Of a DNA stretch of 64,000 nucleotides, positions 1-64,000 are shown one piece after another. The notes beneath the pieces were generated by a model. That model was not told the DNA's origin. It made no database searches and was given only the letters and a program-made list of their open reading frames with translations. Both the position numbers and the translations under genes were made by a program. The stretch comes from Enterovibrio norvegicus DSM 15893. Lineage in GTDB: Bacteria; Pseudomonadota; Gammaproteobacteria; Enterobacterales; Vibrionaceae. The stretch spans positions 1 through 64,000 of the forward strand of contig NZ_FOWR01000011.1 in the NCBI RefSeq assembly GCF_900115495.1. Direction: 5' to 3'. Numbering within the stretch: the first letter of the stretch is position 1; each line of letters starts with the position of its first letter.

Positions 1-222
1 GAGCTGAGAGACCACCTTACTCATCGATAGATGCCGATAAAGTGACATTCCCACGACGCTCCACACCATCAGTTCCATGGGGAGCCTACGCTTTCGAATC
101 GTCGTGACGCCTGTGTCTTCAAGGCATTGATTAATGAGAGCGGGGCACAGGAGATCTGATAGGCCATTGAGTTGGTCAGCAGAAAATTGGTGTATTCGGT
201 CGAGGGCTTGTCTTAAGAACAT
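1..222 (-). CDS. IS4-family transposase, N-terminal fragment cut by window edge
   Basis: The minus strand read from an ATG at 222 gives 74 codons without a stop, beginning MFLRQALDRIHQFS and containing CPALINQCLEDTGVTTIRKR and LPMELMVWSVVGMSLYRHLS. This matches the N-terminal domain found before the DDE catalytic core of IS4-type transposases, which cut and paste the element. The catalytic DDE residues would lie outside the window, so activity cannot be judged. No Shine-Dalgarno is visible: the ATG comes directly after the T-run of a hairpin. The start is therefore probable rather than certain; an initiation point a few codons downstream is possible. Confidence 0.75.
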   Translation of the reverse strand, partial: MFLRQALDRIHQFSADQLNGLSDLLCPALINQCLEDTGVTTIRKRRLPMELMVWSVVGMSLYRHLSMSKVVSQL

Positions 223-225
223 AAA

Positions 226-257
226 AAAATCCGAGTGTAGAAATACACTCGGATTTT
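226..257 (-). terminator. Strong hairpin between rimI and the transposase start
   Basis: The arms at 229-239 and 244-254 pair perfectly over 11 bp (more with the flanking A and T runs) around a GAAA loop. On the minus strand the hairpin is followed by seven T residues and then directly by the transposase ATG. It can terminate rimI transcripts, and in any read-through RNA it would hide the ribosome entry site of the transposase, a known protective arrangement in insertion sequences. The second role is inference. Confidence 0.75.
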
Positions 258-346
258 GCCAGCCTCTCAGGATCGTTCAACCGATCATTTTTTGCTTAAC
301 TGATCGGCATTACGCTCAGTGCGGGCTTCTTTTCACCAAGTCACGG

Positions 347-793
347 TTACTCAAACCAGTAACTCATGATCAACGCATCCTCTCGTCCACCCGCTATAGG
401 GTAGTAATCGAAGCGACGATCGAATTCATTAAAACCTTGAGATTCATAAAGCCTGATAGCGTTTACGTTGCTTTCACGCACCTCAAGCCATGCTTCTTGG
501 GCACCAGCAGACTGCATACAATCAATAAACGCCAAGAGAAGTTGCTTCCCATAGCCCTTACCTTGTTGTGTCGGTGCAACAGCGATGTTTAATAAAGACG
601 CTTCACCCGCCACGCATTGCCCATAGAAATACCCCACCACGTCGCCATCCACGACAAGGACACGGTTACAAGCAAACTTGGTTTCAGCTTGAGCCAACAT
701 CGATTCGGCCCACGGATGCGAATGTGCAGCGCGCTCTATCTTAATAACGGCGTCAAACCACTGCTCGTCGAGCGTGAGAAGTTCAGCGTTCAT
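347..793 (-). CDS. rimI: Ribosomal protein S18-alanine N-acetyltransferase RimI
   Basis: A GNAT-fold enzyme that acetylates the N-terminal alanine of ribosomal protein S18 using acetyl-CoA. The 148-residue product carries the acetyl-CoA pyrophosphate loop (QQGKGYGKQLL, about residues 77-87), and Glu104 in WLEVRESN and Tyr116 in RLYESQGF, which correspond to the catalytic pair of E. coli RimI (E103/Y115). The start is set at the ATG giving MNAELLTLDEQ; a longer frame would add 12 unconserved residues. The start overlaps the end of holD by 11 bp, so the two are probably translationally coupled, as in other gammaproteobacteria. An IS element follows where the next conserved gene would be expected. 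Confidence 0.93.
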   Translation of the reverse strand: MNAELLTLDEQWFDAVIKIERAAHSHPWAESMLAQAETKFACNRVLVVDGDVVGYFYGQCVAGEASLLNIAVAPTQQGKGYGKQLLLAFIDCMQSAGAQEAWLEVRESNVNAIRLYESQGFNEFDRRFDYYPIAGGREDALIMSYWFE

Positions 794-1178
794 GTTGTCG
801 GATCTGCACCCACAATGCTTTTTTTGCATCAGGGTTATCTTGAAGAAGTGAAAGTGACGGCGACGTAAGTTGCTTTACATCTGCCATCGCGATGGCATCA
901 ACACCCGCAAACCAACACCATTCCAAGGCGTGTGATTTGAGGTTTGAAATTGCTTCTCTCGGCAAGCGCAGTGCTTGATCCGGCGTCAGCTTCATACTGG
1001 CTAAGATCTTACCAAACAGCCATGCGTCATGTTCATTCGGCGTTGTTTCAGACACAAACAACAGCTTACAGGTATCCGGTAACGTCAATGTGTTTAACGC
1101 AACGTTGGGAAACAATTCAGGGCGTCGCAATCCCCACACGGGAATACCCATTTCTTTGAGACGTTGAACATCGTTCAT
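783..1178 (-). CDS. holD: DNA polymerase III psi subunit HolD
   Basis: The psi subunit links the clamp-loader complex (through chi, HolC) to single-stranded-DNA-binding protein at the replication fork. The product is 131 residues, close to the 137 of E. coli, and begins MNDVQRLKEMGIPVW followed by a LRRPELFP segment typical of the family; the N-terminal region is the part that contacts DnaX, and the remainder is the chi-binding domain. It lies directly before rimI with overlapping ends, the usual holD-rimI pairing. No catalytic residues are expected. Confidence 0.92.
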   Translation of the reverse strand: MNDVQRLKEMGIPVWGLRRPELFPNVALNTLTLPDTCKLLFVSETTPNEHDAWLFGKILASMKLTPDQALRLPREAISNLKSHALEWCWFAGVDAIAMADVKQLTSPSLSLLQDNPDAKKALWVQIRQHER

Positions 1179-1296
1179 AAAAAGCGAGAGCCCGTTTCAC
1201 GAGGTAAGGTTAATGAAGGCATGCTATCAAAAAACAGGTAAAGCAGGAATGTCAGCGCACGCCATAACGGTGAAACGCTGACAAGTTGAGTGATGA

Positions 1297-1800
1297 TTAT
1301 AGCGCGTCAAATTCCGCGCAGTACTCGACTAACCCTGTTACATCGCTGAATGCACCATCGAGTAGCTCGATCGCCATGAAGGCATCAGCAGGCACATCCC
1401 ACTTGCAGGTTAGCGAATATTGAGAAGCCGGAACAAAACCAACGCGCGAATAGTAAGCAGGATCGCCCAGAACAACACAGGCGGGATAACCAAACTCACT
1501 TAGAATTTCAAAGCCTTCACGGATCATGTCAGACGCCAAGCCTTGTTTTCGGTAATCAGGGTGCACACAAACGGGCGCTAAACCTTGAATGCCCGTGTCT
1601 CGCCCGCCAATAATCACAGGGCTAAACATAATGTGTCCAACAACCTTACCGTCGTCATTACATGCAACGAGGGACAAGGTGTTATGTCCATTCTCACGCA
1701 ATGTCATGACCAATTTAGCTTCTGCATCAGTATCGAACGCTTTTTTTACCAATCGATCGATAGGCAGGAGGTCAGCTGGAGCTTCAGATCTTAGGAGCAT
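1297..1800 (-). CDS. yhbS: GNAT-family N-acetyltransferase, YhbS type
   Basis: A 167-residue single-domain acetyltransferase. The acetyl-CoA binding loop is seen in HPDYRKQGLASDMI (about residues 80-93), preceded by GLAPVCV, the usual strand before the loop. The substrate of YhbS is unknown. The start is the ATG of MLLRSEAPADLL, preceded by GGAAGAAG; a longer frame upstream lies wholly inside ubiT. It overlaps the 3' end of ubiT by 17 bp and is probably translated from the same mRNA. E. coli also has yhbS next to yhbT, so the pairing is conserved, but a role in ubiquinone synthesis has not been shown to my knowledge. Confidence 0.88.
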   Translation of the reverse strand: MLLRSEAPADLLPIDRLVKKAFDTDAEAKLVMTLRENGHNTLSLVACNDDGKVVGHIMFSPVIIGGRDTGIQGLAPVCVHPDYRKQGLASDMIREGFEILSEFGYPACVVLGDPAYYSRVGFVPASQYSLTCKWDVPADAFMAIELLDGAFSDVTGLVEYCAEFDAL

Positions 1801-2320
1801 AGTGTGCTTCTTCCAAAGAGGTTGGGGCTTGCAGGCCTTTCTGAACAAAATCAGCTAAGGAAAACAATGCCTGTCGAAGCATGGAGGGTAACGAGTCCAG
1901 ATCCACGCTGTCCATCAAATTCTTCACTTCTAGACCTAATTCTGTATCGCCTTCAATAATCAAACGACGCTGGAAGAACAAGGTATCAGGATCTTCTTTT
2001 CGTGCAGCGATTAAAATCAAATCGTTAAGATCGCCACTGAAACGCACATCGGCGTTTTCAATATCACTGCGAACCACCAGCTTTTCATTTTCAAAGCTGA
2101 TGTAGCTTTTAAAACCAATATCGCGAACGTGCACTTCTAACCAACGATTTTCGAGGAACTCAAACTCACCATCGTCTAACGCTTCTTGAAAAACACGTTT
2201 CAATGTTTCAAGCATCAATGATTGCTGAACTGATGCTGGAACAAGCTTAACAGGTAAGCGAAGAAAAGCAGGAGCTTGCTGTACTAACTTAGTGTGAATC
2301 TTGTCGAGCAAAATTGCCAT
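1784..2320 (-). CDS. ubiT: Ubiquinone biosynthesis accessory factor UbiT (YhbT), SCP2 domain
   Basis: A 178-residue protein with an SCP2 sterol-carrier fold across about residues 40-140, a hydrophobic-pocket domain. UbiT is required, with UbiU and UbiV, for oxygen-independent ubiquinone synthesis and is thought to hold or deliver the lipid intermediates; its partner for the O2-dependent route is UbiJ. Both partners are present here: ubiU and ubiV begin at 4764 and 5773 on the other strand. The gene is divergent from rocS, with a 175-bp gap that must carry both promoters. In E. coli the ubiTUV genes are Fnr-controlled; I see no convincing full Fnr site here. Confidence 0.9.
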   Translation of the reverse strand: MAILLDKIHTKLVQQAPAFLRLPVKLVPASVQQSLMLETLKRVFQEALDDGEFEFLENRWLEVHVRDIGFKSYISFENEKLVVRSDIENADVRFSGDLNDLILIAARKEDPDTLFFQRRLIIEGDTELGLEVKNLMDSVDLDSLPSMLRQALFSLADFVQKGLQAPTSLEEAHYAPKI

Positions 2321-2495
2321 CCAATTTAAGGTCAGTCGAAATGAGCATGTATTGTATGCCAGTGGATCACCTAACTTTTATGCCTTGAGTCAAAAAAACA
2401 GTGCTCATCGCTATAAAGGTTTATCTCTGCTATCTCAACGTTATATAGTGTTGAATTAATTCGGAGTTGTATTTGGAAATACTCCGCCAGTTCGG

Positions 2496-4571
2496 ATGTG
2501 TGGTGCCTTAATGCCAATGAAGCAGTTAACATATTGGTTCTCCCTTCTCACTCATAACAGCCCTTTTCTCTTCGCCGTTCTCGACAAAAACCACCAGTAC
2601 CTATGGGTCAGCCAGCGTTATTGTGAAATCAGTGGATTGAATCAAGATGAGTTAGTAGGAAAACACGATAAGGACATATTGGGTTCGACGTTCTACGAGG
2701 CATTAAAACCCCATTATTTACGTGCCATTAACGGAGAAAACTCCGAAGGTGAAATCGTTCTCAACGATGGTGTACATGACTCCAGCTTTCACTTCAGCGT
2801 TTCCACGCTCGGTCCTTCTCTGCATGAAGGATTGCCTGAAGGTGCGATCGTTTTTCATGCTGTAGATACCTCTGAGCGTCAGATACTCACCAGTGCGCTT
2901 GAATCATCCGAACACAGATTTAAACACCTTAGCCAGCTTGTGAGCGATGGCTGTTGTGTATTGGATGATGGTATTGTTTTAAGCGCTAACGAACGCGCAG
3001 TCGCCTTACTTGGCTATGACAACGTCAATGAAATCCTTGGTGAGGATATCGAAAAGCTGCTGATAAGCCCCGTAAAAGGGCGCTCTATTGTGGCAGCGTT
3101 AACGTCGTTGAAACCCGGACAGCAACTCGCTTGCCAACCGGTTTGCACCGCTGCAGATAGCAGCCCTATCAATATCGCATTCAGTGCCATCAATGTACTA
3201 GGCAGTGAAGGGTCGATCATTACCCTTTCCCGCTCCGTTTCAGAGCCTGAAAACCACAAGCAAACCATTGAAAAATTGGCACAGTTTGATGCACTCACAG
3301 GACTGTATAATCGTCACGGCTTTTCGCGTCGATTAGAGCAGTTAATCGCCAATAAAACGCCGCTGGCCATGTTCTATCTTGATGTCGATAATTTCAAAAA
3401 CATCAATGACTCTCTTGGTCATCACATTGGTGATCGTGTTCTGCAAGACATCGCTCAACGTCTAAGAAAGCAGTTGCCGCCAGAAACCATCCTCGGCCAT
3501 CTCGGTGGTGATGAGTTCGCGGTATTGATGCCCGAACAAAGCGATCAAGCGTTGGCCACAGATCTCGCTAACCGCATTGTGAATGTGATCAGCCAACCTT
3601 TCGATCTTTACCATTTCAGTAAGTTTCTCGCGTGTTCCATTGGATTGGTGAAATACCCGGGCGATGGTAAAGATGCTCGAAGTTTGCTGCAAAATGCCGA
3701 CACCGCGATGTACGAAGCCAAAGAGCAAGGCCGTAATCGTGTGGTGAATTACAGCCAACACATGAATAAAGAAGCGCGCATGCGTTTATGGTTGGAAATC
3801 GAGCTCCAGAAAGCCCTGCAAAACAACGGACTAGAAGTGTGGTATCAGCCTAAGGTGAGTGCAAAAGACTACACCATCAATGGTGCAGAGGCGCTAGTTC
3901 GCTGGAAGCACCCTGTTGAAGGCTACATAAGCCCTGCACGCTTTATCCCTGTGGCTGAGCGTTCTGGCATGATTGAATTGCTGGGCCGTAATGTTATGCG
4001 TGAGGTGTTCCAAACCGTGAGGCGCTGGCAAAACATGAAGGTATTGCCAGGTCGCGTGGCGATAAACCTCTCGCCACAACAGTTCAAAAACCCGAACCTC
4101 ACCTCGCACATGAAAAAACTTCAGGTCGCGACGCAAACCGATCCATCACTCATTACCTTTGAGCTGACGGAAAGTGCGGTCATGAATGACGGCGAACACG
4201 CCATCCAAATGCTCAACGCCATCAAAGATCTTGGCTTTTCCTTGTCGATTGACGATTTTGGTACTGGGTATTCGTCGTTGTCTTATCTGGCTAAATTCCC
4301 GCTTGATGAGTTGAAAATCGACCGCGCATTTATTTGCGACATGGAGACGTTTCCTAAACAGGTGACCTTGATTGAAAACATCATCAACCTTGGTCGATCG
4401 TTGAATATGTCGTTAGTGGCCGAAGGCGTCGAAACCGGCAAGCAAGCAAGCGTATTGGCCAACCTAAAGTGCGACACCATTCAGGGGTTCCACTTCTATA
4501 AACCCATGCCTCGTGCAGAATTTGAAGCCATCTTAGTGAGCAACAAAAAAGTCAAAGCAAAAGCGTCATAA
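2496..4571 (+). CDS. rocS: PAS-PAS-GGDEF-EAL c-di-GMP enzyme, RocS/ScrG type
   Basis: A 691-residue cytoplasmic protein: a PAS domain (about 18-125), a second PAS-like region (about 140-250), a diguanylate cyclase domain (about 260-420) and an EAL phosphodiesterase domain (about 430-685). The cyclase motif GGDEF is intact at 337-341. No RxxD inhibitory site stands five residues before it. The EAL domain keeps E465 (EAL), N524, the ELTES glutamates, IDDFGTGYSS at 585-594, K607, E643 and Q663, so both activities are possible. It resembles V. cholerae RocS and V. parahaemolyticus ScrG, where the phosphodiesterase side favours motility. It has no transmembrane segment. The start is uncertain: ATGs at 2514 and 2520 are alternatives, and none has a strong Shine-Dalgarno. 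Confidence 0.85.
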   Translation: MCGALMPMKQLTYWFSLLTHNSPFLFAVLDKNHQYLWVSQRYCEISGLNQDELVGKHDKDILGSTFYEALKPHYLRAINGENSEGEIVLNDGVHDSSFHFSVSTLGPSLHEGLPEGAIVFHAVDTSERQILTSALESSEHRFKHLSQLVSDGCCVLDDGIVLSANERAVALLGYDNVNEILGEDIEKLLISPVKGRSIVAALTSLKPGQQLACQPVCTAADSSPINIAFSAINVLGSEGSIITLSRSVSEPENHKQTIEKLAQFDALTGLYNRHGFSRRLEQLIANKTPLAMFYLDVDNFKNINDSLGHHIGDRVLQDIAQRLRKQLPPETILGHLGGDEFAVLMPEQSDQALATDLANRIVNVISQPFDLYHFSKFLACSIGLVKYPGDGKDARSLLQNADTAMYEAKEQGRNRVVNYSQHMNKEARMRLWLEIELQKALQNNGLEVWYQPKVSAKDYTINGAEALVRWKHPVEGYISPARFIPVAERSGMIELLGRNVMREVFQTVRRWQNMKVLPGRVAINLSPQQFKNPNLTSHMKKLQVATQTDPSLITFELTESAVMNDGEHAIQMLNAIKDLGFSLSIDDFGTGYSSLSYLAKFPLDELKIDRAFICDMETFPKQVTLIENIINLGRSLNMSLVAEGVETGKQASVLANLKCDTIQGFHFYKPMPRAEFEAILVSNKKVKAKAS

Positions 4572-4581
4572 GCCCTATTGC

Positions 4582-4616
4582 GTCGGGTTGCTGAGCGAAA
4601 AAGCCATCAACCCGAC
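4582..4616 (+). terminator. Probable rocS terminator
   Basis: Arms GTCGGGTTG (4582-4590) and CAACCCGAC (4608-4616) pair over 9 bp with a 17-nt loop, 11 bp after the rocS stop. The following sequence is only moderately T-rich, so termination may be partial. Confidence 0.5.
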
Positions 4617-4763
4617 CGCTTTCTTCATGCCTTTCAGAGATGAAACGCGGCGTATGACGCGTAAACCTGCCTTATATCAATGCCCCGTCAGAAGTGACTC
4701 CCTAAAATCCCTTCATTAGGTTCATTAACACAACACGTCATATTCTTTGACGTGGGGAATTAT

Positions 4764-5759
4764 ATGGAATTACTTTGCCCGGCAGGGAATCTACCCGCCC
4801 TAAAAACCGCCATCGATAATGGTGCGGACGCCGTTTACATCGGCTTTAAAGATGGCACTAACGCCCGCCATTTCGCAGGATTAAACTTCGACGGCAAGAA
4901 ACTTCAAAAAGCCGCAAGTTATGTGCATGACCGTAACAAGAAACTGCATGTCGCACTCAACACCTTTGCACACCCTGATGGCTTTCACCGTTGGACGGAT
5001 GCCGTTGATGCTGCGGTCGATCTCGGTGTTGATGCCTTGATCGTGGCCGATCTGGCCGTGCTAGATTATGCCGCGACCAAACACCCAGACATGGAAATTC
5101 ACCTGTCTGTGCAGGCATCAGCCACAAACAGTGCAGCCATCGATTTCTACCGCGATCATTTCAACGTAAAGCGTGTGGTTCTTCCTCGTGTGCTGTCTAT
5201 GCACCAAGTAAAACAGCTTTCTCGCACCACAGATGTCGATCTAGAAGTCTTTGCCTTCGGCAGCCTTTGCATCATGTCTGAGGGGCGTTGCTATCTGTCG
5301 TCATACCTCACAGGAGAATCGCCGAACACGGTCGGTGTATGCTCTCCGGCAAAATATGTGCGCTGGAAAGAAACCAACGAAGGGTTAGAGTCTCGTCTGA
5401 ATGAGATTTTGATCGACCGTTACAAAGCAGGCGAAAACGCCGGTTACCCGACCTTGTGTAAAGGCCGTTTCATCACCGATGGTGAGCCGTACCACGCACT
5501 GGAAGAGCCAACGAGTCTGAATACCCTGTCTATCCTGCCTGAGCTGTTTGAAGCAAACATAGCTTCCGTCAAGATTGAAGGCCGCCAACGCAGCCCGGCT
5601 TATGTCGAACAAGTAACACGCACATGGCGACAAGCCATTGATAGCTACAAAGCAAACCCTGAGGGCTACCACGTACTGCCTCAATGGAATCAATGCTTAG
5701 ACAGCGTGTCTGAAGGGGCGCAAACCACCCTTGGCGCATACCACCGCAAATGGCAGTAG
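4764..5759 (+). CDS. ubiU: Ubiquinone biosynthesis protein UbiU (YhbU), peptidase U32 family
   Basis: With UbiV it forms the heterodimer that hydroxylates ubiquinone intermediates without O2 (prephenate is the oxygen donor in recent work). The four cysteines that hold the [4Fe-4S] cluster in E. coli UbiU fall at exactly the same numbers here: C169 and C176 (SLCIMSEGRCYLSS), C193 (GVCSPAKY) and C232 (TLCKGRF). That agreement fixes the start at the ATG of MELLCPAGN, preceded by GGGGAA; the frame's longer version with MGNY is not used. The product is 331 residues. ubiV follows after 13 bp. An ATCAA half site at 4677-4681 could be part of a weak Fnr site, but this is speculative. Confidence 0.95.
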   Translation: MELLCPAGNLPALKTAIDNGADAVYIGFKDGTNARHFAGLNFDGKKLQKAASYVHDRNKKLHVALNTFAHPDGFHRWTDAVDAAVDLGVDALIVADLAVLDYAATKHPDMEIHLSVQASATNSAAIDFYRDHFNVKRVVLPRVLSMHQVKQLSRTTDVDLEVFAFGSLCIMSEGRCYLSSYLTGESPNTVGVCSPAKYVRWKETNEGLESRLNEILIDRYKAGENAGYPTLCKGRFITDGEPYHALEEPTSLNTLSILPELFEANIASVKIEGRQRSPAYVEQVTRTWRQAIDSYKANPEGYHVLPQWNQCLDSVSEGAQTTLGAYHRKWQ

Positions 5760-5772
5760 GAGCTAACCACTT

Positions 5773-6639
5773 ATGAAATACTCTCTTGGCCCGCTACTGT
5801 ACTTTTGGCCGAAAAACGACGTTGAAGATTTCTACCATCAAGCTGCTACTGGCCAAGCTGATATTGTTTATCTCGGTGAAACAGTATGTTCCAAGCGTAG
5901 AGAGATGCGCACTAACGACTGGCTAGATTTGGCACGAGAACTCGCAAACAGTGGCAAACAAGTGGTGCTTTCCACCATGGCATTGCTCGAAGCACCGTCT
6001 GAAGTCAACATCATGAAAACCTTGATCGACAATGGCGAATTCATTGTTGAAGCAAACGATGTGTCAGCCATTCAGCTTGCTCACGCGAAAGGGGTGCCTT
6101 TTGTCGCGGGCCCAGCGCTTAACCTATACAACGCACAAGCACTAAACGTGATGCTGAAAAAAGGCATGACTCGCTGGTGCATGCCCATCGAGTTATCACG
6201 TGATTGGCTGCAAAAGGTGCTTGTTGAAGCTGAGGCCTTAGGTATTCGAGACAAATTTGAGGTTGAAGTCTTTAGCTACGGGCATTTGCCATTGGCCTAT
6301 TCAGCGCGCTGTTTCACAGCAAGAGCTGAAGACAAACCCAAAGACAAATGCGAAACCTGCTGTATTCGCTACCCACAAGGCATTGACGTAAAAAGCCAGG
6401 AAGGCCAATCGGTCTTTACGTTAAATGGCATTCAGACACAATCTGGCTATTGCTACGATCTGAGTGGCGACCTTGTTTCAATGGATGGCGTGGTCGATGT
6501 GGTTCGTATTAGCCCGCAGGGTAAAGATACCTTAGACGTTCTTGCTGGCTTCAAATCAGGTCAATCAGGCTTTACGCCACGCAACCATCAATGTAATGGC
6601 TACTGGCATGGCATCGAAGGCATGGCGACACAAGGCTAA
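5773..6639 (+). CDS. ubiV: Ubiquinone biosynthesis protein UbiV (YhbV), peptidase U32 family
   Basis: The second subunit of the O2-independent ubiquinone hydroxylase. The cluster ligands of E. coli UbiV (C39, C180, C193, C197) are all present at those positions: [16 protein letters not shown] and [10 protein letters not shown] (C196 is an additional neighbour). The product is 288 residues, near the usual 292. It is 13 bp downstream of ubiU and clearly in the same operon; a strong terminator follows. The pair lets the cell keep making ubiquinone under low oxygen, for use with anaerobic dehydrogenases. Confidence 0.95.
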
Positions 6640-6685
6640 ATGTATCAAGCGTTACCGGACAACGCTGTGATAGCTAAAAAACAAC

Positions 6686-6708
6686 AAGCCGCTTATGCGG
6701 CTTTTTTT
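6686..6708 (+). terminator. ubiUV terminator
   Basis: AAGCCGC and GCGGCTT pair over 7 bp around TTAT and are followed by a run of seven T. It ends the ubiU-ubiV operon and faces the convergent nlpI gene. Confidence 0.9.
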
Positions 6709-6758
6709 CTGCGTCAAATCCGATCTAAATAATGAATAGCACAGTGTGGGATCCAACG

Positions 6759-7661
6759 CTACGACGACGGCGCTTGTCTCATCTTCTGCGCGATAAGACC
6801 CAGCTCTAACATGGCATAGCGATGCTCAACAAAGTCGTACACATTGCCTGACATCGCCAGTTTATAAAGGGCCTCAGCGGAACGGTAATCACCCATGGTC
6901 TGGTAGCGTTTCGCTAAATAGAAATACCCTTCACACAGTCTCTCCGCCAGTTGCGTATTGTCTCGGCTTGTACGCCCGATATTTTCAAAAAATTCACTTT
7001 CACTGACATCTCGAATATAAAGACGTGCAATCTGCCATCCCCAATCTTGCTTGTCTGAAGCCTGATAACGAGACGCTAAACGCTCCCTTGCAAGCACATC
7101 GCCGTCTTTTTCAACTTCGACCAGATACAGCCACAATGCACGATAAGCATCATGAGTGTTGTCTTTGTAATGCTTGAGCAAGTCACGCTCAGCAAGCTCA
7201 TAACGACCACCGTAATAGAGCGCAATGCCACGGTTACGCTCAGCAAACTGATGCGTTTCGTCAAGCTCTAATGTGGAGTCAAAGGCTTCATAAGCCGCAT
7301 CGTAAAGCCCGCTTTGCGTGAAATACACACCCAAGATGTTAAACACATCCGGCTGAGCGGGATTAAAAGAAAGGGAACGATTGAAGTCGAGACGCGCAAG
7401 GTTACGCAAACCTAAACTGTCGTTAACTAAACCACGCTCATAATAAATCTGCGCTCTGTCTTTTTCAGTTAAATCAGAACGTGTGAGGAGCTGATCAATG
7501 CGTGCAAGCTTTACTTCTTGCTGCGTGGTAGGTTGCAAAGGCTCAGCCATTGGCAGCAAATGCCAAGGTTGAGCACTACTGACTGACGACGTCGACGCAC
7601 ACCCTGAAAGCAACAACAACGAGCCCACAAGCGTGAACGTTAGCCATCTATTTTTTCGCAT
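6759..7661 (-). CDS. nlpI: Lipoprotein NlpI, TPR protein
   Basis: An outer-membrane-anchored lipoprotein that in E. coli acts as an adaptor for murein endopeptidases and the protease Prc. The signal peptide ends in a lipobox, LLLLSGCAS, with the acylated cysteine at residue 21. Tetratricopeptide repeats follow from about residue 60 (for example YYERGLVNDSLGLRNLARLDF and the unit at PDVFNILGVYFTQSGLYDAA). The start is the ATG giving MRKNRWLTF; upstream TTG and GTG codons in frame sit too close to the AGGAGA ribosome site. It is 300 residues (E. coli 294) and lies after pnp, as in E. coli. Confidence 0.93.
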   Translation of the reverse strand: MRKNRWLTFTLVGSLLLLSGCASTSSVSSAQPWHLLPMAEPLQPTTQQEVKLARIDQLLTRSDLTEKDRAQIYYERGLVNDSLGLRNLARLDFNRSLSFNPAQPDVFNILGVYFTQSGLYDAAYEAFDSTLELDETHQFAERNRGIALYYGGRYELAERDLLKHYKDNTHDAYRALWLYLVEVEKDGDVLARERLASRYQASDKQDWGWQIARLYIRDVSESEFFENIGRTSRDNTQLAERLCEGYFYLAKRYQTMGDYRSAEALYKLAMSGNVYDFVEHRYAMLELGLIAQKMRQAPSS

Positions 7662-7682
7662 TCGCACCAATCTCCTACCATT

Positions 7683-7705
7683 AAAAAAGGGGGCATCGCC
7701 CCCTT
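7683..7705 (-). terminator. pnp terminator
   Basis: AAGGGGGC and GCCCCCTT pair over 8 bp around a 3-nt loop; on the minus strand six T follow. It lies 107 bp past the pnp stop, between pnp and nlpI. Confidence 0.85.
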
Positions 7706-7811
7706 CTTATACCTTGTTTACGCGTGTGGCGTAAACCTCAATGCCTTACCTGAGTGATGTTGTGTGGGCGAAACGCCGTTCAACACGAGCCAGTGGCAGA
7801 GTCAGGCTATC

Positions 7812-9944
7812 TTATGCGTCAGCTTCTGGCTGTGCTTCAGACGCTGCTGCTTCGCCTGCTGGCGCTTCTACAGCTTCTTTCATGCTCAGACGGATACGGC
7901 CTTGACGGTCGATTTCCAGAACCTTAACTTGCACTTCTTGACCTTGCTCTACGTAGTCAGACACTTTCTCGATGCGCTTATCAGCAACTTGAGAAATGTG
8001 TACTAGACCTTCTTTAGTGCCGATAACAGACACAAAGCAACCGAAGTCAACGATGCGCGTTACTTTACCCGTGTAGATACGGCCAACTTCAACTTCTGCA
8101 GTCAACGCTTCGATACGTGCAATAGCGGCTTTCGCTTTGTCGCCATCAGTTGCAGCAATTTTCACTGTACCGTCATCTTCGATTTCGATGGTGGTTTCAG
8201 TTTCTTCAGTCAGTGCACGAATTACCGCACCGCCTTTACCAATCACATCTTTGATCTTCTCAGGGTTGATCTTGATAGTGTGGATACGTGGCGCGAACTG
8301 TGAAATATCTTCACGTGCAGAGCCAATCGCTTCGTCCATCACGGTAAGGATGTGCAGACGCGCACCTTTCGCTTGGTTCAGAGCAATTTCCATGATCTCT
8401 TTAGTGATACCTTCGATTTTGATGTCCATCTGCAATGCAGTAACACCATCATCAGTACCCGCTACTTTAAAGTCCATGTCGCCTAGGTGGTCTTCGTCAC
8501 CCAAGATGTCAGACAGAACAACAAAGTCATTGTCTTCTTTCACAAGACCCATCGCGATACCCGCAACAGATTTCTTGATAGGAACACCCGCGTCCATCAG
8601 CGCAAGAGAGGTACCACATACAGACGCCATTGAAGACGAACCGTTTGATTCAGTGATTTCTGAAACAACACGGATGGTGTATGGGAATTCATCTTGGCTT
8701 GGCATTACTGCAGCAATACCACGCTTAGCCAGTTTACCGTGGCCGATTTCACGACGCTTAGGTGAACCAACAAAACCCGTCTCACCTACACAGTATGGAG
8801 GGAAGTTGTAGTGCAGTAGGAAGTGGTCAGTACGCTCACCAGTGATTGAATCAATGATTTGCGCATCACGCTTAGTACCCAATGTTGCAGTAACCAATGC
8901 CTGAGTTTCGCCACGAGTGAACAACGATGAACCGTGAGTACGTGGAAGTACACCAGTACGAACGTCTAGCGCACGAACCATGTCTTTTTCACGACCATCG
9001 ATACGTGGGTTGCCCGCAATGATGCGACCACGAACAACGTTCTTCTCAAGGCTGCCTAGCATGCCTTGGATTTCACGAACGTTAAGATCGTCGTTTTCTT
9101 CGCTCAGCTGAGCAATAACGCTTTGCTTGATGTCGCCAACTTGAGCGTAACGCGCCATTTTCTCAGTGATTTGGTACGCTTCAACGAAACGAGACTCAGC
9201 CAGTTCAGCAACGCGTGCTTTCAGCTCAGCGTTGACTTCTGGAGCAGCCCAATTCCAAGCAGGTGTTGCAACTTCAGCAGCAAACTCATTGATTGCAGTG
9301 ATCGCAACTTGTTGTTGGTCGTGACCAAACACAACGGCTTGTAGCATTTGCTCTTCGCTTAGACGGTCAGCTTCTGATTCAACCATCAGAACCGCGCCTT
9401 CAGTACCCGCGATAACCAGGTCCAAACGGCTGTTTTCAAGTTCAGTGTTGCTTGGGTTAAGCACCAACTGATCGTTGATGAAACCAACACGTGCAGCACC
9501 GATAGGGCCATTGAACGGAAGACCAGAAATCGCCAGAGCAGCAGAGGTTGCAAGCATTGCTACGATGTCAGGGCTAACGTCTGGGTTTACAGAAACCACA
9601 GTAGCGATAACTTGAACTTCGTTTTTGAAACCATCTGGGAACAGTGGACGAATTGGACGGTCGATCAGGCGAGACGTCAACGTTTCACCTTCAGAAGGAC
9701 GGCCTTCACGCTTGAAGAAACCACCAGGGATTTTACCTGCAGCGTAAGTACGCTCTTGGTAGTTAACAGTCAACGGGAAGAAATCTTGACCTTCAACAGC
9801 GTCTTTCTTACCAACAACACTTACGAATACTGAAGTGTCGTCCATGCTAGCCATAACAGCAGCAGTCGCTTGGCGAGCCATAACACCGGTTTCTAGCGTA
9901 ACGGTGTGGTTGCCATACTGGAATGTTTTTACGATTGGATTCAC
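7812..9944 (-). CDS. pnp: Polyribonucleotide nucleotidyltransferase (PNPase)
   Basis: A 3'-5' phosphorolytic exoribonuclease, a core part of the RNA degradosome. The 710-residue chain (E. coli 711) shows the two RNase PH-like domains (about 1-230 and 310-550), a KH domain with the IGKGGAVI loop (about 560-600), and an S1 domain (about 620-690; [19 protein letters not shown]). It ends in an acidic, alanine-rich tail. The residues of the second core that bind phosphate and metal lie in the well-conserved [10 protein letters not shown] region. It follows rpsO after a long leader, the usual order. In E. coli the leader is cut by RNase III and PNPase represses itself; the hairpins upstream fit this. 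Confidence 0.97.
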
Positions 9945-10140
9945 GAGAAATTCCTTGTTTTATTTGCACTTACTTAGTGCGAGTCACTTTTTGTTCAAAG
10001 GCTTCACCAATCGCGACTAATGACAATACTCAGCCTTCTTACTGAGTTGAAAAGTAAGAGATTAACGGAGTACTCTCAATAGTCGCGACCTGATGGTCGA
10101 CTTCGTAGACTGCGAAGCCAATGAAAGCGCCAATATTATA
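9945..10140 (-). promoter_or_regulatory. pnp promoter -10 element and structured leader
   Basis: On the minus strand a perfect TATAAT lies at 10140-10135, which would start RNA near 10128; no good -35 is seen. The leader of about 180 nt holds several small hairpins: CGACC/GGTCG at 10086-10099, CTTCG/CGAAG at 10101-10117 and CTCAG/CTGAG at 10030-10046. A structured, RNase III-cleaved leader is how pnp is autoregulated in E. coli; that it works the same way here is inference. The stretch 10141-10305 holds further short inverted repeats and no gene. Confidence 0.5.
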
Positions 10141-10305
10141 TACCCAAACGGGTGTAAGTTGCATGTTTCGGCACGAATAACTGGGGTTATGCTCAAGGCT
10201 TGAGGTTGCAATGCGAAAAGACGGAATCAAAAATGACCAAACGCCAATTCTTGACCAACAATCCCTGACGCTTAAGCCTAGTTAAAACACTAAATTGGGC
10301 GGGAA

Positions 10306-10339
10306 CAAAAACGAGAAAAGGAGCCATAAGGCTCCTTTT
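10306..10339 (-). terminator. rpsO terminator
   Basis: AAAAGGAGCC (10316-10325) pairs with GGCTCCTTTT (10330-10339); on the minus strand the stem is followed by CTCGTTTTTG. It sits 31 bp beyond the rpsO stop and separates rpsO from pnp, where E. coli also has a partial terminator. Confidence 0.85.
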
Positions 10340-10370
10340 CGGTATGCGGTACCTATAAGCCAAAGGCTTA

Positions 10371-10640
10371 TTAGCGACGCAGACCCAGACGCTTGATCAG
10401 CTCAAGGTAACGGTCAGCGTTTTTGCCTTTCAAGTAGTCAAGCAGTTTACGACGACGCGAAACCATGCGCAGTAGACCGCGACGGCTGTGGTGATCACCT
10501 TTGTGCTCAGCGAAGTGGCCTTGCAGGTGATTGATAGAAGCAGTCAAAAGCGCTACTTGAACTTCTGGAGAACCAGTGTCGTTAGTGCCTTGTGCGTATT
10601 CAGCAACGATTGCTGCTTTAGTTTCTGCATTCAGAGACAT
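10371..10640 (-). CDS. rpsO: 30S ribosomal protein S15
   Basis: A primary 16S rRNA-binding protein of the central domain. It has 89 residues, the same as E. coli, starting [15 protein letters not shown] and containing the conserved [32 protein letters not shown] and the C-terminal LGLRR. In E. coli S15 represses its own translation through a pseudoknot in the 5' leader; here the leader is about 65 nt from the promoter at 10713-10741. No oddities seen. Confidence 0.98.
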
Positions 10641-10712
10641 AGTCTATTCCTAAATGTAAAAGGTTATATTTGCGCCAGCCAATCTCTGATTCAGCCGACA
10701 CCCGAGCGGCGG

Positions 10713-10741
10713 ATTCTACAGCGCTTGCCCCAATAAGGCAA
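10713..10741 (-). promoter_or_regulatory. rpsO promoter
   Basis: On the minus strand TTGCCT (10741-10736) and TAGAAT (10718-10713) are separated by 17 bp and followed by a GC-rich discriminator. The predicted start is about 65 nt upstream of the rpsO ATG. Confidence 0.75.
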
Positions 10742-10783
10742 TCGATATAGTCCCCACCAATAACTAATTTCAGTTTGGGAAAC

Positions 10784-11731
10784 TTATTGCTGACGGATCT
10801 TAACCAAACGCTTTGGCGCGATCATGCCGTCGGCATCAATTTCCCCCACACCAATAAAGGTGCGCTCTTCGCCCATCGTCATACGAACTTGGCCTTCAGA
10901 CGGCGCATTTGCAGCCTGAACAGCTTGGCCCTGCAAGACATAGCTTGCGACATCAGGTTGAAGGTTCACTTCTTCAAGATCTTGTACCGCTGAATCAAGA
11001 GAAAGCAGCAATGGATCAAGCAGTTCACGAGGCTGAATGCCTTGCTCACGCGCTTGTTCTAGCAATTCTTCCAGTTGTTCCAACGTGACCATTTTCTCGA
11101 CCGGGTAGTGAGAAACACCAATACGACGAAGTGCCGTTACGTGTGCGCCACAACCCAGCATCTCGCCGAGGTCATCAACGATAGTACGGATGTACGTGCC
11201 TTTAGAGCAGTGCACTTCCATCTCAATTTCGTCGCCTTCAAAGCGCAGTAATGAGATTTCGTAAACCGTAATTTTACGCGCTTCGCGCGGCACTTCGATG
11301 CCTGCTCGTGCGTATTCATAAAGTGGTTTACCTTCGAACTTCAATGCTGAAAACATAGAAGGGACTTGCATGGTTTCACCACGGAATCCCGCGATAAAAC
11401 CTTCAAGCTGTTCTAGGTTGACGTTTACGTCACGTGTTTCAACCACTTCACCATCAGAATCTGATGTATTGGTACGTTCGCCCAATTTCGCCACCACACG
11501 GTAACGCTTGTCAGAATCTAACAAAAATTGGGAAAACTTCGTCGCTTCACCAAAGCAAATCGGCAGCATGCCCGTTGCTAAAGGATCCAGTGCGCCAGTG
11601 TGACCCGCTTTTTCTGCGAAGAAAATGCGTTTAACTTGCTGTAATGCACCGTTTGACGTGATGCCACTTGGCTTATCTAGCAGAACAATCCCGTCAACAG
11701 GACGTCCTTGACGACGTGGACGGCGGCCCAT
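10784..11731 (-). CDS. truB: tRNA pseudouridine-55 synthase TruB
   Basis: Makes pseudouridine 55 in the T-loop of nearly all tRNAs. The 315-residue protein (E. coli 314) has the catalytic aspartate at D49 in [15 protein letters not shown] and a C-terminal PUA-like domain (about 250-315; [14 protein letters not shown]). Its start codon overlaps the rbfA stop by one base, so the two are coupled. Part of the rimP-nusA-infB-rbfA-truB-rpsO-pnp gene string. Confidence 0.97.
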
Positions 11732-12129
11732 TATTCGGCCTCTCCATCTTTATCATCTTCAACATGGCGTTCTTCGTCAGATTTCACCGCTTGACTTACC
11801 AAGTTGGAAATACGCATACCTTCAGTCAGTGATTGGTCAAAAATGAAAATCACTTCAGGGGTAATACGAAGACGAATCGCTTTACCAAGCAAAGTACGTA
11901 CGTACCAAGCTTGTTCATTCAATGCTTCTAGGCCTTCTTCTGCGGTTTGATCACCCGTAGTCAGGAAGGTCACGTGTACTTTTGCGTAAGCAAGGTCACG
12001 AGAAACATCAACACCCGATACCGTCACCATGCCGATACGTGAGTCTTTAATTTCGCGTTGCAGGATCAGTGCGATTTCTTTTTGCACTTGCTGCGATACG
12101 CGTTGAGTACGGCTAAATTCTTTGGCCAT
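11731..12129 (-). CDS. rbfA: Ribosome-binding factor A
   Basis: A small KH-fold protein that helps late 30S assembly and 16S 5'-end processing. 132 residues (E. coli 133), starting [20 protein letters not shown], with the family's typical [20 protein letters not shown] strand region and [13 protein letters not shown] toward the C-terminus, followed by an acidic tail. It overlaps truB by one base. A strong hairpin separates it from infB. Confidence 0.97.
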
Positions 12130-12150
12130 AACGCTCTTCTCTCATAAGAA

Positions 12151-12182
12151 ATGGGGGGAAAGCGCAAAGCGCTTCCCCCCAT
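12151..12182 (-). other. Strong hairpin between infB and rbfA
   Basis: ATGGGGGGAA and GCGC on one side pair with GCGC and TTCCCCCCAT on the other, giving 14 base pairs with one bulged A and a 3-nt loop. The stem is very GC-rich but no T-run follows, so a processing or pause site (for example RNase III) fits better than a terminator. It lies 22 bp before the rbfA start. Confidence 0.6.
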
Positions 12183-12214
12183 GGTGTGTATAAACAACCT
12201 GTTACAGGCAGCTA

Positions 12215-14899
12215 TTATTCGATGGTGCGTTTCACTTCAACGATTTCGAATACTTCGATTTGGTCGCCTACGCGAACATCGTTGTAGTTCTTAACGCCGA
12301 TACCACACTCGTAACCTTTCGCCACTTCATTTACGTCATCTTTAAAGCGACGTAGTGACTCTAGCTCACCTTCATAAATAACAACGTTATCACGCAGAAC
12401 GCGGATTGGGTTGTTACGTTTGATGGTGCCTTCAGAAACGATACAGCCAGCAATAGCACCAATCTTAGGTGACTTGAAGACTTCACGCACTTCCGCTAGA
12501 CCCATGATGACTTGTTTGAATTCAGGCGCAAGCATACCGCTCATCGCTTGTTTCACTTCATCAATCAAGGCGTAGATAACTGAGTAGTAACGTAAATCTA
12601 GGCTTTCAGCATCAATCGTCTTACGTGCAGATGCATCAGCACGGACGTTAAAGCCAACCAGAATCGCGTTAGAAGCAGCAGCAAGAACAGCGTCAGTTTC
12701 GGTGATAGCACCAACACCTGAACCGATGATCTTCACTTTCACTTCGTCAGTAGACAATTTAACCAGTGAGTCAGCAATCGCTTCAACAGAACCTTGTACG
12801 TCAGCTTTCAGTACGATGTTCAGTTCAGATACTTCACCTTCGGTCATGTTAGAGAACATGTTTTCCAGTTTCGCTTTCTGCTGGCGAGCCAGTTTAACGT
12901 CACGGAATTTACCTTGGCGGTAAAGTGCTACTTCACGAGCTTTACGCTCGTCACGAACAACTGTTGCTTCATCACCTGCTGAAGGAACACCTGAAAGACC
13001 CAGGATTTCCACAGGAATAGAAGGACCAGCCACGTCAACGTCATGACCGTTTTCATCGCGCATTGCACGAACACGACCGTACTCAAGACCACAAAGAACG
13101 ATATCGCCTTTTTTCAGCGTACCTTCTTGTACAAGAACGGTAGCAACTGGGCCACGACCTTTGTCTAGACGTGATTCGATAACAACGCCGTTTGCCATGC
13201 CATCGCGGATTGCGTCAAGTTCAAGAACTTCTGATTGCAGAAGAATTGCCTCAAGCAAGCTATCGATGTTGATGCCTTGTTTCGCTGAAACGTGAACGAA
13301 GATGTTCTCGCCGCCCCACTCTTCAGGAATAACATCATACTGAGCAAGTTCGTTTTTAACTTGGTCTGGGTTTGCTGCTTCTTTATCGATCTTGTTCACA
13401 GCAACAATCAGTGGCACTTCTGCCGCTTTTGCGTGCTGGATAGCTTCGATAGTTTGTGGCATTACGCCATCGTCAGCTGCAACAACCAGAACAACGATAT
13501 CTGTCGCTTTCGCACCACGAGCACGCATAGATGTAAACGCTGCGTGTCCTGGAGTATCCAGGAAGGTGATCATACCGTTGTCAGTTTCAACGTGGTAAGC
13601 ACCGATGTGCTGCGTAATACCGCCTGCTTCGCCCGAAGCAACGTGTGCTTTACGAATGTAGTCAAGTAGCGACGTTTTACCATGGTCAACGTGACCCATG
13701 ATAGTAACAACTGGCGCACGTGGTTCACGTAACGCAGTGTCATCACGGTCAGACAGTACCGCTTCTTCCAATTCGTTTTCTTTGCGAAGAACAACCTTGT
13801 GGCCCATTTCTTCAGCAACAAGTGCTGCTGTTTCTTGGTCAATCACTTGGTTGATGGTTGCCATGGCACCCATCTTCATCATCGCCTTGATAACTTCAGT
13901 GGCTTTAACGGCCATTTTGTTAGCAAGTTCAGCAACAGTAACGGTCTCACCGATTTCTACATCGCGGTTAACTTTCTGAGCTGGTTTCTGGAAACCATGC
14001 TGCATAGAAGTTGGCTTAGCCAAACGGCCTTTGCTTTTCCCACGATTGCCACGGTTACGGCTATCATCTTTGTCTTGTGCTGATTTTTTCTTTTTGCGAC
14101 GACGTGGCGCAGCTTCTTGGCGACGATCCGCCTCATCTTCTGCTTCACGTGCATACGTAGATGTTACTGTGTGATGGTCTGCAGTTTCCATCACGTTTGG
14201 CACTGCTTCTTGTTGACTCCAGCGCTCTTCGTTTAATTCTGCCATTTTGCGTGCCTCTTCTAGCTGGCGCTGACTTTCTTCTTCAGCTTTACGCTTGGCT
14301 TCCTCTTCCTGGCGGCGCTTGAGTTCATCAGCTTCATTCTTCACTTGCGCTTCTGCAGCTTCACGAGCAGATGTTTCTTCTGCTGTTTCTTGTGATTGCT
14401 GCGCTTTCTCAGCGGCAATGCGTGCTTTTTCTTCAGCGTCACGTTGGGCTTTTTCTTCGGCCTCGCGTTTCGCTTTCTCTTGAGCTTCACGCTTCGCTAC
14501 TTCTTCAGCTTCACGACGGGCTTTTTCCTCAGCCTCGCGTTGTGCTGCGTCTTCAGCATCACGTTGTGCGGCTTCTTGAGCCACACGTTGTTCTTCTAGT
14601 TCGCTGCGCTTCACGTAGGTGCGCTTTTTGCGCACTTCTACTTGAACATCCTTACTCTTTCCGCCAGCTCCAGAAACACTTAGGGTGCTGCGTTTTTTGC
14701 GCTGTAACGTCAGTCGAGTTGGAGCGCTACCATCGTCACCATGTTCACGTTTTAAGTGAGACAGTAAGGTTTGTTTCTCATCCTGGCTTACGCTGTCGTC
14801 TGCCGACTTTTGAATGCCTGCATCCTGAAATTGCTTCAGCAAACGTTCTACCGGCGTATCGATCTCGCTCGCCAGTGCTTTAACTGTAACCTCTGACAT
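12215..14899 (-). CDS. infB: Translation initiation factor IF-2
   Basis: The GTPase that brings fMet-tRNA to the 30S subunit and drives subunit joining. Of 894 residues (E. coli 890), the first 300 are a low-complexity arm with about 100 residues of REAEEKA-type repeats (roughly residues 105-215) and a KKK-rich patch near 270-300. The GTPase domain has GHVDHGKTS (G1), DTPGHAAF (G3) and NKID (G4), then the fMet-tRNA-binding C-terminal domains. In E. coli shorter IF2 forms arise from internal starts; candidates here cannot be singled out. It follows nusA after 21 bp. Confidence 0.97.
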
Positions 14900-14920
14900 T
14901 CTGCTCCTCCTTTGCTGCGT

Positions 14921-16408
14921 TTAAGCTTCGTCGCTGAACCAGCAAATATTGCGCGCGGCCATGATCAGCTCACCCGCTTTAACTTCATCCATTCCCTCGA
15001 TATCCAGAAGATCATCAGTGCCTTGGTCAGCAAGATCTTCCAAAGTGCAGATGCCTTTCGCTGCAAGGCGGAACGCAAGGTCGCGATCCAAACCTTCAAG
15101 ACCCAACAGATCTTCAGCCGGCTCAGCACCGTCAAGGATTTCTTCTTTCGCAAGCGCGATTGTGGTCAGCGCTTCTTTCGCACGGCTTCGCAGTTCTTCA
15201 ACGGTATCTTCATCAAGACCATCAACCTCTAGAAGTTCTGCTGCAGGAACGTATGCAACTTCTTCTAGCGTGGTGAAGCCTTCTTGAACCAGCAGTGCTG
15301 CGAAATCTTCTTCGATATCCAAGTGCTTACTAAACAGTTCAATTGACTGGCCAGCTTCTTCTTGGTGTTTCTTCTGTAGATCTTCCACTGTCATTACGTT
15401 CAGCGTCCAACCAGTAAGTTGAGAGGCTAGACGAACGTTTTGACCGTTACGACCGATAGCTTGAGCCAAGTTATCAGCTTCTACAGCGATATCCATTGTG
15501 TGGGTATCTTCGTCAACGATGATAGATGCTACTTCTGCAGGTGCCATCGCGTTGATAACAAGTTGCGCTGGGTTATCGTCCCAAAGAACAATATCAATAC
15601 GCTCGCCGCCAAGTTCACCCGAAACGGCTTGAACACGTGCACCACGCATACCTACACACGCACCTACAGGGTCGATACGCTTGTCGTTAGTTTTAACAGC
15701 AATCTTCGCACGAGAACCCGGATCGCGAGCCGCACCCATCACTTCGATCATTTCTTCGCCGATTTCTGGCACCTCAATGCGGAACAATTCGATCAGCATT
15801 TCTGGCTTAGAACGGGTCATGAATAACTGGAAGCCACGAGCTTCTGGACGCACAGCATACAGCAAACCGCGCACGCGGTCGCCTGGACGTAGGTTTTCAC
15901 GTGGTAATTGATCGTCACGTTGGATTGCCGCTTCTGCATTGCTACCCAAATCAACGATAACCACTTCGCGGTTCACTTTCTTAACAATGCCCGTGATCAA
16001 CTCACCTTCATTGTCCATGAACTGCTCAACCACTTGTGCACGCTCAGCTTCACGTACTTTTTGTACGATAACTTGTTTTGCAGTTTGTGTCGTAATACGG
16101 TCAAACGTTACTGACTCAATGTCATCTTCAACGTAATCGCCGACAGACATTGTTTCGTCTTCAAACTGTGCCGCTTCTAGCGTAATTTCGCGAGTAGGCT
16201 GAGTAACTTCTTCAACCACTTCCCAGCGACGAAGTGTTTCGAACTGACCGGTTTTGCGGTCGATTTCTACACGTACTTCGATTTCTGCTTCGTATTTTTT
16301 CTTTGTTGCCGTCGCCAGCGCTATTTCTAACGCTTCAAAAATGCGCTCACGTGGAACAGCTTTTTCGTTCGACACCGCCTCTACGACAGCCAAGATTTCT
16401 TTGTTCAT
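14921..16408 (-). CDS. nusA: Transcription termination/antitermination factor NusA
   Basis: Binds RNA polymerase and nascent RNA to control pausing, termination and antitermination. 495 residues, as in E. coli: N-terminal polymerase-binding domain (1-135), S1 (about 135-200), two KH domains (about 230-345, with [15 protein letters not shown] and [14 protein letters not shown]) and two acidic C-terminal repeats (about 350-420 and 425-495; the two [11 protein letters not shown] / [11 protein letters not shown] helix-hairpin units) that contact the alpha subunit. It sits between rimP and infB, the invariant order. Confidence 0.98.
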
Positions 16409-16429
16409 GAACTAATGCCTCATTTAAAT

Positions 16430-16885
16430 TTAAAATGAAGGAACCAGGTTAGCCTTGGCGATATTGCTCAGGGCGAACGCTTCTTCGTTTCCATCCACGT
16501 TGATGGTGACGGTCTCGCCGTCAACAGAAAGAATCAGCCCTTTCCATTTGCGACGGTTTTGCATCGCCATTTTCAACACTACGTTCACTTCGTGACCGAT
16601 AAATTGCTGATAATGCGCGGCTTTAAATAGTGGTCTTTCCAACCCTGGTGATGAAACTTCCAAGTTGTAAGCAACGGTAATTGGATCTTCTACGTCCATC
16701 ACAGCGCTAACCTGGCGGCTCACTTCGGCACAAGCATCAACAGTGATGCCGTTTTCATGATCAATAAAGATCCGCAGGGTTGAATGTTGTCCCGCACGAA
16801 CAAACTCAAGCCCAACAAGCTCATAGTTCAATGCTTCAACAGGCGCTTCTAGCAATGCTACAAGCTGTTTTTCTAGTCCGGTCAT
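16430..16885 (-). CDS. rimP: Ribosome maturation factor RimP
   Basis: Assists 30S assembly by binding early ribosomal intermediates. The 151-residue product starts [18 protein letters not shown], with [12 protein letters not shown] and the conserved [11 protein letters not shown] segment (about residues 76-86). The reading frame is open 53 codons further upstream, but that stretch spans two terminator hairpins and is not conserved, so the internal ATG is used. First protein gene of the nusA-infB operon, after tRNA-fMet. Confidence 0.95.
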
Positions 16886-16900
16886 ACAAACCCCAGAAAT

Positions 16901-16921
16901 AAAAAAAGGGCTTAAAAGCCC
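16901..16921 (-). terminator. Second terminator between tRNA-fMet and rimP
   Basis: GGGCTT (16908-16913) pairs with AAGCCC (16916-16921), followed on the minus strand by seven T. It stops only 16 nt before the rimP ATG, so it may act as an attenuator on RNA entering the nusA-infB operon. Confidence 0.7.
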
Positions 16922-16953
16922 AGATATCCATCCGAATGGGTCATGTTCAGATA

Positions 16954-16979
16954 ATAAAAAACCCCGAATTACGGGGTTT
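16954..16979 (-). terminator. First terminator after tRNA-fMet
   Basis: AAACCCCG (16959-16966) pairs with CGGGGTTT (16972-16979) around a 5-nt loop, with a T-run on the minus strand. It lies 78 bp after the tRNA and precedes the second terminator. Confidence 0.8.
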
Positions 16980-17056
16980 AATGCAACTGGACCCTGATGC
17001 CATGGTTTCCCATGGCCAACAACTGTTTTGGTCTCACTAAACAATTGTCGATAAAG

Positions 17057-17133
<77 letters not shown>

Positions 17134-17147
17134 TCCGATTGGCGATT

Positions 17148-17177
17148 ATTATATCGTCGCCTCGCATTCTTTTTCAA
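17148..17177 (-). promoter_or_regulatory. tRNA-fMet promoter
   Basis: TTGAAA (17177-17172) and a perfect TATAAT (17153-17148) with 18-bp spacing; a GC-rich discriminator follows, as expected for stringently controlled stable RNA. RNA would start about 8 nt before the mature tRNA end. Confidence 0.8.
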
Positions 17178-17210
17178 GTACTGCGACCTTACTAAGTAAG
17201 GATTTTAAAA

Positions 17211-17297
<87 letters not shown>

Positions 17298-17318
17298 AAG
17301 CATTACTGCTTAATTCTT

Positions 17319-17654
17319 TTACTGAGGGATGTCGCTGTTGTTTTCAGCAGGGACATCCCTCGCCGGAGTTACTTGCTCACTGGCAGGTACACTCAGGTCT
17401 TCGTACTCGCTACCAACGGTTGCGTTTTGAGTACTCATGTTACCCAGCACTAGGCTAAGAACAAAAAATATTGTCGCGAAAATCGCGGTCATTCGGGTCA
17501 GAAAGTTTCCAGAGCCGCCAGAGCCAAATACTGTATTTGATGCCCCAGCCCCGAAAGAGGCTCCCATATCTGCGCCTTTACCTTGTTGAACCAGAACTAG
17601 GCCAATTACACCAAGCGCGGCCAACAGATAAATCACAAGTAGAATTTCGTACAT
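17319..17654 (-). CDS. secG: Preprotein translocase subunit SecG
   Basis: A small inner-membrane subunit that stimulates the SecYEG channel. 111 residues with two transmembrane helices (about 3-22 and 52-70) joined by the hallmark loop [17 protein letters not shown]. The start is the ATG of [11 protein letters not shown], matching E. coli (MYEALL); a GTG three codons upstream overlaps the AGGTGG ribosome site. The C-terminal tail is polar and variable. Genes on each side (glmM before, tRNA-Leu after) are in the same order as E. coli. Confidence 0.95.
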
Positions 17655-17853
17655 GGGTTCCACCTATGTTCCAAATTGTTGAGCCAGCTGACTATTCAGT
17701 TCACTAGCGCAACTCCCATCATTGGGAGCGGAGGAATACTAACGAATGACGGCATACGAAACAAGAGAAAAATACAAAAAAGCGGTACTTTTCATCCCGT
17801 TTGCGCATCTTATAACCAAACAGACTCGCGTCCCTTCCGCTTTCCTTTTGTTA

Positions 17854-19191
17854 TTAGCAGTTCGCTTTTACCGCATCTGCAATTTCAAGTGCATACGCTT
17901 GCACTTCATCAGCGTTTTCACCTTCAACCATGACACGGATTAATGGTTCAGTGCCAGATTTACGTAACAATACACGACCCGTGTCACCTAGCTTCTCTTC
18001 AACCGCTGCAGTCGCAGTCATCACTGCGTCTGATTGCAATGGATCGCTATCACCACTAAAACGAACATTCTCAAGGACTTGTGGGAACATGCTCATGCCA
18101 TCACACAGATCTTTGAGTGTTAGACCTGTTCCAACAACACTTGCTAATACTTGCAACGCTGCAACGATAGCATCACCAGTGGTGACTTTATCAAGAAGGA
18201 TAACGTGACCTGAGTTTTCTGCGCCGATCTTCCAATCGCTCTCAAGCAGTTTTTCCATGACGTAGCGGTCGCCAACTTTCGCGCGGGTAAACGGAATACC
18301 GAGTTTTTTCAGCGCCACTTCCATGCCCATATTGGTCATCAAAGTACCAACGACACCGCCTTTCAGTTCGCCTCGACGTAACGATTCACGCGCAATGATA
18401 TAGGCAATTTGGTCGCCGTCTACTTTATTACCTTCATGGTCGACCATGATGATACGGTCACCATCACCATCAAACGCAATACCCAATACTGCGTTTTCTT
18501 CAACAACACGCTTTTGAAGTGCTCGAACATCGGTTGCACCCACTTCTGCGTTGATGTTTGTGCCGTTTGGCTCCACACCCATAGCAATGACATCAGCGCC
18601 CAGCTCAGAAAACACGGCAGGTGCAATGTGGTACGTCGCACCGTGTGCACAATCGATAACGATTTTAAGGCCTTTCAGGTTCATTTCTGACGGGAACGTG
18701 CCTTTACAAAACTCAATGTAACGGCCCGCAGCATCAACGATACGGCTTGCTTTACCCAGCTCTGCTGACTCAACACAAGTCAGTGGCTTTTCGAGTTCAG
18801 CTTCAATCGCAAGCTCAACCGCATCAGGCAATTTTGTGCCTTCTGATGAAAAGAATTTGATGCCGTTATCATAGTAAGGGTTATGCGATGCTGAGATAAC
18901 AATCCCCGCTTCCGCGCGGAACGTTTGCGTTAAGTACGCAATGGCAGGCGTTGGCATTGGGCCTGTAAACGCAGCCTGAAGACCAGCAGCTGATAAGCCA
19001 GCTTCCAACGCAGATTCAAGCATGTAGCCAGAGATGCGTGTATCTTTGCCTATCAATACTTTCTTCGTGCCTTGCTGGCTCAGCACACGACCCGCAGCCC
19101 AACCTAATTTCAGCATAAAATCTGGAGTGATTGGGAACTGGCCAACTTTACCGCGTACACCGTCGGTGCCGAAGTATTTACGTTCTGTCAT
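17854..19191 (-). CDS. glmM: Phosphoglucosamine mutase GlmM
   Basis: Converts glucosamine-6-phosphate to glucosamine-1-phosphate for UDP-GlcNAc, feeding peptidoglycan and LPS. 445 residues, equal to E. coli. The active-site serine is S102 in [13 protein letters not shown], the metal loop is FDGDGDR (about 241-247), the sugar-binding GENSGH and the phosphate-binding [12 protein letters not shown] near the C-terminus are intact. Its ATG overlaps the folP end by 4 bp, so folP-glmM are coupled. Confidence 0.97.
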
Positions 19192-20039
19192 TGTGTATCT
19201 CCAAGTAGATCTGCTGCTTCTTGCATCATGCTGACAACACGAACCACATCTGCGGTTTCTTTTACGTCATGCACGCGAATGAGCTGAGCCCCTTTCAAAG
19301 CAGCAATGGTAGCGCAAGCTAAACTTCCCCCCAAAACATCGGCAGGGGGTTTATCCAATAATTTAAAAATCATAGACTTCCGTGACATACCCGCCAGTAT
19401 CGGCAGTCCATGACGGTGAAACAATTCCAGCTTTGCTAACAGCTGGTAGTTATGTGTCAATGTTTTACCAAACCCAAACCCTGGGTCTAAAATCAGTTTT
19501 TCTTTGCCAATACCCATTGCCGCACAAGCTTCAATTCTTTCATTGAAGAAACCATGGATATCTTCAAAAATATCGTCATAGGTTGGATCAACCTGCATCG
19601 AACGAGGCTGCCCTTGCATGTGCATAATACATACTGGCACATCAGCCATGGCTGCCGCGTTAAGCGCCCCTGGCTCTTGAAGTGCACGCACATCATTGAT
19701 TAGATTAGCACCTGCATTCACAGCTGCGGTCATTACTGCCGCTTTACTGGTATCAATTGAAATCCAGCAATCAAACCTTTCTCGAATAGCTTCTATCGCG
19801 GGAATAACCCTTGATAGTTCTTCATCCAGCGAAACATCTACCGCCCCAGGTCTCGTAGACTCACCACCAATATCCAATACCGACGCACCCGCACTGAGCA
19901 TACTTTCTGCATGATAAAGCGCCGTATCGAGATGATTGAATTTACCGCCATCTGAAAAAGAATCAGGCGTGACGTTGAGGATACCCATAACTTTCGGGGA
20001 AGATAGATCGAGAAAGAATTCTTTGCTGGTCAGTATCAT
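19188..20039 (-). CDS. folP: Dihydropteroate synthase FolP
   Basis: Joins p-aminobenzoate to dihydropterin pyrophosphate in folate synthesis; target of sulfonamides. The 283-residue protein has [16 protein letters not shown] (about 17-32), GGESTRPGA (about 58-66), SIDTSK and DPGFGFGKT loops. The ATG giving [14 protein letters not shown] lines up with the E. coli start; the frame is open 13 codons further, but that part overlaps the ftsH terminator. No strong ribosome site is seen. The end overlaps glmM by 4 bp. Confidence 0.95.
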
Positions 20040-20080
20040 AGTTGGGCTTTGTTTGAGGCTAGAATTTGTCACTACCAAAA

Positions 20081-20110
20081 GAAAAACCCCGAGTAAGCCC
20101 GGGGTTTCTT
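20081..20110 (-). terminator. ftsH terminator
   Basis: AAACCCC (84-90 of this block, 20084-20090) pairs with GGGGTTT (20101-20107) with one more G-C pair inside; TTTTTC follows on the minus strand. Lies between the ftsH stop and folP. Confidence 0.75.
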
Positions 20111-20125
20111 TTAACTAAAATGCAA

Positions 20126-22072
20126 TTACGCGTCCGGCTGATTATCAGGATCGACAGGCTTAGCGCTGGCGTCTGACGATGAAGGCTTTTCAGCTTCCAC
20201 ATCAGCATCTGCATCCGGTTTTTTCGGCGTATTGCCAGAATTATCTGGTTCAGCGCCCCAACCTGCAGGTTCACGAACTGGACGTCGCTCCATCAAATCA
20301 TCGATTTGACCAGCATCAATCGTTTCATACTTCATCAGTGCATCTTTCATTGCATGCATGATATCCATATTTTCTTCGATAAGCTTGCGAGCACGTATGT
20401 AATTACGGTCTATCAATAAACGAATTTCGCTATCAATAAGACGCGCGGTCTCATCAGACATATGCTTAGATTTCGCGACGGAACGACCAAGGAAAACCTC
20501 ACCTTCGTCTTCAGCGTACAACAGAGGTCCCAACTTATCTGAGAAGCCCCATTGCGTCACCATCTTGCGCGCGATATCTGTAGCACGTTCGATGTCATTC
20601 GACGCACCCGTTGAAACGTTCTCAACACCATAGATAATCTCTTCCGCTAGACGGCCACCGTACAAGCTCGAAATCATGGATTCTAGGTGTAGACGAGACA
20701 TGCTCACACGATCTTGCTCAGGCAGATACATCGTGACACCCAGCGCTCGTCCGCGAGGAATGATAGACACTTTGTAAACCGGATCATGCTCAGGCACAAG
20801 TCGACCTACAACAGCGTGGCCCGCTTCGTGGTAGGCGGTCGATTCTTTGGTTTCTTCAGTCAGAACCATTGATTTGCGCTCAGCGCCCATCATGATTTTG
20901 TCTTTCGCCAGTTCGAATTCGATCATAGATACAACGCGCTTGTTACCACGTGCAGCAAACAATGCTGCTTCGTTGACCAAGTTCGCCAAGTCTGCGCCAG
21001 AGAATCCTGGGGTACCACGTGCGATAAGCGATGCTTCAACATCACCACCTAGTGGTACTTTACGCATGTGTACTTTAAGAATTTGCTCACGACCACGTAC
21101 ATCTGGCAAGCCAACAACAACCTGACGGTCAAAGCGGCCCGGACGCAACAAGGCAGGGTCAAGAACATCTGGACGGTTAGTCGCTGCGATAACGATGATA
21201 CCTTCGTTACCTTCAAAGCCATCCATTTCAACCAGCATTTGGTTCAATGTTTGTTCACGTTCGTCGTGACCACCACCAAGACCCGCGCCACGTTGGCGAC
21301 CTACGGCATCAATTTCATCGATAAAGATGATACATGGCGAGGCTTTCTTCGCTTGTTCGAACATGTCACGGACACGAGATGCGCCCACACCAACGAACAT
21401 TTCAACGAAATCAGAACCAGAAATCGTAAAGAACGGTACTTTCGCTTCACCTGCAATGGCTTTCGCCAGCAAGGTTTTACCGGTACCAGGAGGACCTACC
21501 ATCAAAACACCCGTTGGGATTTTACCACCGAGTTTTTGGAAACGACTTGGGTCGCGCAGGTAGTCAACCAGTTCTTTAACGTCTTCTTTCGCTTCGTCAC
21601 AACCTGCGACATCCGCGAACGTTGTTTTAATCTGCTCTTCGCTCATCATACGTGCTTTCGATTTACCGAAAGACATCGCACCTTTGCCACCGCCGCCTTG
21701 CATCTGACGCATGAAGAAAATCCATACACCGATAAGCAGAAGCATTGGGAACCAAGAGATGAAGATAGACGCAAGAATGCTCGGCTCTTCAGGAGGCGTG
21801 CCACGAACCTGCACTTTATGACTGATCAGGTCATCAAGCAATTTAGGATCTTGGAGAACAGGCATGTAAGAGACATAATTCGTGCCATCACGACGCGTGA
21901 CTTTCAGCTCGCGATTATCGAACTGTACTTCCTGTAATTTATCTTGCCCTATTTCTTGGACAAACGTTGTGTAGTCGACTTGACGGCCAGCACTGTCGCC
22001 AGGTCCAAAGCTTTGGAACACAGACATCAGCACAACAGCGATGACCAGCCATAAAATCAAGTTTTTTGCCAT
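20126..22072 (-). CDS. ftsH: ATP-dependent zinc metalloprotease FtsH
   Basis: A membrane-bound AAA protease that degrades damaged membrane proteins and regulators such as LpxC. The 648-residue chain starts [10 protein letters not shown] with a transmembrane helix at 4-20, a short periplasmic domain, a second helix at about 100-120, Walker A GPPGTGKT at 193-200, Walker B IIFIDEID, and the zinc site HEAGH at 415-419. The C-terminus is a long acidic, proline-rich tail. A TTG three codons upstream is in frame but not used. It follows rlmE by 50 bp, as in E. coli. Confidence 0.98.
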
Positions 22073-22122
22073 GTCACTCAAGGTGTTAGCCCCGCGAAAA
22101 CTATAAGAATAATGGTAGAGTA

Positions 22123-22752
22123 CTACAGTTTATAACCTGTAGCTACAATGTAGACTTCACGTGATCGAGCACGAGAAGAATCGGGTTTACGAATTTTTAC
22201 TGCTTTAAACATTTTACGCACTTCAGCTAAATATTGATCAAAGCCTTCGCCTTGAAAAACTTTAACAATAAATGCGCCATTTGGTGCGAGAACTTCTCGA
22301 CACATTTCCATCGCAAGTTCAACTAAGTACATTGCTTTGGGTTGATCTGATGCCAAATTACCACTCATATTTGGCGCCATGTCGGACATAACAACATCCA
22401 CCATGTCAGGTTGAATACGATCTAATAACGCATTCAAGACTGCTTCTTCACGAAAGTCCCCTTGCAAGAAGCTTACTCCAGGCAGGGAATCCATAGGAAG
22501 GATGTCACATGCTATAACTTGACCGTTGTCACCAACTTGTTCTGCAGCGTACTGAGACCACCCACCTGGAGCGGCACCCAAATCAACCACAGTCATACCA
22601 GGTTTAAGCAGCTTATCTTTGCCTTGAATTTCATCTAGCTTAAAAATCGCACGTGAACGAAAGCCTTTTTTCTGGGCTTCTTGAACATATTTATCATCAA
22701 AATGCTCTTTCAACCAGCGGCCAGAACTCGCTGAGTGTTTCTTTTTGCTCAT
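22123..22752 (-). CDS. rlmE: 23S rRNA (uridine-2552-2'-O)-methyltransferase RlmE (FtsJ)
   Basis: Methylates U2552 in the A-loop of 23S rRNA, a late step in 50S assembly. 209 residues, the same as E. coli. The AdoMet-binding motif [15 protein letters not shown] lies at about 54-68, and catalytic K-D-K-E residues are expected at about 38, 124, 164 and 199: K38 in FKLDEIQ, the VVMSDMAPN aspartate and [10 protein letters not shown] lysine can be seen. First gene of the rlmE-ftsH operon; it is divergent from yhbY with 131 bp between them. Confidence 0.97.
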
Positions 22753-22883
22753 GTTTTACCTAGCCCACATTTACTGTCGTTAAATGTTAACGAACTGCTT
22801 AGGGGGATATTTGTTCAGTTTGTATAGATATGGCGGTAGAATGTCACGTTTTCAACCCCGATAAAACAACAAATCGAGTCAAC

Positions 22884-23180
22884 ATGAATCTAAGCACAAA
22901 ACAAAAGCAGCATCTAAAAGGACTGGCACACTCTCTTAAACCTGTCGTATTGATGGGCGCCAACGGCCTAACAGAAGCAGTGCTTGCTGAGATTGAAATC
23001 GCTCTCGATCATCACGAGCTAATCAAGGTGAAAGTTGCATCAGAAGATCGCGACACTAAGAACTTGATTGTAGACGCAATTGTTCGTGAAACCAAGGCAG
23101 AGAAAGTACAGGTTATTGGTAAAACACTTGTACTGTACCGCCAGAGCGCAGAACGTAAAATAGAAATCCCACGCAAATAA
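22884..23180 (+). CDS. yhbY: Ribosome assembly RNA-binding protein YhbY (CRM domain)
   Basis: A 98-residue CRM-domain protein that binds pre-50S particles. It begins MNLSTKQKQHLKGLAHSLKP and contains the CRM signature GANGLTEAVLAEI (about 28-40), ending in RKIEIPRK. The ATG at this position is chosen because 18 upstream in-frame codons are unconserved. Divergent from rlmE; a strong terminator follows within a base of the stop. Confidence 0.95.
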   Translation: MNLSTKQKQHLKGLAHSLKPVVLMGANGLTEAVLAEIEIALDHHELIKVKVASEDRDTKNLIVDAIVRETKAEKVQVIGKTLVLYRQSAERKIEIPRK

Positions 23181-23207
23181 AAAAAGGCCGCATCGCGGCC
23201 TTTTTTG
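23181..23207 (+). terminator. yhbY terminator, possibly bidirectional with greA
   Basis: AAAGGCCGC (23183-23191) pairs with GCGGCCTTT (23195-23203), with a T-run on the plus strand and an A-run that gives a T-run on the minus strand. Lies between two convergent genes. Confidence 0.9.
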
Positions 23208-23243
23208 TTTCTACGATAGTAACAACCGCTAACATTTTTTCGA

Positions 23244-23717
23244 TTAAGCGTACGTTACGCTATCGATCTCGAATTCTTTCACGCCACCCGGCGTGGTGAT
23301 TGACACTTCGTCGCCTGCTTCTTTGCCGATCAAACCACGTGCAATGGGTGAGTTGATGGAAATCAGGTTCTTCTTAATATCAGACTCGTCATCACCAACG
23401 ATTTGGTAAGACAACTCTTCATCGGTATTAATGTCAATCAAGCCTACAGTTGAACCAAAGATCACTTTGCCATTGTTTGGCATCTTTGCGATGTCGATGA
23501 CTTGAGCCACTGAAAGCTTGTATTCAATATCACGAATCTGCGCTTCACAAATACCTTGTTCTTCACGCGCTGCGTGATATTCAGCATTTTCTTTAAGATC
23601 GCCCAACTCACGAGCTTCACCGATCGCCTGAGTAATAATTGGACGACGTTTCAGCAGGCGGTCTAACTCTACACGAAGCTGCTGTTCGCCACGAACAGTC
23701 ATGGGTACTTTATCCAT
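23244..23717 (-). CDS. greA: Transcription elongation factor GreA
   Basis: Restarts backtracked RNA polymerase by stimulating cleavage of the transcript 3' end. The 157-residue form begins [15 protein letters not shown], an N-terminal coiled coil (about 10-75) with the tip acidic pair in [17 protein letters not shown], then an FKBP-like C-terminal domain ([18 protein letters not shown]). Two ATGs are in frame three codons apart; the second has better spacing from GAGGT. Adjacent to ompU-dacB, as in V. cholerae. Confidence 0.95.
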
Positions 23718-24205
23718 AAATGACATTACCTCTGTCTCCAAAACCCTTGGTTTTGGCAATAACAAAGCCACGCCCATATACAATGATGAGCGCAGCAAAC
23801 GAATATCTGTGTTTTCAGTGTAAACAACTTATCCCTGAAGGTCACCAATCATTTTTCGCCCCCTCAGAGCACACCAAGTACCCACTCCACAAGCAAGAGA
23901 TACATACACAAATCAAACCAAAAAAACCAATCAAAGCTCACACAAACAAACGCTTAACAAGAGATTCGGCTCGCACAAAAAGATAAAAAAACATAAACGC
24001 TACAAATGTAACGGAACTTTAATGCAATATTTCAAGTCATTGAAAATATTGAATTAAAAACACAAGATCAACATAAAAAACAGTGTTTTAAATGTGTTTT
24101 TTGATTGTTTTACTAGCGGTCGTAAATCGTCAGCGGGTACAAACAATGCATCGAGATGGTTGGAGATACCATCAAGAAACTCAAAACCTTATAAAGGACA
24201 ACGTA
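23718..24205 (+). promoter_or_regulatory. AT-rich region upstream of ompU with an inverted repeat
   Basis: No gene is seen between greA and the porin. The half nearer ompU is AT-rich. At 24025-24051, CAATATTTCA and TGAAAATATTG form an imperfect inverted repeat whose core, TTTCAA-GTCA-TTGAAA, is a perfect 6-4-6 palindrome: a candidate operator. In V. cholerae ompU is activated by ToxR through AT-rich upstream DNA; no exact TNAAA-N5-TNAAA pair was found, so ToxR control is only a guess. The minus strand's first 100 bases must hold the greA promoter. Confidence 0.45.
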
Positions 24206-25135
24206 ATGAATAAAACGTTTATCGCACTTGCTGTAGCTGCTCTAGCGTCTACCTCTGTTTCTGCTGCTGAAATTTTCAATGACGGTACTTCTTCTATGGC
24301 TATCGGCGGTCGTGCAGAAGCACGTGCGTCTATCAAAGATGGCGACATGAATGATGCAAGCCGCGTACGTATCAATGTTCTGGGTACCACTCAAATCTCA
24401 GAAGAAGCATACGGTGTTGGTTTCTTCGAACGTGAATTCAAATCAAACAAAGATAGCGACGAAAACCGTTACCTGTTCGCTGGTATCGGTACTGAGTACG
24501 GTCTAGTAACTTACGGTAAGAACGACGGTTCTCTGGGCATGATCACTGACTTCACTGATATCATGTCTTACCACGGCGCTGCTGCTAGCTCAAAAATCAC
24601 TGTTGCTGACCGTACCGACAACAACATCGCGTACAAAGGTGAATTCGGTGGCCTAACGGTTAAAGCTAACTACGTTGGTAACAACGAAACTATCGACAAA
24701 GGTTACTCTCTAGGTGCGGTTTACGCGATGGAGAACGGTTTGGCTATGGGTCTAGGTTACGCTGACCAAGACAACCTAACCAAAACCACTGAAAGCCAAA
24801 TCGAAGCAGCGGTTTCTTACACCATGGGCGACATCTACGTTGCTGCACTTTACAAAGACGGCGAAAGCAACGTTTCAGGCTCTGACAAAGATCTAACTGG
24901 TTACGAATTGGCAGCGGCTTACACCATGGGCCAAACCAAGTTCACTACCACTTACGGTAAAGCTGAAACTGAGTCAGACGACACTGCAGACTCTATCGCA
25001 ATCGACGCGACCCACTACTTCAACGGTAACTTCCGCACTTACGCGTCTTACAACTTCAACCTGCTTGATGCAGATAAAGTTGGCAAAGCGAAGGCAGAAG
25101 ACGAGCTAGTATTCGGTCTACGCTACGATTTCTAA
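24206..25135 (+). CDS. ompU: OmpU-type outer membrane porin
   Basis: A trimeric general porin of the outer membrane. The 309-residue precursor has a signal peptide (MNKTFIALAVAALASTSVSA) and a mature part starting AEIFNDGT. It is a 16-strand beta barrel with a terminal phenylalanine (LRYDF). It shares with V. cholerae OmpU the segments GGRAEAR, NDGSLGMITDFTDIMSYHG, YGKNDG and NLLDADKVGKAKAEDEL. The start is the ATG of MNKT, preceded by AAAGGA. It lies between greA and dacB, as in V. cholerae. Shorter than V. cholerae OmpU (about 340), with shorter surface loops. Confidence 0.93.
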   Translation: MNKTFIALAVAALASTSVSAAEIFNDGTSSMAIGGRAEARASIKDGDMNDASRVRINVLGTTQISEEAYGVGFFEREFKSNKDSDENRYLFAGIGTEYGLVTYGKNDGSLGMITDFTDIMSYHGAAASSKITVADRTDNNIAYKGEFGGLTVKANYVGNNETIDKGYSLGAVYAMENGLAMGLGYADQDNLTKTTESQIEAAVSYTMGDIYVAALYKDGESNVSGSDKDLTGYELAAAYTMGQTKFTTTYGKAETESDDTADSIAIDATHYFNGNFRTYASYNFNLLDADKVGKAKAEDELVFGLRYDF

Positions 25136-25167
25136 TCTGATTTCAGTTAAACACTGAATACAGAGAC

Positions 25168-25197
25168 AAACGCCTACCTCCGTGTAGGCGTTTTTTG
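25168..25197 (+). terminator. ompU terminator
   Basis: AACGCCTAC and GTAGGCGTT pair over 9 bp around CTCCGT; a T-run follows. Lies 33 bp after the ompU stop. Confidence 0.92.
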
Positions 25198-25234
25198 TAC
25201 CATACTGGATCTGCCCTCTTCATTGGAGCCCACC

Positions 25235-26656
25235 ATGGTGCGATGTTGCCTTCTTATTCTTTCCCTTTGCTTATCATTTCGTGCATCAGCGGTGCCTGTG
25301 AATACGCTTGAAGCCATGCTTCCTGCGGGCAGTCAACTCGCCCTCTCGGTTTACAACATCGACAGTAAACAGCAGATGGTTGCGCTGGATGATCAGATTC
25401 TACTTCCCCCTGCCAGTACTCAAAAAGTCGTCACCGCGCTCGCCTCTGCACTTTATCTTCCTAAAGACTTCACCTTCACTACACACGCATATCGCTCAGG
25501 TAAAGACGTTATTTTTTCATTCTCTGGCGACCCAACGTTAACGCGTAAAAACATCCAATCCTTACTGAAGGACATCAAGACAGCAGGGGTCACCCGTATC
25601 AATGGTGATGTGTGGCTAGATGGCAGCATTTTTACTGGTTATGAGCGCGCAGTCGGCTGGCCATGGGATATTCTGGGGGTCTGTTATAGCGCCCCATCCA
25701 CTTCTATTGCTCTTGAGCGAAACTGTGTTCAGGGTTCGATTTACAGCGAAAAAGGAAAAACAACGACGCGTGTCTTTGTGCCAGAGCATCAACCTATTTC
25801 CGTCACCACTGATGCACTCGCTGTGACAAAAGACGAGATGAAAACAACACATTGCGACCTCGAACTGCACTACGAAAACAACAATAGCTACAAATTAACC
25901 GGTTGTTTACCCCACAGAAGCAAACCCTTACCACTTAAGTTCGCGGTTCAAAACCCTGAGAAATACATGCGCGATGTACTTTCAGCGGAGCTCAAAAAGG
26001 CAAGAATTGGTCTCACAGGACAAATCCGCATTGGTAACCCCATCAGCAATGCACCAAAACAACGCATCGCCACGCACACCTCGGCACCTCGCGACATATT
26101 GCTTAAGAAAATGCTCAAACGTTCAGACAACCTGATCGCAGACAATCTGTTAAAAACACTGGGGCATCAGTATTTCAACCAACCGGGCTCTTTCTCTAAC
26201 GGCGCTGCAGCCGTGAAAGCCATCATGCAAGAACGTGCCAATATTGATTTAACCCACGCCGTAATCGTTGATGGCTCTGGGCTTTCAAGAAACAACCGTA
26301 TGTCTGCAAAACAATTGATGGATGTCATCCACTACACCTACTCTCATCAAGATTTAGGTGTATTAGCGATGCTGCCAGTATCCGGCGTTGATGGCACGTT
26401 GAAGTATCGTAGTAGCGTGAGGAATGCGCCTTTGAAGCAAAGGTTAAAAGCCAAGTCTGGCTCGCTCTACGGGAGTTACAACTTAGCTGGCGTGATAAGA
26501 AATGATAAGGGGCAGGATGTGTTAGTGGTGCAATTGGTCACCAACTACCACATCCCTAAAACAGACGAGCGCCCAGCGACCCTCGCCAGCCCCATTACGC
26601 AATTTGAGCGCGAATTGTATCAAGCCTTGCTTACATCAAGTCTAACCACGCGTTAA
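25235..26656 (+). CDS. dacB: Penicillin-binding protein 4, D-alanyl-D-alanine carboxypeptidase/endopeptidase DacB
   Basis: A periplasmic class C PBP that trims peptidoglycan peptides and cuts cross-links. 473 residues (E. coli 477), with a signal peptide cleaved after ASA (about residue 19). The serine site SxxK is S61-T-Q-K64, the SDN motif lies in RSDNLIADNL, and the KTG box is KSGS at about 407-410. The start is the ATG of MVRCCLLIL after GGAGCC; the TTG four codons before is not used. Its last 26 bp overlap the convergent mgtE-like gene. Confidence 0.95.
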   Translation: MVRCCLLILSLCLSFRASAVPVNTLEAMLPAGSQLALSVYNIDSKQQMVALDDQILLPPASTQKVVTALASALYLPKDFTFTTHAYRSGKDVIFSFSGDPTLTRKNIQSLLKDIKTAGVTRINGDVWLDGSIFTGYERAVGWPWDILGVCYSAPSTSIALERNCVQGSIYSEKGKTTTRVFVPEHQPISVTTDALAVTKDEMKTTHCDLELHYENNNSYKLTGCLPHRSKPLPLKFAVQNPEKYMRDVLSAELKKARIGLTGQIRIGNPISNAPKQRIATHTSAPRDILLKKMLKRSDNLIADNLLKTLGHQYFNQPGSFSNGAAAVKAIMQERANIDLTHAVIVDGSGLSRNNRMSAKQLMDVIHYTYSHQDLGVLAMLPVSGVDGTLKYRSSVRNAPLKQRLKAKSGSLYGSYNLAGVIRNDKGQDVLVVQLVTNYHIPKTDERPATLASPITQFERELYQALLTSSLTTR

Positions 26657-27482
26657 CTGTCATGAAATAAATCGCCATTCCGCTGATATCGACAACGGAT
26701 GCCAATACAGGGCTCACAAGCACAGCGGGATCGAGGCGAAATTTCGTCGCAATGAGCGGGAGCACACCTCCAATGGTGGTGGACAACAGAACTTGTATGA
26801 TCAGCGCAATGCCAATAGCCATAGCAATGTCATCTAGCGAAAAACCCGATGGCAGTGCGGCGCTGTCACTAAAGAGCATCACCCTTGCCATGATGACGGC
26901 AGCCAGTGCAAACGCGATGACGACCGCCACGCGTACTTCCTTCCACATGACGCGTAGCCAGTGAGACGGGCGCACTTCGTTCATTGCCATGGCGCGAACA
27001 ACTAACGTGGCCGCTTGTGAGCCTGCATTCCCCCCCGCAGCCGCAACCACGGGCATATAAATCGCCAGTAAAATCAGCTGGCTGATCGAATCCTCGTAAT
27101 GAGAAATGATCAGCCCCGATACAACGCCCAGTAACGCAAGACCAATGATCCAACCAATGCGCTGTCGGACATGTGACATGACTGAATTCGTTAGATAGTC
27201 CCCATCAGGCTCTACTTCAGAGTTAATCAAACCCAGCCCTGTCGCGATTTGCCTTACCCTAATCGCATCGCCAGTTTCAGCCAGATCATCAAGTAGCTTT
27301 CTGACCAAGCCCAACGGACAACAATTCAGTACACCAATCGCTTCAGCCACAGGCATTACAGACAGCAACCGAATTCTGTCTTCTCCACTGTGAATAAGAA
27401 ACGCGTTTTTTGCTGCTTCAATTTCATGAGCAGCGACATGATTGTGCTGGTATTCCAGCAAGGTGGCATTCATTACCGCCAT
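26631..27482 (-). CDS. Short MgtE-like divalent cation transporter, no CBS domains
   Basis: A 283-residue inner-membrane protein. Residues 1-100 are soluble and resemble a remnant of the MgtE N-domain. Residues 105-283 hold about five transmembrane helices, including the MgtE pore signature PVVAAAGGNAGSQAATLVVRA (shown in part as GGNAGSQ, about 150-156). The CBS pair that senses cytoplasmic Mg2+ in standard MgtE (about 450 residues) is absent, so gating must differ. Mg2+, Mn2+ or Co2+ transport is likely; the ion is unknown. The start MAVMNATL has GGAGG at the right distance. It is preceded by a long structured leader with a small ORF, suggesting control at the RNA level. Convergent with dacB. 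Confidence 0.8.
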   Translation of the reverse strand: MAVMNATLLEYQHNHVAAHEIEAAKNAFLIHSGEDRIRLLSVMPVAEAIGVLNCCPLGLVRKLLDDLAETGDAIRVRQIATGLGLINSEVEPDGDYLTNSVMSHVRQRIGWIIGLALLGVVSGLIISHYEDSISQLILLAIYMPVVAAAGGNAGSQAATLVVRAMAMNEVRPSHWLRVMWKEVRVAVVIAFALAAVIMARVMLFSDSAALPSGFSLDDIAMAIGIALIIQVLLSTTIGGVLPLIATKFRLDPAVLVSPVLASVVDISGMAIYFMTVNAWLDLM

Positions 27483-27963
27483 AGCGAACCTCCCGATTGG
27501 CTAGTGCCAGACATTATCTGGTGAGGGTAACGACCATGAAAATACGTGTTTCAACAGCATGTTGTTCTAGAGAAATAAAACAGCAAATGTTCGCGCACAG
27601 TGATTACTCACTACGCAAGATTGGAAACCTAAAGGTTTCTAGACGTATTTTCACTCAGAATATTGGGGAAGCACTGGGAATGGAAAAGCACAGATCATTC
27701 CGACCGGGCAGTCGAAATGTGAAAACACACTAATGTCACCGCCGGACTTGCTGGCCTCCCTGACAACTCGGAGGATGGTCGATAACGTTCATGGTTTTCT
27801 CCAAAAGTGCCGCAGTATTGCGACGGAGCAATACTACGCCTCTTTCACGCGATAAAAAACATTTACCCACGGTTAAATTGTGAAAATTTAATAACACGCC
27901 ATGCGCTGATTTATCAGCAAAATACAACACGATATTGGCATTGCTTCCGTAAATAAATGGCAC
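27483..27963 (-). promoter_or_regulatory. Long structured leader of the MgtE-like gene
   Basis: About 480 nt between the carB terminator and the MgtE-like start with no conventional gene. On the minus strand it holds, in order: a GCTGAT/ATCAGC hairpin (27918-27905); a hairpin with 8-bp arms AGTATTGC/GCAATACT (27835-27814); an 18-codon ORF (27792-27736) with its own GGAG; then an 11-bp inverted repeat (TGAAAATACGT at 27537-27547 with its complement at 27643-27653) that would close a stem over three hairpins (27624-27639, 27599-27612, 27552-27564); and CCAGA/TCTGG (27507-27521) close to the gene's ribosome site. It looks like a regulatory RNA. It lacks the M-box Mg2+ riboswitch consensus as I remember it, so the class is unassigned. 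Confidence 0.6.
27736..27792 (-). CDS. Candidate leader peptide before the MgtE-like gene
   Basis: An 18-codon ORF, MNVIDHPPSCQGGQQVRR, with GGAG six bases before its ATG, inside the structured leader. Internal complementary segments (CCTCC with GGAGG, GCC with GGC) could pair only when ribosomes are absent or stalled. The HPP and QGG elements could slow translation. Salmonella MgtL, a proline-rich peptide before mgtA, is a precedent for a Mg2+-transporter leader ORF, but no sequence similarity is claimed. Translation is unproven. Confidence 0.45.
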   Translation of the reverse strand: MNVIDHPPSCQGGQQVRR

Positions 27964-27988
27964 AAAAAAGCCCGCCATAAAGGCGGGC
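27964..27988 (-). terminator. carAB terminator
   Basis: GCCCGCC (27970-27976) pairs with GGCGGGC (27982-27988), with a T-run on the minus strand. A second hairpin without a T-run, GTCGGC/GCCGAC at 28007-28023, lies nearer the carB stop. Confidence 0.88.
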
Positions 27989-28055
27989 AAGGAGGTTGTT
28001 ATCTAGGTCGGCTTCCTGCCGACTCATTGATTATGTTTTTACATTTTTTAAGAAA

Positions 28056-31000
28056 TTACGCTTTACCGTATTTCTCAACAACGCGTGCGTGAAGCTCTTG
28101 TACTGAGTTCACTTTCGACATATCTACTGCGGCATGCGCCATACAGGTAGCAAACGCCGCATTTAGCGTTGTGGTGTAACTTACTTTCTCAGCCAGTGCG
28201 CCACGACGAAGTACTTTTGAGTCTTCAATCGCTTGGCGGCCTTCAGTGGTGTTCACGATGTAGCTGTATTCGCCGTTCTTGATTCGGTCAAGAATGTGAG
28301 GACGACCTTCGTGTACCTTGTTCACTAGGCGAGGGTTAATGCCCGCTTCACCAAGAACAACAGCAGTACCGTGTGTCGCATCCAGTTCAAAGCCAAGCTT
28401 GATAAGCTTCGCGGCAAGGTCAACAACACGCTGCTTGTCAGTATTACGAACAGACAGAAGTGCGCGACCTTTTTCACTGTATTGCTTACCACAGCCAAGA
28501 TCCGCTTTCGCAAACGCTTCAGCAAATGTGTCACCCACACCCATGACTTCACCGGTCGAGCGCATTTCTGGGCCCAACAGTGGGTCAACACCTGGGAACT
28601 TGTTGAACGGCAATACCACTTCTTTCACAGAGTAATACGGTGGAATGATTTCTTGTGTGAAACCTTGTGACTCAAGCGATTGGCCAGCCATAACACGCGC
28701 TGCAATTTTAGCCAGTGGTGCACCAGTAGCTTTCGATACAAATGGCACCGTACGTGCAGCACGCGGGTTCACCTCAATCAGGTAAACTTCGCCGTCTTTT
28801 ACTGCAAACTGCGTATTCATCAAACCACGAACACCCAATTCAAACGCCAGTTTTTCAACTTGGCGACGCATCTCGTCCTGAATGTCTTGGCTCAAGGTGT
28901 AAGCTGGCAGTGAACATGCAGAGTCACCTGAGTGAACACCCGCTTGTTCGATGTGCTCCATGATGCCGCCAATCACAACGCGTTCGCCGTCACAAATAGC
29001 ATCCACATCCACTTCGGTCGCATCATCAAGGAAACGGTCAAGCAGTACTGGTGATTCGTTAGAAACGCTTACCGCTTCATTGAAGTAACGGCGCAAGTCG
29101 TTTTCGTCATACACGATTTCCATTGCACGGCCACCCAGAACATACGATGGACGAACAACCAGAGGGAAACCAATCTCTTTTGACTTATCAATGGCTTGTT
29201 CCATTGTCGTCACTGTCGCATTTTCTGGTGTTTTCAAACCTAAACGGTCAACCGCAGATTGGAAACGTTCACGGTCTTCCGCACGGTCAATCGCATCTGG
29301 GCTCGTACCAATGATTGGCACACCAGCAGCTTCTAGCGCACGCGCCAATTTCAGTGGCGTTTGACCACCGTATTGCACGATAACGCCCTTAGGCTTTTCA
29401 ACACGAGCGATAGCGAGCACGTCTTCAAGTGTTACTGGCTCGAAGTACAAACGGTCAGACGTATCGTAATCGGTAGAAACCGTTTCAGGGTTACAGTTAA
29501 CCATGATGGTTTCATAGCCATCTTCACGAAGTGCTAGTGATGCGTGTACACAGCAGTAATCGAACTCGATACCTTGACCGATACGGTTTGGACCACCGCC
29601 CAATACCATGATCTTGTCTTTATCTGTTGGGTTCGCTTCACACTCTTCATCGTAAGAGCTGTACATGTACGCGGTATCAGACGAGAACTCTGCTGCACAG
29701 GTATCCACGCGCTTGTAAACAGGGTGGATGTCGTACTGGTCACGAAGCTTGCGGATTTCGTTTTCGCTCACACCCAATAGTTTGCTCAAACGTGCATCAG
29801 CGAAGCCTTTGCGTTTTAGTTTGCGCAGTACATCTTTGTTTAGACCCGCGAAGCCATTTTCTTTGACTTCAGCTTCGATTTTGACGATGTCTTCAATCTG
29901 TACCAAGAACCAGCGGTCAACATTGGTCAGCTTAAATACACCATCAACCGACATGCCTGCACGGAAAGCATCAGCGATGTACCAAATACGCTCAGCACCG
30001 GCATCTTTCAATTCGTGACGAATCTTGGTCATTGCGTCTGGTTCATCCAGATCGACCATCTCATCAAAGCCTGTCGCGCCAACTTCTAGGCCACGCAATG
30101 CTTTGTGAAGCGATTCTTGCTGGTTACGACCAATCGCCATGACTTCGCCCACAGATTTCATCTGAGTGGTCAGACGGTCATTCGCACCAGCAAATTTTTC
30201 GAAGTTAAAACGAGGGATCTTAGTCACAACGTAATCGATGGTTGGTTCAAATGATGCTGGTGTTGCACCGCCAGTGATGTCATTCATCAACTCATCAAGG
30301 GTGAAACCAACGGCTAGCTTCGCTGCCACTTTTGCAATCGGGAAGCCTGTTGCTTTCGATGCTAGCGCAGAAGAGCGAGATACGCGTGGGTTCATCTCGA
30401 TGATAACCATACGGCCATCTTTCGGGTTGATACCAAACTGAACGTTTGAGCCGCCGGTTTCTACGCCGATTTCACGCAGAACCGCTAGCGATGCGTTACG
30501 CATCAATTGGTATTCTTTGTCGGTCAGTGTTTGTGCTGGCGCCACAGTAATAGAGTCACCCGTGTGGATGCCCATTGCATCAAAGTTTTCGATGGCACAT
30601 ACGATGATACAGTTGTCGTTCTTGTCGCGAACAACTTCCATTTCGTATTCTTTCCAACCGATCAGAGATTCATCGATAAGAAGTTCGTTGGTTGGAGAAA
30701 GATCCAAACCACGACGACAGATGTCATCAAACTCTTCTTTGTTGTACGCGATACCACCACCGGTACCACCCATGGTAAAAGAAGGACGGATGATGCAAGG
30801 GAAACCGACCATGTCCAAAACTTTGTAAGCTTCTTCCATCGTTTTCGCTGTGTCTGCGGTTGGACATTCCAAACCGATAGACTTCATTGCTTTGTCGAAG
30901 CGCGAACGGTCTTCTGCTTTATCAATCGCATCCGCCGTTGCACCAATCATTTCGACGCCGAACTCAGCCAGTACACCGTGCTTTTCAAGTTCAAGCGCAC

Positions 31001-31292
31001 AGTTCAATGCCGTTTGACCGCCCATTGTCGGTAGAACCGCATCAGGACGCTCTTTTGCAATGATGTTGCGAACAACTTCCCATTGAATTGGCTCAATGTA
31101 AGTCGCATCCGCCATTTCTGGGTCGGTCATGATGGTGGCTGGGTTAGAGTTCACCAAAATAACGCGGTAACCCTCTTCACGCAGCGCTTTACAAGCTTGC
31201 GCACCTGAATAGTCAAACTCACACGCCTGGCCAATAACAATTGGGCCTGCGCCTAGAATAAGAATACTTTTTAAGTCTGTACGTTTTGGCAT
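28056..31292 (-). CDS. carB: Carbamoyl-phosphate synthase large subunit
   Basis: Makes carbamoyl phosphate from bicarbonate, ammonia (from CarA) and two ATP, for arginine and pyrimidine synthesis. 1078 residues (E. coli 1073). Two homologous ATP-grasp halves (about 1-400 and 550-935) are visible from repeats such as [19 protein letters not shown] and [19 protein letters not shown], and the last 140 residues are the MGS-like allosteric domain that senses UMP and ornithine. carA precedes it by 16 bp in the same operon; the gene ends 68 bp before a strong terminator. Confidence 0.98.
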
Positions 31293-31308
31293 TCTCTGCT
31301 ACTCCGGA

Positions 31309-32448
31309 TTACGCGCTGTGTTGCTTAATAAGTTCAATGAAGTGGTCAAAAAGCGGTGCCGCATCGTGCGGACCAGGGCTCGCTTCAGGGTGCCCTTGGA
31401 AGCTAAAGGCTGGTTTATCTGTACGGTGAATACCCTGCAGAGAACCATCAAATAGCGATACGTGAGTAGCACGTAGATTTTCAGGAAGCGTGGCTTCGTC
31501 AGCGGCAAAACCGTGGTTTTGCGATGTGATCATCACAACGCTGCGATCCAAGTCTTTTACTGGGTGGTTTGCACCGTGGTGGCCAAACTTCATTTTTACC
31601 GTTTGGGCGCCCGATGCCAGAGCCAGAATTTGGTGACCAAGACAGATACCAAAAATTGGCAAACCTTTGTCTAGGAATACTTTTGTTGCTTCGATAGCGT
31701 ATGTACATGGCTCAGGGTCACCCGGGCCATTCGACAGGAATACACCATCAGGGTTAAGTGCCAATACATCTTCAGCAGATGTTTGTGCAGGGACGACGGT
31801 CAAACGACAACCACGATCCACCAGCATACGCAGAATGTTGCGCTTCGCACCGAAGTCGTAAGCAACAACGTGGAATGGTAATTCACTGCTGTCTTTTGCT
31901 TCTGGCAAACCGCCTTCTAGCGTCCAAGAGCCTTGCTTCCACTCATAAGCTTCTGCAGTGGTCACTTCTTTCGCCAAATCCATGCCTTTCAGACCTGGGA
32001 ATGCTTTCGCTTTAGCAAGTGCCAATGCTTCGTCAAGGTTGTCACCTGCAACGATACAACCGTTTTGTGCGCCTTTTTCACGTAATAGACGTGTCAGCTT
32101 ACGGGTATCGATGTCGGCGATACCAACGATGTTTTGAGACTTAAGGTAATCGGAAAGCGTTTGTTGGCTGCGGAAGTTTGAAGCAATAAGGGGAAGGTCA
32201 CGAATTACCAAGCCTTGCGCGTGGATTCTTGAGGATTCTTCGTCTTCGGTATTAGTACCGGTGTTGCCAATGTGGGGATAAGTAAGAGTAACAATTTGCT
32301 GAGAGTAAGAAGGGTCAGTGAGAATTTCTTGATACCCCGTCATCGAGGTATTAAAAACAACTTCACCAACAGCAGAACCATCAGCACCAATGGACACACC
32401 GTGGAATACAGTCCCATCTTCTAGGACTAAGAGCGCAGACTTGCTCAA
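31309..32448 (-). CDS. carA: Carbamoyl-phosphate synthase small subunit (glutaminase)
   Basis: Hydrolyses glutamine and channels ammonia to CarB. 379 residues (E. coli 382). The C-terminal class I amidotransferase domain shows [15 protein letters not shown] (nucleophile cysteine) and the catalytic His-Glu in [11 protein letters not shown]. The likely start is a TTG in TTGAGCAAGTCT, giving [12 protein letters not shown], eight bases after GGAGG; E. coli carA also uses TTG. An ATG does not exist at this place. Upstream lie ARG-box-like repeats and a promoter. dapB is upstream in the same direction. Confidence 0.95.
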
Positions 32449-32461
32449 GACAACCTCCAAA

Positions 32462-32496
32462 TCAATAAAAATGCAAAATAAATAGATAAATTCGCA
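32462..32496 (-). promoter_or_regulatory. Tandem ARG-box-like sites before carA
   Basis: Two 14-bp sites on the minus strand, TGCATTTTTATTGA (32475-32462) and TGCGAATTTATCTA (32496-32483), have centres exactly 21 bp apart, the spacing of paired ArgR sites. The first matches the TGAATWWWWATTCA consensus well, the second less well. They overlap the predicted start of carA RNA, as at the E. coli carAB P2 promoter. Confidence 0.5.
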
Positions 32497-32503
32497 TTAA
32501 GTC

Positions 32504-32532
32504 ATTCCATACAATTGCCAGTTCGACGTCAA
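32504..32532 (-). promoter_or_regulatory. carA promoter
   Basis: TTGACG (32532-32527) and TGGAAT (32509-32504) with 17-bp spacing on the minus strand. RNA would start close to 32497, inside the ARG-box pair. Only the -35 is near consensus. Confidence 0.5.
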
Positions 32533-32942
32533 GCCGAAATTTGACAAATTGCGCGCATTCTAGAGATCCACGCCGAATGTGTCAACAGGACTCGCAAAAA
32601 AGAACATAACTTTCACCCACCCTAAATAGTTTTCACCCTCAAGCGTATAAAAACCCCACTAAACTCAAGCGAAATACGCATTTCCCATAAAAACACCTCT
32701 TACCATGGTTGGCTGAGCATTCGAAAAGAAAGGTAAGCAATCAGACCATTACGCAACCGTTTCCTAATGTTATCTTTTCGATACTTTTAGAGGCTAAAGC
32801 AGCATAAACAGGGGCAAAGGCACAAAAGCACACCTAAACATGGTGGAAACATGGAAAGGAAAGAGAGAAAGGAAAGATCCAGAGAAAGGGGAAAACACCA
32901 TGCAGTCCGCTCACGCAAACTGCATAGTTAATCGAATTTTGA
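32533..32942. other. Gene-free gap between carA and dapB
   Basis: No credible ORF. The 32820-32890 part is unusually purine-rich on the plus strand. A hairpin ATGCAGT/ACTGCAT (32899-32905 with 32920-32926 approximately) 20-40 bp past the dapB stop may end dapB RNA, though its T-run is weak. Distal carA control sites (PurR, IHF, PepA in E. coli) could lie here, but none is clear. Confidence 0.4.
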
Positions 32943-33764
<822 letters not shown>

Positions 33765-33908
33765 TCAATCTTGGTCAGCGCCACGTCAACGCGGCGCAAT
33801 AAAATCATTCGTTTGTCACTCTACCTTTTTCAAACAGTGATGTATATCCGAGCAATGCTTGGAATGACGCTCTGTATCGTCGACGAAATTCTTCCCGCGT
33901 TAAAACGC

Positions 33909-33932
33909 AAAAAGGAGCCAAAGGCTCCTTTT
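33909..33932 (-). terminator. ispH operon terminator
   Basis: AAAAGGAGCC (33910-33919) pairs with GGCTCCTTTT (33923-33932); five T follow on the minus strand. Ends the ribF-ileS-lspA-fkpB-ispH gene group. Confidence 0.9.
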
Positions 33933-33959
33933 ACACAATCGAGAATAATCAAGGTGTCG

Positions 33960-34904
33960 TTAGTCAATATGCTTAACTTGAAGCTCGCGCGGCACTTCAA
34001 AGAACATGTTTTCTTCACGTCCTTTCAATTCTTCCACCGCCGTACCGCCATACGCTTCAATTTGAGCAATGATAAGATTCACAAGTTCTTCTGGTGCTGA
34101 CGCACCCGCCGTCACCCCGACCTTCACCTTGCTTTCAAACCATTCCGCCTTCACATCTTCTGCGCAATCCGTCAGGTATGCTGGCGTTCCCAGTTTTTCA
34201 CTCAATTCACGTAAGCGATTGGAGTTTGAACTGTTCTTCGACCCCACCACCACCATCACATCACATTGTGTCGCCAACTCACGAACTGCATCTTGGCGAT
34301 TTTGGGTGGCGTAACAAATGTCATCTTTGCGCGGGCCTTGGATCTCAGGGAATACCTCACGTAATCGGTCAATCACGTCTGCCGTTTCATCCACCGACAA
34401 GGTGGTTTGACTGACGTAGTGCAAGTTAGAAGGGTCTTTCACATTGATGGTATGGACATCTTCCGCCGTTTCCACCAAGTACATACCACCTGTTTCGCTG
34501 GCGTACTGTCCCATGGTGCCTTCCACTTCTGGATGACCAGCATGGCCAATCAGCACCACTTCCATATTCTTACGACTTGCACGCGCAACTTCCATATGCA
34601 CTTTAGTCACTAACGGACACGTTGCGTCGAACACGGTTAGACTGCGAGATTTTGCTTCATTGCGAACCGCTTGTGACACACCGTGGGCTGAAAAAATAAC
34701 AATGCTGTCATCTGGCACTTCACTGAGCTCTTCAACAAACACAGCACCACGAGACTTTAGGCCTTCCACAACAAAGCGGTTATGCACGACTTCATGACGC
34801 ACATAAATAGGAGGCTGATACATTTCTAGTGCACGCTCAACAATGCTGATAGCACGATCGACACCGGCACAAAACCCACGAGGGTTAGCTAGCAAAATCT
34901 TCAT
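33960..34904 (-). CDS. ispH: 4-hydroxy-3-methylbut-2-enyl diphosphate reductase IspH
   Basis: The last step of the MEP isoprenoid pathway, yielding IPP and DMAPP. 314 residues (E. coli 316). The three [4Fe-4S] ligands are at C12 (RGFCAGVDR), C96 (DATCPLVTK) and C197 (DDICYATQN), the same numbering as E. coli. It ends the fkpB-ispH pair; its ATG comes 12 bp after the fkpB stop. Confidence 0.97.
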
Positions 34905-34915
34905 TACAACGCCTT

Positions 34916-35347
34916 TTAACCGACACTCACTATTTCTACATCAAAGATGACATTTTGGCCGGCGAGTGGGTGATTAAAATCCACCGTGACAGACTCGCCC
35001 GACACTTCCGTAATGACACCTGGAATTTCCTGACCACCGGGACCTGCAAACGCGACGATGGTACCTTCCTCTAAAGGAATGTCCCCAGAAAATTGACTGC
35101 GATCCATATGTTGGATGTTGTCAGGGTTGGATTGGCCAAACGCATCATCAGGACCCAGTGTAAAACTGGCTTTCTCGCCTTCGGATAAACCTAATAGGCA
35201 CTTTTCAAAGTTATCCGTCAAACTGCCATCGCCCATCACAAGCTTCGCAGGTTTGCCAGATGTCTGGGTGCTATCTGCTACAGAACCGTCTTCCAGTTTT
35301 ATGGTGAAGTGCATAACCACTTCACTCTTAGCACTAATGTTTGCCAT
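34916..35347 (-). CDS. fkpB: FKBP-type peptidyl-prolyl isomerase FkpB (SlpA)
   Basis: A cytoplasmic prolyl isomerase and chaperone. 143 residues (E. coli 149), with the two-domain form of SlyD/SlpA: an FKBP core ([25 protein letters not shown] and the C-terminal [18 protein letters not shown], given here only in part) and an inserted flap (about 70-125). No metal-binding tail, unlike SlyD. Sits between lspA and ispH, its usual place. It is preceded by three hairpins. Confidence 0.95.
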
Positions 35348-35391
35348 TCAACCATCCTTGAATTCAATGAGGACGTTTACCGTCCAATCTT

Positions 35392-35488
35392 ACCCAGTAA
35401 CATCTTAATGTTGGGTATAAACCCCAATTCTAATTGGGTTATGTATTTTTGAATACAATACGGCGCTGCCCGTAAAACGACCAGCGCC
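35392..35488 (-). promoter_or_regulatory. Three successive hairpins between lspA and fkpB
   Basis: On the minus strand: GGCGCTG/CAGCGCC (35488-35462), a perfect CCCAATT/AATTGGG with a 2-nt loop (35438-35423), and ACCCA/TGGGT enclosing a further AACAT/ATGTT (35416-35392). The first could be a weak terminator of lspA; none has a long T-run. A role in fkpB control is unproven. Confidence 0.4.
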
Positions 35489-35522
35489 ATAGTGTTATTT
35501 CTTTTGTCTCACCACAAACCGT

Positions 35523-36035
35523 TTACTCAGTTTCAGCGGCTTGTTTTCTTGAGGACAAAATACTTTCCAGCACAATCAAACCAGCACCAATACAAATTGC
35601 CGTATCTGCCAGGTTAAAGGCTGGCCAGTGATTCTTTCCGATAAAGAAATCGAGGAAATCGATCACGAAGCCATGAACAAGACGATCAAACAAGTTACCG
35701 ATCGCACCACCAATGACTAAGGCATAAGCGATGTTCAAGATCTTGTTGCTCGCAGGTGTTTGGCGCATCCAGTACGCCAACATGCCTGATACAGTCAGTG
35801 CAATAGCCGCGAAGAACCATCGCTGCCAGCCACCGGCATCGCTCAAGAAGCTGAATGCAGCACCGTAATTGTGAACATACAAAAGGTTAAAGAAAGGCAG
35901 CACCTCAATGCGGTTCGCCCAACCATATCCCATCGTGTCCATAACAAACAGTTTGCTGCCAATATCCAACACGAACACCAGCAGTGCTAGCCACAGCCAA
36001 CGCACACCCGACTGTTTTACTGTCAGATCTTTCAT
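35523..36035 (-). CDS. lspA: Prolipoprotein signal peptidase LspA
   Basis: An inner-membrane aspartyl protease that removes lipoprotein signal peptides, target of globomycin. 170 residues (E. coli 164), four transmembrane helices, with the active-site aspartates in [18 protein letters not shown] and [11 protein letters not shown]. The start [13 protein letters not shown] is used. It follows ileS by 34 bp, the usual ribF-ileS-lspA-fkpB-ispH order. Confidence 0.96.
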
Positions 36036-36069
36036 CCAGCCTTCCTACTCTCTTTATGCGTGATGACGA

Positions 36070-38898
36070 TTACGCGAATTGACGCGTTTCGCCTTCACCA
36101 TCAATGTTACTTACACAACGACCACATAGGGTTGGATGTGCGTCGATTGTGCCTACATCTGCAACATGGTGCCAGCAACGCTCACACTTCTCTGCATCTG
36201 ATTTCGCAACAACCACAGACAAACCATCGATTTCTGTTGCCACTGCAGCTTCCGGCGCTGCGTCAGTCGCAACAACGTCTGCTTTTGAGGTCAGCAACAC
36301 GAAACGTAGCTCATTACCCATCGCTTCTAGCTTGGCAGCAAACTCAGGTTTCGCATAAAGGGTGATTTCAGCTTCGAGTGAACCACCGATTTTCTTATCG
36401 TTACGCGCTTGTTCCAATACTTTGTTAACAGCACCGCGAACACGCAGCAATTCAGACCAGAATGCGTTGTTCAGCGTCTCGTCATCGTTCAGACCAAACA
36501 AACCGTCGTACCACACTTCAGTGAATACGTACTTGTTGCGAACGCCCGGCATTTCGTTCCAGATTTCATCTGCAGTGAACGACATGATCGGTGCCATCCA
36601 GCGAACCAACGCTTCCATGATATGGAACAAGGCCGTTTGACAGCTGCGGTGCGCAAGGCCACCTGCTTTCGCGGTGTATTGACGGTCTTTGATGATGTCC
36701 AAGTAGAATGAACCCATCTCTACAGAACAGAACTGCATCAGACGTTGTGTTACTGCGTGGAAGTTACACTCTTCAAACGCTTTCAGAATCTCTTCTTGTG
36801 CTTCCAGTGCCTTACCAACCGCCCAGCGGTCTGCAATCACCATGTCTTCCGCTGCAACCATGTCAGTTTCAGGGTTGAAACCGTTCAAGTTAGCCAGCAG
36901 GAAGCGCGCCGTGTTACGAATGCGGCGATACGCATCAGCACTGCGGTTTAGGATTTGATCTGACACGGTCATTTCGCCCGTGTAATCCGTTGATGCCACC
37001 CACAAGCGTAAGATGTCGCCACCCAACTTGTTCATCACTTCTTGTGGAGAAACAACGTTACCGATCGACTTAGACATCTTACGGCCTTGACCATCAACGG
37101 TGAAACCGTGGGTCAATACTTGCTTGTAAGGTGCGGCATTTTTGATTGCAACAGACGTCATAAGTGACGATTGGAACCAGCCACGGTGTTGATCCGAGCC
37201 TTCCAAGTACATGTCAGCTTCATGGCCGTTGAATTCCGCACGTTGGTTAACAACTGCATAGTGCGTAGCACCTGAGTCGAACCATACGTCGAGGGTATCC
37301 AATACTTTTTCGTAGCTTTCAGCGTCGTCACCAAGCAACTCTGCCGTGTCGAGATCCCACCACGCTTGAATGCCTGATTGTTCAACTTTCTGCGCCACTT
37401 GCTCGATCAGTTCAACCGTGTTCGGGTGAAGTTCTGAGGTTTCCTTGTGAACGAACAACGCAATTGGCACGCCCCACGTACGTTGACGGGAGATACACCA
37501 ATCAGGGCGACCTTCAACCATCGACTCGATGCGGTTTTGACCCCACTCAGGGATCCACTTTACGTTTTTGATCTCTTCCAGTGCTTTCGCACGCAGGCCA
37601 GCTTTCTCCATAGAGATAAACCACTGCGGCGTTGCACGGAAAATGATCGGTGTTTTGTGGCGCCAGCAATGTGGGTAGCTATGCTCGTACGCGTGGTGAT
37701 GAAGCAAAGAACCGTGTTCTTTCAACACGTCAATCACGTTGTCGTTTGCTTTTAACACGTGTTGACCCGCAAACAACTCGGTATCTGGCAAGTAAACGCC
37801 GTTACTGCCGACTGGGTTCGCCACTTCTAGGCCGTACTTTTGACCTACCACGAAGTCTTCTTGACCGTGACCAGGTGCAGTGTGAACCACACCCGTACCT
37901 GATTCTGTCGTTACGTGTTCGCCACAAATAACCGGCACATCAAAGCTGTAAAACGGGTGGTTGAAGCGCAATAGCTCCAACGCGTCACCTTGGCAGAAGC
38001 CAAGATTATGGAAATGTTCGATACCTGCGCGATCCATCACTTGCTTCGCAAGTTCAGATGCCACGATCAAACGGCGAGGCGTCTCGCCTTCCACTTGAAC
38101 AAGTACATATTCCAGCGCATCAGAAACGGCCACTGCACGGTTTGCAGGCAACGTCCAAGGCGTGGTGGTCCAGATAACGATAGACACGTCACCGTGACCT
38201 TCATGGCCTTCCGCCAAACCGAATTTTGCCAGTACCGCTGCTTCGTCCGTCGCGCGGAACATCACATCAATAGAAGGAGACACTTTGTTCTCATATTCTA
38301 CTTCTGCTTCAGCCAGTGCTGAACCACAGTCAGTACACCAGTGAACAGGCTTAAAGCCTTTGTGGAGGTGACCGTTGTCTGCGATTTTGCCTAGTGCACG
38401 GATGATGTTCGCTTCAGTGTTGAAGTCCATGGTCAGGTATGGCTTATCCCACTCACCCAACACACCAAGACGTTTGAAATCCGCCTTTTGGCCTTCAACT
38501 TGCTTTGCTGCGTACTCACGACACTTCTGACGGAATTCAGCAGCCGTCACTTTTTTGCCCGGCTTGCCGACTTTCTTCTCAACCATCAGTTCGATTGGTA
38601 GACCGTGACAGTCCCAACCAGGTACGTAAGGTGCGTCAAAGTCCGACAATGTTTTGGACTTAATAATAATGTCTTTAAGAATCTTGTTTACTGAGTGACC
38701 AATATGGATGTTGCCGTTTGCATACGGAGGGCCGTCATGCAGGATGAAAGATTTCTTGCCTTTTTTCGCTTTACGGATCTCGCCGTAAAGATCTTCATCG
38801 TACCAACGCTTGAGCATTTGCGGCTCACGTTGTGCAAGATTACCTCGCATCGGAAACGCGGTTTCCGGCAGGTTTAAGGTATCTTTAAAGTCACTCAT
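36070..38898 (-). CDS. ileS: Isoleucyl-tRNA synthetase, in one frame with ribF
   Basis: Charges tRNA-Ile. From the ATG of [15 protein letters not shown] the product is 942 residues (E. coli 938). Class I marks are intact: HIGH in [12 protein letters not shown] (about 62-73), KMSKS in [10 protein letters not shown] (about 600-610), the CP1 editing domain, and a C-terminal zinc site CERCWHH...CGRCVSN. Upstream there is no stop: the frame runs directly into ribF. The ATG has only a weak CGGAA ribosome site, 10 bp away, so the protein may be made alone by coupling or as a RibF-IleS fusion. See findings. Confidence 0.95.
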
Positions 38899-39861
38899 TG
38901 ATTGTTCATTCCGTATGGACGTTTTCGACATTATCTTGACCAGCCAGCCACGCGCTGTCTGGTCATCAAGTTCAATTTGGGCTTTTAGTTCGTCTAGCGA
39001 ACCAAATTTTTTCTCATCTCGCAGCTTATGAAGAAGCTGCACTTCAACATGTCGACCGTAAAGATCGCCAGCGAAGTCAAAAAGGTGCACTTCCAGTTGT
39101 TGGCGTACACCATTAACGGTTGGTCGCGTGCCTACGTTGGCAACACCACCTAACCATGTGTTCTCATCAATACCGCCAACCTTGACGACATACACACCTG
39201 ACACAGGCGTAACGCGTCGTTTCAAGGGTACATTTGCGGTAGGGAATCCGATGGTACGACCCAGCTTTTTACCGTGGGAAACACGCCCACTGATGCTGTA
39301 AGGTCGCCCTAGCATCTGCTCCACAGCGTCCTGCTCGCCTCGTGCCAATTCATCACGAATGGCCGTACTGCTAACACGCTGCTCTGAGACACAAAAACTT
39401 TGCGTACTCACCACATCAAAATGTGCAGATTTTGCTTCTTGTTGCAGATAAACAAAATCACCCTGACGCATAGCGCCAAAGCGGAAGTCATCGCCGACCA
39501 CGAGAAACTTAACACCCAATTGTTCAGCCAACAAGCGATGAACAAAGTCATAGGGCGTCATGGCAGCGAATTTTGCATTAAAATTCACCACAAGTAACCG
39601 CTCAACGCCTAATTTCGCCAGTTGCGTGTACTTGTCACGCAAACGGGTCAATCGCGCAGGCGCTCGATCAGCAGCAAACAGTTCTCTTGGTTGCGGTTCA
39701 AACAGCATGACCGTGGGCGGAACACCCAACTCTCGGGCCTTCTTTACCACTTGAATAAGCACTTGTTGGTGGCCTAAATGCACACCATCAAAGTTACCGA
39801 TCGTCAGTACGCACCCTCGGTGTCTGTCTCGGATGTTATGAATGCCTCGGATCAATTCCAT
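38899..39861 (-). CDS. ribF: Bifunctional riboflavin kinase/FAD synthetase RibF, without its own stop codon
   Basis: Makes FMN and FAD. The N-terminal FAD synthetase part has the nucleotide-binding [13 protein letters not shown] (about 20-32) and [12 protein letters not shown]; the C-terminal riboflavin kinase part has [11 protein letters not shown] (about 201-211) with the PTAN motif, then [22 protein letters not shown]. It is full length: conserved sequence ends near residue 308 (family size 305-315). No stop follows; the frame continues for about 12 residues and then into IleS. Its own start is an ATG giving [12 protein letters not shown]. Upstream of ileS as in E. coli. Confidence 0.92.
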
Positions 39862-39922
39862 AATGGTAAAACTGCTTTCCCCTAAAAAAACCGACGGATT
39901 ATATACTAGTTATGCGCAGCAA

Positions 39923-41482
39923 TCAGCTTTCTGCTCGAAGTTGACGCGGCCTTACACCAGATACGGCCAAAGACACTAGGTAAGTCACTGCACCCAAAGC
40001 GATTAAGCCAAAAAGAATGTAGGTACGTTCCCAGAGCCCCATCGCGAGCCAATCTGTATTTTCTGGCATCAACCAAAACACCAAACTGCCCATCGATGCC
40101 GCTCCAATCACGAGACGTAGCGTGAAGAACAGTGTTTCACGACTCACGCGGTACACACCCTGCTTATGGAGGCCTCTGTAAAGTAAGCCCGCATTCACCA
40201 ATGCTGACAACGCCGTTGCCATAGCAAGACCGACATAGCCATAAAATGAAGCGAAGATAAGGTTAAACACCATATTGCTAACCATAGCAATGATGCCATA
40301 GCGCACAGGCGTCTTCGTGTCTTGGCGAGCGTAATAGCCAGGTGCCAGTACTTTGATGAGCATGAAGTTAAGCAAGCCCGATGCGTAGGCCATTAACGAC
40401 AGCGCCGCGGCATCCACGTCTGACGGGCTAAACTCGCCACGCATGAAGAGCACCATCAGCATAGGTTTGGCCAACACCATCATGCCGACCATGGCGGGTA
40501 AGCCAAGCAATAGCACCATGCGAATACCCCAGTCCATCGTACTGGCGAACTGACCGGACGATTGCTCAACATGCTTTTTCGACAATGCCGGCAATATTAC
40601 GGTGGCAATTGCAATACCAAACAACCCCAACGGAAACTCTAAGAGGCGGTCAGAGTAATACAACCAACTGATGGAGCCCGTCGCAAGAAAACTCGCGATA
40701 AAGGTATCAAGCAGTAAGTTTATCTGACTAACAGACACACCAAACAGTGCTGGAATCATCAAGGTGCGAATTTTCACAACACCGGGATGAGACCATCCCC
40801 ATTTCGGTTTAACCAGCATTCCTTCGCGGTAAAGAAACGGAAACTGGAATGCAAACTGGATCAAACCGCCGAGGAAAACACCAATACCCAATCCAATTTC
40901 AGGCTGTTCTAAATTGGGCGCTATCCAAATGGCCGCCGAAATCATCGCAATATTGAGAAATACAGGCGTAAATGATGAAACGGCGAATCGCCCTAGCGTG
41001 TTGAGGATGGATCCTGCCAACGCCACAAAGGAAATAAACCAAAGATAAGGGAAGGTGATCTTCAATATTAGAGACGCTAATTCAAATTTGTGCGCCGAAG
41101 GGCCATCGTTGACCCAATCCAAAAACCAACCCGCACCAAATAGTGCAGTGATCACAGGCGATGCAATCACGCCCACCACGGTGACAATGGTCACTAATAC
41201 ACCCAAGGTGCCTGATACGTAAGCAATCAGCTCACGGGTTTTATTTTTATCATCACTGGCTTGGTATTCGGCTAAAACAGGCACAAACGCCTGTGAAAAC
41301 GCACCTTCTGCAAACAGACGACGTAAAAAATTAGGGATTTTATTCGCGAAAAAGAAAACGTCCGCGGCGGCACCAGCCCCCATTAAGTTTGCGATAACCA
41401 CATCGCGCACCAACCCCATCACGCGAGACACCATGGTCATAAAACTGACAATCATTCCCGAGCGAAGTAATCGCTTTGACAC
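39923..41482 (-). CDS. murJ: Lipid II flippase MurJ (MviN)
   Basis: Flips lipid II across the inner membrane for peptidoglycan synthesis. 519 residues (E. coli 511) with about 14 transmembrane helices. The start SKRLLRSGMIVSFMTMVSR and the segments RRLFAEGAFSQAFVPVL (about 51-67) and LLEFPLGLFGIAIATVILP (about 265-283) are conserved, with the charged residues of the central cavity (R18, R24, R52) placed as expected. Upstream of ribF, divergent from rpsT. Confidence 0.97.
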   Translation of the reverse strand: MSKRLLRSGMIVSFMTMVSRVMGLVRDVVIANLMGAGAAADVFFFANKIPNFLRRLFAEGAFSQAFVPVLAEYQASDDKNKTRELIAYVSGTLGVLVTIVTVVGVIASPVITALFGAGWFLDWVNDGPSAHKFELASLILKITFPYLWFISFVALAGSILNTLGRFAVSSFTPVFLNIAMISAAIWIAPNLEQPEIGLGIGVFLGGLIQFAFQFPFLYREGMLVKPKWGWSHPGVVKIRTLMIPALFGVSVSQINLLLDTFIASFLATGSISWLYYSDRLLEFPLGLFGIAIATVILPALSKKHVEQSSGQFASTMDWGIRMVLLLGLPAMVGMMVLAKPMLMVLFMRGEFSPSDVDAAALSLMAYASGLLNFMLIKVLAPGYYARQDTKTPVRYGIIAMVSNMVFNLIFASFYGYVGLAMATALSALVNAGLLYRGLHKQGVYRVSRETLFFTLRLVIGAASMGSLVFWLMPENTDWLAMGLWERTYILFGLIALGAVTYLVSLAVSGVRPRQLRAES

Positions 41483-41597
41483 CTATAACCCCTTAAAACC
41501 AAAAATAAAGTAAGATGCATCTGTCTGTTCATGTTATCACGTCTGTTTTAATTGAATTCTAGACTGAACAACAAATGCGAAAAGGCAGATAAAAGGC

Positions 41598-41626
41598 TTA
41601 CTTCATACTAAGAATGCTGGTAGAAT
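41598..41626 (+). promoter_or_regulatory. rpsT promoter P1
   Basis: TTACTT (41598-41603) and TAGAAT (41621-41626) with 17-bp spacing, followed by CTGCCGCC. One of two tandem promoters, the same number as E. coli rpsT. Confidence 0.6.
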
Positions 41627-41700
41627 CTGCCGCCATATTAACCGCGATGTTCGTCACATGCCATTGCTATGGTAATGCGGCGCATTATTGCACAAATGAA

Positions 41701-41729
41701 TTGACAACTCGGGTAAAACGGGGCATATT
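41701..41729 (+). promoter_or_regulatory. rpsT promoter P2
   Basis: A perfect TTGACA (41701-41706), 17-bp spacer, CATATT (41724-41729). RNA would start about 40 nt before the rpsT TTG. Confidence 0.75.
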
Positions 41730-41776
41730 CCTCGGCCTTAAATTGTCACCGAATATAAGATTTGGGAGTTAGACCC

Positions 41777-42037
41777 TTGGCGAATATCAAATCTGCTAAG
41801 AAGCGTGCAATCCAATCTGAGAAGCGCCGCCAGCACAATGCAAGCCGTCGCTCAATGATGCGCACTTACATGAAAAAAACTATCGCAGCTATCGTAGCTG
41901 GTGATAAAGAAGCGGCTACTAAAGCGTTTGGCGAAATGCAACCTATCTTGGATCGTATGGCTACAAAAGGCCTTATCCACAAGAACAAGGCTGCTCGTCA
42001 TAAAGCGAACCTAGTTGCTCAAATTAAAGCTCTTTAA
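41777..42037 (+). CDS. rpsT: 30S ribosomal protein S20, UUG start
   Basis: A primary 16S rRNA-binding protein. 86 residues, starting [19 protein letters not shown] and ending [12 protein letters not shown]. The start codon is TTG, 8 bases after GGGAG; the frame's apparent earlier start at 41762 adds unconserved residues. E. coli rpsT also uses UUG, which is tied to S20 autoregulation. Two promoters lie upstream. Confidence 0.97.
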
Positions 42038-42057
42038 TAGCGCTTCAATTTGAAATA

Positions 42058-42085
42058 AAAAAACCGGCTTATGGCCGGTTTTTTT
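42058..42085 (+). terminator. rpsT terminator
   Basis: AAACCGGC and GCCGGTTT pair over 8 bp; seven T follow. Located 21 bp past the stop. Confidence 0.92.
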
Positions 42086-42283
42086 ATACGTGATATTTAG
42101 ACTTGAGTGCTAACTAAACGAATCTTCACACCTCATCACTCATTCGCTTTAAAGCTTCAGTAACACCTCTTGGCTATGATTCCCATAGTAAAACGCCCAT
42201 TAAGAACGTGGCCTCACAAGGCCGAGTATTGTGTTGGCAAGATGACTGATCAGGTATGAATACTTTGCTTTGCTCGACGGTGG

Positions 42284-42577
42284 TTATTTACAATATAGCT
42301 GATGAAGTGTCGACATAATCGTTTGAACTTCAACACTTTTCAGCGAATAGTACACCGTTTGCGCTTCTTTGCGTGTGGCCACAAGCCCATCACGACGAAG
42401 CCAAGCAAGGTGTTGTGATAACGCTGATTGACTGAGTTGTAATTTGTCACTGAGCATGCCCACTGACAACTCACCTTCCAGCAAATAGCATAGAATGAAA
42501 AGTCGACGCTCATTGGCCATTGCTTTTAACAACTGTACCGCTTTTGGCCCTTGTTCTTGCATCTGTTTCAAATCCAT
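42284..42577 (-). CDS. hlyU: ArsR/SmtB-family regulator HlyU
   Basis: A 97-residue winged-helix protein. The recognition helix region LSQSALSQHLAWLRRDGLVATR (in part: SQSALSQHLAWLRR, about 49-62) and the wing EAQTVYYSLKS match V. cholerae HlyU, a virulence activator that displaces H-NS from the hlyA and rtx promoters. It has no metal-binding cysteine motif of the ArsR type. Its neighbours, rpsT on one side and nhaR on the other, are as in V. cholerae. The targets in this organism are unknown. Confidence 0.9.
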   Translation of the reverse strand: MDLKQMQEQGPKAVQLLKAMANERRLFILCYLLEGELSVGMLSDKLQLSQSALSQHLAWLRRDGLVATRKEAQTVYYSLKSVEVQTIMSTLHQLYCK

Positions 42578-42682
42578 ACTTACTGCCTACTGTCTTCCAT
42601 GTAACGGGTTGTTTGGTTTCATTTTAGTTTAACACTGATCATTTTGTTAACAATGCCTATCGTTTAAGAAAGGCGTTAAAAA

Positions 42683-43570
42683 CTAATGAAACAACTTGCT
42701 AAAATCTGCTTCACATATTCTTTTTACTGCAGGGTGCTGAATCATGCGCTCTGCAAAAATAACGTAATACTCTTCTTTCAACTCTTTCACTTTTGCAACT
42801 TCTTGCACATTTGGTAGTTCCAGCACGTCTTCTGAGTAAAAAGTCGGCGCGACAAACATGGCGCGATGGTTCGACCCAAAAGCCTTCATCAGCGCCGCAT
42901 CATCGAATTCACCCAAAATATTCGGCGTGATACCTTGGCTATCAAACCAGTGCATCAGTTTGCGTCCCATTGCCGTTCTCGTGCCAGGAATCAAGAGTTT
43001 GTACTCTTCGATCACAGCAGGAAATGATGCGTCAATCAACGAGTCAGAACAGAAGAAGCTCATGACACTTTCCCCCAACTTCACGCTAAACAAGCCGGGG
43101 CTCTGGGTGGAATCAACAGGGCAGTCAGACAAAATCATATCGAGCTTGTGCTGGCTAAGCTGTTCAAGCAAAAGTTCATGAGTCGATTCAAAACAGCGTA
43201 AGTGTATGCTGTTGTCCTCAGGAACGGCCTTCAGAAGCACCCTACTGACGAGACTCTTCGATAATGCGTCAGCGACACCTACATCGAACAACACGTTCTC
43301 TTGTTGGCTGTAGTTCACGATATCCAGCATTTCGTAGCTAAGACCGAACATTTTATCCGCGTACTTATAAACCAACTGCCCAAGTTCAGTAGGCTCAATA
43401 TTTCGTCCAACACGTTTAGTGAGTCGCCCTTTCAGACGTTCTTCCAGCGCACGAATTTGGCCTGTCACAGTTTGAGGCGTAAGAAACAAGGCTTCAGCCG
43501 CTTTGGTCACCGAGCCTTGCTTGCAGACCATCCAAAAATAGTACAAATGGTTATAGTTTAAATGTGACAT
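42683..43570 (-). CDS. nhaR: LysR-family activator NhaR
   Basis: Activates nhaA in response to Na+. 295 residues (E. coli 301), with an N-terminal winged helix-turn-helix (about 20-40; [24 protein letters not shown], seen in part as [16 protein letters not shown]) and a LysR effector-binding domain (about 90-290). It starts [15 protein letters not shown], as in the family. It follows nhaA with a small ORF between them. Confidence 0.93.
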
Positions 43571-43646
43571 ATGATTTCAACGAAAAAGACGCCAGAGTTG
43601 CCCCAAAATGGGATTCTGACGTCTTTAAATTTAATGGGTGGGAAAT

Positions 43647-43919
43647 TTAGCCTTTCTCAAGAGACGTAGGCGCACGGTTACGCCCTCCGGCTCTTTGTTC
43701 TAGCGCTCGGCTAAACCAGCTGTCTTTGTCAGCGCTACTCTCAACAAATACCGCCTTCTCTGTATCAATACTTTCCGAGTAACCACTTTCCGTGCCAGCG
43801 ATAAACGCTTGGCAAACATCGGTCGTGTTATCGTCAAAGCAATGCGAATAGTCTTCCGACGCTAACGCTGGTGTGGCAAGTAACGCACCACTAATAATCA
43901 ATACCCACTTTCTTTTCAT
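43647..43919 (-). CDS. Small exported protein of unknown function
   Basis: A 90-residue product starting [20 protein letters not shown], a clear signal peptide with a cleavage site after ALA (residue 20). The mature part [18 protein letters not shown] has two cysteines 9 residues apart that could form a disulfide, then a polar, charged tail. No known domain is recognised. It overlaps the last 29 bp of nhaA and is followed by nhaR, so it is probably in the same transcript. A role in Na+/pH stress is only a guess from position. Confidence 0.65.
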
Positions 43920-45081
43920 CGCTTTCTTCCTCCACCTGACTCGATTTCGGCAATACAGCATTCAGTAAGGCATAACCTGCTAGGGCCGATAGCGTTGAAC
44001 CAATCAAAATACCCAGTCGAGAGAACGTAATGTAGCTTTGATCTACACCAACAAACGCCAACGACGAGATAAAAATCGACATCGTAAAGCCAATCCCGCA
44101 CAGCAGGGACACAGCAAAGATCTGTTTGAAGTTGACACTTTCAGGAAGAGTTGCAACCCCCATTTTCACCGATAACCAACTAAAGGTGAAAATACCCAGT
44201 GGTTTACCCACAAGGAGACCAAGCGCAATACCCAAAGGCAATGTGTTCGTTAGGCTGTCAAAAGAGACACCTTCAAGAGACACGCCTGCATTTGCAAACG
44301 CAAACAGCGGCAGGATAAAGAATGCGGCATATGGGTGAATGGCATGTTCAAGCGTCTTAAGCGGTGATTTGCCATCTTTGCCCCCTTCAAGTGGGATCGC
44401 AAAGCCAAGCACGACACCCGCAAGCGTTGCATGCACGCCGGATTTCAACACGCTGAACCACAAGATCGCGCCTACCAGCATGTACCATTTAACCCCTGTC
44501 ACGTTTCTACTGTTCATTAAGAACAGTGCAATGGTAGAGAGGAAGGCAACAGTCAAGGCGGTAACAGAAAGGTCACTGCTATAGAACAGCGCAATGATCA
44601 CAATGACACCTAAGTCATCGATGATGGCTAAAGCCAGCAGGAACACTTTCAACGAAAGAGGGACGCGTTTACCCAACAGCGCCATCACACCCAGTGCAAA
44701 AGCAATGTCGGTTGCCGCTGGAATCGCCCAACCACTTGCAGTAACAGGGTCATTAGCATTGAATGCTAGATAAACCAGAGCTGGCGCTACCATACCACCA
44801 ACGGCGGCAATGGCAGGGAAGATCGCTTTCTCTTTAGTGTTGAGTGCGCCTTCGATCAGTTCTCGTTTGACTTCCAGTCCAATTAAGAGGAAGAAGACAG
44901 CCATCAAGCCATCATTCACCCAATGCTCGATAGATAGACCTGCGACGTAGCTGTAAAGCACACTTTCGTAAACAGGTTGCAGCGGTGAGTTTGCGATGAT
45001 AATTGCTAAAATAGCAGCAACGATCAGCACTAAACCACCGGCTGATTCCATCTTCATAAACTGACGAATGGCATCAGTCAT
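43891..45081 (-). CDS. nhaA: Na+/H+ antiporter NhaA
   Basis: Exports Na+ or Li+ in exchange for protons at alkaline pH. 396 residues (E. coli 388) with about 12 transmembrane helices. The ion-binding aspartates are in IIDDLGVI (D155, D156, equivalent to E. coli D163, D164), and the ATDIAFALG motif keeps the D125 equivalent of E. coli D133. The start [13 protein letters not shown] follows GGAG; a GTG three codons upstream is in frame. Divergent from nptA, with 422 bp between them. Confidence 0.95.
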
Positions 45082-45503
45082 TAAAAGCACTCCATAAAAT
45101 AGTTATTCGATACTAGTCTAGGCGTCGACCAGCAAGTATGAAAAATCGGTTCTTCGGAGATTAAACCTCGGAATTCCCGAATGATTCAATAATTATTGAT
45201 GATTTTTTCGCAATATGAATTTCCCTATTGTCATAAATGCTGTTTTTTTTGTTGTGATGTGAGCCTAATTTAGCGCGAATGTATGAAAAACGACCGATCA
45301 AACACCCCTGCCAACTTAACACCTAAACTATTGTTTTTAATTATATAAACAACCATTTAACTACTACTTAGCCCCCTATGGAAATGATTGATTATGGGTA
45401 AGCCATAAAACTGTAATATTAGTGAAATATTTCATGCCTACTATCGCCCTCAGATTCTTTCATTGACATAAATCTGACATACAACTGTCACGGAGATTTC
45501 TTT
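45082..45503. promoter_or_regulatory. nhaA-nptA intergenic region with PHO-box-like repeats
   Basis: Divergent promoter region. Just before nptA, three heptamers TTGACAT (45463-45469), CTGACAT (45474-45480) and CTGTCAC (45485-45491) repeat with an exact 11-bp period, like the CTGTCAT direct repeats of a PHO box. The last one is 12 bp from the ATG, so it would overlap the ribosome site. A palindrome CAATAATTATTG lies at 45188-45199, upstream of nhaA. No ORF is credible. Confidence 0.5.
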
Positions 45504-46649
45504 ATGACCTCCCAAGCTTCTACTGCTGCACCGATTAACAGCTCTAAGAATTGGGTACGTTGGGCTAACCTGGCACTAATGCTTTATATTCTGCTTTTGG
45601 CAGTGTCCATGGTTGGTAGTGGTTTCAAGTGGGCTGCAGGCGACGAGGCTAAGACCTTATTCGCATTCGCGTCTCACCCTGTTGCTGGTTTGATGATTGG
45701 TATCGTTGCGACTGCACTGATTCAATCGTCAAGCACAGTAACGTCAATTATCGTTGGTCTGGTAGCTGGTGGCTTACCTGTAGAGACCGCCATTCCTATG
45801 GTTATGGGTGCTAACATCGGCACCACAGTTACCAACACTTTGGTAAGCCTAGGACACGCACGTTGCAAAGACGAATTCCGTCGTGCATTTACCTGTGCAA
45901 CCGTTCATGACTTCTTTAACTTGATGGCTGTTTCAATCTTCCTTCCTTTGGAAATGATGTTTGGTCTTCTTGATAAAATCTCTAGCTGGTTGGTTGCTCC
46001 ATTGATGTTTGATGGCAGCTTAAGCATGAAAGGCTTGGACTTCATGGGTCCACTGACTAAGCCTCTTGTTAACAGCACCAAGAGCGCACTATCAGTGCTA
46101 CCTGGTGACTGGGGCGGCGTCGCACTGATCGTACTGGGTATCGCACTGATTTTTGCTTCTATCACTATGATGGGCAAACTGATGCGTAAACTGATGGTTG
46201 GTCGTGCAAAAGAACTTCTTCACAATGCCATCGGTCGTGGTCCAATCCACGGTATCGCATCAGGTACTTTGGTAACGATTCTGGTTCAGTCTTCTTCTAC
46301 GACGACAAGCCTGATGGTTCCATTGGTAGGTACAAACGTATTAAAAGTACGCGATGTTTACCCATTCACACTTGGCGCAAACATCGGTACCTGTATCACT
46401 GCTCTGCTTGCAGCGACAGCGGTAACGGGTCCAAACGCAGTATTTGCTCTGCAAATTGCATTGGTTCACCTAACGTTCAACATTCTCGCGACACTGCTCA
46501 TCTTTGGTACGCCGTTCCTACGCGAAATCCCATTGAAGTGTGCTGAGATGCTGGGTGAAGCGGCAGCGAAGAGCAAGTTGGCTGTGGTTGCATACCTTGG
46601 TCTCGTCTTCGTAGCAATCCCATCTGCTGTGATGCTAGCAACACAATAA
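45504..46649 (+). CDS. nptA: Na+/phosphate cotransporter NptA
   Basis: A type II Na+/Pi cotransporter of the inner membrane, 381 residues. The inverted-topology repeat shows in two QSSST signatures: ALIQSSSTVTSI (about 71-82) and ILVQSSSTTTSL (about 258-269), each followed by MGANIGTT or LGANIGTC. V. cholerae NptA has the same place, beside nhaR/nhaA. The start MTSQASTAAPIN has GGAG at 8 bases. A PHO-box-like set of repeats stands just upstream, which suits a phosphate transporter. Confidence 0.92.
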   Translation: MTSQASTAAPINSSKNWVRWANLALMLYILLLAVSMVGSGFKWAAGDEAKTLFAFASHPVAGLMIGIVATALIQSSSTVTSIIVGLVAGGLPVETAIPMVMGANIGTTVTNTLVSLGHARCKDEFRRAFTCATVHDFFNLMAVSIFLPLEMMFGLLDKISSWLVAPLMFDGSLSMKGLDFMGPLTKPLVNSTKSALSVLPGDWGGVALIVLGIALIFASITMMGKLMRKLMVGRAKELLHNAIGRGPIHGIASGTLVTILVQSSSTTTSLMVPLVGTNVLKVRDVYPFTLGANIGTCITALLAATAVTGPNAVFALQIALVHLTFNILATLLIFGTPFLREIPLKCAEMLGEAAAKSKLAVVAYLGLVFVAIPSAVMLATQ

Positions 46650-46666
46650 GCACTCAGACAGATATG

Positions 46667-46696
46667 AAAAACGCCCGCATTTAGCGGGCGTTTTTG
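46667..46696 (+). terminator. nptA terminator
   Basis: AAAAACGCCCGC (46667-46678) pairs with GCGGGCGTTTTT (46684-46695), 12 bp around ATTTA. Lies 17 bp past the stop. Confidence 0.93.
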
Positions 46697-46726
46697 TTTC
46701 TAGCGGAACGCTTTCTCGTTGCGTTA

Positions 46727-46782
46727 TCTACTCTCTAGCCTCTAGCTTCTACTCTCTACTCTCTAGCCTCTAGCCTCTAGCC
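46727..46782. repeat. Tandem 7-bp array, eight units
   Basis: Eight consecutive heptamers of form TCTASCY: TCTACTC three times and TCTAGCC or TCTAGCT five times. Lies between two terminators (nptA and thyA), outside any gene. Such arrays vary in copy number between strains. Confidence 0.75.
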
Positions 46783-46885
46783 TCCAAGCATCTCACCAAA
46801 CAAACCCTGCTTTCATCACATTCAGCGTTCGCTTTGTGCTGCAATATGAACACGCTTTCCTAACTCGCCTTGATTATCTTTGTCC

Positions 46886-46911
46886 ATAAAAAAACCGGGG
46901 AATCCCCGGCT
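46886..46911 (-). terminator. thyA terminator
   Basis: CCGGGG (46895-46900) pairs with CCCCGG (46904-46909); on the minus strand eight T follow. Lies 29 bp past the thyA stop. Confidence 0.85.
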
Positions 46912-46939
46912 TCTATCTCATTGGCATCGCACTCAACAA

Positions 46940-47779
46940 TTAAATCGCAATAGGCGCTCTGATAGCGGCTTGTGCTTCGTAACCTTCAATTTCAAAATCT
47001 TCCAGTTTGTAATCGAAGATAGAGTCTGGCTTACGTTTGATGGTCAATGTCGGAATCGTCCCTGGCGTGCGCTTAAGCTGCTCATAGACGATATCATCTG
47101 TCAGATGGTTGCCATAAAGGTGAACATCACCAAAGGTGTGTACGAAGTCGCCCACGTCCAAATCACACTGCTGCGCGATCATGTGCGTGAGCAGCGCGTA
47201 GCTTGCAATGTTGAACGGTACACCAAGGAAGTAATCCGCACTGCGCTGGTAAAGCTGGCAAGAGAGTTTGCCGTCGGCAACATAGAACTGGAACAAACAG
47301 TGGCAAGGTGCCAATGCCATGCGGCCTTGCTCTACGTTCGCTTGCGGTGCAATGCTCTCATCTGGCAAGTCAGACGGGTTCCATGCAGTAATGATGTGTC
47401 GGCGAGAGTTCGGTTTGGTTTTAATCTGCTCGATCAGATCGGCAATTTGATCAACCGTTGAACCGTCTGGACATGCCCATGAACGCCATTGTGCACCGTA
47501 AACAGGGCCGAGATCGCCAGCTTCTGTTGCCCACTCATCCCAAATCGATACCTTGTTGTCTTGCAGGTATTTGATATTGGTTTCGCCATTCAAAAACCAA
47601 AGCAGTTCGTGAATGATGGCGCGGGTATACAGCTTCTTGGTTGTCAGAAGCGGAAAGCCTTCGCTAAGGTCAAAACGTAATTGACGACCAAATACAGAAC
47701 GCGTTCCCACACCCGTGCGATCGCCTCTATCACTCCCGTTTTCGATGATATCCTGCATTAAATCAAGATATTGCTTCAT
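46940..47779 (-). CDS. thyA: Thymidylate synthase ThyA
   Basis: Makes dTMP from dUMP with methylene-tetrahydrofolate. 279 residues, slightly longer than E. coli (264) because of a small insert near 85-100. The catalytic cysteine is C159 in [12 protein letters not shown], the dUMP-phosphate arginine is in [12 protein letters not shown], and the DVHLYGNH motif is intact. The start [11 protein letters not shown] follows AAAGGA; a longer frame is not conserved. Last gene of the rppH-ptsP-lgt-thyA string. Confidence 0.97.
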
Positions 47780-47840
47780 GGAATTTCCTTTCGTTACCCC
47801 GCACGCCTTCCGGCGTGACAATTATGATTTATAAAATAAA

Positions 47841-47866
47841 GAAAACCGCAGACAGGGCTGCGGCTT
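47841..47866 (-). terminator. Terminator between lgt and thyA
   Basis: CCGCAG (47846-47851) and CTGCGG (47858-47863) pair over 6 bp, with TTTTC on the minus strand. Termination may be partial, since thyA begins 60 bp later. Confidence 0.6.
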
Positions 47867-47877
47867 AAATTTTGACA

Positions 47878-48675
47878 TTATGCGGACTGAGATACGCTCT
47901 GGCGACGGTACGCCCACAGTATCATTAGGGCACCAAGAATGATCATTGGTGATGACAAAATCTGTCCCATGCTGATCCATTCACCGAACAGCCCTAAGTG
48001 CGCATCAGGCTCGCGATAGAATTCCACGATGAAACGGAATGTACCGTAACCCATTAGGAACAATCCAGATACCGCACCGGCTGGACGTGGTTTCTTGATG
48101 AACCAGTTAAGAATAAAGAAGAGCACAACGCCTTCAAGGGCAAATTCATAAAGCTGGGAAGGATGTCGAGCCAGTGGACCACCGGTTGGGAATACCATGC
48201 CCCATGCAACATCCGTTGAACGTCCCCACAGCTCGCCATTCATGAAATTACCAAGGCGACCCGCGCCAAGGCCAAACGGCACAAGTGGCGCGATAAAATC
48301 GGAAACCGCAAAGAAAGTGCGCTTGGTGCGGAACGCATACCACGCCATCGCGGAGATCACCCCTAATAGGCCGCCGTGGAAAGACATGCCACCCGTCCAT
48401 ACTTTAAACAGGAACAGAGGATCAGCGAGGAAGGTATCAAATTGGTAGAACAAGACGTAGCCAATACGGCCGCCCAATATCACACCAAGGAAGCCTGCGA
48501 AAAGTAAATCACTCACTTCATCGCGCGTCCAACCACTTCCCGGCTTATCGGCGCGACGGTTTGCTAGCCACAATGCAAACGCAAAGCCCGCGAGGTACAT
48601 CAAACCATACCAGCGCACGGCAACAGGGCCGATTTCAATCAAAATAGGATCTATTTGGGGAAATGTCAGTGACAT
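47878..48675 (-). CDS. lgt: Phosphatidylglycerol-prolipoprotein diacylglyceryl transferase Lgt
   Basis: First step of lipoprotein maturation, moving diacylglycerol to the lipobox cysteine. 265 residues (E. coli 291) and seven transmembrane helices. The Lgt signature [16 protein letters not shown] (about 135-150) includes the essential arginine, and HGGLLGV (about 103) the key histidine. Between the TSUP gene and thyA, as in other vibrios. Confidence 0.96.
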
Positions 48676-48688
48676 TAGCTTGTCTTCC

Positions 48689-49495
48689 TTAGCTTAAAAA
48701 CATACTCGCCCCAACAAGGAGCAAAAATACTGCAAACACGCGTTTTATCATTGGTGTAGGTAACCGCGATGCTAACTTGGCACCATAACGAGTGGTGAAC
48801 ACAGAGGTGCTTACGATACCAATCAACGCGGGTAAGTAAACATATCCGACACTGTATTCTGGCAAAGATTCCGGTTGTGAGAGTCCAAAAAAGATAAACC
48901 CCGTCATCCCAGATAACGCCAGAAACACACCGCACAAAGATGCCGTGCCGATGGCTTTGCGCATTTCAACACCATGATAATTCAAATAAGGCACGGTAAG
49001 CGAGCCCCCACCAATCCCTGCAAGGCTTGATGTCACACCTATAAGACCGCCACTCAGCACGTTTTTGCCCACAGAAGGCAATGGCTTTTCCGCCCTTACA
49101 CGTAGCGAAAGCACCATTTGTAGCGCGAGCAACAGCACAATCACGCCGAAGATTCTCGGCAAATACTCTGTTGGCAGTATATCTGCAATGCCACTCCCCA
49201 TTAATCCACCGACCAGAATGCCCGGTAGCAGCGTTTTGATCACTGAGGGTTGAACATTGCCAAGACGATAATGAGAGAACGCGGAAGAAGAAGAAGTCAC
49301 AACAATACTGGCTAAAGATGTCGCGAGCGCCATTGGCATGATCAAAGAGGGAGAAATATCGGCCCATGGTAACAGCACCGACAAAGCAGGAACGATCAAC
49401 AAGCCGCCGCCAATACCCAACAGGCCAGCCAACAACCCCACGCAGCAGCCTAACATGAGGCACACAGCGAACAGCCACAAGGTGGCATCTAACAT
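48689..49495 (-). CDS. TauE/SafE (TSUP) family permease
   Basis: A 268-residue inner-membrane protein with about eight helices. Paired GIGGG motifs, [15 protein letters not shown] (about 25-39) and [12 protein letters not shown] (about 160-171), are the two-repeat sign of the TSUP family, which moves sulfite, organosulfonates or related anions. The substrate cannot be read from the sequence. The ATG giving MLDATLWLF is used, with AGGAA upstream; the frame before it has unconserved residues and lies in ptsP. It stands between ptsP and lgt, a position where E. coli has none. Confidence 0.8.
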
Positions 49496-49505
49496 GAATG
49501 TATTC

Positions 49506-51764
49506 CTATTTACCGACCCGAATGAGGCCACCCAAGTTGTACTGCTCCAGAAAGTCTTCTGACGCCGAGCGAATATCGCTCGCCAGAGAAAGACCGAGCA
49601 TCGCGTTGACGTGGTTTTGCAACGCGTCAGAGGGGATATGACGAAGTACGTATTTAATTTTTGCAACACTGCGCGTGTTCATACTCAATTGGCGGTAACC
49701 CATGCCAACAAGTAAGGTTGCACCTATAGGATCACCAGCAAATTCCCCACAAACACTGACAGGTAACTTTAACCGTTGGGCTTGCGCAAGTATTTGAACA
49801 AGCACCGCAATCACCGATGGGTGAAATGTATCATAGACATCTGCGACTCGGGCGTTATTTCTATCCACTGCCAGCAGGTATTGGGTTAAGTCATTCGTAC
49901 CAACGGAAAGAAAATCGATATGGGGTGCGACGGCATCAAATTGATACAGCACTGACGGCACTTCCACCATGATCCCCAAACGTGGACGATGCAGCACTTC
50001 CCCTTCGGCTTCCGCAAGCTCTGTCACTTCAGCAAACGCACGTTCAATCAACGTTTTGGCTTCCAGCAACTCAGACAATCCGGAGATCATCGGCAGCAGA
50101 ATGGCAAGGTTCTCTCGGCCAATGCTTGCGCGAAGCATGGCGCGAACTTGAATCAAGAAGATATCAGGATGATCCAGCGTAAAACGAATGCCTCGCCACC
50201 CCAAAAACGGGTTATCTTCTTCAATTTTCAAATACGGGAGCGGCTTATCACCGCCAATGTCGAGCGTACGCATGACCACAGGTTGCCCCGGGTAACAATC
50301 CAAAATGGATCGGTACTGATTGACCTGATCATCTTCGGATGGAAAGCTACGCTGCATCAAAAACGGCACTTCAGTACGGTAAAGACCCACGCCATCAACC
50401 CCGCGGTTAATGGCAATACTGGTATCTGCACTCAACCCCGCATTGAGGTGTATTTGAACACGAACGCCGTCTGCGGTTTTGGTTTGCTTGGTGAAGGCAT
50501 TATCAACTTCTTTTTGAAGCTCAATCTCTTCGTCTCGCAGACGTTTATATTCTTTAAGTACCTGTGGCGCAGGCTCAACCAACAAACGTCCTTTAAAACC
50601 GTCCAGCACCACTTTCTTACGGTGAACGAGCTCAGGGCGAAACTCCACCCCCATCACCGCGGGAATGCCTAGCGCACGCGCTAAAATCGCAGCATGGGCA
50701 TTGACCGCCCCCTCTTCGGCGACAACACCGGCGAGCTGATCGCGAGGAATGGATGCCAACATACCTGCCGTCAATTCACGGGCGAACAATACGATGGGTT
50801 TCTCAAACTGCCAATGCTTGGTTTCTTGGTTTTCGAGGAAATACAGCAGGCGTTGACCTAACTCCTTCACATCGTTCGCGCGTTCACGAAGGTACGGATC
50901 AGACATGTTATTGAAACGTTCAGCAAACTCATCAATGGTTTGCTTCACTGCCCACTCAGCCATATCACCACTGTGAATGCGTTCCTTCATGGCTTTTCTA
51001 AGCACAGGATCATTCAGCAAGTGGATAAAGAGATCGAAGATCGCCAAGGTGTCTTGATTGAGTTCGCTGTCAAAACGTTTGCGAAGACGTCCAAACTCAA
51101 TAATGGCGGCACTGACAGCACCGTCGAAACGATCGCGCTCTTGTTGAATATCAAGACAAGAAGCGGGAAGAACAAGATCTAAGCGCGGCTGAGAGACATC
51201 ACACCACGCTTCGGCGATAGCAACACCCGGCGACGCTGCAGCCCCCTGTAATAACATGGACCCACTGCCGTCACTTGGCCACACACCTTGTGCTTTAGAG
51301 TGTGCAAAAACGACAGCCAGTTGCGCGGCGAGTGTAATAAGAAATGATTCTTCACTTTCATCAAACTGACGAGGTGCGCGTTGCTGAACCACCAGCACAC
51401 CGAGCACTTGTCGACGATAAATAATGGGCGTACCTAAGAAGGAGTTGAAATGATCTTCGCCGATATCAGGAAAGTGTTTGAAGTCCGCATGGGTTGCGGC
51501 ATTAGCAAGATTGATGGGTTCAGCACGACGACCAACTAGCCCGACCAAACCTTCTTCGAAAGAGAGAGAAACACGGCGAGCACGGGAGTTCAGTCCCTTC
51601 GTCGCCATCAGCTCGTAAACGTGTCGTTCATGGTCCGCAATGTAAACAGAGCAACACTCTGTTTCCATTGCAGTGCAGGTCTCTCCCACCAAAGTATTGA
51701 GGGCTTGCTTCACGTCGCTTGATGACGCAACGTTGTGCACGATGTCTCGCAGTTTCGTTAGCAT
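49506..51764 (-). CDS. ptsP: Phosphoenolpyruvate-protein phosphotransferase PtsP (EI-Ntr)
   Basis: The enzyme I of the nitrogen PTS, passing phosphate from PEP to NPr (PtsO) and then PtsN. 752 residues (E. coli 748): GAF domain (about 1-165), then the EI N-terminal domain with the phosphorylated histidine in GAVNAHAAILARALGIPAVMG (seen in part: NAHAAILARALG), and the PEP-binding barrel (about 420-725; MRTLDIGGDKPLPY, GTNDLTQYLLAVDR and CGEFAGDP). The start MLTKLRDIVHN follows GAGGG. Downstream of rppH, 60 bp away. Confidence 0.96.
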   Translation of the reverse strand: MLTKLRDIVHNVASSSDVKQALNTLVGETCTAMETECCSVYIADHERHVYELMATKGLNSRARRVSLSFEEGLVGLVGRRAEPINLANAATHADFKHFPDIGEDHFNSFLGTPIIYRRQVLGVLVVQQRAPRQFDESEESFLITLAAQLAVVFAHSKAQGVWPSDGSGSMLLQGAAASPGVAIAEAWCDVSQPRLDLVLPASCLDIQQERDRFDGAVSAAIIEFGRLRKRFDSELNQDTLAIFDLFIHLLNDPVLRKAMKERIHSGDMAEWAVKQTIDEFAERFNNMSDPYLRERANDVKELGQRLLYFLENQETKHWQFEKPIVLFARELTAGMLASIPRDQLAGVVAEEGAVNAHAAILARALGIPAVMGVEFRPELVHRKKVVLDGFKGRLLVEPAPQVLKEYKRLRDEEIELQKEVDNAFTKQTKTADGVRVQIHLNAGLSADTSIAINRGVDGVGLYRTEVPFLMQRSFPSEDDQVNQYRSILDCYPGQPVVMRTLDIGGDKPLPYLKIEEDNPFLGWRGIRFTLDHPDIFLIQVRAMLRASIGRENLAILLPMISGLSELLEAKTLIERAFAEVTELAEAEGEVLHRPRLGIMVEVPSVLYQFDAVAPHIDFLSVGTNDLTQYLLAVDRNNARVADVYDTFHPSVIAVLVQILAQAQRLKLPVSVCGEFAGDPIGATLLVGMGYRQLSMNTRSVAKIKYVLRHIPSDALQNHVNAMLGLSLASDIRSASEDFLEQYNLGGLIRVGK

Positions 51765-51830
51765 CAGCACCCTCTTTCTTTTCCTTTGCTTTCGTAGACC
51801 TAGCCTTTACCGAACACGCAATTTACTGTT

Positions 51831-52355
51831 CTAGTTTTTTGGAGAACCTCGCTTTCCTTTGCGCTTCACTTTTCGCTCACGAAAAGGCATCGCAATGGCG
51901 GCAAATTCCTTCATTGCACGGCGATACACGTCGCGCTTGAATGACACCACTTGCCTCACGGGGTACCAATAAGTCACCCAACGCCAACCGTCGAATTCTG
52001 GCGTACCCCCGCGTTGCATGTTCACCTTAGACTCGTCACATTCCAGTTTCAGCAAAAACCATTTCTGTTTTTGTCCGATACACACAGGCTTTGAATCCCA
52101 ACGAACTAAACGTTTAGGCAACTTATAGCGTAGCCAATGTCGGCTTGTTGCCAGAATTCGGACATCCTTTTTAGTTAATCCGACTTCTTCGTATAACTCT
52201 CGAAACATGGCTTGTTCAGGGGTTTCGCCTTCATCAATGCCACCTTGTGGAAACTGCCAAGAGTGTTGTCCGTATCGACGAGCCCAGAGAACCTGACCGT
52301 GGCTATTACATATAACAATCCCTACATTGGGACGGTAGCCATCGCCATCTATCAC
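51831..52355 (-). CDS. rppH: RNA pyrophosphohydrolase RppH (NudH)
   Basis: Removes pyrophosphate from 5' triphosphate mRNA, opening it to RNase E. 174 residues (E. coli 176). The Nudix box [20 protein letters not shown] occupies residues 38-57 (with the final VGL at 58-60), the same numbering as E. coli. The C-terminal tail is basic ([16 protein letters not shown]). First gene of the rppH-ptsP group. A gene-free gap of 620 bp separates it from mutH. Confidence 0.97.
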
Positions 52356-52975
52356 TGGACGACCTCAAATATAAATCTCTATTAACAGTGATTTTTTCAT
52401 ACTATGTGCACAGTGGTAAACAAACATTGCGTATGAAACGCATTTTTTGGGGGCTTCAACCGTCTTCTGTGCTGAAAAGACATTAAACCTAGAGTTATAA
52501 ACAGCTCGGTGAGACCAAGCGCACATTTATTCACGCTTTCTGTGGATAGATTTGTGTAGAAAGGACTTAAACATCTGTTTTTATTTTTATTCACCATGCT
52601 AACTGCGTTTTACATACCTAGAAAAAAAAACCATAAAATCAATGATTACAACAAGATAAAAACAAACCACTAGGGAGTAGAAAGAAGATCGTATCGGATA
52701 AAAACGGTAAGATCTTAAACTGGTTAAAGATCCACCAAAGCGAGAGTTACCCACACCACTTGCGCAATTTATCGCCTTAAACCTGCAAAACCTTCAAATT
52801 AAACCTAAAAAAACACTGTGTAAACATACACATTATCGTTGGACACTAAATCGTCACTTTCCGCTGTGGATAACTGCATTTAATGGGTAATCCCATATGA
52901 TCATCTTCTCGACACTGGTTTTTTCTCAACGAGGCTGGTAGCGTGCTCAGCGAAGAATCTTGAACGGAATAGACC
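52356..52975. other. Gene-free, AT-rich gap between rppH and mutH, with a DnaA-box match
   Basis: Divergent promoter region for rppH and mutH, unusually long. One exact DnaA 9-mer TGTGGATAA lies at 52865-52873, and a one-mismatch form TGTGGATAG at 52541-52549. A short hairpin TGCGT/ACGCA with six T (52429-52447) is a weak plus-strand terminator. The 66-codon minus-strand ORF here has no ribosome site and no family match. Nothing else is recognised. Confidence 0.35.
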
Positions 52976-53662
52976 ATGATCCCTGCACCTACTTCTGAAA
53001 ACGAATTGCTTGAGCGAGCGACAGCCTTGGCTGGGTTTACGCTTGGTGAATTGGCAGAGCAGTATGGTTTGGTCTGCCCTGCCGATCTTCGCCGGGAAAA
53101 AGGTTGGGTGGGTATGCTGCTTGAAACTTGTTTAGGCGCAACCGCAGGAAGCAAACCAGAACAAGATTTTCAAGACTTGGGCATAGAGCTCAAATCGATC
53201 CCCATCAGCCACACCGGAAAGCCACTTGAAACCACTTTTGTTTGTGTCGCACCGCTCACCAATGTGCATGGCCTAACATGGGAAAACAGCCATATCCGCA
53301 ATAAACTGTCGAAAGTACTGTGGATCCCAGTAGAAGGCGAGCGTGAAATCCCAGTGTGCGAACGGCATGTTGGCATGCCACTCATTTGGCAACCATCAGA
53401 TGAAGAAGAAGCCCAGCTAAAAGCGGATTGGGAAGAGTTGATGGAATTTATTGTCCTTGGGAAGGTACACCAAATTACCGCCAAGCATGGAGAGTATCTT
53501 CAATTGCGCCCTAAGGCGGCCAACAGCAAAGCCGTAACCGAAGCATACGGCGCAAACGGACAACCGATAAAGACACTGCCGAGGGGGTTTTATCTCAAGA
53601 AGCCGTTTACAAGCAGGATACTGGCAGCACACTTCATGCTGCCAGCGGAAGACACCTTTTAA
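52976..53662 (+). CDS. mutH: DNA mismatch repair endonuclease MutH
   Basis: Nicks the unmethylated strand at hemi-methylated GATC sites, directed by MutS-MutL. 228 residues (E. coli 229). The catalytic triad is D64, E71 and K73 in [14 protein letters not shown], with exactly the D-x6-E-x-K spacing of E. coli D70/E77/K79. The lysine-rich C-terminal [16 protein letters not shown] matches the family. The gene shows the cell uses Dam-directed repair. Confidence 0.96.
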
Positions 53663-53958
53663 AGCGTAATTTCCATGTCTTCTTTGCAGGAGGTGTCAGC
53701 AGGCCCAAACTCGTCGTAGGGATCAAGCAGCCTTAGCGTCACTTTCTTTACCCCTATTTTTCGCAGCTTATCACTCACCTGCTCAATGCTATCGAAGTGC
53801 ATCACTTCATCATGTTTGTCATCTTTAAGGGGTTCAAGCTGATGCCTCACTTCCACTTCCACAATGTACTTAGCGCCACCCGCGTGCGCCACAACGTAAC
53901 AATGAGGTACATTATCTGGGTGAGAAAGAATCCAGTTCTTCAATTGCTTTAATTTCAT
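53659..53958 (-). CDS. Small conserved hypothetical protein (DUF6482-like)
   Basis: 99 residues, [16 protein letters not shown] to the end. It resembles the DUF6482 proteins of vibrios, of unknown function; the assignment is from memory and is not certain. No signal peptide or transmembrane segment. Its last codons overlap the mutH stop (the two ORFs converge with 4 bp shared). It has one pair of Cys at C20 and C91, with no motif. Its promoter region (53959-54000) has two GTTAAC repeats. Confidence 0.6.
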
Positions 53959-54284
53959 ATCGTTACCACATTGTTAACCATATGTTAACTATAGTGCATT
54001 TCATCGAAAAACAAACACTTCCCATAGTGAAAACAGACGTTAATTCACACCAGTTTCAAGAATTAAACACACTAAAGGTGAGGAGAGATCCGCTTCGATC
54101 CTGCAAAAATAGCGGCGTCCAAGGCTGCCTCGCGTTCAACAGTCATAAAGGGGTTTGTACCTCCAACAAAATCTCCTAAGATGGAAGTGTTTGTCGTATT
54201 TCTTCGCCCGATATCGCCATTGGGCATGTCCTGTCTGTAACGCATTGTTTTTCACTGACTACGCTCGCAATCCAAGGAGATCGG
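53959..54284. other. Gene-free gap before tas
   Basis: Divergent promoters of the DUF6482-like gene and tas. Near the small gene, three elements on the minus strand, GTTAACATATG, GTTAACAATGTG and GTAACGATATG, run in tandem (about 54001-53965), possibly an operator. A short inverted GATCCGCTTCGATC at about 54089-54102 is seen. No ORF with a good ribosome site. Confidence 0.35.
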
Positions 54285-55319
54285 ATGCAATACCATACCC
54301 TTCCTCATACCAGCTTAGACGTCAGCAAGATCTGTTTAGGCACCATGACATATGGTCAACAAAACACGGAAGCTGAAGCGCACGAACAGCTCGCCCTCGC
54401 CACCGATCTTGGCGTGAATTTTATTGATACCGCTGAAATGTATGCCGTGCCGCCAACCCCTGAAACCCAGGGATTAACCGAATCCTATATCGGCACTTGG
54501 TTAAAAAAATCAGGCCAGCGTGACAAACGCATTATTGCCACCAAGGTTGCCGGACCACGCGGTGTTCCCTACATTCGCGAAAACATGTCATTGGATCGTC
54601 GTAACATTCGCCAAGCCGTTGAAGACAGCCTTGCCCGATTACAGACCGACTATATCGATTTGTACCAAGTGCATTGGCCACAACGCCATGTGAACAGCTT
54701 TGGTCAGCTCAACTACCAGCATGAAGACGAAAATTCAGGGGTTAGCATCTTAGAAACGTTGGATGCCCTGACTGAACTCGTGCGCGAAGGAAAGATTCGA
54801 TACATCGGCGTGTCCAATGAAACCCCTTGGGGTGTGATGAATTACTTAAAGCTGGCAGAAAAGCACAACTTGAGCCGCATCGTCTCCATTCAAAATCCTT
54901 ATAACCTGTTAAACCGCAGTTTCGAAGTCGGTTTATCGGAAATCAGCCACCACGAAGGTGTCGAACTCCTGGCGTATTCGCCCCTTGCCTTTGGTGCATT
55001 AACGGGCAAATACCTCGATGGTGCTCGCCCAGATGGCGCTCGCTGCACGCGTTGGAGCCGCTTCAGCCGTTACTTCACCGAACAAGGTCAAACAGCAACA
55101 CGTGCTTACGTGGATTTGGCCCATGAATACTCGTTGGATCCGGTTCAAATGGCGCTGGCATTCGTGAATGGCAGATCGTTTGTTGGCAGTAACATCATCG
55201 GTGCCACCACGCTTGAGCAATTAAAAACCAACATTGAATCGATAGATGTGCAACTACCCGAAGCGCTGCTTACTCGCATTGAAGAGATTGGGGCGACGTA
55301 TTCGAACCCCTGTCCATAG
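54285..55319 (+). CDS. tas: Aldo-keto reductase Tas
   Basis: An NADP(H)-dependent aldo-keto reductase of the Tas type (344 residues, E. coli 346). The N-terminus MQYHTLPHTSLDVSKIC, the catalytic Tyr in DTAEMYAVPPTPETQG (about 49-64), LDLYQVHWPQRHV (about 128) and the C-terminal NNIIGATTLEQLKTNIES region follow the family. The physiological substrate is unknown; E. coli Tas can suppress tyrosine auxotrophy. AAGGAG stands 7 bases before the ATG. Confidence 0.92.
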   Translation: MQYHTLPHTSLDVSKICLGTMTYGQQNTEAEAHEQLALATDLGVNFIDTAEMYAVPPTPETQGLTESYIGTWLKKSGQRDKRIIATKVAGPRGVPYIRENMSLDRRNIRQAVEDSLARLQTDYIDLYQVHWPQRHVNSFGQLNYQHEDENSGVSILETLDALTELVREGKIRYIGVSNETPWGVMNYLKLAEKHNLSRIVSIQNPYNLLNRSFEVGLSEISHHEGVELLAYSPLAFGALTGKYLDGARPDGARCTRWSRFSRYFTEQGQTATRAYVDLAHEYSLDPVQMALAFVNGRSFVGSNIIGATTLEQLKTNIESIDVQLPEALLTRIEEIGATYSNPCP

Positions 55320-55344
55320 CCACTCGCTTACGTCACACCTCAAC

Positions 55345-55372
55345 ACAAAAAAGCGCCCACTGGCGCTTTTCT
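55345..55372 (+). terminator. tas terminator
   Basis: AAAAGCGCC (55349-55357) pairs with GGCGCTTTT (55362-55370). The A-run on the other side makes it usable in both directions. Confidence 0.85.
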
Positions 55373-55401
55373 TTGGTTTTTTGAATCTCAAAACGAGAAA
55401 T

Positions 55402-55430
55402 GCGGGAACCTTTACACTAAAGGTTCCCGC
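55402..55430 (-). terminator. Terminator of the DUF1127-like gene
   Basis: GCGGGAACCTTTA (55402-55414) and TAAAGGTTCCCGC (55418-55430) pair perfectly over 13 bp with a 3-nt loop, just past the gene's stop. No strong T-run follows, so a stability element is possible instead. Confidence 0.6.
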
Positions 55431-55434
55431 ATCG

Positions 55435-55686
55435 TTACGTTGTTAAGTTCACCCTCAACCGACGACGGATACGCGCCACTTCACGAAGTGCCTTATATTG
55501 AGGTGCAACAGTGTGTCCAATGGACAGGCCGTCTTTTTCAAAGCCAATATCTTTTAACATGTGCTCAGACAAAGGTTCGCCAATATATCGGATGCGTCGA
55601 TGGGCTTTTCGCCACGCTTTTTCTTCACGCTTGATATCAAGTTGAACGAACAAAGTGGCTAAACGAAGGTATACAGATTGATTCAT
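55435..55686 (-). CDS. Small basic protein, DUF1127-like
   Basis: 83 residues, rich in Arg, Lys and Leu. The part LSEHMLKDIGFEKDG (about 39-53) resembles the end of the DUF1127 motif, found in small proteins linked to metabolism or RNA binding in other bacteria. The homology is weak and its role is unknown. AGGAG lies before its ATG on the minus strand (AATAGGAGACCATCATG). A very strong hairpin follows the stop. Confidence 0.6.
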   Translation of the reverse strand: MNQSVYLRLATLFVQLDIKREEKAWRKAHRRIRYIGEPLSEHMLKDIGFEKDGLSIGHTVAPQYKALREVARIRRRLRVNLTT

Positions 55687-56243
55687 GATGGTCTCCTATT
55701 AAGGTTTAAGGAGGCCTTAGAGAATGTTACGGCAGGAAAAAGTGAAAAATATCGTATCTTCAAAGCCGCAATCATTCCCGCGGCCCGATTTTACGGTGCG
55801 GAAATTACTGTACAGGTTTTCGCATGCCCGCATGCGAAGAGACAGAACAATTCATGACAGATGTAAACGTATTTAAAGTCATCGCTTGCCTCCTTAACCC
55901 TTTCATTTCAGTAAAATCGCGTTTGTAAATTCATTGTTAATACTAATGATATAGATCAATATATCAACGGGTTATTTCTTATAACAATGAATTTAGCCGC
56001 ATCCTCTTCTGTTTTATAGCGGTACAAAACATAACCACGCCACTGTCGGTCATTTGCCTATAAATTGGTACATATCTCTGTTTGTTATCTCCCTCACAGA
56101 TTCAATGCAAAATGACCATAAAGACATACATTGAAACCCTTTCCGCTTTCCTGCTTAACCATCTATCTCCATATCGGATAGTAAGTAACTACAACCAATC
56201 TAATTTATGGATATCATTCTCCCCATCAACAGGAGAGAGAATA
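55687..56243. other. Gene-free gap before the PACE gene
   Basis: About 560 bp with no credible gene. A perfect TTCGCATG/CATGCGAA hairpin lies at about 55817-55836, and TGATATA/TATATCA at about 55948-55967. The plus-strand frame leading into the PACE gene from 56082 is open but has no conserved N-terminal sequence. Confidence 0.4.
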
Positions 56244-56669
56244 ATGAGAACCGCCGCAGATCGTATTAGACATGCCATAGCCTTCGAATTGATTGGACTG
56301 ATCTTGATCATAGGGATCATGACACAGTTTGGCTTTGATGCTGCCCACACGGGTGTGCTCGGTATTGCGTTTTCACTGTTAGCAACCGGTTGGAACTATA
56401 TCTATAACGTATGGTTCGACAAAGCCATGCAGAAGTGGACAGGCACAACTAATAAGAAACAGAAGCACCGCATCTTGCATGCACTGCTCTTTGAGTTAGG
56501 TTTGCTTTGGATAACCATTCCGGTGATCGCTTGGTGGCTAAACCTAAGCTTGTGGAATGCCTTCCTGATGGATATTGGCCTTGTGCTCTTCTATCTGGTT
56601 TATGCCTATGTCTACAACTTGGCGTATGACAAACTGTTTCCAGTGAAAACGCCTCAAGCACACGCATAA
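56244..56669 (+). CDS. PACE-family efflux transporter (AceI type)
   Basis: A 141-residue, four-helix inner-membrane protein. The two tandem repeats each hold the PACE signatures: RIRHAIAFE (about 8-16) and WNYIYNVWFD (about 53-62) in the first, RILHALLFE (about 77-85) and YAYVYNLAYD (about 122-131) in the second. The glutamate of RxxHxxxFE is the proton site in AceI. Family members export chlorhexidine and other biocides, and short diamines. The ATG after AGGAGAG is used; upstream frame adds 54 unconserved residues. No regulator of the usual LysR type is adjacent; vpsR is convergent. Confidence 0.85.
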   Translation: MRTAADRIRHAIAFELIGLILIIGIMTQFGFDAAHTGVLGIAFSLLATGWNYIYNVWFDKAMQKWTGTTNKKQKHRILHALLFELGLLWITIPVIAWWLNLSLWNAFLMDIGLVLFYLVYAYVYNLAYDKLFPVKTPQAHA

Positions 56670-56696
56670 AAAAAACCGCCCTCGGGCGGTTTTTTG
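56669..56696 (+). terminator. Terminator after the PACE gene, bidirectional
   Basis: CCGCCC and GGGCGG pair with A/T extensions; T-runs on both strands. Lies between convergent PACE and vpsR genes. Confidence 0.9.
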
Positions 56697-56697
56697 T

Positions 56698-56725
56698 TTT
56701 TGGCTTTTGGCTTTTGGCTTTTGGC
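56698..56725. repeat. Tandem 7-bp array, four units TTTTGGC
   Basis: Four exact units of TTTTGGC directly after the terminator, before the vpsR stop. Probably a copy-number-variable locus. Confidence 0.7.
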
Positions 56726-56777
56726 CAATAGCACGCTGATGCATTACGCAGCAGATTTCGTTATTAATATGCCTTAA

Positions 56778-58112
56778 TTAACGAAAGCTGCGCGGTGCAG
56801 GGATCAAGCTGTGCTTGTTCAACAGGCGATACATGGTCGCTCGAGAAACACCCAGCTCTTTCGCTGCCGCAGACACTTGACCGTTGTTGCTTTCAAGTAC
56901 TGCTAGCAGTGCATCACGCTCTGATTCTTCACGGATCTTACGTAGGCTCTGCTTGTAATCGCCTTGACGCGGTAGATCCAAGTGCTCGGCTTCAATCACC
57001 AAGTTATCAGCAAGGAGCACTGCACGTTTCACTTGGTTGATCAATTCACGAACGTTACCTGGCCAGCTGTAGTTGACCAAAATTTTGTTTGCTTCTTCTG
57101 AGAAGGTGCGCGCTTGCGTGTTGTATTGACGTGCAAACTTGAGCAGGAAGTGCTCAGCCAACTCAGGAATGTCTGCACCGCGCTCTTTCAATGAAGGCAC
57201 TGAAATACGCAGAACATTCAAACGGTAGTAGAGATCTTCACGGAACAGACCTTCAGCAACAGCTTTCTCCAAATCCATGTGCGTTGCTGCAATCACGCGA
57301 ACATCGATTTCTTTCGCGTATTTGTCATCATGAGATTCAACGGTTCCATCTTGAAGAAGGTGAAGCAAGTTCGCTTGGAGGTTAAGCGGCAAATCGCCGA
57401 TTTCATCCAAGAACAAGGTGCCTTGGTGTGCTTGCTGCACTTTGCCTTCTGTGGTGCCATCACCGAACAGTTCTGATGAAATCAGTTTTTCAGGTAACGC
57501 ACTGCATTTCACAGAAACGAAGGGACCTTTAGCACGTGTAGAAGCGTTGTGAATCGCCATACCTACAAGCTCTTTACCTGTGCCACTTTCACCGTGAATA
57601 AGCACTGACACATCAGTAGGTGCCACACGACGAACTTGGTCACGCAGCTTTTTCATCACAGAGGTTTTGCCAAGCAAACCCATGTCGCTGTGATCGCCAA
57701 GCTGAGGCCAAACATGACGCTCAAGTTTCAACATACCCAATTGGTGACCAATGGTGCTCATCAACTGGCTATCTGGAATTGGGGAAGTGAAGTAGTCGAT
57801 ACAAAAGCTGACAATGAACTGACAGATTGCATCGTTGTTGAGTTGATCTTCACGGATAAGTGCCAACCAGCGAACTTGTTTGTTGCGGTTAACCAGTGAA
57901 GCGACACCGTTCAAGCTGAAATCATCGTGGCTAATGTCCACGATCCCAATGCAAGGACCAATGTCCTGAAGAAGTGCTTGTGCTGCTCTGAGGTCGTAAC
58001 AACGGTGACAACGCCACCCTGCTTGCTCTAATGTTGCCAACCATGGTTCGTATGTTCCACCCACTACGACGAGTGAACTTGGAACTGCCTCAGATCTGAA
58101 TTGCATACCCAT
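56778..58112 (-). CDS. vpsR: Biofilm master regulator VpsR
   Basis: A c-di-GMP-binding transcription activator of exopolysaccharide genes in V. cholerae. 444 residues, as V. cholerae: receiver domain with D59 in IGIVDISHDD, AAA+ domain with Walker A GESGTGK at 174-180, and a Fis-type helix-turn-helix near the end (KELGVSRATMYRLLNKH). The GAFTGA loop that binds sigma-54 is missing: ELFGDG is followed directly by TTEGKVQQAHQGTLF. This is typical of VpsR, which works with sigma-70. The start MGMQFRSEAV matches the family; it is divergent from nothing nearby (402 bp to the next gene). Confidence 0.95.
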   Translation of the reverse strand: MGMQFRSEAVPSSLVVVGGTYEPWLATLEQAGWRCHRCYDLRAAQALLQDIGPCIGIVDISHDDFSLNGVASLVNRNKQVRWLALIREDQLNNDAICQFIVSFCIDYFTSPIPDSQLMSTIGHQLGMLKLERHVWPQLGDHSDMGLLGKTSVMKKLRDQVRRVAPTDVSVLIHGESGTGKELVGMAIHNASTRAKGPFVSVKCSALPEKLISSELFGDGTTEGKVQQAHQGTLFLDEIGDLPLNLQANLLHLLQDGTVESHDDKYAKEIDVRVIAATHMDLEKAVAEGLFREDLYYRLNVLRISVPSLKERGADIPELAEHFLLKFARQYNTQARTFSEEANKILVNYSWPGNVRELINQVKRAVLLADNLVIEAEHLDLPRQGDYKQSLRKIREESERDALLAVLESNNGQVSAAAKELGVSRATMYRLLNKHSLIPAPRSFR

Positions 58113-58514
58113 AACGCCTGCCTTTAGTCATCCATTAACGACATGTGTTCAAAATGTTGTGAGTATCATTATATTTTGTAAGACAAAGAGGTTTGTCTCA
58201 TTGTGGATACAATGTAGATCTCAATTCTCCAGACTTCCCAAAATAGACACTTTTGCTGTTGCGGTTTCTGACAGACGACCTTGGTGAAAATCAAAATAAA
58301 TCATTTAAAAACATAGATTTAAATGAAAAACCTTGCACCAAGATGACTATTCATCGCGACTCACAAACGCACACGTCTCAATTTAGAGAAAAATGAGCAT
58401 CTCTCTAAAATTTCTTAGATCATAGACTATGACCCGTATTCTTGAGTGCATCAGGAGGATTAGAAATAAAAACCGCGTCATAGATCTGACGCGGTCTTTG
58501 TTAAAGAGTAGGAT
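58113..58514. promoter_or_regulatory. vpsR upstream region
   Basis: The AT-rich gap between the amidohydrolase terminator and vpsR. On the minus strand a perfect TATAAT stands at about 58174-58169, with no matching -35, and an AGACAAA/TTTGTCT inverted repeat (58181-58198) just before it, a candidate operator. No ORF. Confidence 0.4.
58466..58497 (-). terminator. Terminator after the amidohydrolase gene
   Basis: ACCGCGTCA (58472-58480) pairs with TGACGCGGT (58487-58495); five T follow on the minus strand. Lies 20 bp past the amidohydrolase stop. Confidence 0.9.
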
Positions 58515-59939
58515 TTATTGGACTTGTTCGCCGCTTGCAATGACACTTTCTCGTACTTTGTCTGCAAACTGCAACGCTTGATCACGAATTGAGCGTTCAT
58601 CGACCGTCGAGATGTCTCTGTCTTGCATCAGTACATTGCCATCAACGATGGCATGTCTCACATTCGTCGCATACGCGGAATACACCAAAGCGGAATAAGG
58701 ATTGTACATTGGCACCATATTCGGGGCTTTTGTATCGACTACGATGATGTCAGCAAGCTTACCCACTTCAAGTGAACCAATCTTATCTTCCATGTGCAGC
58801 GCACGCGCTGCACCCATGGTTGCCATTTCAATGACCTTCACTGGCGGCATCGCTGCGCGATCTTGATTCACCAGCTTATGCACTTTCGCGACCTGATTGA
58901 ACTCATCAATCGTGCTTAGTGTGTTGCCAGACATTGGGCCATCGGTACCCAACCCAATACGCAGACCGTCATCGAACATCTTCAGTGCCGGAGAAACGCC
59001 TTTTGCCGATTTGATATTAGCACTCATATTATGTGCCACACCCACATCGTGCTTTTTAAGTAGCGCAATATCATGGTCGTTCACATTAATCACGTGAGCA
59101 CCGATAAGGTTTGGCGTGAGCGCACCAATATCAGCCATGTACTGCACTGGGCTTTTACCCCCACTGCGCTCAGCAATGACTTCGTTTTCGCGATCAGATT
59201 CGGCAAGGTGAATCATCACAGGCACATCAAGCGCTAGCGACAGCTCTGTGATTTGCTGAAGCACTTCCGTGGTGTTCGTGTACGGCGCGTGAGGGGCAAA
59301 TGCAGGCGTGATGCGAGGGTGGTCCTTGTATTGTTTAATGAAGTTCACAGCATACTGAATGCCTTCTTGCGCATTGGCCGCATCCGCCACCGGATACTTA
59401 ATGACGGTTTCGCCCAAAATGGCACGCATGCCGATTTCATCAACGGTTTTCGCCACTTCATCTTCGAAGTAGTACATATCCGCATATGTCGTCACACCGC
59501 CTTTCAGCATTTCAACGTTCCCCAATTGCGCGCCAATGCGTACCATGTCGCGACTCACCAAGGCTTTTTCTAACGGGAATATATAGCGATGTAGGCGATC
59601 AGGCACATCGTCTGCTAATGAGCGAAATACCGTCATGGAGGCATGAGTGTGGGTGTTGATCAAACCAGGCATCACAATGTCGCCATCCACATCTAGCACC
59701 GTTTTGGCGACATAGTCATCAGCCAAGTCAGCATTACCCACCGCCACAATCTTGTTGCCTTTCACAGCCACCACGCCATTTTCCAACACAGATTTCTCCG
59801 AGTTCATGGTCAGAACGGTCGCATCTTTGATCAACAGGTCGACTTTTTCAGCAGCAAACGCAGCCGACGAAAATACCGCAGAGGAGACCATGGTTGCGAT
59901 AGCAACACCGGCGGAAAGTAGGGTTTTCTTGAACATCAT
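58515..59939 (-). CDS. Exported amidohydrolase, MTA/SAH-deaminase-like
   Basis: A 474-residue member of the amidohydrolase superfamily, closest to MtaD/SsnA-type deaminases. Metal ligands are visible: HxH in INTHTHASM (about 92-100), H in MIHLAESD (about 240), H in GAHVINV and D in LGTDGPMSGN (about 318). Unusually, the first 30 residues (MMFKKTLLSAGVAIATMVSS, then AVFSSAAFA) form a Sec signal peptide with AFA-A cleavage, so the enzyme should be periplasmic. Substrate unknown: MTA, SAH, adenosine or other N-heterocycles. The exact start is one of two adjacent ATGs. Stands alone between lysS and vpsR. Confidence 0.8.
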   Translation of the reverse strand: MMFKKTLLSAGVAIATMVSSAVFSSAAFAAEKVDLLIKDATVLTMNSEKSVLENGVVAVKGNKIVAVGNADLADDYVAKTVLDVDGDIVMPGLINTHTHASMTVFRSLADDVPDRLHRYIFPLEKALVSRDMVRIGAQLGNVEMLKGGVTTYADMYYFEDEVAKTVDEIGMRAILGETVIKYPVADAANAQEGIQYAVNFIKQYKDHPRITPAFAPHAPYTNTTEVLQQITELSLALDVPVMIHLAESDRENEVIAERSGGKSPVQYMADIGALTPNLIGAHVINVNDHDIALLKKHDVGVAHNMSANIKSAKGVSPALKMFDDGLRIGLGTDGPMSGNTLSTIDEFNQVAKVHKLVNQDRAAMPPVKVIEMATMGAARALHMEDKIGSLEVGKLADIIVVDTKAPNMVPMYNPYSALVYSAYATNVRHAIVDGNVLMQDRDISTVDERSIRDQALQFADKVRESVIASGEQVQ

Positions 59940-60080
59940 TTCTTCATCTTCACACAGCAAGGGAATTCGCGTGAATAATGGGCTGACGTGCTACAAAGAG
60001 AAATAAAAAGCGCAACATCGCTCGCAAAAGTGTGAACTATGCCAAACGGTTGCATATCCATAGATTGCCCATTATCAGGC

Positions 60081-60112
60081 ATAAAAAAACACCGGATAAA
60101 TCCGGTGTTTTT
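60081..60112 (-). terminator. lysS operon terminator
   Basis: AAACACCGGA (60087-60096) pairs with TCCGGTGTTT (60101-60110) over 10 bp; T-run on the minus strand. Ends recJ-prfB-lysS. Confidence 0.92.
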
Positions 60113-60166
60113 CAACGTACAAAACAGGGGCGTTTATGCGCCTTGTGAGCGAATAAACACTAGCAA

Positions 60167-61675
60167 TTAGCCTTTGTTTTGTGGGCGCATTGCAGGGAAC
60201 AAAATCACGTCACGAATCGTGTGCGTGTTAGTAAACAGCATCGCCAGACGGTCGATACCGATACCTTGACCCGCCGTTGGCGGCAAGCCGTGTTCCAGTG
60301 CAGTGATGTAGTCAGCGTCGTAGAACATCGCTTCGTCATCACCCGATTCTTTCGCATCAACTTGCGCTTTGAAGCGGTTGTCTTGGTCTTCTGCATCGTT
60401 AAGCTCAGAGAAACCATTCGCCACTTCACGGCCGCCGATAAAGAATTCAAAACGATCAGTAAAGAACGGATTGTTATCGCTACGACGCGCCAGCGGAGAA
60501 ATGTCTGCTGGGTAGCCCGTGATGAACGTTGGTTGGATCAGTTTAGGTTCAGCGGTTTCACCGAAGATTTCTTCAAGTAGCTGACCACAGGTCCAGAATT
60601 TCTCAACGTAGATATCTAGAGATTTCGCGATAGATACCATCAAATCACGGTTCTGAACGCCTTCATCATCCAATGCTTGGATGTCAGCGTGGTCAGGGTT
60701 GTATTGCTTGATGGCTTCTAGCATGGTCATGCGTGCGTATTTGCCGCCAAACTCAACCGTGTGCTCGCCGTAAGGCATTGCTGAGTTACCCAACACTTCA
60801 ATAGCCACAGTACGCAGCATGTCTTCAGTCAGGTTGATCAGGTCGTTGTAATCCGCGTACGCCATGTAGAATTCAATCATGGTGAATTCTGGGTTATGAC
60901 GCGGAGACAACCCTTCGTTACGGAAGTTACGGTTGATTTCGAACACACGCTCAAAACCACCCACAACCAAACGCTTCAGGTATAGCTCAGGCGCGATACG
61001 CAAGTACATTTCTTGATCAAGTGCGTTGTGGTGAGTGATGAATGGACGCGCTGACGCACCGCCAGGGATCACTTGCATCATCGGCGTTTCCACTTCCATG
61101 AAGTCTTTCGACTCCATGTAACGGCGGATCGCAGAAATCAGCTTAGAACGTACTTTAAACGCGTTACGTGAATCTTCGTTCACGATAAGGTCAACGTAAC
61201 GCTGACGGTAACGCGTTTCTTGGTCAGTAAGACCGTGGAATTTTTCTGGAAGTGGACGCAACGCCTTGGTCAGCAGTTGGTACTCTTCCATGTTCACGTA
61301 AAGGTCACCTTTACCTGATTTATGCAGCGCACCAGTCACACCGATGATGTCACCGATATCAAGACCTTGGTATTGTTCTTTCAGTACGTTTTGCACGTCT
61401 TTCGCTGCATACGCCTGAATGCGACCATTCACGTCTTGTAGCGCAAGGAATGGACCACGTTTTGCCATGATACGGCCAGCAACGGTCACTTTGTGATCCA
61501 ATGCTTCTAGCTCTTCCTTGCTCTTTTCGCCAAATTCAGCCTGAAGGTCTGCCGCTGTGTGCTCACGACGAAAATCATTCGGGTGGCCATTCGCTTTGCA
61601 GTTTTGACGAATGTGGTTCAGTTTAGCACGACGCTCCGCAATCAGCTTGTTTTCGTCTAGTAATTGGTCAGTCAT
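60167..61675 (-). CDS. lysS: Lysyl-tRNA synthetase (class II)
   Basis: Charges tRNA-Lys. 502 residues (E. coli 505): N-terminal OB-fold anticodon domain (about 60-150; [18 protein letters not shown]), then the class II core with motif 2 in [20 protein letters not shown] (about 260-280) and motif 3 in [10 protein letters not shown] near the C-terminus. It follows prfB by 27 bp, as in E. coli. Confidence 0.98.
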
Positions 61676-61702
61676 AGTGAACCTTTGAATTAACGTAAAA
61701 AA

Positions 61703-62801
61703 TTACAAACCAGATTTCAGGCTGGCTTCAATAAACTTGTCGAGATCACCATCAAGTACCACTTGGGTATTGCGGTTCTCAACGCCAGTACGCAAATCTT
61801 TAATACGTGAATCATCCAACACGTATGAGCGGATCTGGCTACCCCAACCGATGTCAGACTTCGAGTCTTCGTTGGCTTGCTTCTCGGCGTTTTGCTTGTG
61901 CATTTCTAGCTCAAACAGTTTTGCGCGAAGCTGCTTCATCGCCTGATCTTTATTTTTGTGCTGACTACGGTCGTTCTGGCACTGCACCACAGTATTGGTA
62001 GGTACGTGAGTAATACGTACCGCCGATTCGGTGGTGTTAACGTGCTGACCACCCGCGCCCGAAGCACGGTAAACGTCAATACGCAAATCAGATGGGTTGA
62101 TATCGATTTCGATGTTGTCGTCAACTTCTGGATAAATAAATGCAGAAGCAAACGAGGTGTGACGACGACCGCCTGAATCGAACGGAGATTTACGCACCAA
62201 ACGGTGAACACCGGTTTCAGTACGCAGCCAGCCGTAAGCGTATTCGCCGCTAATGCGGACAGTCGCGGATTTCAATCCGGCTACATCACCGTCGGACACT
62301 TCAATGACTTCTGTTTTGAAGCCCTTCGCATCAGCCCAACGCAAGTACATGCGCAGCATCATGGATGTCCAATCTTGCGCTTCGGTACCGCCCGAGCCTG
62401 CTTGCAGGTCGATATAGCAATCAGAACCATCGTGGTCGCCAGAGAACATGCGGCGGAATTCAAGCTTCACCAGCTTTTCTTCCAGCTCAGAAAGCTCTGG
62501 ATCGATTTCGTCGAACGTATCTTGGTCGCTTTCTTCAACGGCCAATTCCAACAAATCGTTGATGTACACACCACCCTGATCGAGTTGGTCGATGGTTTCT
62601 ACCACCGCTTCGAGCGCAGAACGCTCGCGACCTAGCGCTTGTGCACGCTCAGGTTCGTTCCACACATCAGGTTGTTCAAGTTCAGCATTAACTTCTTCTA
62701 GACGCTCTTTCTTGGCGTCATAGTCAAAGATACCCCCTAAGGACATTTGCGCGTTCGGCAATGTCCGCTAGGCGGTTTTTGATCGGATTGATTTCAAACA
62801 T
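61703..62801 (-). CDS. prfB: Peptide chain release factor RF2, made by +1 frameshift
   Basis: Reads UGA and UAA stop codons. The gene is in two frames: codons 1-25 ([20 protein letters not shown], then LRGYL) from the ATG at 62801 run to an in-frame TGA (62726-62724); skipping the T at 62726 continues as [13 protein letters not shown] to 61703. The joined protein is 365 residues, the same as E. coli. It has the SPF anticodon-like motif ([13 protein letters not shown]) and the GGQ catalytic motif ([10 protein letters not shown]). The frameshift gives autoregulation: low RF2 lets the ribosome slip. Between recJ and lysS. Confidence 0.97.
62723..62738 (-). promoter_or_regulatory. prfB programmed +1 frameshift site
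   Basis: AGGGGG (62738-62733), TAT, then CTTTGAC: the internal Shine-Dalgarno and the CUU-UGA-C slip site have exactly the E. coli sequence and spacing. The ribosome slips from CUU to UUU at the UGA. Confidence 0.97.
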
Positions 62802-63136
62802 GGTCACTTCTAAATTCAGAATGAGTTTTAACCGCCGAATTCTATCGAATTGCGGGCAGAATAAACAGAGTGTGATGGGGATCAAACAGGAAATTTTCGG
62901 AGAAAAAGACAGAAAAGGGGGAAAGAGTGCGAAAGTGCGAGAGTGCGAGAGTGCGAGAGTGCGAGAGTGCGAGAGTGCGAGAGTGCGAGAGTGCGAGAGT
63001 GCGAGCCAGTATGTTTGACTAGGGAATCCTGTCAAGCCGATACACACAAGCGCTTGCTCTCTCTTTATGCGTTGGCTTTTGTCTGCTCTTTTCTCGCGAC
63101 TCGCAATCTCAACTCTGCTTTATCGGCTCTTTCCGT
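62802..63136. other. recJ-prfB gap
   Basis: 335 bp between the recJ stop and the prfB ATG, held mostly by an 8-bp tandem array. RNA from recJ would pass through it into prfB unless a local promoter exists; none is clear. Frames open across the array are artefacts of the repeat. Confidence 0.6.
62925..63004. repeat. Tandem 8-bp array, ten units
   Basis: Ten consecutive units of GAGTGCGA with one variant (AAGTGCGA as the second unit), 80 bp in all, without interruption. The unit is not a multiple of 3. It lies 123 bp before the prfB start on the minus strand, where it reads TCGCACTC. Confidence 0.9.
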
Positions 63137-64000
63137 TTACACCGCCGCCATATGCTCAATCATCAATTGCACGGTACGATTGCCGCGAAACTCATTCACA
63201 TCAAGGCGATAAGCCAGATCAACAAGTTGAACGGACGGGTCAGGCCAACGGCGCACATCAATATTGAAGGCAATCCCATCAACCATTTGCCCACCCATCA
63301 CATGCTCTAGCATCATTTTAAGATGCTTTCCGCCCACCAGCTTCTGGTGAAGAATTTTGAACTTGCCGTCGAAGAGCGGCTCTGGGAAACCTTGTCCCCA
63401 CGGGCCGCCGCTGCGAAGCACTTCTGCCACATCCAGCGAGATTTCTGTTGGCAGCAATTCGCCATCAGACATCAGCACGCCTTTTAGCTCTTCTTCGCTG
63501 ATCACGGATTTAACGGCGTCATCGAATAATCGAGAAAAACGCTCGAAATCCGCTTCGGCAATGGTTAAGCCTGCCGCCATCGCATGCCCACCGAATTTAT
63601 GAATCAAACCAGGGTTTTGTGTATCAATTAAATCTAACGTATCACGCATGTGAAGGCCTACGATGGAGCGCGCCGAGCCTTTGATTGTGCCTTCCCCGCC
63701 ATCCGCAAACGCAATAACAGGGCGATGGAACTTATCTTTAATACGCGAAGCCACAATGCCGATGACACCTTGGTGCCATTCGCGTTGAAACAAGGCCAAC
63801 CCACACGGCAGCTTCGTCTGTTCACCAAACTGTAAACGCTCGCAAATCGCCATGGCTTCTTCTTTCATGCCTTGCTCGATGTCTTTGCGCGTTTGGTTTA
63901 GCGCATCCAGCTCACTCGCCATTTGGCGGGCGGCAGGCAAACTTTCACTGAGCAGCAATTCTACGCCAAATGACATGTCATCCAAGCGCCCTGCCGCATT
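63137..64000 (-). CDS. recJ: Single-strand-specific exonuclease RecJ, C-terminal half, cut by window end
   Basis: A 5'-3' ssDNA exonuclease of RecF-pathway recombination and mismatch repair. The last 287 residues are seen; the frame is open to the right edge (NAAGRLDDMSFGVELLLSE at the window end, the family's conserved end of the DHH region). The HQGVIGIVASRIKDKF, GSARSIVGLHMRD and GGHAMAAGL segments of the DHHA1 and OB regions follow. The N-terminal DHH motif is outside the window. It starts the recJ-prfB-lysS string. Confidence 0.96.
   Translation of the reverse strand, partial: NAAGRLDDMSFGVELLLSESLPAARQMASELDALNQTRKDIEQGMKEEAMAICERLQFGEQTKLPCGLALFQREWHQGVIGIVASRIKDKFHRPVIAFADGGEGTIKGSARSIVGLHMRDTLDLIDTQNPGLIHKFGGHAMAAGLTIAEADFERFSRLFDDAVKSVISEEELKGVLMSDGELLPTEISLDVAEVLRSGGPWGQGFPEPLFDGKFKILHQKLVGGKHLKMMLEHVMGGQMVDGIAFNIDVRRWPDPSVQLVDLAYRLDVNEFRGNRTVQLMIEHMAAV

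Follow-up and report, generated by a model that had tools for sequence, protein, structure and literature searches.

Leader open reading frames (ORFs) that are linked to Mg2+ and have a tested mechanism, namely mgtL, mgtQ and corL, come from enteric bacteria, and mgtQ-like ORFs have been noted elsewhere, as far as the available text of the sources goes (PMC8092293, PMC11282234, PMC11552253). At mgtL, slow or aborted translation of proline and acidic codons is described as raising mgtA expression in low Mg2+, via Rho (PMC11282234, PMC11552253). Translation of corL is described as inverse to corA expression, with Rho involved (PMC11552253). In mgtQ, acidic codons promote MgtB production at the ribosome-binding site, and the proline codon is not required according to the accessible part of that account (PMC8092293).

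The locus described here lies in a 64,000-nt stretch of Enterovibrio norvegicus DSM 15893 (contig NZ_FOWR01000011.1), which we call the window. On its minus strand, between carB (28056–31292) and a gene for a short MgtE protein (26631–27482), stands a leader that, judged by its sequence, is genuine and is kept well beyond the window. The first-pass annotation had proposed a structured leader of about 480 nt, and this 481-nt stretch folds better than 100 of 100 shuffles (z −3.76; −2.48 for the predicted transcript alone). All the elements it listed are in the sequence: on the minus strand we recovered the small ORF with CCUCC/GGAGG complementarity inside it, the 11-bp perfect inverted repeat (TGAAAATACGT 27653–27643 / ACGTATTTTCA 27547–27537) and the hairpin near the mgtE ribosome-binding site (27487–27498). 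The assignment of an 8-bp hairpin and the length of the leader need correcting, as set out below.

To choose loci blind to the leader, we searched 296 Vibrionaceae genomes with the MgtE protein. The resulting set of 110 loci (L076–L185) combines 30 taken automatically with 80 picked by hand for spread out of at least 150 places listed, some of which were skipped as already in hand. Fifteen further loci, mostly found first by the ORF pattern, were excluded from the 110. Reducing the set to <90% identity left 67 loci, and the divergent loci L196–L200 were examined apart. Four close relatives were recognized by their MgtE protein match, three Enterovibrio and one Veronia. In a DNA search of 61 genomes, 17 matched, including the window's own, and the small ORF was the most widely shared part. 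The features of the window's copy are as follows.

27988–27970: terminator-like hairpin behind carB.
27831–27836, minus strand: predicted −10 box TAGTAT, with 4/6 matches in the window and conserved spacing.
27809–27824, minus strand: P0, a 5'-terminal hairpin (GUCGC..GCGGC) before the small ORF, in the minimum-energy fold.
27799–27802, minus strand: Shine-Dalgarno sequence GGAG of the small ORF (GGA in 67/67 rows, the next G in at least 90%).
27736–27792, minus strand: small upstream ORF of 18 codons, MNVIDHPPSCQGGQQVRR and a stop, with a homologue in 110/110 loci.
27780–27789, minus strand: P1 5' strand AACGUUAUCG, partner 27741–27732.
27775–27781, minus strand: S0, CGACCAU, the complement of S4, spanning the end of codon 4 through codon 6 (from codon constraint and RNAalifold).
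27774–27770 with 27759–27755, minus strand: P2, CCUCC with GGAGG, inside the small ORF.
27766–27774, minus strand: Pro-Pro-Ser codons CCT CCG AGT, whose CCUCC is also the P2 5' strand.
27754–27760, minus strand: S2, GGGAGGC, in the small ORF, with CCUCC (as P2) or S3 as partner.
27732–27741, minus strand: P1 3' strand CGGUGACAUU.
27696–27719, minus strand: P4 hairpin CAUUUCGAC-UGCCCG-GUCGGAAUG.
27666–27672, minus strand: S3, GCUUCCC, the alternative partner of S2.
27643–27653, minus strand: P5 5' strand, the 5' arm of the 11-bp repeat.
27537–27547, minus strand: P5 3' strand, abutting S4 with one base shared.
27531–27537, minus strand: S4, AUGGUCG, complementary to S0, a motif in 109/110 loci, one of them a variant.
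27526–27530, minus strand: UUACC, which pairs with GGUAA of mgtE (compensatory change in 3/110 loci).
27487–27498, minus strand: mgtE Shine-Dalgarno sequence GGGAGG in a hairpin, AAUC-GGGA-GGUU, whose Vibrio equivalent is nearly invariant.
27473–27477, minus strand: GGUAA, mgtE codons 2–4, the partner of UUACC.
26631–27482, minus strand: short MgtE, 283 aa, with an N-terminal helical domain and a channel domain.

A −10-like hexamer lies 43–50 nt 5' of the small ORF in 110/110 loci against a mean of 43/110 in shuffled sequences, the search range having been fixed post hoc, after the sequences had been inspected. From this putative promoter, transcription is expected to start near 27824. That predicted position is upstream of the elements of the first-pass annotation, which named a start downstream of 27536 as one that would exclude them. 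It would make the leader about 340 nt long instead of about 480, and 27963–27837 would be upstream DNA. The annotation's first hairpin, with 8-bp arms that we presume to be AGTATTGC/GCAATACT (27835–27828 / 27821–27814), does exist in the sequence, but it overlaps the −10-like box TAGTAT (27836–27831); it was probably mis-assigned and lies mostly within the predicted promoter. We rejected it as an RNA element on account of this overlap and of the different hairpin, P0, that relatives conserve: the equivalent of P0 in 35 Vibrio leaders has double changes in all five of its pairs.

The plus strand holds an open frame of 78 aa (27497–27733), antisense to the leader. It was dropped as a gene, the equivalent frame being open for just 4–31 codons in six relatives.

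The small ORF was found by a first regular expression in 105 of the 110 short-MgtE loci and by inspection in the remaining five, which have a GTG start (four loci) or Tyr for His6 (one). Start, frame and stop are kept in 110/110. The peptide reads MN-x-x-D-[HQY]-P-P-S and then varies, to a total of 14–19 residues, with Asp5, Pro7 and Pro8 in every one of the 110 loci; a 15-nt in-frame insertion lengthens it in some Vibrio. The AAC, GAC and AGT codons are likewise invariant throughout, the second Pro codon occurs in each of its four forms, and codon 6 is CAT in 102/110 loci and never CAC. Because the frame is kept and codons are frozen beyond amino-acid need, both the peptide and the RNA seem to be under selection.

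Across the 296 Vibrionaceae genomes, the exact DNA pattern of the small ORF occurs in 190, spanning 7 of 13 genera and never more than once per genome, and a reversed control pattern gave 0 matches. Nearly all pattern-negative genomes are without a strong short-MgtE match (tables compared by eye). We found eight exceptions with an MgtE match at E <1e-50: G116 carries the Tyr variant (L105); G155, G277, G283, G299 and G318 have diverged small ORFs; and in G146 and G253 the best MgtE match lies in frames of 457 and 424 aa, too long for us to count these genomes as short-MgtE counter-examples, G253 having a short N-terminal MgtE match as well.

In divergent loci the peptide core survives the loss of RNA partners. 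L196 and L198 retain a DNPPS core with S4 gone, L199 and L200 retain a DFPPS core (GAT TTT) with a new mgtE start region, and L197, where S4 is gone too, is degenerate, with a CTG-led SNADSPPNS. L199 and L200 come from diverged species with the ORF MQNVDFPPSLNG.. and no clear Shine-Dalgarno sequence before it, an observation that counts against the explanation we favor below.

We then considered the helices. Run unguided on 35 Vibrio leaders, RNAalifold proposed P0, part of P2, P4, S0:S4, UUACC:GGUAA (the mgtE stem) and the Shine-Dalgarno hairpin. In the same leaders the structure made up of P0, P1, S2:S3, P4, the mgtE stem and the Shine-Dalgarno hairpin pairs in 95.7% of cells, against 35–59% when it is slid, and its covariation score is 0.178 vs 0.142 in shuffles, with 0/500 as high. 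RNAalifold found almost no structure (3 pairs) in the 67-sequence cross-genus alignment, a poor result that we think is due to MAFFT misaligning the divergent clades, and anchored tests were used instead. In these swapped-partner tests, whose figures ignore kinship among loci, P1 scored 18.7 with its own partner vs 16.3 with swapped partners (higher in 54/67), S2:S3 scored 23.9 vs 21.3 swapped and 18.8 shuffled (above swapped in 57/67), and P5 scored 18.5 vs 14.7 swapped and 14.6 shuffled (above swapped in 57/66, with p ≤0.05 in 27/66; L088, in which no S4 was found, was left out).

P1 and S2:S3 cross and are mutually exclusive, and both beat their swapped partners. The pair types of P1 differ across loci (AAU:AUU vs GAU:GUC or GAU:AUC), and in the 35 Vibrio leaders one of its pairs has double changes; it is weak in one clade (ACACUACCG), which counts against the favored explanation. 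S2:S3 also has double changes in one pair in the Vibrio leaders. It exceeds shuffles at p ≤0.05 in 29/67 loci, its place in most Vibrio being between +104 and +129, and individually in 0/10 of the Enterovibrio/Veronia loci of the reduced set (L076–L088), the window's copy included. The S3 position, +117 to +124, is shared by L077–L080, L085 and L086. Comparative support for S2:S3 comes mainly from Vibrio. The Vibrio equivalent of P4 has 99.4% of cells paired and double changes in 2/5 pairs. The window's 11-bp repeat is, on comparison with relatives in which different sequences occupy this site or its vicinity, the local form of helix P5; the idea that the repeat belongs to the Enterovibrio clade only was dropped, P5 being supported in those relatives too. 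Linkers between helices differ in length among loci, and some species, including the window's, have an extra hairpin between S4 and the mgtE Shine-Dalgarno sequence. The first-pass annotation would have been refuted by a lack of covariation or ORF conservation in relatives; both the small ORF and several helices are conserved there.

In the window, S0 and S4 are about 240 nt apart. Their pairing is favored by co-conservation and by joint change in L196 and L198; covariation is absent among the 110 loci, in which S0 and S4 scarcely vary. When the S0 and S4 blocks are shuffled, a run of at least eight pairs arises in 52/2000 cases. In 8/110 loci, CAG or UAU at codon 6 weakens S0:S4 and is unrepaired. 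The S4 complement is shortened in four Enterovibrio loci (L080, L085–L087), and L088 has S0 unchanged and no S4 that we could find. The mean partition-function probability is 0.46 for S0:S4 (66 leaders) and 0.58 for the mgtE stem (63 leaders), and the window's minimum-energy fold is without S0:S4.

The mgtE stem would tie the leader to the gene itself. At codon 2 of mgtE, 106/110 loci have G as the third base, whichever of Thr, Ala, Lys or Ser is encoded. Three closely related loci have A at this base and an S4 ending in U, which restores the pair; the fourth non-G locus is L088, and in four loci an S4 that ends in A breaks the pair with the codon-2 G. In the 35 Vibrio leaders the stem is invariant and uninformative. 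The Shine-Dalgarno hairpin, GGUU on its 3' side in the window, is AAUC-GGGA-GAUU elsewhere.

Constrained folding of the 67 leaders with a 30-nt ribosome footprint blocked on the small ORF abolished S0:S4. In this model, which ignores coaxial stacking, the mean openness of the mgtE Shine-Dalgarno sequence was 0.63 without the block and 0.56 with it (a rise of more than 0.05 in 12/67 leaders, a fall in 26). When a 30-nt block was moved stepwise along the leader, release of the Shine-Dalgarno sequence did not peak at the small ORF. We also rejected a simple masking of the mgtE Shine-Dalgarno sequence by the CCUCC of the small ORF: there are 4–5 pairs by eye, and constrained folding is against release.

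Outside the Vibrionaceae, one locus in another family (L187) has a complete leader and mgtE module, in 1 of the 11 genomes there. In it UUACU lies opposite AGUAA and both strands of S2:S3 have changed in concert, so that two helices look compensated by eye. Because the unit is complete there, it was probably acquired by horizontal transfer. The sole other match outside the family in a 394-genome scan of the order (G548) has one mismatch and no mgtE-like frame.

The product agrees with the first-pass reading of an MgtE-like gene: it has the PF01769 channel domain (E 1.2e-32, 113.2 bits vs a cut-off of 27.6), and residues 107–278 match MgtE channel structures. It falls short of the full-length equivalog TIGR00400 (128.3 bits vs 232.75, aligned at 267–446 of 450 only), and Pfam gave no match to MgtE_N or CBS in the short protein. 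An AlphaFold model (22 sequences, mean pLDDT 73.7) predicts five short helices in residues 17–82, after which long helices follow; MgtE structures account for all 7 of its PDB matches below E 0.001, and they fit loosely (rmsd 10.6–11.1). The short MgtE forms a type of its own, frequent among the Vibrionaceae genomes searched. In other MgtE proteins the CBS domain is described as binding ATP and bearing on gating (PMC5529423). Control at the level of the mRNA could replace the CBS domain here.

At several loci (L014, L016, L061, L062, L064, L065, L066, L215, L216 and L217), the leader and small ORF stand before a protein of about 93–131 aa that consists of the N-terminal domain only, often with one apparent C-terminal membrane helix. 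Seven of these loci belong to what we take to be Salinivibrio-like species; the others are in G193, G281 and G254. The seven Salinivibrio-like genes look maintained, because dN/dS is 0.08–0.23 in the 19 of 21 pairs that allowed its computation, some with saturated dS. In G193 and G254 the protein match reads through one stop, so these may be recent truncations. As a separate observation, in G193 and G281 GACCATCCTCCAAGG and GAACAACCTCCAAGT recur as pairs about 1.5–2 kb apart, many per genome; at a guess, they may mark a gene unit present in many copies, for example rRNA operons, and are unrelated to the leader.

How might such a leader work? The first-pass annotation had offered attenuation coupled to peptide translation, and this remains the best fit, with the start codon, Shine-Dalgarno sequence, frame, D-x-P-P-S and competing pairings conserved in the Vibrionaceae. 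We see an even chance that this is a translated leader that controls mgtE by peptide-coupled attenuation and works like mgtL, mgtQ and corL. Comparative data support the ORF, its frame, nucleotide constraint, P0, P1, P4, P5, S2:S3 and the UUACC:GGUAA stem as conserved parts of it. Counting against it are the absence of Shine-Dalgarno release in constrained folding, the lack of covariation in S0:S4, its weakening in some loci and its absence from the window's minimum-energy fold, the chance-level S2:S3 of the window, and the dispensable proline codon of mgtQ. Transcription would begin just 5' of the P0 hairpin, at the predicted promoter. The D-x-P-P-S core of the 14–19 codon ORF would slow or destabilize translating ribosomes when the cell reads it, presumably above all when it lacks sufficient Mg2+ for the ribosome. 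With the small ORF free of ribosomes, its CGACCAUC segment would pair in vivo with GAUGGUCG just 5' of mgtE (S0:S4), bridging the gap between P5 and the stem of UUACC with mgtE codons 2–4 and locking the mgtE start region. P5, S0:S4 and the mgtE stem share one continuous strand and may stack coaxially, and it is this stack that would make the proposed OFF state. A ribosome held on the small ORF would take the S0 strand away and loosen the mgtE start region, so that MgtE would be made when Mg2+ is scarce. The two competing folds would be P1 with P2, or S2:S3 with S0:S4, and the C-rich tract 3' of the small ORF may contribute Rho termination.

A more tentative and somewhat doubtful extension takes the coding sequence of the small ORF as the missing strand of a composite helix, formed by P5, S0:S4 and the mgtE stem stacked together, with the position of the ribosome as the ligand of the switch. 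The leader would be tied to the N-terminal domain and not to the channel, because several lineages retain leader and domain after loss of the channel, and what the leader regulates may be a small protein, anchored in the membrane, that itself governs Mg2+ homeostasis.

Other explanations assign the same elements differently. The small ORF could be mainly transcriptional in its effect: efficient translation would expose the C-rich tract to Rho and stop transcription before mgtE, slow translation would hide the tract, and the fold of the start region would be secondary. Rho control with a leader ORF is described for mgtA and corA, in the available text of two sources (PMC11282234, PMC11552253). 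In our leaders C exceeds G from +60 to +137 in 67/67 (0.28 vs 0.16, changing to 0.20 vs 0.22 further downstream), a composition that may favor Rho. We consider this account unlikely, as it leaves the tie between mgtE codon 2 and UUACC and the near-invariance of S4 unexplained. A riboswitch would also suit the compensatory changes seen in several helices, the alternative folds and the large number of invariant bases. In that case the folded leader (P1, P2, P4, P5 and the S0:S4 bridge) would itself be the direct receptor of a metal ion or small molecule, and the small ORF would play an incidental or secondary part. Against this, the ORF start, frame and stop are kept in 110/110 loci, D-x-P-P-S survives the loss of S4, the linkers between helices vary in length, unlike those of a compact aptamer in our judgement, and no Rfam family reached threshold in window positions 26000–30000 or 14 relatives; on balance we regard a riboswitch as quite improbable.

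Still less probable, indeed very much so, is that S4 and the mgtE start region are the target of a protein or small RNA and that the small ORF is translated without any connection to them. The near-invariance of GGUCGUUACC and of the mgtE start hairpin is what a binding site would show, and L088 retains S0 without S4. Evidence against this account comes from the alteration of S0 in L196 and L198, which have lost S4, from the co-variation of UUACC with mgtE codon 2, and from the presence of the complete unit together in another family. We retain peptide-coupled attenuation as the preferred reading.

A leader ORF frozen in most Vibrionaceae genomes searched, before a transporter of an unrelated family, would suggest a wider origin or spread of the reading of Mg2+ supply by ribosomes. 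The 110 loci, with the losses of S4 and of the channel, form a natural mutational series for studying how a peptide and an RNA fold cooperate, and the ORFs of 14–19 aa and the conserved stand-alone N-terminal domain merit annotation.

Finally, we compared the leader with known systems. A text search, in which subscription papers are thinly covered, gave no earlier account of it among the literature matches listed, and a prior description may exist. The first-pass annotation had judged that the leader resembles neither the M-box nor the mgtA leader, which agrees with the Rfam scan: no family reached its gathering score, and the weak matches (4 in window positions 26000–30000 and 5 in 14 relatives) include no Mg2+ leader family. 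The M-box (ykoK) riboswitch is alike in that it can precede mgtE-type genes, and the one in M. tuberculosis is described as controlling a small upstream ORF (PMC12810186); it differs by the absence of an Rfam match at threshold in the window's stretch or the 14 relatives. The mgtE motif SRC-65-1 of Thioalkalivibrio is also a structured mgtE leader that includes the Shine-Dalgarno sequence and start codon; judging from the available description, by which we set it apart, it is reported from Thioalkalivibrio only and is listed as a strong riboswitch candidate and not as an upstream ORF (PMC11109978).

The leader has three traits of the mgtL/mgtQ/corL type: a conserved short ORF with a Shine-Dalgarno sequence, early proline and acidic residues (Asp5, Pro7, Pro8) and predicted mutually exclusive folds in which strands of the ORF take part, before a transporter whose role in Mg2+ is assigned by family only. 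The corL–corA leader shares with it a leader ORF, there inverse to the Mg2+ transporter gene, and exclusive folds, with Rho; it has a single conserved proline and another transporter family, in the text available (PMC11552253). The mgtL–mgtA leader of Salmonella and E. coli has an early acidic/proline leader ORF, two exclusive folds and a Mg2+ importer downstream. It differs in acting on transcription via Rho and in its EPDP sequence, and the accessible text mentions no role for mgtA codons in the fold (PMC11282234, PMC11552253). The mgtQ–mgtB intergenic leader of Salmonella is alike in its short ORF, destabilizing acidic residues and competing stem-loops. One of its folds hides the ribosome-binding site of mgtB, which codes for a Mg2+ transporter, and the mgtE stem may act similarly here; as described in the available text, it lies inside the mgtCB operon and encodes 8 aa with Asp2/Glu5 and one dispensable Pro (PMC8092293). 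The present ORF, in contrast, stands in a 5' leader before a gene of another transporter family, encodes 14–19 aa with D-x-P-P-S, and has a strand predicted to pair about 240 nt away.
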